A stretch of 32,902 nucleotides of DNA from the NCBI GenBank assembly GCA_004297485.1, contig SCTM01000249.1, positions 1 to 32,902 on the forward strand, written 5' to 3'. Below, one piece after another: positions 1 to 32,902 of the stretch. Source of the stretch: Rhodospirillaceae bacterium (GTDB taxonomy: Bacteria; Pseudomonadota; Alphaproteobacteria; Rhodospirillales; Rhodospirillaceae). The notes beneath the pieces were generated by a model. The model saw only the letters and a list, made by a program, of their open reading frames with translations, was not told the DNA's origin and searched no databases. The position numbers were made by a program, and so were the translations under genes. Numbering within the stretch: the stretch's first letter is position 1; every line of letters begins with the position of its first letter.

Positions 1-1
1 C

Positions 2-595
2 CGGGACAACCCTCGTGACGACATTTTTAGTTTGCTGTGGCAATCGAAGGTCGAGGGCAAACCGACGACCCTGGAGGACATGGAAAATTACTCCGTCCTG
101 TTGTTTATCGCAGGGCTCGATACGGTGATGAACGGGATGGGTTTCGGCGTACGCCATCTTGCCCAGGACCTTCCGCTGCAGGATAAGCTGCGGAAGAATC
201 CGGAGCTCATCTCGGACGCCAAAGAAGAGCTGCTGCGTCGCTATACCTTCACTGTACCGCCCCGACGCGTGGCCAAGGATATGGTGTTCGAAGGTGTCCC
301 CATGAAGGAAGGCGACCGGGTGATGCTGTTCCTGCCGGCCGCTGACCTCGACGGGAAGGAGTTTCCCAATCCGGAGCGCTTCGAGCTGCAACGCGAGAAC
401 AACGTGCATATCGCGTTCAACTCTGGACCGCACCGCTGTCTCGGGTCGCACCTCGCCCGTGTCGAGCTGCAGGTTCTCTATGAACAGATGTTGTCGCGCC
501 TGCCACAGTTCCGGCTTGATCCGGAACATCCGCCAACGTTCCACTGCGGCAACGTGGTGGGTGTCGATACGCTTAACCTCGTCTGGGACGTGTAG
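2..595 (+). CDS. cytochrome P450, C-terminal part (5' end outside window)
   Basis: Heme-thiolate monooxygenase that would insert oxygen into an organic substrate using electrons from a ferredoxin partner; no such partner is visible here. The frame is open from the left edge, so the N-terminal half is missing. Visible motifs in order are the I-helix oxygen-binding segment (AGLDTV), the ExxR core (EELLRR), the PPR segment before the K-helix-to-meander region, and the heme loop FNSGPHRCLG, with the proximal Cys codon at 437-439. The soluble C-terminal fold and the absence of a membrane segment fit a bacterial class I P450. It is followed after 2 nt by the DUF35 gene, so the two are probably cotranscribed. 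The P450 is likely to perform the first hydroxylation in the catabolic pathway encoded downstream. The subfamily and substrate cannot be read from the sequence. Confidence 0.95.
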   Translation, partial: RDNPRDDIFSLLWQSKVEGKPTTLEDMENYSVLLFIAGLDTVMNGMGFGVRHLAQDLPLQDKLRKNPELISDAKEELLRRYTFTVPPRRVAKDMVFEGVPMKEGDRVMLFLPAADLDGKEFPNPERFELQRENNVHIAFNSGPHRCLGSHLARVELQVLYEQMLSRLPQFRLDPEHPPTFHCGNVVGVDTLNLVWDV

Positions 596-597
596 CA

Positions 598-1005
598 ATG
601 GGAGCCACCCCACGTCCCATGCCGCGGTTGGATGCCGATAATCGCGCCTTCTGGACCGGAGGAGCGGACGGGAAGCTGCGCATCATGCGATGCCAGGATT
701 GCGGTACGTTTCTTCATCCACCACGGCCGGTGTGTCGGCATTGCCTTTCGGAGAATGTCGCACCGGAGGCCGTCGCAGGCACCGGTACCGTTGACACTTT
801 CACCGTCAACCACCAGGCATGGTATCCGGGCCTGGAAGTTCCTTACGTGATTGCGCGTGTTGCGCTTGACGGCGCTCCCGGCGTGATTCTCACGAGCAAT
901 ATCGTGGGCTGTCCGGTGGAGGAGGTAGACATCGGTGATCGCGTCCGCGTGAAGTTCGAGCGCCAGGGCGACGTTTATCTGCCGCTGTTTGAAAAGATCC
1001 CCTGA
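598..1005 (+). CDS. Zn-ribbon/OB-fold protein (DUF35 family), partner of thiolase-like protein
   Basis: Small two-domain protein of 135 aa. An N-terminal rubredoxin-like zinc ribbon has Cys32, Cys35, Cys46 and Cys49 (CQDCG and VCRHC), followed by an OB-fold of about 80 residues (GTGTVDTFTVNH onward). In known systems DUF35 proteins bind thiolase-fold enzymes, as in ChsH2-Ltp2 of steroid side-chain degradation and archaeal HMG-CoA synthase complexes, where the OB-fold holds the acyl-CoA substrate. The next gene starts on the base after this stop codon and encodes a thiolase-fold protein, so a stable complex of the two is the natural inference. Upstream spacing to the P450 is 2 nt. The family assignment is firm; the substrate is unknown. 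Confidence 0.92.
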   Translation: MGATPRPMPRLDADNRAFWTGGADGKLRIMRCQDCGTFLHPPRPVCRHCLSENVAPEAVAGTGTVDTFTVNHQAWYPGLEVPYVIARVALDGAPGVILTSNIVGCPVEEVDIGDRVRVKFERQGDVYLPLFEKIP

Positions 1006-2166
1006 ATGCCTGCACCGAGCGCCTATATTACAGGAGTCGGCCAATCTCAGGTCGGCACCAAGCTGACGCGTCATCCATTGCTTCTGACGGTGGATGCCGT
1101 TCGCGAGGCGCTGGCCGAGGCCGGTCTGACGGTTCAGCAGATTGACGGCGTTGCGACTTATCCCGGCCGCATGGCGGCCTACCTTGGCTACTCCCCTGTC
1201 GGTGCCGACGACCTGATCGACGCCCTTGGTATCCGTGCAACGTGGTACCTCGGTGCCGCCGAGATCACGTCGCAACTGGGCGCGGTCGTCGCGGCCGCCG
1301 ATGCCGTTCGCGCCGGACACGCCCGGCATGTGATCTGTTTCCGCACCGTGTATGAAGCGGCGGCGCTGTCCCGGCCGGAAGAATACCCGCCCGTGCGGCG
1401 CGCCACGGTGGACGGATTTTCGCAGTGGTTTGCACCGTTCAATGCGACCTCCGCATCCAGCTGGGTCGCGCAATACGCCATGCGTCACGTCAAACACTAT
1501 GGCTTGACGCGAGAGCAACTGGCGCAGATCGCGATCACCGGTCGCGCCAACGCCGTGCACAATCCGCGTGCGCTCGTGCGCGAACCGCTGACCCTGGACC
1601 AATACATGTCGTCGCGGATGATCTCCACGCCCCTGTGCCTGTACGATTGCGACCGCTTTACCGACGGTTCAACCGCCTTGATCGTGTCGGCCGGAGATGC
1701 CCTCGATGAGGTGACCTGCACCCCCGTCCGCATCGCTGCGTCGGCCGGCACGGTCGAGAAATACAGCTGGGACCAGGCCGAGTGGATGGCGAGCTATCCG
1801 ACCGGCGCCGATCTCTGGAAGCACACCGACTACAAGCCCGCGGACGTGGATACCGTCCAGCTCTATGATGGCTTCAGTTTCTGCGTCATCACCTGGCTTG
1901 AGGCCCTCGGCTTTTGCAAAGTGGGCGAAGGCGGAAAATTCATCGAAGGCGGTCAACGCATCGCCCGCGACGGTGAATTGCCGCTCAACACGTTTGGTGG
2001 CCAGATCGGTGCCGGCCGACTGCACGGGTTCGGCTTCGCCCATGAGGCGGCTGTGCAGTTGAAAGGCAAAGGCGGCCCGCGCCAGATTCCGGGCGACCCA
2101 CGCGTCGCGATCTGCACATCGGGCGGCGGACCGCTCGCGACCGCGCTGCTCTTGGCCCGGGATTGA
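1006..2166 (+). CDS. thiolase-fold lipid-transfer-type protein, Ltp2-like putative aldolase
   Basis: A 386-aa thiolase-superfamily protein of the SCP-x/lipid-transfer class. It has the opening YITGVGQSQVG, the helix-rich ANAVHNPRA segment, and a C-terminal half with NTFGGQIGAGRLHGFG and a terminal glycine loop CTSGGGP. At the place where true thiolases carry the nucleophilic Cys, this sequence reads GAAEITSQLGA, with no Cys. That, plus the directly adjacent DUF35 partner, fits the Ltp2-type retro-aldolases that cleave a beta-hydroxyacyl-CoA, better than a thiolytic enzyme. This functional call is inference; a catalytically altered thiolase is the alternative. It starts immediately after the DUF35 stop and is followed by the DUF2889 gene 5 nt later, so translation is probably coupled. 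Confidence 0.88.
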   Translation: MPAPSAYITGVGQSQVGTKLTRHPLLLTVDAVREALAEAGLTVQQIDGVATYPGRMAAYLGYSPVGADDLIDALGIRATWYLGAAEITSQLGAVVAAADAVRAGHARHVICFRTVYEAAALSRPEEYPPVRRATVDGFSQWFAPFNATSASSWVAQYAMRHVKHYGLTREQLAQIAITGRANAVHNPRALVREPLTLDQYMSSRMISTPLCLYDCDRFTDGSTALIVSAGDALDEVTCTPVRIAASAGTVEKYSWDQAEWMASYPTGADLWKHTDYKPADVDTVQLYDGFSFCVITWLEALGFCKVGEGGKFIEGGQRIARDGELPLNTFGGQIGAGRLHGFGFAHEAAVQLKGKGGPRQIPGDPRVAICTSGGGPLATALLLARD

Positions 2167-2171
2167 TCGCC

Positions 2172-2894
2172 ATGTCCCCCCTCATCGACAGCCTTCCGGG
2201 ATTCCGTCGGCGCTTCATCGTCACCCCTGCCCCAGACTGGGTGCGGAGCGAACTGGAGGACGACTTTCACCGCATGAGCGTGACGCTCCATCATGAAGAC
2301 GGGATCGTGACGGCGGTTGAACCGGTCTTGGAGCGTGCTCCCTGGAATACCTGTCCCGGGGCCGTCGCACAGCTGGTCAAAACCTTTACGAATGTTGCGC
2401 TTGATGCCTTCGCCGTCCGGGGAGAAAAGCAAGCCAACTGCACGCATCTTCACGATTTGGCGGTGCTGGCTGCCGCGCATTTCAAGGACCCTGAGCCGTT
2501 GGTCTATGATATTCTCGTTGCCGACCCGATCGATCGGCGACGGCGCGCAGAACTGCGCCGCAACGGAGCGACCGTGATGAGCTGGGTCCACATGGATGAC
2601 CGGATCGTCGAGCCCGCGGAACTTGCCGGACTCACGCTTTTCAAGCTGCGGCCTTGGATCGATTCACTCGATCCGAAGCGGCAGGAGGAAGCCCGGTTGT
2701 TCCGGTGGGGAACCATGGTTGCCCACGGGCGTACCATACCGCTTGAGGACCAGTCGGATGCCAGTCGGCTGCCGACCGGCGCATGCTACACGTTCCAGCC
2801 CCATGTGGCGCCCGGTGCGCGGCGGATCGGCCAGAGCCGCGACTTCAGTACCGGCGCGGCCCAACCTCTCGATAAACGTGCGGCCGTTCCTTGA
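2172..2894 (+). CDS. DUF2889 family protein
   Basis: A protein of about 240 aa that matches my recollection of the DUF2889 family: an N-terminal beta-rich stretch, then a Cys-containing segment (NTCPGA), a second Cys/His segment (CTHLHDLA), and a basic, mostly polar C-terminal third. No signal peptide or membrane segment is present. DUF2889 has no established reaction, but members recur next to acyl-CoA and terpenoid or steroid catabolic genes, which matches this context. A TTG codon at 2163 would overlap the previous stop, but the ATG at 2172 is in frame and more usual, so it was chosen. It is probably the fourth gene of the P450 operon. The conserved Cys/His positions could bind a metal, but that is speculative. 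Confidence 0.78.
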   Translation: MSPLIDSLPGFRRRFIVTPAPDWVRSELEDDFHRMSVTLHHEDGIVTAVEPVLERAPWNTCPGAVAQLVKTFTNVALDAFAVRGEKQANCTHLHDLAVLAAAHFKDPEPLVYDILVADPIDRRRRAELRRNGATVMSWVHMDDRIVEPAELAGLTLFKLRPWIDSLDPKRQEEARLFRWGTMVAHGRTIPLEDQSDASRLPTGACYTFQPHVAPGARRIGQSRDFSTGAAQPLDKRAAVP

Positions 2895-2955
2895 TGTGAT
2901 GTATCCAAAGCTTAAGCCAACAGATGTGGCGTAACCGTGATTGAAGGAGGCTCTT

Positions 2956-4272
2956 ATGAAGATGAATGACATGATGATCGTCAGCGTCGATGATCATATT
3001 TGCGAACCGGCCGACATGTTCGACAAGCATTTGTCGGGCGATGCGCTCGCGGCCGCGCCCAAACTGCGGACGACCGCTGAGGGAACCGACTACTGGGAGT
3101 ACCAGGGCATGAAAATGCCTTCGGTCGGACTCAATGCGGTCGTCGGTCGCGTTCCCGAGGAATACGGCATCGAGCCGACCGCGCTTTCCCAGCTGCGCAA
3201 GGGCTGCTTCAATCCGAAGGAGCGCCTCCGCGATATGGATGTCAACGGCATCGCTGCCTCGCTCAACTTTGGCACTTGCGTGGGATTCGACGGCGGTGTG
3301 TTCCACCGGGCCAAGGACAAGGCGTTGGCCTATACCCACCTGCGTGCCTATAACGATTGGCATATCGATGAGTGGTGCGCTACCGATCCGAGCCGCTTTA
3401 TTCCCTGCGGGTTGCTGCCGACCTGGGACATGGACGCGGCAGTTGCCGAAATCAAGCGTATCGCCAAGAAGGGGTTCACTGCCGTATCTCTGAACGAGAA
3501 CCCGACCAAGCAGGGCTTGCCCAGCATTCACAATGCCTATTGGGAGCCGCTCTGGAAGGCGATCGTCGACAACGACATCGTCATGTGCCTGCACATCGGC
3601 GCCGGCAATCCCGCACCGCATGCCTCGATGGAATCACCGATCGAGGCATGGATCACCACCATGCCCATGTCGATCTCCGTCGGCGCAGCCGACTGGCTCA
3701 ACCTCGCCGCGCTCGAGCGCTATCCGACCATGAAGATCGCGCTGTCGGAAGGCGGGATCGGGTGGATTCCCTATTTCCTGGAACGGGCCAACTTCAGCCA
3801 TTCCCGCCATAAGGCCTGGACCCACTCCGGCTTCAAAGGCACGAAACCGAGTGAAGTCTTCCATAAGCATTTCATGACGTGCTTTATCGACGATGCGTTT
3901 GGGCTGAAGAATCTCGCGGACCTCAATGAGGATCTGGTTGCCTATGAATGCGATTATCCCCATTCCGATACCTTGTGGCCCGAGGTACCGGAAACGCTTT
4001 GGGAAAGCCTCAAGCACCTGACCGATGTCCAGATCGACAAGGTCACCCATCGCAACGCAATGAAGTTCTTCAGGTTCGATCCGCTCGCTCGCTATAGCCG
4101 CGAGGATCTGACGGTGAGGGCGTTGCGGGCGAAGGCGGTCGCGGACAAAGTGGACACGACGCCGCGCTCGTATGGCGGTGCGCGTCCGCTGGCCGAAGGC
4201 GAAAAGCCCCGTGTGGTTACCTCGGGCGACATCTACAAGATGTTCGCGGCACGCGACAATCAGGCGGCATAA
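2956..4272 (+). CDS. metal-dependent amidohydrolase (ACMSD-like, amidohydrolase 2 family)
   Basis: A 438-aa TIM-barrel hydrolase or decarboxylase of the amidohydrolase-2 family. Ligand motifs are visible in order: Asp12-x-His14 (SVDDHICEP), a central His (CLHIGAG), the family's SEGGIGWIPYFLERAN block, and the late Asp/His segment ECDYPHSDTLWP. Family members hydrolyse C-C or C-N bonds or decarboxylate cyclic acids (2-amino-3-carboxymuconate semialdehyde decarboxylase relatives), so a ring-fission or decarboxylation step is plausible. The start is set by a strong ribosome binding site, AAGGAGG at 2944-2950, five bases before ATG 2956; an in-frame TTG at 2941 lies before this site. It ends just before a clear hairpin, marking the end of the P450 operon. 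The substrate is not known. Confidence 0.92.
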   Translation: MKMNDMMIVSVDDHICEPADMFDKHLSGDALAAAPKLRTTAEGTDYWEYQGMKMPSVGLNAVVGRVPEEYGIEPTALSQLRKGCFNPKERLRDMDVNGIAASLNFGTCVGFDGGVFHRAKDKALAYTHLRAYNDWHIDEWCATDPSRFIPCGLLPTWDMDAAVAEIKRIAKKGFTAVSLNENPTKQGLPSIHNAYWEPLWKAIVDNDIVMCLHIGAGNPAPHASMESPIEAWITTMPMSISVGAADWLNLAALERYPTMKIALSEGGIGWIPYFLERANFSHSRHKAWTHSGFKGTKPSEVFHKHFMTCFIDDAFGLKNLADLNEDLVAYECDYPHSDTLWPEVPETLWESLKHLTDVQIDKVTHRNAMKFFRFDPLARYSREDLTVRALRAKAVADKVDTTPRSYGGARPLAEGEKPRVVTSGDIYKMFAARDNQAA

Positions 4273-4283
4273 GACTTCTTGTT

Positions 4284-4309
4284 CACGCGGGAGCGCAAGC
4301 TCCCGCGTG
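4284..4309 (+). terminator. candidate terminator hairpin after the P450-amidohydrolase operon
   Basis: Perfect 11-bp stem (CACGCGGGAGC / GCTCCCGCGTG) closed by a GCAA tetraloop, 12 nt after the amidohydrolase stop. It is followed only by a short mixed pyrimidine run (CCCTTTCC), so intrinsic termination may be partial. Confidence 0.65.
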
Positions 4310-4388
4310 CAGCCCTTTCCGCACTGAAGATCAACAGTGAAAGGCGGACCGGCACAAGACAGCGTCCGGGAAAGGTCCGTGGAAGCTG

Positions 4389-4417
4389 AAAAAAAGCAGA
4401 CCCATTGGAAGGTCTGC
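4389..4417 (-). terminator. intrinsic terminator of the IclR regulator gene
   Basis: Read on the minus strand, a 7-bp GCAGACC / GGTCTGC stem with an 8-nt loop is followed directly by seven T. It lies 18 nt past the stop codon of the IclR gene, so it is a good Rho-independent terminator. Confidence 0.8.
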
Positions 4418-4435
4418 GAGACAGTTCCGGTTGCG

Positions 4436-5260
4436 TTATGCGGCGCTGGACACGGCTGTTGCAGCCCCAGCGTGATTACTCGGAAGACTGACGTAATTGT
4501 CCGGCTGACTGACGCAAGTCAGCACTGATTTCTGCAGCAACGCGATCAGAGCGGCCCGGTCAATGTCCTCGGACGGCTCGTACATAAAGCCAAGCACCAT
4601 CGGATGTTCGCCGGGCTCACTCGGCATAAGCACCGCGCACATCTCCGCCGTCCCGCCGAATCCGGCCGGACCCACCGCATATCCCTGTTGACCACAGTCT
4701 TGAACCCGCTGGGTTATGGCGGTGGCGCTGAATTTGCGATCGGCCGGTGTCTCGGCTCCCAATCGGCGAATCACGCCCTCGCGGCGTTCCGGCGAGATCG
4801 TGGACAAAAGAAGCCATCCCGCGGCGCTCTCACAAAGCCGCCTCTGAGTCCCGCCGGTAAGCCCATCGGGAATCGCAAGCGGTTTTGATCCCGCTAGCCA
4901 ACGATAAATCTGAACATTGAGGCCGACCATCCCCATCAGGGCGGTTCCGAGGCCGGTTTGGGCCACCAGGCGATCGGTCAGCATTGAAAGCCGGCCGTCT
5001 CGTACGGAGCTCGGCTGAAAAAGGGAGCCCAGCATCGCGGCCCAAGGTGTCGGCGTATATGATCTTGAGTTGGAATCCTTGTAGAGCAGCCCCATATCCA
5101 CAAGGATGGCAAGCAGCTCGGATGTGCTCGACTGGGGCCGCTTATAGCGGCGCGCGATATCCATCACCGTGGCGTGCCGCTTCTGCTCATCGAAGAATTC
5201 GAGCACTTCGATCACCCGCCGTGCGGTCTTAGCCTTGTTCGGATCCAGAACCATCGCCAT
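4436..5260 (-). CDS. IclR-family transcriptional regulator
   Basis: DNA-binding regulator of about 274 aa. The N-terminal winged helix-turn-helix spans roughly residues 10-75 (RRVIEVLEFF, then the recognition region RPQSSTSELLAILVDMGLL). A C-terminal effector domain follows, including the GWLLLSTIS and GYAVGPAGFGGTAEMCAVL segments that face the ligand in IclR proteins. Three Met codons lie near the start (5266, 5260, 5254). The sequence GGGGAGG at 5267-5273 abuts the first one but gives a normal 6-nt spacing to ATG 5260, which was chosen. It is transcribed toward the P450 operon and away from the CoA-transferase genes. IclR proteins commonly control aromatic, steroid or terpenoid catabolism, so control of the neighbouring CoA pathway is likely but inferred. 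The terminal Ala/Ser tail looks disordered. Confidence 0.93.
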   Translation of the reverse strand: MAMVLDPNKAKTARRVIEVLEFFDEQKRHATVMDIARRYKRPQSSTSELLAILVDMGLLYKDSNSRSYTPTPWAAMLGSLFQPSSVRDGRLSMLTDRLVAQTGLGTALMGMVGLNVQIYRWLAGSKPLAIPDGLTGGTQRRLCESAAGWLLLSTISPERREGVIRRLGAETPADRKFSATAITQRVQDCGQQGYAVGPAGFGGTAEMCAVLMPSEPGEHPMVLGFMYEPSEDIDRAALIALLQKSVLTCVSQPDNYVSLPSNHAGAATAVSSAA

Positions 5261-5647
5261 CGGCATCCTCCCCGTTTTTTAAACGCTCGCGCATGGGGAA
5301 AGCCCTGTCAACGAAAAAATGAGAGCGTCTCTCTTAATGCAGCGCAGCAAAAGCGCTAAAGACATTGCGGGCGCGGTCAATGGTGCCCTGGCCCGTAAGG
5401 CCACGAGAACAATTCTGGCGCGTATTGATGTGGAAATACCGACGGGTGTTGTAGCGCAATCGCTAAAACCCGGCGACTCGTGGGGGGCTGGGACGCAAGT
5501 TCCAGCAGCCGCGCTTCGGGACACTCATGCCGTGGCCTCCCACAGCGTGCAAGAACACGATGTTACGAGCAGCGCCGTTCGGCACAAGGCGATGCGTTCG
5601 GAACCGGCATCGCGGCAGCCGCCGGAGCGCGCACCGCCAAGTCCCGG
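5261..5647. other. intergenic region upstream of the IclR gene; no supported gene
   Basis: 387 bases holding the IclR leader on one side and the 3' end of the 97-aa gene on the other. Open frames occur on both strands but show no family features and no convincing ribosome binding site. The only structure seen is a small palindrome at 5321-5333. Confidence 0.6.
5321..5333. promoter_or_regulatory. palindrome upstream of the IclR gene, possible operator
   Basis: GAGAG-CGT-CTCTC, a 5-bp inverted repeat about 60 bp upstream of the IclR start. IclR proteins often bind palindromes in their own leader. The arms are short, so this may be chance. Confidence 0.3.
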
Positions 5648-5941
5648 TTAGTCGGACGACGGCAGCGGCTTGGCGTCCTTGACCTGCAGCGCGACGCCAC
5701 CCATGGACAGAGACCCCTGTCCAGGTTTCACGCAAAGCAATTCGACGGTGCCGGCGGCATCGACATAGCGCTTGCCGACACGTGTGCCTTCGGCAAAGGC
5801 CGGATTGATCGCTTCGCGTTCAGCCGGGCGCGCTTCGGCCATCGGTTTTCCGCCGCACGCCACGACCATATCGCCGCCGCCGCGGATCACCATCACCTCG
5901 GCGTCGCACACAACGCTCTTGAGTCTCGTTCCCGGTTTCAT
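5648..5941 (-). CDS. small conserved protein paired with a CoA transferase
   Basis: A 97-aa soluble protein with no signal peptide. It opens MKPGTRLKSVVCDAEVMVIR, then has a Gly-rich turn (GGGDMVVACGGKPM), a charged middle and a short C-terminal beta-like stretch. I recall a family of small proteins in actinobacteria and alphaproteobacteria with the same pattern (KPGTRLKS-CDTEVMVV and a later CGG-PM) encoded beside acyl-CoA catabolic genes, but no function is known to me. The two conserved Cys, in the VCDAE and ACGGKP segments, could form a metal or redox site; this is speculation. The gene lies 19 nt downstream of the CoA transferase on the same strand, with a GAGGAG ribosome binding site at 5945-5950, so the two are almost certainly cotranscribed. 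Confidence 0.8.
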   Translation of the reverse strand: MKPGTRLKSVVCDAEVMVIRGGGDMVVACGGKPMAEARPAEREAINPAFAEGTRVGKRYVDAAGTVELLCVKPGQGSLSMGGVALQVKDAKPLPSSD

Positions 5942-5960
5942 GGACTCCTCAAAATCTATC

Positions 5961-7187
5961 TCAGGCGATCACGCCCGCGGTTTTCAATTTCTCGATCCGA
6001 TCCCATTCCAGACCCAGTTCCATAAGGAACGTCTCGGTATGCTCCGAGGCTTGCGGAGCCCGCGTGGTCTGGACGGGGGCCCCATTGAACTGAACCGGAC
6101 CACGCACCAGCTTCATCGGCGGCCCACCATCAATCGATTCCACTTCGAACAGCATGTCGTTGGCGAGGGCCTGCTCATCCTGGGCAATCTCGAGCAGGCT
6201 CTGAAACGGCGCCCACTGGCCCGACATCGTCTTAAGGTGCTTCCGCCAGTAGTCAAAGGGCTTCTTGGCAAACGCCCCCGCCAGAAGCGCGCCCGCCGGC
6301 TCCCAGTTTTGCATGAGCGCCTCCACAGTGGAGAAGCGCGGATCATCAGCGGCCTCGGGCAAGCCGAGATGCTCAAAGGTGTTCCGGATGTGCGGACCGG
6401 GGGTAAGAATGCAAAGGTTGATTGTTCCGCCGTCGGAGGTCCTGAAATTACCCATAAACGGGTTTCCCGGCACGCCACCCGACTTGGGCAACACGGTCCG
6501 CATGTACTTGCCCGTCTCAATCGCCTGATCGATACCCGATCCGGCAGCCCAACAGCCGGTGCTGAGCAGAGAGACGTCAACCTCGATCGCCTCCCCGGTT
6601 TGAGCGCGATGAAACAAGGCGGCGGCGATGCCGCCGGCGATATTCATGCCACCGATCGAATCACCGAACGCGGGAATTCCCATCCCCAAGTGTCCACCGA
6701 GGCCTTCCGGTGTCATGGAGTTGCCAACGCCGCTGCGCGTCCAAAAAGCGGTGCCGTCGAACCCACCGCTGTTCCGCTCCGGCCCCTTGTTACCAAAGGC
6801 GCTGCCGCGCGTGTAGATGATCTTCGGATTGACCGCCCGGATGTGCTCGACGTCAAGCTTCAGCTTCTGCCGGGCCGACGGCAGATAGTTGGTGAGAAAG
6901 ACGTCGGACGTCTTCGCGATCTCGTAAATCAGCTCTTGGCCTTCGGGTTTGGAAATATCGATACCGACGCTGCGTTTGCCGCGGTTGGGATGCTCCATCA
7001 TGGTGTTACGCAGCGGATTGATTTTAATTCCACCCATGTTGAGGAAACCGCGCTGGGTGTCCCCGCGCACCGGATGTTCGATCTTGATGACATCCGCTCC
7101 CCAATCGGCAAGCAGCCCACCGGCGGCGGGAACGAAGGTGAATTGCGCCACCTCCAGAACCCTAATGCCTTTCATTACCTGCGTCAT
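5961..7187 (-). CDS. family III CoA transferase (CaiB/BaiF family)
   Basis: A 408-aa enzyme that moves CoA between an acyl donor and an acceptor acid. The N-terminal CoA-binding region reads [29 protein letters not shown] in two parts typical of the family, followed by [16 protein letters not shown] and the active-site segment GGFDGTAFW with the expected catalytic Asp at residue 144. Length is normal for a full single-domain enzyme. The second Met (residue 5) is an alternative start. It leads a two-gene minus-strand unit with the 97-aa protein and is divergent from the SDR gene across 274 bp. In context it would activate the pathway acid or recycle CoA; it is more conventional than the second CoA transferase at 14326-15618. 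Confidence 0.94.
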
Positions 7188-7360
7188 ATACCCACTCCGT
7201 CCTTACTTCCGCCGGGCGCGGCGGAGGCCATCGTAAGCGCTCTATCTAACCGGACACCCTCTTTCATCAAGTCTATCCGCCAGATCACCGAAATACATCG
7301 CCGCAACGATGGCCGCATCCCGCATACGCCCCCGCGATATCACGTACGGGAGGGGCCGCC

Positions 7361-7406
7361 AAGCCCTGCAGAATTCGAGCAATTCCCGCAAAGGCCTGTA
7401 GAATTT
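7361..7406. repeat. imperfect direct repeat in the divergent CoA transferase/SDR promoter region
   Basis: Two 16-nt copies, at 7361-7376 and 7391-7406, agree at 13 of 16 positions (AAGCCCTGCAGAATTC and AAGGCCTGTAGAATTT). They are exactly 30 bp apart, close to three helical turns, and lie about 55-100 bp upstream of the SDR start. They may be paired regulator sites, which is inference. Confidence 0.45.
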
Positions 7407-7461
7407 CATTCAGCGTCAGTACCATGACGCGGTAGGCAACCCACAAGCAATAGAGGGCAAA

Positions 7462-8241
7462 ATGAAGATCGATTCCTCACTTAGCGCCGTCGTGACCGGG
7501 GGTGCGTCGGGACTTGGGTTGGCAACTGTCAAGGCGCTGCGCGCGGCCGGCGCGGCTGTCGCCATCTTCGACCTGAACGAGGAGAACGGCAAAAAGCAGG
7601 CCGCTGAAACCGGCGCCATCTTTTGTCAATGCGATGTCCTTTCGGACGAGAGTGTAGACCAGGCTTTCGCCAAGGCCCGCGCCGCGCAAGGGCAGGAGCG
7701 TGCGCTCGTCTGCTGCGCGGGGGGCGGCAATGCCATCCCGACGGTGCGGCGCGACAAAAACACCGGCGCAATCACCTTTTTTCCCGCCGACAAGTTTGAA
7801 TGGGTTCTGCGCCTCAACACGGTCGGCACCTTCCGCTGCATTACCCGTTCCGCCGCCGGCATGTTGACGGTGGACCCGATCGACGGCGAACGCGGCGTCA
7901 TGGTCAACACGGCATCGGCCGCCGCGACCGATGGGCAAATGGGCCAGGCCGCCTATTCGGCGGCGAAGGCCGGCATCGTCGGCATGACGTTACCCATCGC
8001 CCGCGACCTTTCGCGCGAGGGCATCCGCGTCATCACCATTCAACCCGGCATCTTCGCGACCCCCGCCATGCTCGGCGTACCCCAGCAGATGCTCGATTCG
8101 TTGGGCGCGATGGTGCCGTTCCCAAAGCGCCTGGGCCGCCCGGAAGAATATGCCAGCCTTGCGCTTGAAATGATCCGCAACGGCTATTTCAACGGCGAGA
8201 CTGTGCGGTTGGATGGCGCAATCCGGATGCAGCCGCGCTGA
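7462..8241 (+). CDS. SDR-family 3-hydroxyacyl-CoA dehydrogenase (HSD10-like)
   Basis: NAD-dependent short-chain dehydrogenase of 259 aa. The Rossmann motif TGGASGLG is at residues 12-19, Asp37 after the second beta strand favours NAD over NADP, and the catalytic set is Asn119, Ser152 (NTASAAA), Tyr165 and Lys169 (YSAAK). The C-terminal portion (VPFPKRLGRPEEYA, NGETVRLDGAIRM) strongly recalls the type 10 17-beta-hydroxysteroid / 2-methyl-3-hydroxyacyl-CoA dehydrogenases. These oxidise the 3-hydroxyl of straight or branched acyl-CoA and some steroid alcohols. A third-step beta-oxidation role in this cluster is therefore likely. It is divergent from the CoA transferase and alone in its transcription unit. 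No strong ribosome binding site is seen, only a GAGGG stretch at 7453-7457. Confidence 0.93.
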   Translation: MKIDSSLSAVVTGGASGLGLATVKALRAAGAAVAIFDLNEENGKKQAAETGAIFCQCDVLSDESVDQAFAKARAAQGQERALVCCAGGGNAIPTVRRDKNTGAITFFPADKFEWVLRLNTVGTFRCITRSAAGMLTVDPIDGERGVMVNTASAAATDGQMGQAAYSAAKAGIVGMTLPIARDLSREGIRVITIQPGIFATPAMLGVPQQMLDSLGAMVPFPKRLGRPEEYASLALEMIRNGYFNGETVRLDGAIRMQPR

Positions 8242-8412
8242 GAGGTTCCACAGCGGCTGACCGGCAACCGACTCTGTCGTCCACCATGAAACGGTAGTGG
8301 CATAGACTCCGGTCGTTTGGTTCACACCAGTTTCCGGCGTCTAAGGAATTGCGCGCACATCGATTCTCGCGGGGGAGCACGCCGTGTGCTTATGCCACCG
8401 ATCATGACTTGT

Positions 8413-8435
8413 GAGCCGCGCTACTGAGCCGCGCT
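8413..8435. repeat. short direct repeat
   Basis: GAGCCGCGCT occurs twice (8413-8422 and 8426-8435) with 3 nt between, just upstream of a possible promoter. It could be a regulator site or replication slippage. Confidence 0.35.
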
Positions 8436-8445
8436 GCGCACGGCC

Positions 8446-8475
8446 TTGACACCTAAAAGACCAAAATGGTACTAG
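8446..8475 (+). promoter_or_regulatory. possible sigma-70 promoter for the small exported protein
   Basis: A perfect TTGACA at 8446-8451 is followed after 18 nt by TACTAG, a weak -10 match. The AT-rich stretch downstream supports a promoter, but the -10 is poor. Confidence 0.35.
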
Positions 8476-8560
8476 AAAAGCTGAAATACTAACTATGCTT
8501 ATTGTTTAATTTTTGAAGCTTTCGCAAGGTTCAATGGGAAAGCTCATAAGGAGAAGCATC

Positions 8561-8851
8561 ATGAAGAAATCTTGGCTCGTTATTTTGATGTGCGCGTTTG
8601 CGGCCGTGCCCGCTGCTGCGCAAAATATGGCGCCGCCCGCTGCAGCGACCGCAGCCGTCGCGGCTAAAGGCCAAATGGTGTTCGACGTAACCGGCCGGCG
8701 CTTGGCCCCGGTCTACCGCGTCACCAATGACGGGGCTGTGGAACTCATCATCGAGGCCAAGATGGTGACCATTCCCGCCGCCACGCTCTCGACCGTGAAT
8801 GGGAAACTGACCACCAGCCTCACAAAGCCTCAGGTCGTCGACCTTCCCTAA
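8561..8851 (+). CDS. small exported protein, PRC-barrel-like
   Basis: A 96-aa protein with a clear Sec signal peptide: a KK start, a hydrophobic core WLVILMCAFAAVP, and AAAQ at a likely cleavage point near residue 21. The Ala-rich spacer that follows leads into a beta-rich domain (QMVFDVTGRRLAPVYRVT, then IIEAKMVTIPAATLS). The pattern of a G-x-x-V-x-D-x-x-G turn and later short strands resembles the PRC-barrel domains found in small periplasmic proteins, but the match is by eye only. The start is set by AAGGAG at 8548-8553, 7 nt upstream of ATG 8561; an in-frame upstream codon at 8513 would add residues before the signal peptide and was rejected. Function is unknown. It stands alone between the SDR and MarR genes. 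Confidence 0.75.
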   Translation: MKKSWLVILMCAFAAVPAAAQNMAPPAAATAAVAAKGQMVFDVTGRRLAPVYRVTNDGAVELIIEAKMVTIPAATLSTVNGKLTTSLTKPQVVDLP

Positions 8852-8882
8852 TTCTGCTGCAACGGCTGCCGCTGGCGCGGCT

Positions 8883-9530
8883 CTACGCCGAACGCGGCCT
8901 GACGTTCACGGAACGTCGGCCGCCGGAGGCAGTCTCCGCTGGTGGCACGCCCTTGCCGGAACTTGACTTGTCCTGGTCGGCCGCAAGTACGCCGATATTG
9001 CGGGACAAGACGTCCAGCAACGAATCCAACGTTGTCAGATCTCTGTCGCTGAACCCCGCGAACGCCTCATTCGCATGGATTTTGGCGATTTCCCCCAATT
9101 GATCCATAACGGGTTGCGCGGTGGGCGTGAGATAGATGCGGTAGGAGCGACGGTCACTGGGGTGTTCGCGTCGCTCAAGATAACCGTCTTTGCAAAGGCT
9201 ATCGATTAACCTTCCCGCCGTCGCTTCGGTCACTTGAAGCGAGGTTGCGATATTCCGCTGTGTCGCACCGGGATTGCGTGCGACCACGGCAATCAAAGTC
9301 CACTTTGCCCGCGTCACGCCGACCCTCTCGGCGCGCTGACTGAACTTCATCCAAAGTTGACGGGTCGTCACCGCTAGCTTCAGCGTGAGCGCCTTCTTTC
9401 GTTCCACCGACCGCGCCGCGACCTGCCCCGTTCGTGCCGATCTCTTTCCGGCAACCTTCTTAGGCACGCGATACCTCAAGGCGAGAGCGGCGCCTGCGCC
9501 TTTCTGTCTCGTCGGAACGGCCTGAGACAT
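8883..9530 (-). CDS. MarR-family transcriptional regulator
   Basis: A 215-aa winged-helix regulator. The MarR core covers about residues 50-165: TLKLAVTTRQLWMKFSQRAE, the recognition region TQRNIATSLQVTEATAGRLI, and the wing YLERREHPSDRRSYRI with the DRR signature. The first ~45 residues are rich in Lys, Arg and Ala, longer than usual, and the C-terminal ~30 residues are polar and likely unstructured. MarR proteins bind palindromes as dimers and release DNA on binding phenolic or CoA-thioester ligands. It lies downstream of the thiolase on the same strand with an 87-bp gap, so it may be cotranscribed with it and could control the surrounding acyl-CoA genes. That role is inferred from position. 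Confidence 0.9.
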   Translation of the reverse strand: MSQAVPTRQKGAGAALALRYRVPKKVAGKRSARTGQVAARSVERKKALTLKLAVTTRQLWMKFSQRAERVGVTRAKWTLIAVVARNPGATQRNIATSLQVTEATAGRLIDSLCKDGYLERREHPSDRRSYRIYLTPTAQPVMDQLGEIAKIHANEAFAGFSDRDLTTLDSLLDVLSRNIGVLAADQDKSSSGKGVPPAETASGGRRSVNVRPRSA

Positions 9531-9617
9531 TCACCCGGAGAGCGCTGCCGCCCGACAACCCTACCCCATCCGGCACGGGGAAGAGCCGGCATTGGACGCC
9601 GGGAGAAGAAACCGGCT

Positions 9618-10877
9618 TCACACGCGCTCGATGATGATGGCGGGAGCCATGCCACCTGCGGCGCACATGGTCACAAGCGCGCGCTTGAGATTGCGCCTTT
9701 CCAACTCATCAAGCACGGTGCCAATCAGAATTGCCCCCGTGGCGCCGATCGGATGGCCGAGCGCAATCGCACCGCCATTCACATTGATTTTCTCCGGATC
9801 GAGATGGAGATCTCGGACGAATTTCGCGATCACCACGGCGAACGCCTCGTTCACCTCCCAGAGATCGATATCTTTCGTCGAAAGGCCGGCCTTCTTAAGA
9901 ACTTTCTGAGCGGCGGGCACCGGCGCGTTCAGCATGAGGGTCGGATCGTCGCCCATATTGGCCGTCGCCACCACGCGCGCGCGGGGCTTCAGGCCGTGCT
10001 TGCGCGCGTAACTCTCGGATGCCAGCAACAGGGCCGCGGCACCATCGACCACGCCCGACGAATTGCCCGCATGATGGAAGTTTTCAATCTTGAGATCGGG
10101 GTAGCGCTTGTTAATGAACTGGCGGAACGTGGTGCCGCTTGCATCCGCCGGCATGTCGGCGATTGCGGCAAAAGCCGGCTTCAAGGCCGCAAGATCAGCT
10201 GCGGTGGTTTGCGGACGGGGATGCTCATCTTTCGCCAGGACAACCTTGCCGTTCTCGTCCACGACAGGAATGATCGACTTGTCAAAGCGGCCTTCCTTGA
10301 TCGCTATGGCGGCGCGCTGCTGGCTCGCCAGACCGATAGCGTCAAGTTGTTCGCGGGTGAAGCCTTCCATCGACGCGATGGCATCGGCGCATAAGCCCTG
10401 GTGCGATTGCGGGTGCCGCCGCTGAAGCCGCTCATTGCTCCCTCCTAACAGCATCGACCCCTTGCGAAGGCCGGCCGCCGCCTGCTCAGCGCCCACCGCA
10501 TTGACGTGAGACATCATTTCAAGGCCGCCGGCGACAAGCAGATCTTCCATCCCGGACATGATCTGGGCAGCCGCAAGGCTGGTAGCGGTTAAACCGCTGC
10601 CGCAGAAGCGGTCGAGCGTGACGCCGCTTGCGCGGATATCATAGCCGGCATCGAGCGCGGCCATCCGACCGATGTCGCCGCCCTGATTGCCGATCGCGGC
10701 ACTCGTTCCCCAGATGACGTCGTCAACTTCCGCGGTATTGATGCCGTTGCGCTCCTGGATCGCCTTGAGCACCGTTGCCGCTACATGATGCGGGTGAATA
10801 TGCGCCAGGCCGCCTTTGCCGACTTTGCCGATCCCGCGCGGCGTGCGAACAGCGTCAACGATATAAGCTTCGGACAT
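9618..10877 (-). CDS. acetyl-CoA C-acyltransferase (beta-ketothiolase)
   Basis: A catalytically complete degradative thiolase of 419 aa. The nucleophile is Cys92 (DRFCGSGL), the His is in GGAIALGHPIG at about residue 375, and the second Cys is at about 405 (TMCAAGGM). It cleaves 3-ketoacyl-CoA with CoA to release acetyl- or propionyl-CoA, the last step of beta-oxidation. Its long central loop (NERLQRRHPQSHQGLCADAI) and N-terminus AYIVDAVRTPRGIGK match thiolases I associate with steroid and terpenoid catabolism (FadA6-like), but that subgroup is a recollection and not proven. A good ribosome binding site, AGGAGAG, precedes the start. It contrasts with the Cys-less homologue at 1006-2166, so the cluster has one thiolytic and one probably aldolytic member. 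Confidence 0.95.
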   Translation of the reverse strand: MSEAYIVDAVRTPRGIGKVGKGGLAHIHPHHVAATVLKAIQERNGINTAEVDDVIWGTSAAIGNQGGDIGRMAALDAGYDIRASGVTLDRFCGSGLTATSLAAAQIMSGMEDLLVAGGLEMMSHVNAVGAEQAAAGLRKGSMLLGGSNERLQRRHPQSHQGLCADAIASMEGFTREQLDAIGLASQQRAAIAIKEGRFDKSIIPVVDENGKVVLAKDEHPRPQTTAADLAALKPAFAAIADMPADASGTTFRQFINKRYPDLKIENFHHAGNSSGVVDGAAALLLASESYARKHGLKPRARVVATANMGDDPTLMLNAPVPAAQKVLKKAGLSTKDIDLWEVNEAFAVVIAKFVRDLHLDPEKINVNGGAIALGHPIGATGAILIGTVLDELERRNLKRALVTMCAAGGMAPAIIIERV

Positions 10878-11399
10878 TTCAACTCTCCTGCATTGGCACG
10901 CCGTACCGCGGCCCGACAGCCGCCAGTTGCTTGCCTGTTTGACATATATGGCTAGCGAATGAAAGGTTCAGCCACCCTGGCCCGCGGCCGGCAAGACGGC
11001 CCGCGTTTGAGGCTGGACACCACTTCGACAGCCGACTGAATTGTCCGGCGACCGATGCAAAAAAGAGGGCCGACGGGTTCATTTCAGGTCCATCATTTGG
11101 TCGCGGTGGACGGCGTTGGGTAGTGCACCCCGAGGACTTTTTTTGACACGTTAGGATCGGCGATCAACGGCCGTGTGCGTACATCGCCCTGAAATATCAC
11201 AACCATCGCCATGGCGATAAGATCGCGTCCCGACACCCGGAATCCGCTCGACGCTCGACCTCCCCCAGGTTATTGCCACGCTCGGCGGCGGCCTTGGCGC
11301 GGCTAGCGGTCTTTGCCGGATATACGATATAAAGAGCTTTCGAACCATGCCGCCGCTGACAGGCGACTATTGTACATTTTCAACTGGAACCACTTAATC
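10878..11399. other. divergent control region between thiolase and lipoyl-domain genes
   Basis: 522 bases without a supported gene. It must hold the leftward promoter of the thiolase and the rightward promoter of the lipoyl gene. An AT-rich CATATATG palindrome (10943-10950) lies about 65-75 bp before the thiolase start. A TTGACA occurs near 11144 but has no good -10 partner. Confidence 0.55.
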
Positions 11400-11630
11400 A
11401 TGGCAACTGAAGTTTTACTCCCGAAGATCGGCTTTTCGATGAACGAGGGCCAGGTATCCGAGTGGCTGGCCGCCGACGGCCAGCAGGTTACGGCCGGCCA
11501 ACCGTTATTTACCCTTGAGGCCGAAAAGTCGGCAAACGAGGTCGAATCACCCGCGAGCGGCACGTTGCGGATCTTGCAGCCGGCGGGGGAGACCTACACC
11601 GTCGGAACCGTCATCGGGATGATCGAGTGA
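11400..11630 (+). CDS. free-standing lipoyl/biotinyl-domain protein
   Basis: A 76-aa protein that is a single lipoyl-type carrier domain and nothing more: MATEVLLPKIGFSMNEGQV, a central hairpin with the modified Lys (LEAEKSANEVESP), and the closing GETYTVGTVIGMI. The Lys sits in an E-K-S context as in E2 lipoyl domains, and not in the M-K-M of biotin carriers, so lipoylation is expected. There is no catalytic acyltransferase or E3-binding domain, and no E1 or E3 gene is visible in the window. The start is ATG 11400; the frame is open farther upstream but without family resemblance. It precedes the acyl-CoA synthetase by 181 bp and may act as a swinging-arm carrier for an oxidative or transfer step elsewhere in the pathway, which is speculative. 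Confidence 0.88.
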   Translation: MATEVLLPKIGFSMNEGQVSEWLAADGQQVTAGQPLFTLEAEKSANEVESPASGTLRILQPAGETYTVGTVIGMIE

Positions 11631-11811
11631 CCGACACCGGGCCTGCCCCCAGCAGGTAAGATATCGCGTCGTACTCTATTAAGCGCACGCCGCTTCTGAA
11701 GATCGTCCTGTGCAGACGTTCGCGCGATCCTAATGCGACGCTTGGAACCGGTTGTCCGCCCTTACGAGATCGGAAGACCAAACTCGAAACATCCTTTAAA
11801 CTTGGCACCCC

Positions 11812-13341
11812 ATGCATACACATCTTTTGCTTGATATGGCGGCCGGCGAAGCCGGACCACGCATCGCCATTGGCCCCAAACAGGGCGGCGTCTCTTATGC
11901 CCACCTGCTTGGTTGTGCGCGGGCAGCAGCCAAGTGGATCAAGGATCTCGGCGTCGAACGGGTAGCTTATGTCGGTCTCAATGCCGACGCTTTCCCGATC
12001 CTCATGTTCGGGTCGGCGATGGTCGGAAAGCCGTTTTCGCCGATCAATTACCGCCTCACCGATGGCGATTTGCGCCGTCTTCTCGAGCGGACGGCCCCCT
12101 CGGTCGTTGTCGCCGACGACGACATGATGGCGCGCGTCGAGGGCGTGGCCGGTGTGAAACCGGTGTCGCACAGCGCCTTCCGGTCCTTGGTCGAAAAAGG
12201 GCCGCGCATCGAGCCGGAGGAGGAAGCACCCGAGGACATCGCCATCCTGCTCTTCACCAGCGGCACAACGGGAGAGCCCAAGGCAGCGGTACTGCGCCAC
12301 CGCCATCTGACCTCCTATGTGATCTCGACGCAGGAATTCTTGAACGCCAGCGACGACGAAGCCGCGCTGGTGAGCGTGCCGCCCTACCATATCGCAGGGA
12401 TTTCGGCGGTATTAACGTCGACCTATATCGGCCGGCGTATCGTGTATTTGTCCGCTTTTACGCCCGAAGCCTGGGTTGACCTGGCGGCGAATGAGAAAAT
12501 CACCCATGCCATGCTGGTGCCGACCATGCTCGGGCGCATTCTCGACGTGCTGGAGGCGCGCAAAGAAAAGCTGCCCGATCTAAAGCACCTCTCCTACGGC
12601 GGAGGACGCATGCCGGCGGCCGTGATCGAGCGGGCGCTCAAAGCCTTGCCTCACGCCGATTTTGTCAACGCCTACGGCTTGACCGAGACCAGTTCCACTA
12701 TCTCGATCCTTGCACCGGACGACCACCGCCGCGCTTTCGCCAGCGACGATCCCTTCGCGCGCCGTCGCCTGGGTTCGGTCGGTAGGCCCCTGCCGACGCT
12801 GGAACTCACCATTCGCGGACCGGGCGGTGAAGAGCTGCCGCCGAACGAAGTCGGCGAAGTGTGGGTGCGGGGCGATCAGGTCTCGGGCGAATATGTCGGC
12901 AAAATGGCGGTACGCGACGACGGCTGGTTTCCCACCAATGACAGCGGCTTTCTGGACGACGAGGGCTATCTCTTCGTCGAGGGTCGTCTTGACGACGTGA
13001 TTGTCCGCGGCGGCGAGAATATTTCGCCCGGCGAGATCGAAGACGTACTGCGCCTGCATCCCGATGTGGCGGATTGCGCCGTGTTAGGCGTGCATGATGA
13101 CGCGTGGGGCGAGCGGGTCGTCGCCGCGGTTGTCAGCAAAGGCGCGCCCGATCCGGAAAGCTTGAAAACATTGGTGCGCTCGCGCCTGCGCTCGACAAAG
13201 GTGCCCGAGGAGATCGTCTACCGCAGCGAGCTGCCTTACAACGAAACCGGAAAGCTCTTGCGCCGCGCGCTGAAGGCTGAGTTGTCGAAGGGCGCGGGTG
13301 AGAAGCACGGTGCATGCCCCAATCCATCCCCTCCTGGCTGA
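11812..13341 (+). CDS. acyl-CoA synthetase (AMP-forming, ANL superfamily)
   Basis: A 509-aa ligase that activates a carboxylic acid with ATP to acyl-AMP and then acyl-CoA. The phosphate-binding loop LLFTSGTTGEPKAAV is at residues 147-160, the adenine/Mg segment YGLTE at 288-292, the hinge region GRLDDVIVRGGENISPGEIE near 391-410, and the catalytic Lys481 in NETGKLLR. Length and motif spacing are normal. It begins at ATG 11812 after a 181-bp gap without an obvious ribosome binding site. Its end overlaps the next gene by 28 nt, so translation is coupled. It heads a four-gene operon and would supply the CoA thioester used by the crotonase and CoA transferase. The acid it activates is not known. 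Confidence 0.95.
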   Translation: MHTHLLLDMAAGEAGPRIAIGPKQGGVSYAHLLGCARAAAKWIKDLGVERVAYVGLNADAFPILMFGSAMVGKPFSPINYRLTDGDLRRLLERTAPSVVVADDDMMARVEGVAGVKPVSHSAFRSLVEKGPRIEPEEEAPEDIAILLFTSGTTGEPKAAVLRHRHLTSYVISTQEFLNASDDEAALVSVPPYHIAGISAVLTSTYIGRRIVYLSAFTPEAWVDLAANEKITHAMLVPTMLGRILDVLEARKEKLPDLKHLSYGGGRMPAAVIERALKALPHADFVNAYGLTETSSTISILAPDDHRRAFASDDPFARRRLGSVGRPLPTLELTIRGPGGEELPPNEVGEVWVRGDQVSGEYVGKMAVRDDGWFPTNDSGFLDDEGYLFVEGRLDDVIVRGGENISPGEIEDVLRLHPDVADCAVLGVHDDAWGERVVAAVVSKGAPDPESLKTLVRSRLRSTKVPEEIVYRSELPYNETGKLLRRALKAELSKGAGEKHGACPNPSPPG

Positions 13342-14333
13342 CCAGCATCGCCCTGCCGTGGGTGAATGAAGAAACTTCTGTCTTCGGACGAGGTCCGCTC
13401 ATCGTCGTTGACGTCGGTGAAGCGGCCCAACTGGCCACCCATCGTGCCGAACTTGGAGCCGCGATCCTAGTCGGCGTCGACGAAAAAGGTGCGCTGCCGG
13501 AAACGGCGGATATTTTCGATATCCTGCTGACCACCGCACCCGCGCCGCCGCGCCCCTGGGTCGAGGTCCGGTCGATCGCAGCGGCACTCGAATCCCTGGA
13601 TGCCGCGGTTAAATCCAATCCCCATGCGGCCGTGACTTTGGTCCAGGTTTTGCGGGCGCAAAAGAGCGTATCATTCGAAACGGCATTACTGATCGAGTCC
13701 TTCGCCTATTCAACGTTATTGGGCGGCAGCGAATTCCGTCGCTGGCGCGCCGCGAAGCCGCGCGGTGCGCATACGCATGAACCGGACCCGCCTGTGCTCG
13801 TCGAGCGCGACGCAGACACGATGCGCATTATCCTGTCGCGGCCCGGTAGCGAAAACGGCATGACGGCGGAGTTGCGTGATCATCTGATCGAAGCCCTGCG
13901 CGCGGCCCGTTTGGACGACGCGATAAAGATGGTTGAGATCAGAGGGCAAGGCCGCGTGTTCTGCTCGGGCGGGGCGTTCGACGAGTTCGGCACGAACGAG
14001 GATCTAGCGCTGGCGCATCAGATTCGCACCGTTCGCTCTGTGGCTTTGGCCCTTCATCGTCTGGACGCACGAAGCCGGGTGATTATCCAGGGCGCGGCGG
14101 TCGGCAGCGGCATCGAGTTCGCCGCCGCGGCACGGGAAGTGATCGCGCATCCGGCCGCCTTTTTCATGCTGCCGGAGGTTTCCATGGGCCTCATTCCGGG
14201 CGCGGGCGGAACCGTGACCATCGCCAGGCGGATTGGATGGCAGCGCACATGTTATATGGCCTTGATCGGCACGCGGTTGCGCACGCGCACGGCACTGGCG
14301 TGGGGTCTGATCGATCGGCTCAAGGATGCTTGA
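13314..14333 (+). CDS. crotonase-fold enoyl-CoA hydratase/isomerase with N-terminal extension
   Basis: A 339-aa protein in two parts. Residues about 160-339 are a crotonase domain with the oxyanion-hole segment GRVFCSGGAFDEFG and both glutamates in the usual positions (GSGIEFAAAA and LPEVSMGLIPGAGGT), so hydratase or isomerase chemistry on an enoyl-CoA is plausible. Residues 1-155 are an extra alpha/beta region without a family I can name, ending with an ESFAYSTLLGGSEFRRW segment. I recall this kind of extension in related hydratases of mycobacteria and proteobacteria, so it is probably not a new fusion. The crotonase part is short at its C-terminus and lacks most of the usual trimerisation helices. 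It overlaps the ligase by 28 nt and the CoA transferase by 8 nt. Confidence 0.85.
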   Translation: MPQSIPSWLTSIALPWVNEETSVFGRGPLIVVDVGEAAQLATHRAELGAAILVGVDEKGALPETADIFDILLTTAPAPPRPWVEVRSIAAALESLDAAVKSNPHAAVTLVQVLRAQKSVSFETALLIESFAYSTLLGGSEFRRWRAAKPRGAHTHEPDPPVLVERDADTMRIILSRPGSENGMTAELRDHLIEALRAARLDDAIKMVEIRGQGRVFCSGGAFDEFGTNEDLALAHQIRTVRSVALALHRLDARSRVIIQGAAVGSGIEFAAAAREVIAHPAAFFMLPEVSMGLIPGAGGTVTIARRIGWQRTCYMALIGTRLRTRTALAWGLIDRLKDA

Positions 14334-15618
14334 GACCATCGCCAGGCAGGCCGGATGCACGATCCCGCCATATCGGGCGCCGGCAACGTCGCCATTCGTA
14401 CGTTGGGCGCACTCCGGACTGATGGCCTTGACCGGACCGGCCGGCGGCGCGCCCCTCATCGCGCGGCGCGACCTATGCGCGCGCATCGACGAACTCACTT
14501 ATGGGGTGGAAGCCTTCGCGCGCGGCGCCGGCATGACCGTCGCGGTGGATGCAAATGTTGTCACCGAGCGCGCGGCGCTGTTAGGCCTGTCGCGCGGCGG
14601 CACCGTATCCGCAAACGGCATGTGCCGCATGATTCGGGCCAATGACGGTTGGCTTGCTGTTAATCTCCCGCGCGTGGAGGATGTCGAACTGCTGCCGGCC
14701 TGGATCGGCAGCGAAGTCAAAGACGATCTGTGGCCGCAGGTCGAATGCGCCGCACGCGCCGCATCATGCGACAAACTGGTGGAGCGCGCGCAACTTCTCG
14801 GCCTGGCGGCGGCACGTATCGGCGAGTCCTTTGTACCAACATGGTCCATCGTGCCCATGGGCAAGCCCGGTGCGCGACGAAAGAAAAGGCCATTAGTGCT
14901 CGACATGTCGAGCCTGTGGGCTGGACCGCTTTGTGGCGCATTGCTGGCCGAGGCCGGCGCCGACGTGATCAAACTTGAAAGCACTTCGCGCCCCGACGGC
15001 GCACGGTTCGGTTCGCCCGCGTTTTTCGCCACACTCAATGCCAAGAAACGCGCCATCGCGCTCGATCTGCCGCGCGACCGCGAGGTGCTGCGAAAGCTGT
15101 TTGCCGTCGCCGACGTAGTAATCGAAAGTGCACGGCCGCGCGTCCTCGAGCAATGGGGATTTTCGCTGCAGGAAATTTTCGCAGCCAATCCGCACGTGAC
15201 CTGGGTTTCCGTCACGGCCTATGGCCGCACCGGTGCACGTGCCAATTGGGTGGGATTCGGCGATGAGATCGCTGCGGCGGCAGGCCTTGTCGTCGAAAGC
15301 GAGGGACCGCCGATGTTCGTCGGCGATGCGATCGCCGATCCGCTGACGGGGTTGGCGGCCGCCGCGTCGGCGTTTGCCTGCCTTGCCGCGGGCGGAGGAT
15401 TTCTTATCGATGCCAGCCTTTTTGGGGCCGCCGCGTTCGTTGCCGGCGCGCCGCAACTGGAAAACGCCGCATCAGTCGAATGGCGCAACGATGCATGGAT
15501 GTTGCGCGAAGGTGCACGGCTAGAGCCCGTGCGCGCGCCCATTGCCAGGTCCGTCGCGGATGCGGCTAAGACACTGGGCGCGGATACTGAGACGGTTTTG
15601 CGCGAGGTTCTATCGTGA
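14326..15618 (+). CDS. CoA transferase-related protein with family III domain at the C-terminus
   Basis: A 430-aa protein related to CaiB/BaiF CoA transferases but arranged unusually. Residues about 185-430 hold the normally N-terminal CoA-binding half: LVLDMSSLWAGPLCGALLAE, then AGADVIKLE, a NAKKRAIALDL segment, and VGFGDEIAAAAG with an Asp where the catalytic one is expected. Residues 1-180 contain a stretch like the normally C-terminal half (SANGMCRMIRANDGWLAVNL, then VEDVELLPAWIG). The order looks permuted or derived from a fused duplication. I have seen the same pattern in mycobacterial and proteobacterial homologues, so it is likely a subfamily. It overlaps the crotonase by 8 nt and the amidohydrolase by 4 nt, and is part of the same translated operon. 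Confidence 0.85.
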   Translation: MLETIARQAGCTIPPYRAPATSPFVRWAHSGLMALTGPAGGAPLIARRDLCARIDELTYGVEAFARGAGMTVAVDANVVTERAALLGLSRGGTVSANGMCRMIRANDGWLAVNLPRVEDVELLPAWIGSEVKDDLWPQVECAARAASCDKLVERAQLLGLAAARIGESFVPTWSIVPMGKPGARRKKRPLVLDMSSLWAGPLCGALLAEAGADVIKLESTSRPDGARFGSPAFFATLNAKKRAIALDLPRDREVLRKLFAVADVVIESARPRVLEQWGFSLQEIFAANPHVTWVSVTAYGRTGARANWVGFGDEIAAAAGLVVESEGPPMFVGDAIADPLTGLAAAASAFACLAAGGGFLIDASLFGAAAFVAGAPQLENAASVEWRNDAWMLREGARLEPVRAPIARSVADAAKTLGADTETVLREVLS

Positions 15619-17012
15619 GCGGAAGCCTTTTGATTCGCAATGCACGCGTGGACGGACGTCTCTGCGAGATACGGATCGAGGCCGGGGTCATCGTCGAGAT
15701 CGGGACAGGCCTACGGGGGCAGATGCCAATGCTGGACGCCAAGGGCGGCGCCCTGCTCCCTGGTTTGATCGATCATCATATCCACCTCCTTGCGACTGCA
15801 GCGGAGGCGAACTCCCTTACCGTCAATACCGACACGGATTTTGCGGCCGCCTTGCGGGAAAGAGACCATACTCTTGCGCCGGATCTTGATCTGCGCGTCA
15901 CCGGCTACCACGACAGCTTCCATGGCCCCCTGGATGCGGCGCGGCTGGACGCGCTGGTGTCAGGCCGGCGCGTGCGCGTGCAATATCGTACGGGCAGCCT
16001 GTGGGTGTTGAATTCAAAGGCTCTGGCGGTGGCGCTGCGGGACGGCGATATTCCCGATTGCGTTGAACGTAATGCAGATGGCGTGCCCACGGGCCGGATA
16101 TGGCGCGGCGACGAATGGCTGCGCAGCCGTTTCTCCGCGTCGCCGCCGTCTCTTGCCGCGATCGGCCGCGCTCTGGCCCGCCAGGGGGTGACGCATGTGA
16201 CCGATGCATCGGCGAGTACCAGCGATGAAACGGCGGCACTGTTTGCGTCCGCCATGGCGCGGAATGATCTGCGCCAGCACCTGATGCTGATGAGTGCCTA
16301 TCCGCTTTCCCGGCCAGCCAACGCGCCATGGCGGCTGGGCCCCGTCAAGATCCTGCTGGATGATCACGCATTGCCGCCGCTCGAGACCGTGATGGAAATC
16401 GTCGCGGACGCGCGCCGGCAAAAGCGGTGCGTGGCGGTGCATTGCGTCACGGCGGGCGAACTGGCGATGGCGCTGGCCGGATTTGATGCGATGGGTTCTC
16501 AACCCGGCGATCGTATCGAGCATGGCGGCATCATCACCAGCGAAGCCGTCGCCGAGATCAAACGGCTGGACCTGACCGTTGTCACCCAGCCCGGATTCAT
16601 CGCCGAACGGGGCGATCACTATCTGAGGGAAGTCGAGCCAAGCGATCACGTCAATCTGTATCGCTGCGCCAGCCTCATCGCTGCGGGCATCAAAACCGGC
16701 GGCAGTACAGACGCCCCCTACACGCGCCCCGATATTTGGGCCGCGATTGCGGCCGCCATCCATCGCACGACGGCAGACGGCAAAGTGCTGGGGGCCGGTG
16801 AGTGCCTGTCACCGCCGCGCGCTCTGGCGCTATTCCAAACCGACCTTGCCGATCCGGGGGGGACGCCGCGCCGCATCGCCGTGGGCGCGCCCGCCGATCT
16901 CGCCCTATTGCGAGACAGCTTTGATGCCATCTTGGTAAACGGTTTTGCGGAGCCCGTCGTGGCCACCGTGGTCGCGGGAAATATCGTCTGGGGCGAGGAT
17001 CGGTTGGGTTAG
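15615..17012 (+). CDS. YtcJ-like metal-dependent amidohydrolase
   Basis: A 465-aa amidohydrolase-3 type enzyme. A small beta-sandwich (residues 1-50 and the C-terminal ~60) flanks a TIM barrel. Metal-site residues in order: HxH at His55 and His57 (LIDHHIHLLA), a His in CVAVHCVTAGEL, a His in RIEHGGII, and the Asp in GGSTDAPYTRP. It starts with GTG at 15615, whose last bases overlap the preceding TGA, a classical coupled start. Family members hydrolyse amides, lactams or cyclic imides, and some act on lactones or enol structures. In an operon with a ligase and crotonase it may open a ring or release the acid that the ligase then activates. That order of steps is inferred. Confidence 0.9.
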   Translation: MSGSLLIRNARVDGRLCEIRIEAGVIVEIGTGLRGQMPMLDAKGGALLPGLIDHHIHLLATAAEANSLTVNTDTDFAAALRERDHTLAPDLDLRVTGYHDSFHGPLDAARLDALVSGRRVRVQYRTGSLWVLNSKALAVALRDGDIPDCVERNADGVPTGRIWRGDEWLRSRFSASPPSLAAIGRALARQGVTHVTDASASTSDETAALFASAMARNDLRQHLMLMSAYPLSRPANAPWRLGPVKILLDDHALPPLETVMEIVADARRQKRCVAVHCVTAGELAMALAGFDAMGSQPGDRIEHGGIITSEAVAEIKRLDLTVVTQPGFIAERGDHYLREVEPSDHVNLYRCASLIAAGIKTGGSTDAPYTRPDIWAAIAAAIHRTTADGKVLGAGECLSPPRALALFQTDLADPGGTPRRIAVGAPADLALLRDSFDAILVNGFAEPVVATVVAGNIVWGEDRLG

Positions 17013-17068
17013 CCCCACCCGCGCAGTGGCCACGTGGAGCAAAAAGCGACCACTGGGCGGCAGTCCAG

Positions 17069-17707
17069 CTATGGTCGGGCGTGAATCTCGGCCCTGATCC
17101 GCTTGCCCTCGCCGGTAAACCGCGCCAAAGCCTCGCGGTCGTCCTCGCTGAGGGGAATCTTTTCCAGCGACACCTTCATGGCGTCAATCGCGCGTGGCGT
17201 GCGTAGGACAATGTCCTTCGGTTGGCCGTCGGCCATGAGTTGCGCGCCGATCGGATTCGGCACGAAGCTGATTTTTCGCGTGATGAAACGATATTCCGAC
17301 CAGCCGAGATACCAGAACCAATCGGTATAATAGAGCCAAGAACGCTCGTTGAAGGCGCGAATGTGAGTCGGATCTTGCCACGCGCCGTAGGAAAGATCGT
17401 AGGGCACGAGAATGTTGAACACACCCCCGACACGCAGCAGCTTCAGGCAGTTTGTCATGGTGGCAACGAGGTCCGGCACGTGTTCAAGCACGTCATTGGA
17501 CATGATCTCGTCATAGGTGCCGTGTGCGATCGTCACGTTACCGAAGCGTTGTGTGGGATAGTCGGCCGACCCATGAGGTGGGAAATCACCGCTGACGTCG
17601 GCAACGACGTCGGGCGACCAGTAATCGTTAACGTCAATGTTCAGAAAATCGGCACGAAAATCCTTGCCACTGCCGAGATTGATTTTCAGAGGAGCGGCGA
17701 CGGACAT
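17069..17707 (-). CDS. class I SAM-dependent methyltransferase
   Basis: A 212-aa soluble Rossmann methyltransferase. Motif I is INLGSGKDFRADFLNIDV, with the acidic ribose-binding residue at the end. The second acidic stretch is DEIMSNDVLEHVPD, and the strand-4 block NCLKLLRVGGVFNILVPYD is typical of the methyltransferase_11 / glycosyl-associated group. The middle contains aromatic-rich segments (YYTDWFWYLGWSEYRF) that may form the acceptor pocket. Predicted acceptors in this group include sugars, lipids and small hydroxy compounds; nothing here decides. It converges on the amidohydrolase operon with a 56-nt gap and is separated from the kinase gene upstream by 123 bp. Confidence 0.85.
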   Translation of the reverse strand: MSVAAPLKINLGSGKDFRADFLNIDVNDYWSPDVVADVSGDFPPHGSADYPTQRFGNVTIAHGTYDEIMSNDVLEHVPDLVATMTNCLKLLRVGGVFNILVPYDLSYGAWQDPTHIRAFNERSWLYYTDWFWYLGWSEYRFITRKISFVPNPIGAQLMADGQPKDIVLRTPRAIDAMKVSLEKIPLSEDDREALARFTGEGKRIRAEIHARP

Positions 17708-17830
17708 GGGAAGCGGCGGCTTTCTGTGGGAAGGACGGACACGGCTTGGCCAATGCCCGTCCCGACATTACCCCAAACTCAGGCATGGACAAAGCCTTCG
17801 CGGTCCGACGTATCCTGACCCAAAGCGGGC

Positions 17831-19534
17831 TCAACACTTCATCGCCTCGCAGATCGCTAGTGCAAAATCTCGAAAAGCGATCGGTTTAGTCAGGAGCGCC
17901 GTTATCTTGGCATCCTCCGCGTAACGTCTGGTCTGCGCGTTGACCGCGGTGGCGACACCGATAATGCGTATGTTCATACTCTCCCGCTCCTGGGCAATTT
18001 CGGTAACCCAATCAATCCCCCTCCAGATGGGAAGATTGATGTCAAGGAGAAGAACGTCCGGGCGTTCGATGGCGATTTGCGCCCGCATCTCACTAAGATC
18101 CGTGACGTGAACGACCGCCAGTTCAGGGCGATAGCGCGCATACATATCGATGAGACTGCAACTGCGCGGGTCATCGTCGACATAGAGAATGCGACAGCGC
18201 GGAATATCGACGAACCCGGCATCCGCGTGGCCAGGCACGGCCATGAACTGTTGAGCACGTTGAAGCGTCAGATCGAAGATTGATCCGTATCCTTCGATGC
18301 TCTCGAACGTCAGGTCGGCGCCCATCGCCTGCGCAAGGCGTTTTGACAAGGCCAGGCCGATGCCGGTTCCGTGAATGGTGGACTTGTCCTGGTTGAGTCG
18401 ATTGAAAGGTTGAAAGACCTGCCGACGGAACTGGGCCGGAATACCGACGCCCGTGTCGGCAAATCTCACCACAATGTCTTCGTGAGAAACGACCAGCACA
18501 GTGATGTCGACGCGGCCACGAGGCCGATTGTATTTAATGGCGTTCGAACCGAGATTAACAACAATCTGCAACAGGCGCGTGGGATCGGCCACGACGACCA
18601 CGGATTCACACTCGGATGTGTTGAGCGATAGCGCTACGTTGGCCTTCTGCGCCATCGGTTCAAGGATTGTGGAAGCTTTCTGCAAGCATTCGCAGACATA
18701 GGTTGGCTCAACCTTGATGTTGGAGCGTCCGGATTCGACCATGGACAGATCAAGAAGCCGCTCGATCAAATCGAGAAGCAAGTTTCCGCTGACCTGAATG
18801 TTCTTCAGATATGCGCGTTGCCGCTCGTCCAACCCTTCGGGGTAGACCTGCTCCAGCATTTGGGCAAATCCAAGAATGGAATTAAGAGGCGACCTAAGTT
18901 CGTGGCTCATGCCCGCCAAAAATACGGTCTTGGTATTATTGGCGGCTTCAGCCTCGGATTTTGCTTTAAGAAGCAGTTCTTCCCCATAACGCCGCCGTTC
19001 GACCTCGCGTCGGAGATGGGCATTTGCATCAGTGAGTTCACGGGTCCGTTCCTCGACACGCCGTTCCAGCGAGACCGTCAGCTCATGAAGCTGACGTTCA
19101 GCGGAAGCGCGGTCGGTAATTTCTTTTTGCAGTTGGATATTCTTTGCCTGCAAATCGCCGACACTGGGAATCCGCAGAGCTTTGGGCATAAGCGGCCAAA
19201 GCATCACGGCCGTCGTCATCGATACGACCGCCGTGATCACCTTGATAAGGGCCTGAATGCCGTACACCGGCACCCACAGAGTCAAGATCGAGGTCGCATG
19301 GGTGATACCGCACCACACGATGAATGCGCCGAAGAGATACAAGATCCACACATGTGGAAAATCGCGCCGACGGCATGCAAAACAGACAAGCGCGGCCGGG
19401 ATCGAGAAATAGGCAATGACAATGAGCGAGTCAGCGATAACGTGAGTCCACAGGATATCCGGTCGCCAAAGCAGACACATTCCATGCGGCATAAATCCAT
19501 CTTCGTCGAAAAAGGATTTGATCGAGGCAAACAT
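17831..19534 (-). CDS. hybrid histidine kinase with ethylene-receptor-like membrane domain
   Basis: A 567-aa inner-membrane sensor. Residues 30-115 form three hydrophobic helices closely resembling the plant ETR1 ethylene-binding domain, including IAYFSIPAAL and FGAFIVWCGITH. Asp35, Tyr42, Ile72, Cys75 and His79 line up with ETR1 Asp25, Tyr32, Ile62, Cys65 and His69, all with a constant offset of 10; Cys and His are the copper ligands. A coiled-coil linker (about 125-200) follows, then a HisKA domain with His211 (GMSHELRSPLNSI), an ATPase domain with N and G boxes (NLGSNAIKYN, ADTGVGIP, GTGIGLALSKR), and a receiver with acceptor Asp498 and Lys550. There is no GAF domain, unlike plant receptors. 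ATG 19534 was preferred to a GTG at 19570 because it starts just before the family's FMPHG segment. No response-regulator gene is adjacent. Confidence 0.93.
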   Translation of the reverse strand: MFASIKSFFDEDGFMPHGMCLLWRPDILWTHVIADSLIVIAYFSIPAALVCFACRRRDFPHVWILYLFGAFIVWCGITHATSILTLWVPVYGIQALIKVITAVVSMTTAVMLWPLMPKALRIPSVGDLQAKNIQLQKEITDRASAERQLHELTVSLERRVEERTRELTDANAHLRREVERRRYGEELLLKAKSEAEAANNTKTVFLAGMSHELRSPLNSILGFAQMLEQVYPEGLDERQRAYLKNIQVSGNLLLDLIERLLDLSMVESGRSNIKVEPTYVCECLQKASTILEPMAQKANVALSLNTSECESVVVVADPTRLLQIVVNLGSNAIKYNRPRGRVDITVLVVSHEDIVVRFADTGVGIPAQFRRQVFQPFNRLNQDKSTIHGTGIGLALSKRLAQAMGADLTFESIEGYGSIFDLTLQRAQQFMAVPGHADAGFVDIPRCRILYVDDDPRSCSLIDMYARYRPELAVVHVTDLSEMRAQIAIERPDVLLLDINLPIWRGIDWVTEIAQERESMNIRIIGVATAVNAQTRRYAEDAKITALLTKPIAFRDFALAICEAMKC

Positions 19535-19786
19535 CGTGCCGTCCCACGGTTTTGCATGCGTCAACCCCACGACGAGGAAATAGATAGCGACGCAACCTTA
19601 AGGATAATATCAGCCGCCGCCTCTTATTCTGAGTCGAAACTTATTGTGCGGGGCTAGGGTATTCGCCCGAGGACTCAGCCATCTCGGATATGTTGATAAT
19701 TACCAGTAGAAACAACAGCCTACTGGCGGCCATATCGCGAGGGCGAGGCGACGATCCGGCAGAAAGATGCGGGATTGGCGCGGCGG

Positions 19787-20209
19787 TTATGCCCAGGGCG
19801 TGACCGGCGGGACTTGGCAGGGTCCTTCCACGTCGATGGTTCCGAAATCCGCGGGGCCGACGATTTCGAGATATTCCATGTCGGGCGAGTAATCGAACAG
19901 GTAGTGGACGATTCCCGGTTTCTGATGAACACAATCCCCAGCCGTGACAAGGGTCAGTTGGTCCTCATACATGAACTTGGCCCAACCCTTCATCATGATG
20001 ACGATTTGAAAATCGGCGACATGCTTGTGCCAGCCCGTGCCATTCGTGGGCGGCCGATTGGCCTTAACCAAGTGGGCGACGACTTTGCCGTTCGTGGCCG
20101 CTGCTATGCCCAGGTCGCGATAGAGAAAGAAATCTCGAAGGCCTTCTCCGCGATAATTCGTGTCATCGGGTTTGATGTGTGAAAACTGTGTTGCGCCCGC
20201 GTCCGTCAT
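19787..20209 (-). CDS. cupin-domain protein
   Basis: A 140-aa single-domain cupin. Motif 1 reads GTGWHKHVADFQIVIMMKG, with two His but Gln in place of the usual Glu, and motif 2 reads AGDCVHQKPGIVHYLFDY, with a metal His. This is a plausible metal site with an altered ligand. The protein is soluble, with no signal peptide. Such small cupins can be dioxygenases, isomerases or ligand sensors; no choice is possible here. ATG 20209 has a preceding AGGGGA at about 7 nt and was preferred to a GTG at 20251. The neighbours (kinase and patatin) give no pathway clue. Confidence 0.85.
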   Translation of the reverse strand: MTDAGATQFSHIKPDDTNYRGEGLRDFFLYRDLGIAAATNGKVVAHLVKANRPPTNGTGWHKHVADFQIVIMMKGWAKFMYEDQLTLVTAGDCVHQKPGIVHYLFDYSPDMEYLEIVGPADFGTIDVEGPCQVPPVTPWA

Positions 20210-20495
20210 AACAAGTCCCCTTTGTCTCGACCTGATAGACTGCGTGCCCACCTATGTTTCCGCTCCCTCCCCAACTGTTCACAGCGAGCACCAAATCCGC
20301 AACGCCGACGAAGCCTTCCCGTCCCGCCGCACGTGCGGTAAATCCGTGACGCTTGCCCCCTGGATCGTGGACACAAACGCCATGGGATGAAGGTTAACGT
20401 GTTTTATGCTGCGGTGCAATATCGTCGTAATGCGCCCATCTGGGCCGTGTCTTCTGCGGGGCTCTGGCGCCCCATCCGCGTCACGCGCTGTCAAC

Positions 20496-21533
20496 TCAAT
20501 GATACATCTTCATCATGTCGAGCGTTGATTCAACTTCGATGCGGTCGAAATTCTCAGCCAGCCATTTATCGGTCGTGCTCACACCTAATTCGTAGAGGTA
20601 ACGCAGGAATTTCCAGTCGGCGTTGAACTTGGACGAGGCGCCGAGCTGACTCATCTCGTCTTCCGCCACGATGATATGAAAATTGACATGGTGAAACGGC
20701 GTGTCGTGCAATTTGCCCTGATCGATCAATTTTGAAATCGTGGCGATGCCGCTCATTTCGCGCACCAGGGTCGAGTTGAAGCTGACCTCGTTGATGCGGT
20801 TCAAAATCTCGCGCGCGGTGGTCGGTGCTTCCGGACGGTTCATGGGATTGATTTGTACAATCACGACGTCCTTGCTGACGCACTCATGAATCAACGGTGC
20901 AATCGCAGGGTTCGCGAGATAGCCGCCATCCCAATACTGCTCGCCATCGATCTCGACCGCCTTAAACATGAGCGGAAGACATGCCGAGGCGAGCAAGGCA
21001 TCAACGGACATTTCTTCGGTTCGGAACACCTTCAGCTTGCAGGTCCGGACATTGGACGCCGAGACAAACAGCTTGATATCTTTGCGACGGCGCAATCCCT
21101 CGAAATCAACCATCTCGGAAAGAATGTCGCGCAGCGGATTGAGGTTGAGGGGATTGAGTTGAGACGGCGAAAACATGCGCGAGAAAAAGTCCGCCATCAT
21201 GAACGCGGGCGAATTGTCCACGTTCCAGTGCTTATCGCCGCCTGGCATGAACCACGGCATCATTGCCTGCGACGACATGAATGCGCCGTCGCTGACTTTC
21301 TTCCAGAAAACACCGAGGCTGTCGATCGCCCCCTGCCGTCCGCCCTTTATAAAACCGTCCGTGAATACAACACCGTTCATGGCGCCGGCGCTGGTGCCGC
21401 TGATACCGTCGATAAAAATACGCCCGTCACGCATCAAGCGGTCCAGAACGCCCCAGGTGAACGCCCCGTGCGCGCCGCCGCCTTGAAGCGCCAGGTTCAG
21501 GCGCTTGCGTTGGTTTTTTTGGACTTTGGTCAC
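20496..21533 (-). CDS. patatin-like phospholipase
   Basis: A 345-aa lipid acyl hydrolase of the patatin family. The oxyanion-hole loop GGGAHGAFTWG is at residues 18-28, the nucleophile Ser48 is in GTSAG, and the catalytic Asp202 is in YWDGGYLANPA, giving a complete Ser-Asp dyad. There is no signal peptide, so it is probably cytosolic or membrane-associated, as in bacterial patatins linked to lipid-body or PHB turnover. The only nearby start in frame is GTG 21533, without a strong ribosome binding site, so the start is somewhat uncertain. It stands alone, 286 bp upstream of the cupin start, with no hairpin worth calling after its stop. Confidence 0.93.
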   Translation of the reverse strand: MTKVQKNQRKRLNLALQGGGAHGAFTWGVLDRLMRDGRIFIDGISGTSAGAMNGVVFTDGFIKGGRQGAIDSLGVFWKKVSDGAFMSSQAMMPWFMPGGDKHWNVDNSPAFMMADFFSRMFSPSQLNPLNLNPLRDILSEMVDFEGLRRRKDIKLFVSASNVRTCKLKVFRTEEMSVDALLASACLPLMFKAVEIDGEQYWDGGYLANPAIAPLIHECVSKDVVIVQINPMNRPEAPTTAREILNRINEVSFNSTLVREMSGIATISKLIDQGKLHDTPFHHVNFHIIVAEDEMSQLGASSKFNADWKFLRYLYELGVSTTDKWLAENFDRIEVESTLDMMKMYH

Positions 21534-21669
21534 GGGCGGGCGACTTTCCAGGTCAATCGAGTGACCTAGGATTTCATGATTGTGTCTATCGTCCGTTAAT
21601 TTCGCGCGGAGGGATCGGACTCAATCACGGAATCGCAAAACGCAGCCTATGCGGGAATAGAGGCCAGGC

Positions 21670-21909
21670 TCAGTCGCCCGACTCCGGAGGCAAGCCGCGC
21701 CACCGCCGGACAGCTTCATGGCGGTGCGTAAGCTCGGCATAGCCCACGGCCTCCCGGGATCTGGCGCTAGCGCGCCATGCCGGCAGCGCGTGATCCCACA
21801 ATGGCGTCGACCATCCACTCGAAGACACTCGCCCAATGTCGCGTTGATCACGTGAACTGATCGGCGTTTCCGAGCGGCGCTGATGGGACTTCAAATTGGC
21901 ATGTGTCAC
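21670..21909 (-). CDS. possible small basic protein with strong ribosome binding site
   Basis: A 79-aa candidate gene in an otherwise empty 700-bp gap. A GAGGAGG sequence at 21916-21922 lies 6 nt before GTG 21909 on the minus strand, as strong a ribosome binding site as any in this window. The product is rich in Arg, Ser and Trp (RRSETPISSRDQRDIGRVSS near the N-terminus), has no signal peptide, and matches no family I recognise. Small Arg-rich proteins are common in alphaproteobacteria, but this one lacks the DUF1127 pattern. It may be a real lineage-specific gene or a chance frame. Confidence 0.4.
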   Translation of the reverse strand: MTHANLKSHQRRSETPISSRDQRDIGRVSSSGWSTPLWDHALPAWRASARSREAVGYAELTHRHEAVRRWRGLPPESGD

Positions 21910-22229
21910 GGGTGTCCTCCTCATTGGTCGATCTCGTTTCTATCCCCGCTGCCCACGGCGCGGAATGTAGACCAAGTCGCGACGCCTGTACCTGAAGATA
22001 TTGTGAAGAAGCGGCAACGAAATCGCGGAACCAACCTGTCCGCGCACACGGTCGCCGAAACAACGCAGCGCGCACGTGCGATGCTGCAGCGCGGTGGATA
22101 ATTCGATGCTGGGTACGCCGCGTTACATTCCAACATCTAACCGGCCATTGATGGCATGCCCCATGATCAAGCCTAAGATTGGGTTCGTTCCACATGCAGG
22201 GTGAACATTCGTCGAAGGAAGCCAGCGCC
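21910..22229. other. intergenic region before the exported methyltransferase-like gene
   Basis: 320 bases containing the leader of the possible small gene and of the plus-strand methyltransferase-like gene. Open frames on both strands have no family features. No repeats or strong hairpins were seen. Confidence 0.5.
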
Positions 22230-23009
22230 ATGTATCGTCCCGTTTTGATCGCCACCATTTTTACTGCGCTTATGATCGGTTTCTCAATCGGCACACCGGC
22301 GTGCGCGAACGACAAAATTCCCCGCGCGATCATGGCGGCTGTCGCCGACTCAGGCCGTCCCGACGCGGACAGGCAGCGGGATGAACATCGCAAGCCTGCG
22401 GAAGTCGTCGCTTTCGCTGGGCTTAAACGCGGCGATAAGATTGCCGACCTCATCCCAGGCGGTGGTTATTTCACGCGCATCTTCAGCAAAGTGGTCGGTA
22501 AACACGGTCACGTTTATGCCGTGGTGCCGTCAGAGATTCTGCAATTTCGGGCCACAGCCGCGGTTGGAATCAAAGCTATCGCCGCTGACAAAGCCTACGG
22601 CAATACGTCCGTGATTCTCACACCGATTGCAGAATTCAAGGCGCCCGCACCGCTCGATATGGTCTGGACATCAGACAACTACCACGATCTCAAAATCGCG
22701 TTCATGGGGCCGGCGGATACCGTGGCCTTAGACAAGGCGATCTTTGAAGCTCTCAAGCCCGGAGGTATCTTCCTGGTACTTGATCACGTGGCTGCGCCCG
22801 GCTCAGGCGCCCGCGACGCTGCGACGCTGCACCGCATCGACCCTGATCTTGTGAAGACGGAAGTCACCGCCGCCGGCTTCGTGCTTGAGGCTGAAAGCGA
22901 CGTACTGCGCAATCCCCAAGACGATCATACGGCCAAGGTATTCGACACCGCGATCGAAGGAAAAACCGATCAGTTTGTCTTCAGGTTCCGCAAACCCGAA
23001 ACCCATTGA
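22230..23009 (+). CDS. exported methyltransferase-like protein (COG4798 type)
   Basis: A 259-aa Rossmann methyltransferase-fold protein with a convincing Sec signal peptide (RPVLIATIFTALMIGFSIG, then TPACAND near a cleavage site). After it come DKIPRAIMAAVADSGRPDAD and RDEHRKPAEVVAFAGLKRGD, the degenerate SAM loop ADLIPGGGYFTRIF, and the late strand block LKPGGIFLVLDHVA. The family (predicted methyltransferase COG4798) is known as exported proteins with no proven reaction, which is odd because SAM is cytoplasmic. ATG 22230, with AAGGA about 10 nt upstream, was chosen over earlier TTG/ATG codons because it puts the signal peptide at the N-terminus. It stands alone between the small-gene region and the amtB leader. 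Confidence 0.87.
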   Translation: MYRPVLIATIFTALMIGFSIGTPACANDKIPRAIMAAVADSGRPDADRQRDEHRKPAEVVAFAGLKRGDKIADLIPGGGYFTRIFSKVVGKHGHVYAVVPSEILQFRATAAVGIKAIAADKAYGNTSVILTPIAEFKAPAPLDMVWTSDNYHDLKIAFMGPADTVALDKAIFEALKPGGIFLVLDHVAAPGSGARDAATLHRIDPDLVKTEVTAAGFVLEAESDVLRNPQDDHTAKVFDTAIEGKTDQFVFRFRKPETH

Positions 23010-23134
23010 GGTCGTGCGGCGGCCTTCATTGAGGGCTGGGTCCGCCGGTGCCCAAGTTATACAGCACGGATGGCGCGCCGCTGCACAATCTCGGGGCATA
23101 AGGCGAATGACGATCTGATTCTTTATAACTGGTT

Positions 23135-23153
23135 AATAATGCTAATCATTATT
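23135..23153. promoter_or_regulatory. Fur-box-like palindrome
   Basis: The perfect inverted repeat AATAATG-ctaat-CATTATT matches the classical 19-bp Fur consensus at 16 of 19 positions. It lies about 350 bp upstream of amtB and could act on it, on an unrecognised short RNA, or on nothing. Confidence 0.5.
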
Positions 23154-23172
23154 CCTCGCCCGCATACGGTGC

Positions 23173-23191
23173 AGGCCATAGGCCATAGGCC
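23173..23191. repeat. short tandem repeat
   Basis: AGGCCAT in 2.7 tandem copies. Probably simple slippage; no function is apparent. Confidence 0.6.
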
Positions 23192-23236
23192 TTCGCCGAC
23201 GAAAAAAGACCAATCGCCACTCCCTTGAGCCTTGCT

Positions 23237-23255
23237 TTGCACAATATTTAAGCAA
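23237..23255. promoter_or_regulatory. possible NtrC-type enhancer site
   Basis: TTGC-N11-GCAA inverted repeat including TTGCAC, about 145-165 bp upstream of the sigma-54 promoter, the usual enhancer distance. The right half departs from the NtrC consensus, so support is weak. Confidence 0.3.
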
Positions 23256-23399
23256 TGAGAAAAAATTTGGGCCCTTCAGGGCAAAAGCCAGCGTGAGTTC
23301 GAAGTCTAGGCCATATTACGGCGTGTGCTTCCCCTCGCGACTGCAATTTTATATCGAGTAACGATCACATCACGTACTTTTGCTGCGCCTTTTCTAAAC

Positions 23400-23414
23400 G
23401 GCACAAGCCTTGCA
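23400..23414 (+). promoter_or_regulatory. sigma-54 (RpoN) promoter of amtB
   Basis: GGCAC-AAGCC-TTGCA matches the -24/-12 consensus, with GG and GC separated by the required 10 bases. Transcription would start near 23425, giving a leader of about 77 nt before amtB. Nitrogen-limitation control through NtrC is the expected mode for this gene. Confidence 0.75.
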
Positions 23415-23501
23415 TTGATGTTTCCGGGTCAAAATGTCTTTCGCCCAGACATCTGGGGATCGCTGGACCTGATCGAGCCCAAACATGCGGGGAATGTCAC
23501 C

Positions 23502-24959
23502 ATGAAACTCTCAGGGTCGTGTTTTCTAAGAATTGCTGCGGTGGCCTTAGTCTTGAGCCTACCGACGATGAAGTTTGTACATGCGCAGGAGGCTGCGCCT
23601 GCGGCGTCTGCGCCTGCAGCAGCGGCGCCTGCGGCAGCGGCACCGGCCGATGCGGCAGCAGCACCGGCGGCGGCGCCGTCACCACCGGCGTGCGGCGGTA
23701 CGGTTATGGAGAAGTGCACGCCCAATTCAGGCGACACGGCATGGATGCTGACGTCCATGGCCCTGGTGCTGATGATGACGGTGCCGGGCCTGGGATTGTT
23801 CTACGGCGGCATGGTGCGCAAGAAGAACGTGGGCGACACGGTGATGACCAGCTTTGCCATCACCTGCCTGATCACGGTTCTGTTCATGGTCGTGAACTAC
23901 AGCACGGCCTTCACGGCCGGGGGGCCGTACCTGGGCGGATTTAGCCGGGCGTTCCTGCAGGGGATCCTGAGCGACATCAACAACGGCGGCATCGGCAATC
24001 CGAGCCCGCTGGCGGCGACCATCCCCGAGACGGTCTATATGTGCTTCCAGATGACCTTCGCCATCATCACCCCGGCGCTGATTGCCGGTGCCTTCGCCGA
24101 GCGCATGAAGTTCTCGGCGATGCTGTGGTTCATGACGCTGTGGGCCACCCTGGTGTACTCGCCGGTCGCCCACTGGGTATGGGGTCCGGACGGCTTCCTG
24201 AGCAACGTCAACAGCAACGCCATGTACAAGGTTCTGGACTTCGCGGGCGGCACGGTGGTGCACATCAACGCCGGCGTCGCCGGTCTGGTGATCGCCCTGG
24301 TGCTGGGCAAGCGCAAGGATACGGGTCCGGCCCACAACGTGGTTCTGACCTTCATCGGCGCCTCGCTGCTGTGGGTCGGCTGGTTCGGCTTCAACGCCGG
24401 TTCGGCGGTGACCGCGGGCATGCAGGCCGGTATGGCCATGACCGTGACCCAGATCGCCACCGGTGCCGCGGGCCTGTCGTGGATGTTCGTGGAATGGGCG
24501 GCCAGGGGCAAGCCGACGGTCCTGGGCATCTGCTCGGGCGCGGTGGCGGGTCTGGTGGCCATCACCCCGGCGTCGGGCTTTGTCGGCCCGGCCGGCTCAC
24601 TGGCGATCGGTCTGATCGCCGGCGTGGTCTGCTACCTGGGGGCCACCTCCCTCAAGCACATGTTCGGCTATGACGACGCGCTGGATTGCTTCGGCGTCCA
24701 TGCGGTCGGCGGCATCACCGGCGCGCTCTTGACCGGTGTGTTCGCCATCGCCGAATACGGCGGCACGGCCGGCGGCATCGAAGGAAACTGGGCGCAGATG
24801 ACCAACCAGTTCATCGGCGTCGGCATCGTCATTGCCTACGATGCCGTGGCAACCTTCATCATCATCAAGGTCATCGATCTCGTGATCGGTATCCGTGTCG
24901 ACGAAGAGACCGAACGCGATGGTCTCGACTTGGCTCTCCATGGCGAGGTGGTGGCCTAA
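23502..24959 (+). CDS. amtB: ammonium transporter
   Basis: A 485-aa Amt/MEP/Rh channel for ammonium. It has a signal peptide (residues 1-28, cleaving near VHAQE), then an unusual Ala/Pro-rich linker (about 29-63), then an Amt core with 11 expected membrane helices. Key residues are Asp246 in DFAGGTVVHINAG and the twin pore histidines His254 and His400 (FGVHAVGG). ATG 23502 was preferred to an upstream in-frame start at 23325 because it provides the signal peptide, has GGGGA 8 nt before it, and lies downstream of the predicted sigma-54 start. A hairpin sits at its stop codon, and a beta-barrel gene and a PII gene follow. Codon use in the core (heavy CTG, GTG, GGC) differs from both ends. Confidence 0.95.
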   Translation: MKLSGSCFLRIAAVALVLSLPTMKFVHAQEAAPAASAPAAAAPAAAAPADAAAAPAAAPSPPACGGTVMEKCTPNSGDTAWMLTSMALVLMMTVPGLGLFYGGMVRKKNVGDTVMTSFAITCLITVLFMVVNYSTAFTAGGPYLGGFSRAFLQGILSDINNGGIGNPSPLAATIPETVYMCFQMTFAIITPALIAGAFAERMKFSAMLWFMTLWATLVYSPVAHWVWGPDGFLSNVNSNAMYKVLDFAGGTVVHINAGVAGLVIALVLGKRKDTGPAHNVVLTFIGASLLWVGWFGFNAGSAVTAGMQAGMAMTVTQIATGAAGLSWMFVEWAARGKPTVLGICSGAVAGLVAITPASGFVGPAGSLAIGLIAGVVCYLGATSLKHMFGYDDALDCFGVHAVGGITGALLTGVFAIAEYGGTAGGIEGNWAQMTNQFIGVGIVIAYDAVATFIIIKVIDLVIGIRVDEETERDGLDLALHGEVVA

Positions 24960-24969
24960 GGCCACCACC
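24947..24969 (+). terminator. hairpin with the amtB stop codon in its loop
   Basis: Perfect 10-bp stem GGTGGTGGCC / GGCCACCACC with the TAA stop codon as the entire loop. A pyrimidine-rich stretch (CCCTTTTCTTTC) follows. It could terminate or attenuate transcription between amtB and the beta-barrel gene; ribosomes reaching the stop would melt it. Confidence 0.6.
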
Positions 24970-25018
24970 AAACCACCCTTTTCTTTCAGCGGATCAACCA
25001 GGCTTAGGAGTTACCAAC

Positions 25019-26212
25019 ATGAAGACAACACTTAAAACCATCCTTCTGACATCGGTGTTTGCCATCGCGGGTAGTGCTGCCGGTTATGCGGATGATGCGG
25101 CGCCCGCCGCCGCGGCGCCGACACCGCCGGCCTTGGGGCCGGCCATGAGCGGACCACTGGCCGGCAACGCCAGCCCGACGAGCTTCGACCTGTCGGCCAT
25201 GCCCCTTCTGGGAGAGCTCTTCGGTAAGACCTATGTCACAGGTGTTGTGTCTGGTTACGGCCAGTTTGAAGACCACGCCGTTCCCGGGGACCATAAGTCG
25301 ATCGGCGATCTGAGCAATGCGCAAGTCTTCATTCAGAAGGTTGACGGCGTATTCCAGTACTTTGTACAGGCGGGTATCTATTCCTTCCCGTATCTCGGCG
25401 CGCCTTATATCAAGGCGAGCCCGACGACCAACGGAAACTTCGGTCCGCTCTCCCAGGCCTTCGTCAAGATCGTCCCGGCGGATAACTTCTCGGTTCAGGT
25501 TGGTAAGCTCCCAACCCTTATTGGCGACGAGTACACGTTTTCATTCGAGAACATGAATATCCAGCGCGGTCTATTGTGGGCGCAGGAACCGGCCGTCAGC
25601 GATGGCGTCCAGGTGAACTACACCATGGGACCTCTGGCCCTGTCCGCGTCGCTTAACGATGGTCTCTATTCCGGTCGCTACAACACGATCTCCGGCGCGG
25701 CGATCTGGACCGTCGACAGTTCCAACACCCTCGCGGTCTCCGCGAGCGGCGCGTTGTCGACTTTCTACAAGAACAAAGGCGCGACGTTTGTTCTCCAGAA
25801 CAACCAAGAGATTTACAACCTCATCTACACGTTCACGTCTGGCCCGCTCACGATCTCGCCATACGTCCAGTACACCCACATTCCGACTCTTCCCGGCCTT
25901 GGTACGACCTCGACCTCGACGTGGGGCGGGGCAGTTCTTGCGAAGTATGCGTTTGACTCGAACTTCAGCGTCGCGGCGCGCGGCGAATACATTACTGAGA
26001 ATGGCAGTGTCGCCAAGGCATCGGCCGATCCCCTGGGTTATGGGGTCGGAAGCGACGCCTGGACCCTGACCGTCACGCCGACCTATCAGTACAATATCTT
26101 CTTCCTGCGTGCGGAAGCCTCGGTCATTAAGGCGTCCACCAAGGTCTTCGGACCGACCTTCAAGAGTTCTTCGCAATTCCGGTTCGCCGCTGAAACGGGC
26201 ATCCTGTTCTAG
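25019..26212 (+). CDS. outer-membrane beta-barrel protein (porin-like)
   Basis: A 397-aa exported protein with a Sec signal peptide (LKTILLTSVFAIAGSAAGYA, cleaving before DDAAP), an Ala/Pro-rich spacer, then alternating amphipathic beta strands rich in aromatic residues and Gly (KTYVTGVVSGYGQF, QYFVQAGIYSFPYLG, FSVQVGKLPTLIGDEY). It ends in Phe (AAETGILF), the usual outer-membrane insertion signature. It resembles the beta-barrel porin-2 group, but the family is assigned by eye. AGGAG lies 8 nt before ATG 25019. Its position between amtB and the PII gene, 59 nt after amtB, suggests that it admits a nitrogen compound such as urea, amino acids or a small peptide under nitrogen limitation. That is inference. 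Confidence 0.88.
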   Translation: MKTTLKTILLTSVFAIAGSAAGYADDAAPAAAAPTPPALGPAMSGPLAGNASPTSFDLSAMPLLGELFGKTYVTGVVSGYGQFEDHAVPGDHKSIGDLSNAQVFIQKVDGVFQYFVQAGIYSFPYLGAPYIKASPTTNGNFGPLSQAFVKIVPADNFSVQVGKLPTLIGDEYTFSFENMNIQRGLLWAQEPAVSDGVQVNYTMGPLALSASLNDGLYSGRYNTISGAAIWTVDSSNTLAVSASGALSTFYKNKGATFVLQNNQEIYNLIYTFTSGPLTISPYVQYTHIPTLPGLGTTSTSTWGGAVLAKYAFDSNFSVAARGEYITENGSVAKASADPLGYGVGSDAWTLTVTPTYQYNIFFLRAEASVIKASTKVFGPTFKSSSQFRFAAETGILF

Positions 26213-26242
26213 GACTTAACGTTTCGCTCTTGCTGCAATCCA

Positions 26243-26276
26243 GGGGCCATGGGTTTTCTTGAAGACACATGGCCCC
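26243..26276 (+). terminator. hairpin after the beta-barrel gene
   Basis: GGGGCCATG / CATGGCCCC 9-bp stem, extendable inward by about five more pairs after one mismatch. It lies 31 nt after the stop codon. No T tract follows, so it may be Rho-assisted or may stabilise the mRNA 3' end. Confidence 0.5.
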
Positions 26277-26446
26277 CGGCTCTACCGCGTAAGCTCAAGG
26301 GAATCAGTTAGCCGGCGGTTCCGAAAGCGATCAAGTCAAGCCAGGTCGGCCACAGTCCGCGAAAACTTCAATAAACTGACGATATGATCGAGAAGTTCTA
26401 GACTTAGCCCCGGCGACGTCTCAATGCCGGAAATACAGGAGAGTAA

Positions 26447-26788
<342 letters not shown>

Positions 26789-26813
26789 AGCCTGTCGCTT
26801 CCGAAGAGACGAT

Positions 26814-26847
26814 AGGGCGCTCATCCGGCTATGCGGATGGGCGCCCT
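26814..26847. terminator. bidirectional terminator between PII and the convergent regulator gene
   Basis: A 14-bp stem with one G-T pair (AGGGCGCTCATCCG / CGGATGGGCGCCCT) and a 6-nt loop, then TTTCGTTT on the plus strand. The minus-strand stop codon (26829-26831) lies inside the loop, so the same hairpin serves both genes. Confidence 0.75.
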
Positions 26848-27797
26848 TTCGTTTGTGGCGCGGCGGCCATCCAGATCTTCACTGTCAGCTTGCCCTTTGA
26901 CGTCGCGGGCGGCGCGATGGTTTCGGAGACCAGCGGCTTCAAGCCCGCAGCGTCAAACCAGCCGGATACCTCGCGCTCGGTGAAGCCCAAGCGACGGTGA
27001 GCGTATTCCGTGCGCAGAAACTCCAGTTGATGCGGTGCAAAGTCCGCGATCAGGACTCGTCCACCCGCACTCAACATACGCGCCGTCGTGACAACCGCAG
27101 TCTGCGGGTCATTCAAATAGTGCAGGACCTGGTGAAAGAGAACGGCGTCGAAGCCCACCGCGGTTTCGAACGGCGGACGATAAATGTCGCCCAATCGGAC
27201 TTGGCAATGGTTAAGTCCCGCCCGCGTCAGCCGGTCGCGGGCGATCGCCAGCATCTCCGGACTGATGTCCAGGCCGACGGCGCGCTTGGCATGTCCACCC
27301 AGGAGTTCGAGCATGCGCCCGGTTCCGGTGCCGGCATCGAGAAGATTCTCGATCGGACGTTCAGTCAGATGACGGACGATGGCGGTTTCAACGTCTTTCT
27401 CGGGCGCATGTAGCGCGCGAATACGTCCCCACTCCGCGGCGTTGGTCTTGAAATAGGCGGCGGCCTCCGCCGCCCGCGCCTCACGCACGCGGGTCAGGCG
27501 CGTGAGATCGGCGGCATGGGCTTCGGTGTCCGCCATGGCGAACCCGCTGACGGCCGCGCCGAACTGGGCTCCGGTCCCCCGGTCGCTGGCGCGGTAGAAC
27601 ACCCAGCTGCCTTCCTTAAACCGCTCCAGCAGCCCAGCATCGCACAGGAGTTTGAGGTGCCGCGACACGCGCGGCTGGCTTTGTCCAATGATATCAACGA
27701 TTTCGCTGACGGTAAGCTCGGCCTGGCGGAGCAGAAGCAAGAGCCTGAGGCGGGTCGAATCACCCGCGGCGCGCAACATGGAGACCAGCTTATCCAT
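26829..27797 (-). CDS. ArsR-family regulator fused to a SAM-dependent methyltransferase (SahR-like)
   Basis: A 322-aa two-domain protein. The first ~90 residues are an ArsR winged helix (LRAAGDSTRLRLLLLLRQAE, then SEIVDIIGQSQPRVSRHLKL, and the wing GSWVFYRASD) without the Cys metal box ELCVC. Residues about 145-270 form a Rossmann methyltransferase (NLLDAGTGTGRMLELL, VGLDISPEML, LHYLNDPQTAVVT). Such fusions are typical of alphaproteobacteria, where they lie beside metF, metK or ahcY. Related SahR proteins sense S-adenosylhomocysteine and repress SAM-cycle genes, so the methyltransferase domain is probably a ligand sensor. ATG 27797 was chosen because upstream codons in frame encode a stretch with no family resemblance. 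It is divergent from metK and shares the palindrome at 27838-27861. Confidence 0.9.
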   Translation of the reverse strand: MDKLVSMLRAAGDSTRLRLLLLLRQAELTVSEIVDIIGQSQPRVSRHLKLLCDAGLLERFKEGSWVFYRASDRGTGAQFGAAVSGFAMADTEAHAADLTRLTRVREARAAEAAAYFKTNAAEWGRIRALHAPEKDVETAIVRHLTERPIENLLDAGTGTGRMLELLGGHAKRAVGLDISPEMLAIARDRLTRAGLNHCQVRLGDIYRPPFETAVGFDAVLFHQVLHYLNDPQTAVVTTARMLSAGGRVLIADFAPHQLEFLRTEYAHRRLGFTEREVSGWFDAAGLKPLVSETIAPPATSKGKLTVKIWMAAAPQTKGRPSA

Positions 27798-27837
27798 CGG
27801 CTTCCCGCCACGGTTTCTTGGGGGCGTGAGGAACAGA

Positions 27838-27861
27838 CTATATAAAGAAATCATTATATAG
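27838..27861. promoter_or_regulatory. operator-like palindrome between the ArsR-MT gene and metK
   Basis: CTATATAA-N8-TTATATAG, a perfect 8-bp inverted repeat of the kind bound by ArsR-family dimers. It contains a perfect leftward TATAAT (27853-27858), and a rightward TATAGT -10-like element overlaps its right end. A bound regulator would therefore block both divergent promoters. Confidence 0.65.
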
Positions 27862-27928
27862 TAATACGATTGCGAATGTAAGATAACCGAATTCATCGGT
27901 GTTCAAGTCACTCACAGGCGAGCTTTTC

Positions 27929-29098
27929 ATGCGAAACGGCAACTATCTATTCACCAGCGAGTCCGTGGCCGAAGGGCATCCGGACAAGGTATGCGACCGC
28001 ATTTCCGATACGGTCCTTGATCTCTTCCTGGCGGCTGATCCGCAAGCACGGGTGGCTTGCGAGACTCTGGCGACGACCAATGAGGTTGTCATTGCCGGCG
28101 AGGTGCGCGGCCCGGCATCGGTCACCTTCGAGAAGATTGAACAGGGCGCGCGACAGGCCATACGTGATATCGGCTATGAGCAGGATGGTTTCCACTGGCG
28201 CAGCGCCGACATTCGCATTCGCCTTCACGCTCAATCCCAGGATATCGCCGTGGGTGTCGACGCGGCGGGTAACAAAGACGAGGGCGCTGGCGACCAAGGC
28301 ATCATGTTCGGCTTTGCCTGCCGCGAGACCCCCGCTTTCATGCCGGCGCCGCTTTACTATGCTCACGATATTCTCAAGCGCCTCGCTGACGCGCGCCACA
28401 GCGGCGCGACGAAGAACCTCGGTCCGGACGCCAAGAGCCAAGTCACGCTGCGGTATGTGGACGGCAAGCCGGTGGGCGCCACTTCGGTGGTGGTTTCCAC
28501 GCAGCACGACGCCGACGCAAGTCAGGACGAGATCAAGGAAACCGTCCGCGCTCACGTCAAGAAAGCGCTCCCCGAAGGTTGGATGTGTGAGGAGCAACAG
28601 TTCTACGTGAATCCCACCGGCCGGTTTGTCATCGGCGGTCCTGACGGCGATTGCGGTCTTACCGGCCGTAAAATCATCGTCGATACTTACGGTGGAGCGG
28701 CGCCTCACGGCGGCGGCGCGTTTTCCGGAAAAGACCCCACCAAGGTGGATCGGTCGGCGGCCTATGCCGCGCGCTATCTTGCGAAGAACGTGGTTGCGGC
28801 CGGACTGGCGGATCGCTGCACGATCCAGCTTTCCTACGCCATCGGTGTTGCTCGCCCGTTATCGATTTATGTCGATACCGCTGGCACCGGCCAGGTCGAC
28901 GAAGAGAAACTGGCCCAGGTGCTGGATCAGGTCATGGACCTGACTCCGCGGGGCATTCGTACCCATCTCCAACTCAACCGGCCGATCTATGCGCGCACGG
29001 CGGCCTATGGCCATTTCGGCCGCGCGCCCGAGGCGGACGGCGGATTCTCATGGGAAAAGGTTGACCTTGTCGACGCCCTGCGCTCGGCCTTCGCCTAG
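27929..29098 (+). CDS. metK: S-adenosylmethionine synthetase
   Basis: A 389-aa enzyme making SAM from methionine and ATP. Signature segments in order: [18 protein letters not shown] at the N-terminus, the ATP-binding [10 protein letters not shown], and the phosphate loop [19 protein letters not shown]. Length is normal for alphaproteobacterial MetK. ATG 27929 gives the usual family start; a GTG at 27899 would add ten residues and falls within a small hairpin, so it was not used. It begins the metK-ahcY unit; ahcY follows 69 nt later. Control probably comes from the shared palindrome and the divergent SAH-sensing type regulator. No SAM riboswitch could be recognised in the short leader. Confidence 0.97.
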
Positions 29099-29111
29099 CA
29101 TCGCCATATTC

Positions 29112-29129
29112 GGCCGCGTATTCGCGGCC
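29112..29129 (+). other. hairpin between metK and ahcY
   Basis: GGCCGCG-TATT-CGCGGCC, a perfect 7-bp stem without a T tract. It may set the relative expression of the two genes or act as an mRNA processing or stability element. It does not resemble the SAH riboswitch. Confidence 0.5.
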
Positions 29130-29167
29130 CGTCACTCACGCACTTTAGCTATCCAGGAGACTTCCCG

Positions 29168-30598
29168 ATGACGAATTCAGCAAGAGCTCACGCCGGCACC
29201 CATGCCTTTACAGACTACAGGGTCAAGGACATTGGCTTGGCGGACTGGGGCCGCAAGGAGATCGCCATCGCTGAAACCGAGATGCCGGGCTTGATGGCGC
29301 TGCGCGAAGAGTTTGGCGCCACGAAGCCGCTGAAGGGCGCGCGTATCGCCGGGTCGCTGCATATGACCATTCAGACGGCGGTACTCATCGAGACCTTGAA
29401 GCACCTGGGCGCCGATATCCGCTGGGCGTCGTGCAACATCTTCTCGACCCAGGACCAGGCGTCGGCGGCGATCGCTGCTGTCGGCACGCCGGTGTTCGCC
29501 GTGAAGGGCGAAAGCCTGGAAGAGTATTGGGACTACACTCACAAGATTTTCGAATGGGCCGACGGCGGCGCTCCCAACCTGATTCTCGATGATGGCGGCG
29601 ATGCCACGTTGTTGATCGTGCTTGGCGCGCAAGCGGAGAAGGACCCTTCCCTCATCTCCAAGCCCACCAATGAGGAGGAGACTGTGCTGTTCGCGGCCAT
29701 CGCCGCGCGTCTCAAGTCGCAGCCGGGCTGGTACTCAAAGGTCAAGGCCAGCCTCAAGGGCGTATCGGAAGAAACCACCACGGGCGTGCATCGCCTGTAC
29801 CAGATGGCCAAGGACGGCCGCCTGCCGTTCCCCGCCATCAATGTCAACGACAGCGTCACCAAGTCGAAATTCGACAACATCTATGGCTGCCGCGAAAGCC
29901 TGGTGGACGGCATCCGCCGTGCCACCGATGTCATGATGGCCGGCAAAGTGGCCGTGGTGAACGGCTTCGGCGATGTGGGCAAGGGATCGGCGGCATCATT
30001 GCGCCAAGCAGGTTGCCGCGTGATGGTAACCGAGGTCGATCCGATCTGCGCGTTGCAGGCCGCCATGGAAGGCTACCAGGTGGTGACCATGGACGACGCC
30101 GCGAGCGTGGGCGACATCTTCGTGACCGCCACCGGCAATCTGGACGTCATCACCGTCGAGCACATGCGCAAGATGAAGGACCGTGCCATCGTCTGCAACA
30201 TCGGTCACTTCGATACGGAAATCCAGGTGGAGGGATTGCGGAATCTCAAGTGGCACAATGTGAAGCCGCAAGTGGACGAGATTGAGTTCCCCGACAAAAA
30301 GCGCATCATTCTGTTGGCCGAGGGGCGCCTGGTGAATCTTGGGTGCGCCACCGGCCATCCCAGCTTCGTCATGAGCGCTTCGTTCTCCAACCAAGTGTTG
30401 GCGCAGATCGAGCTGTGGGTCAACGGCGCCAAGTACGAGCACAAAGTCTATGTGCTGCCCAAACACCTGGACGAAAAAGTCGCCGAACTGCACCTCGCTA
30501 AAGTCGGTGCCAAGCTCACGAAGCTATCGCCGAAGCAGGCGAATTATATCGGCGTCGGCGTGCAGGGCCCGTTCAAGCCGGAAACCTATCGCTATTAG
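29168..30598 (+). CDS. ahcY: adenosylhomocysteinase (S-adenosyl-L-homocysteine hydrolase)
   Basis: A 476-aa NAD-dependent enzyme that splits SAH into adenosine and homocysteine and so relieves inhibition of methyltransferases. Conserved features include the N-terminal [32 protein letters not shown], the NAD loop [12 protein letters not shown], the active-site segment GHFDTEI and the C-terminal [10 protein letters not shown] that reaches into the partner subunit. The length includes the roughly 40-residue insertion usual in many bacterial forms. CAGGAG precedes ATG 29168. With metK it forms a SAM synthesis and recycling unit facing the SahR-like regulator. Confidence 0.97.
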
Positions 30599-30606
30599 GG
30601 TCCTTC

Positions 30607-30632
30607 CCGGCGCGGTTGACGTACCGCGCCGG
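30607..30632 (+). terminator. terminator of the metK-ahcY unit
   Basis: Perfect 10-bp stem CCGGCGCGGT / ACCGCGCCGG with a 6-nt loop, 9 nt after the ahcY stop. It is followed, with some delay, by TATTTTT. Probably an intrinsic terminator. Confidence 0.7.
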
Positions 30633-30658
30633 ATAAGAAGGCCTCTATTTTTGATATT

Positions 30659-30712
30659 TAGAGCACGTCCCAACCGGAAAAACGGAAGATCACTTTTCTG
30701 GGACGTGCTCTA
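30659..30712. repeat. long palindrome of dispersed-repeat type between convergent genes
   Basis: Perfect 14-bp arms TAGAGCACGTCCCA / TGGGACGTGCTCTA surround a 26-nt centre. The arms resemble AGAGCA-x-GTCC palindromic repeats I recall being scattered between genes in alphaproteobacteria. It ends 3 nt from the maeB stop and may also end transcripts of both convergent genes. Confidence 0.65.
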
Positions 30713-30715
30713 GCG

Positions 30716-32902
30716 TTACTGCAGGAATCCGGCGGCGGCGAGAACAGCCATTGTCGTGAGGTCAGACGCGGTCGAGGTCATGGCCGCGATCTGCACCGGC
30801 TTCGCCATGCCGACAAGGAACGGTCCGATCACGGTGCTGCCGCTGACTTCTTTCAGAAGCTTCGCCGCGATATTGGCCGACTGCAGGCCCGGCATGACGA
30901 GCACATTGGCCGGTCCCGAGAGGCGATTGAACGGATAGTGGCGTTTCATCGCCGGGTTGAGCGCAACGTCCGCGGCCATTTCGCCCTCATATTCGAAGTC
31001 CACTTTTCGGGCATCGAGAAGACGAACGGCATCGCGAATGTGGTCCAGCCAATGCCCGGGAGGATTGCCGAAGTTGGAATAGGATAGGAACGCCACGCGC
31101 GGCTCCTGTCCCATGCGGCGCGCTACGGCGGCGGTTTGTTCGGCGATGGTGGCCAAGTCCGCCGCATTTGGGCTTTCGTTCACGGTGGTATCGGCGATGA
31201 GGACCGTCCGACGGCGGCCGACCAGCATGTGAATGCCGGAAGGGACCCGCCCCGGCGCCGGGTCGATCGCGAGCTTCACCTGAAGCATCGATTGGCGAAA
31301 GTGGCGCGTCATACCGGTGACGAGTGCGTCGCCCTGACCCATGTCCAGCATCAACGCGCCGAACACGTGCCGGTCCTGATGGACCAGCCGGATGCAATCG
31401 CGCCGCAAATATCCTTTGCGGTGGAGCCGTTCGTAGAGATGGTCGACCATCCCGCGCACGTGCGGGGAGATCTTCGCGTTGTGGATTTCGAAGTCGGCCG
31501 GATTGGCGCCCATCACCCGCAAACGCTTACGGACGGTCTCGTCACGCCCCACCAGAACGGGCGTGCCATAGCCGCCCTCGCGAAACGCGATGGCCGCGCG
31601 AACGACCGTTTCTTCTTCGGCCTCGGCAAAAATCACGCGCTTGGGATTCGCCCGCAGTTCCTCGTGCGCCGTCGCAAGTACGGCTGTGGTTGGATTCAAT
31701 CGCGCGCGAAGTTCCTGTTGATAGGCGGCCTCGTCGACGATTGGCTTGCGTGCGACGCCGGTGGCCATGGCCGCCCGCGCAACCGCCATAGGCACCATTT
31801 CGATCAGCCGCGGATCAAAGGGCGCGGGGATGATGTATTCCGGCCCGAACGACCGCCCACTTCCGCCGTATGCGGCGGCAACTTCCTCCGGCACCTGCTG
31901 GCGCGCCAATTCCGCTAGAGTCTTGGCGGCGGCAATCTTCATTTCCTCGTTGATGGTGGTTGCGCGGACATCGAGGGCGCCGCGGAAGATGTAGGGGAAA
32001 CCAAGCACGTTATTGATCTGATTCGGATAGTCCGAACGTCCCGTCGCCACAATAGCGTCATCACGCGTTGCTTTTACGTCCTCGGGGCGAATTTCCGGGT
32101 CCGGATTGGCCATGGCGAAGATGATGGGTTTCGGCGCCATGGACTTGACCATGTCGGTGGTGATTGCGCCCGCGACGGACAGACCGAAGACCACGTCGGC
32201 GCCCTTCATCGCGTCGGCCAGCGTCCGGGCCTTGGTGGTGACCGCATGGGCCGATTTCCACTGATTCATGCCTTCGGTGCGGCCCTTGTAAACCACGCCT
32301 TTGGAATCGCAGAGCAGCACTTGGTCGTTGGGCACGCCCAAGGCCTTCACCAATTCCGTGCAGGCGATGGCGGCGGCGCCGGCACCGTTCACCACCAGCT
32401 TGATGTCCTTGGGATCGCGGCCGGTAAGATAAAGCGCATTGATCAGCCCGGCGGCGGCAATGATCGCCGTGCCATGCTGATCGTCATGGAACACCGGAAT
32501 ATTCATGCGCTCGCGCAAAGCCTGCTCGATGACGAAGCATTCCGGCGCCTTGATGTCCTCGAGATTGATGCCGCCGAACGATGGCTCCATCAGGGCCACC
32601 GCGTTGATGAACGCCTCCGGGTCCTCGGTCGCCAGTTCCAGGTCTATGGAATCCACATCGGCGAAGCGTTTGAAGAGGACGGCTTTGCCCTCCATGACCG
32701 GCTTGGAGGCCAGCGGGCCGAGATTGCCCAAGCCTAAAATGGCAGTGCCGTTGGTGATCACGGCCACCAGATTGCCCTTGATCGTATAGTCGTAGACCAA
32801 GTCCTGATTCGCGGCGATCGCCAGAACCGGAACCGCAACGCCCGGAGAATAGGCGAGCAACAGGTCGCGTTGTGTCGCCATGGGCTTGGAGGCGACAATT
32901 TC
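30716..32902 (-). CDS. maeB: NADP-dependent malic enzyme with phosphotransacetylase-like domain (N-terminus outside window)
   Basis: The frame is open to the right edge; about 20-25 N-terminal residues are missing, judging from the family start. The visible 728 aa begin with the segment EIVASKPMATQRDLLLAYSP and continue with the catalytic domain (YTIKGNLVAVITNGTAILGLG, then FHDDQHGTAII with the metal-binding acids, and the nucleotide loop VNGAGAAAIACTELVK). From about residue 430 a phosphate-acetyltransferase-like domain follows (AEAEEETVVRAAIAFREGG, the later GLQSANIAAKLL), usually catalytically inactive and thought to sense acetyl-CoA. The enzyme converts malate to pyruvate plus CO2, producing NADPH, and serves gluconeogenesis during growth on acetyl-CoA-forming substrates. 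It is convergent with ahcY. Confidence 0.96.
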   Translation of the reverse strand, partial: EIVASKPMATQRDLLLAYSPGVAVPVLAIAANQDLVYDYTIKGNLVAVITNGTAILGLGNLGPLASKPVMEGKAVLFKRFADVDSIDLELATEDPEAFINAVALMEPSFGGINLEDIKAPECFVIEQALRERMNIPVFHDDQHGTAIIAAAGLINALYLTGRDPKDIKLVVNGAGAAAIACTELVKALGVPNDQVLLCDSKGVVYKGRTEGMNQWKSAHAVTTKARTLADAMKGADVVFGLSVAGAITTDMVKSMAPKPIIFAMANPDPEIRPEDVKATRDDAIVATGRSDYPNQINNVLGFPYIFRGALDVRATTINEEMKIAAAKTLAELARQQVPEEVAAAYGGSGRSFGPEYIIPAPFDPRLIEMVPMAVARAAMATGVARKPIVDEAAYQQELRARLNPTTAVLATAHEELRANPKRVIFAEAEEETVVRAAIAFREGGYGTPVLVGRDETVRKRLRVMGANPADFEIHNAKISPHVRGMVDHLYERLHRKGYLRRDCIRLVHQDRHVFGALMLDMGQGDALVTGMTRHFRQSMLQVKLAIDPAPGRVPSGIHMLVGRRRTVLIADTTVNESPNAADLATIAEQTAAVARRMGQEPRVAFLSYSNFGNPPGHWLDHIRDAVRLLDARKVDFEYEGEMAADVALNPAMKRHYPFNRLSGPANVLVMPGLQSANIAAKLLKEVSGSTVIGPFLVGMAKPVQIAAMTSTASDLTTMAVLAAAGFLQ

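Follow-up and report, generated by a model that had tools for sequence, protein, structure and literature searches.

The stretch of DNA analysed in this study (32,902 nucleotides from a Rhodospirillaceae bacterium, here called the window) encodes a hybrid histidine kinase, which begins with an ethylene-binding domain (EBD) of the ETR1_N family and keeps all seven ethylene-binding residues of the plant receptor ETR1. We consider it probable (at roughly 0.78) that this protein belongs with AzoEtr1 of Azospirillum brasilense and SynEtr1 of Synechocystis among the bacterial ethylene receptors. We infer the binding of copper and ethylene from the homology to AzoEtr1; as a counterpoint, the site might have been conserved even though its ligand changed. 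The residue set had first been noticed in a sequence-only reading of the same DNA. That observation is confirmed, and the interpretation built on it is, as a whole, partly supported.

Domain layout and ethylene-binding residues

The reading frame that runs from 19534 to 17831 on the minus strand is open throughout and encodes 567 amino acids; its coordinates had been given correctly in the sequence-only reading, which named no strand. An alternative GTG start is located 12 codons upstream of the ATG (giving 579 amino acids). The ATG at position 19534 was taken as the start, since it matches exactly both the residue numbering of that reading and that of AzoEtr1. The following features were distinguished:

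17831-19534, minus strand: whole gene, EBD-HisKA-HATPase_c-REC hybrid histidine kinase of 567 amino acids (Pfam and AlphaFold)
19475-19489, minus strand: P16-H17-G18-x-C20 motif immediately ahead of TM1, almost invariant across aligned bacterial EBDs (short helix 17-21 in the model)
19169-19456, minus strand: ETR1_N, the ethylene-binding domain, residues 27-122 (Pfam; model helices)
19430-19432, minus strand: Asp35 (ETR1 D25; alignment)
19397-19411, minus strand: Tyr42 to Pro46, with Tyr42, Ile45 and Pro46 (ETR1 Y32, I35 and P36; alignment)
19319-19321, minus strand: Ile72 (ETR1 I62; alignment)
19310-19312, minus strand: Cys75, predicted Cu(I) ligand (ETR1 C65, AzoEtr1 C75; alignment)
19298-19300, minus strand: His79, predicted Cu(I) ligand (ETR1 H69, AzoEtr1 H79; alignment)
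19241-19243, minus strand: Lys98 in helix 3 (ETR1 K91; alignment)
18728-18931, minus strand: HisKA dimerisation and phosphoacceptor domain, residues 202-269, with His211 (Pfam and motif)
18257-18586, minus strand: HATPase_c catalytic domain, residues 317-426 (Pfam and motif)
17864-18190, minus strand: fused receiver (Response_reg), residues 449-557 (Pfam), with Asp498 as the putative phosphoacceptor, judging from LLLDINLP

The match to the ETR1_N profile (PF25487; E=1.5e-35, 121.8 bits against a curated cut-off of 27 bits) rules out a chance agreement of residues. D35, Y42, I72, C75 and H79 are at the positions where the sequence-only reading had placed them, and I45 and P46 fill out the published seven (in ETR1: D25, Y32, I35, P36, I62, C65 and H69). 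The single ungapped offset that had been claimed for these residues is +10 and holds from D25 through H69; the Cys and His ligand positions, whose disruption had been named in advance as one of two outcomes that would speak against the idea, are intact in the alignment with ETR1. A deletion of three residues after H69 makes K98 the counterpart of ETR1 K91 (offset +7). The AtETR1 reference sequence shares 41 identities with the EBD in 100 columns (41%); given this number, the hypergeometric probability of all seven residues being identical is 0.0014, or 0.0005 with K91 added. Its numbering agrees with D25, C65, H69 and K91 as given in PMC11819568, where K91 is assigned a role in receptor output.

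The remainder of the protein contains what defines a hybrid histidine kinase (by Pfam and motifs), namely the H box (HELRSP, starting at residue 211), the N and G boxes (NAIKYN at 331, DTGVGI at 360, GTGIGL at 389) and the receiver with its Asp and Lys (VDDD at 452, LLLDINLP at 495, LTKP at 548). Between the EBD and the kinase, neither a GAF nor a PAS domain was detected by Pfam at E<=0.001.

An AlphaFold model of the EBD, built on 54 aligned EBDs, has three long helices (residues 25-55, 62-87 and 91-112) preceded by the short helix 17-21 (mean pLDDT 96.1, pTM 0.82), and the three membrane helices typical of an ethylene-binding domain are thereby predicted. In the full-length model (mean pLDDT 88.7) a single helix, 125-230, joins the EBD to the kinase, with a pTM of 0.51 that leaves the arrangement of the domains unsure. 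A Foldseek comparison of the EBD model with PDB chains gave no match at E<=0.001, and the 60 PDB sequences that match the protein at E<=0.001 all have their best stretches beginning at residue 141 or later, i.e. outside the EBD. Since no solved structure was found for the EBD, a small and confidently modelled bacterial example is of practical value.

Relatives, fused receiver and distribution

The closest experimental precedent is AzoEtr1, whose first 130 residues bind 14C-ethylene when expressed in Pichia. Cells in which AzoEtr1 is disrupted bind little or no ethylene; ethylene, or the disruption of AzoEtr1, also reduces biofilm formation and root colonisation in A. brasilense (PMC11819568). 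The suggestion that such a kinase senses ethylene is therefore open to test, as the sequence-only reading held, but it has already been tested in this relative and is not new. AzoEtr1 has D35, C75, H79 and K98 under numbers identical to those of the window protein, and in both proteins an N-terminal EBD feeds a histidine kinase. AzoEtr1 differs in carrying a PAS domain and in having its response regulator, of 135 amino acids, encoded separately next to it (PMC11819568); the window protein lacks a PAS, and its receiver is fused. The AzoEtr1-type arrangement (EBD-PAS-kinase plus adjacent response regulator) is not seen here, no receiver protein being found among the 27 neighbouring ORFs scanned. 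A plasmid record from another A. brasilense strain contains an ORF of 525 amino acids, the length given for AzoEtr1 in PMC11819568; its EBD is 51% identical to that of the window protein over 124 ungapped residues. SynEtr1 (slr1212 of Synechocystis) is likewise a bacterial EBD histidine kinase and ethylene receptor (PMC11819568); in the sequence comparison, two other cyanobacterial EBDs (L071 and L072) stood in for it.

AtETR1 has in common with the window protein the kinase, the receiver, the seven residues and K91. It differs in having a GAF domain (PMC12643061), which the window protein lacks, and an N-terminal Cys pair (PMC6682694), in place of which the window protein has the PHGxC motif. 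Thus, of the plant-type features, neither the GAF between EBD and kinase nor the Cys pair for a dimer disulfide is present; a single cysteine, C20, precedes TM1.

The receiver is indeed fused to the kinase, as the sequence-only reading had stated, but the further claim, that it is fused as in ETR1, is not borne out by the present evidence if common descent is meant. By Pfam, a receiver is found in 9 of 72 members (some of these loci being cut short) and in 5 of the 64 ORFs complete at both ends, the window protein being included in both counts. The two nearest relatives, L084 (genome G057) and L082 (G045), belong to the same family and are both 66% identical to it overall (77% and 62%, respectively, in the EBD). 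They have the same EBD-HisKA-HATPase order, different gene neighbours and no receiver, which indicates that the receiver was either gained in the lineage of the window protein or lost in these two. The receiver-free nearest relatives, the 9 of 72 members and the missing GAF together argue against descent from an ETR1-like arrangement. The identical EBD-HisKA-HATPase_c-receiver layout was observed in a protein of 573 amino acids from another family of the same class (L048, G394), which is 37% identical overall and has Val at the position of Ile72. The overall identities and the receiver count are based on alignment A1, which comprises 72 of 75 ORFs (without L035, L062 and L067).

Within the family, 9 of 73 genomes contain the profile PF25487; draws from the wider groups gave 30 of 297 genomes for the order, 28 of 385 for the class and 29 of 398 for the phylum (28 above the cut-off). 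These draws overlap and each includes the host genome; one listed match from the order, two from the class and two from the phylum were left out of the fetched sequences. The 14 control genomes gave no PF25487 match in any of the four surveys. According to a review (PMC7700396), many proteobacteria and cyanobacteria have ethylene-binding domains with varied outputs. Matches were also present in 19 plasmid records, including those of Azospirillum, Novosphingobium, Rhodovastum and cyanobacteria, all below 60% identity, and 8 of the 19 were fetched for comparison. One of them, plasmid p2 of Novosphingobium sp. ES2-1, typed as conjugative, carries an EBD kinase gene (EBD at 4001-4372) with an adjoining response regulator and, nearby, a gene annotated as cas9; EBD sensors can thus travel on mobile elements. 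A phage location was considered and rejected, the phage record collection containing no match to PF25487.

All seven residues are kept in 54 of 100 other EBD frames, and C75 together with H79 in 90 of 100 (in an earlier, smaller set, 39 and 68 of 74). The full set is therefore the commonest state in bacteria, and its retention, although complete here as the sequence-only reading had emphasised, does not distinguish the window protein. Four loci (L002-L005) whose matches begin at residue 164, outside the EBD, were dropped, as was L064, which had no ORF match; the very divergent L062 was left out of the 101-row alignment. In two genomes of one genus (L160 and L161), His79 is replaced by Arg, and Tyr42, Ile45 and Pro46 by Phe, Thr and Ala, with H17 and C75 kept.

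The N-terminal PHGxC motif

The PHGxC motif is presumably absent from AtETR1. In aligned bacterial EBDs it is about as conserved as the copper ligands. In alignment A2 (the window protein plus 53 ORFs of at least 140 bits, plasmid records excluded) C20 is invariant in the 53 other rows and H17 is found in 51 of them; the two that lack it are also the only two that lack C75. Among 101 aligned EBD rows, H17 and C75 occur together in 90, neither in 8, C75 alone in 3 (L073, L159 and L162) and H17 alone in none. C20 tracks C75 less closely (both in 90 rows and neither in 5, with 3 rows having just C20 and 3 just C75). In the 93 rows with C75, 24 other columns reach a conservation of at least 85%; that of H17 is the only one of them to be lost in all eight C75-less rows, one of these losses being an alignment gap. 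Two sequences (L014 and L019) have a one-residue shift near positions 17 and 20, and the H17 counts use the realigned rows.

This association, which was found post hoc on inspecting the data, is best regarded as a lead from aligned sequences. Six of the eight C75-less rows are divergent overall, two of them being weak matches (L163 and L164). The EBD tree implies 8 changes at H17 and 5 at C75; as this tree is based on few columns and has many unresolved forks, no claim is made from its deep branches. A tree-aware test gave 4 independent pairs; all of them agree in 190 of 200 pairings and three of them in the remaining 10, and with only 4 pairs (sign test, median p=0.125) significance is out of reach.

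Two otherwise mostly intact EBD kinases in which C75 is replaced by Gly and H17 is lost, L066 (1339-3288, genome G666) and L078 (1142-2581, G589), lie on different branches of the tree and keep D35, Y42, H79 and K98. Copies with the complete residue set are present in both genomes as well (L054 in the former; L041 and L065 in the latter), and the two kinases are candidates for retired or re-purposed paralogues of ethylene sensors. L066 also departs at P16, G18, W23, P89 and P117, and L078 at W23, P123, L128 and I72 (Val).

If the N-terminus faces outward, the predicted helices would put H17 at the outward-facing end of helix 1, with the D35/C75/H79/K98 cluster on the same side. We tentatively suggest, while regarding it as rather doubtful, that bacterial EBDs have an element lacking in plants, in which H17 at the mouth of helix 1 acts with Cys75, either by providing a third ligand for Cu(I) or in the entry or loading of copper. 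If true, this would provide a sequence rule separating working from retired bacterial ethylene sensors; the link between H17 and C75, if real, would bear on how copper is delivered to the site in bacteria. For cyanobacterial receptors, a single N-terminal cysteine with a possible dimer disulfide has been described (PMC6682694). The string "PHG" is absent from the main text of PMC11819568, and no mention of an N-terminal histidine was met in the available portions of the literature, the search of which was not aimed at H17.

Genomic context and proposed function

The kinase gene is flanked by the following genes:

20496-21533, minus strand: patatin (ORF scan; GC 0.547)
19787-20251, minus strand: cupin-like protein (ORF scan; GC 0.557)
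17069-17707, minus strand: methyltransferase-like protein (ORF scan)

The intergenic gaps at the kinase (252 bases upstream, or 216 with the GTG start, and 123 downstream) do not indicate an operon. Further out are acyl-CoA and thiolase genes, an ammonium transporter, an OmpL-like porin, metK, ahcY and a protein of the malic enzyme/phosphate acetyltransferase type. No response regulator or recognised ethylene gene was found among the 27 neighbouring ORFs scanned, and nothing local therefore points to an ethylene response. A conserved operon was also rejected: a tblastn search with the 27 window ORFs (E<=1e-8) revealed no common neighbour in L081, L082, L084 and L085, with one SDR-like match in L084 about 7.5 kb from its EBD kinase. 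Relatives of the patatin (73-79% identical) occur in four genomes of the family, and the surrounding 17-19 kb that were retrieved contain no such kinase.

The host assembly comprises 4.56 Mb in 356 contigs and is 97.76% complete. The only 16S gene found in it (L089, contig C209, 1501-3053) is just 73% identical to that of a member of the same family (L090) and was therefore left unused. It may be planctomycete-like, and its contig is probably mis-binned. For the 16S of L090, the 12 matches listed are all alphaproteobacterial (88.8-89.7%); 32 further records, outside those listed, have best stretches of 90-95%, their length unseen. The assembly also contains two metK genes (27899-29098 of the window and 11-1132 of contig C327) with proteins 73% identical, which reflect either duplication or contamination.

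The patchy occurrence of the domain (9 of the family's 73 genomes and 30 of the order's 297, the host included), the lack of any recognised plant-association gene among the 27 neighbouring ORFs scanned and the failure to find an ACC deaminase in the host genome would suit a protein in which the same fold and copper site serve a signal other than ethylene, such as copper itself, redox state or a different small ligand of copper (CO, NO or another alkene). We consider this unlikely, because the residues kept extend beyond the metal ligands to all seven of the ETR1 ethylene set and because ethylene binding has been shown for the closest protein tested (PMC11819568). The same patchiness, along with a GC content (0.545) below that of every other ORF among the 27 scored in the window, might suggest a decayed or passenger kinase with no present function. 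These may be signs of horizontal acquisition, but the patatin and cupin-like genes are nearly as low in GC and the nearest relatives are in the same family; moreover, the 567-codon frame is open and none of the kinase, receiver and EBD motifs checked is missing, which makes loss of function the least probable of the explanations. The usual seat of a second input in such proteins is a GAF or PAS domain between the EBD and the kinase, and neither was found here. A light or multi-signal sensor with ethylene as one of two inputs is for this reason very improbable, even though SynEtr1 receives both ethylene and light (PMC11819568), the latter as UV-A (PMC6682694).

For the ethylene receptor that we favour, we infer the membrane topology, the signalling steps and the partner protein as follows. 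Cys75 and His79, both in membrane helix 2, would hold Cu(I), with helix 1 contributing Asp35, and ethylene would bind at this site in the outer third of the membrane. Its binding would shift helix 3 (Lys98), and the long predicted helix 125-230, uninterrupted by PAS or GAF domains, would relay the change to the kinase and alter autophosphorylation at His211. The phosphate may then pass from His211 to the fused receiver and onwards to an acceptor that is likely to be an HPt protein encoded elsewhere; the host genome contains seven HPt matches, one of them within a frame of 136 amino acids. In A. brasilense, the biological output of such a pathway concerns biofilm formation and root colonisation.

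If this reading is correct, the window protein would add a compact hybrid ethylene-receptor kinase, free of both PAS and GAF domains, to the known bacterial group. Composed of an EBD, one long predicted helix, and a kinase with its receiver, it may serve as a simple construct for studying how ethylene binding leads to phosphorylation.
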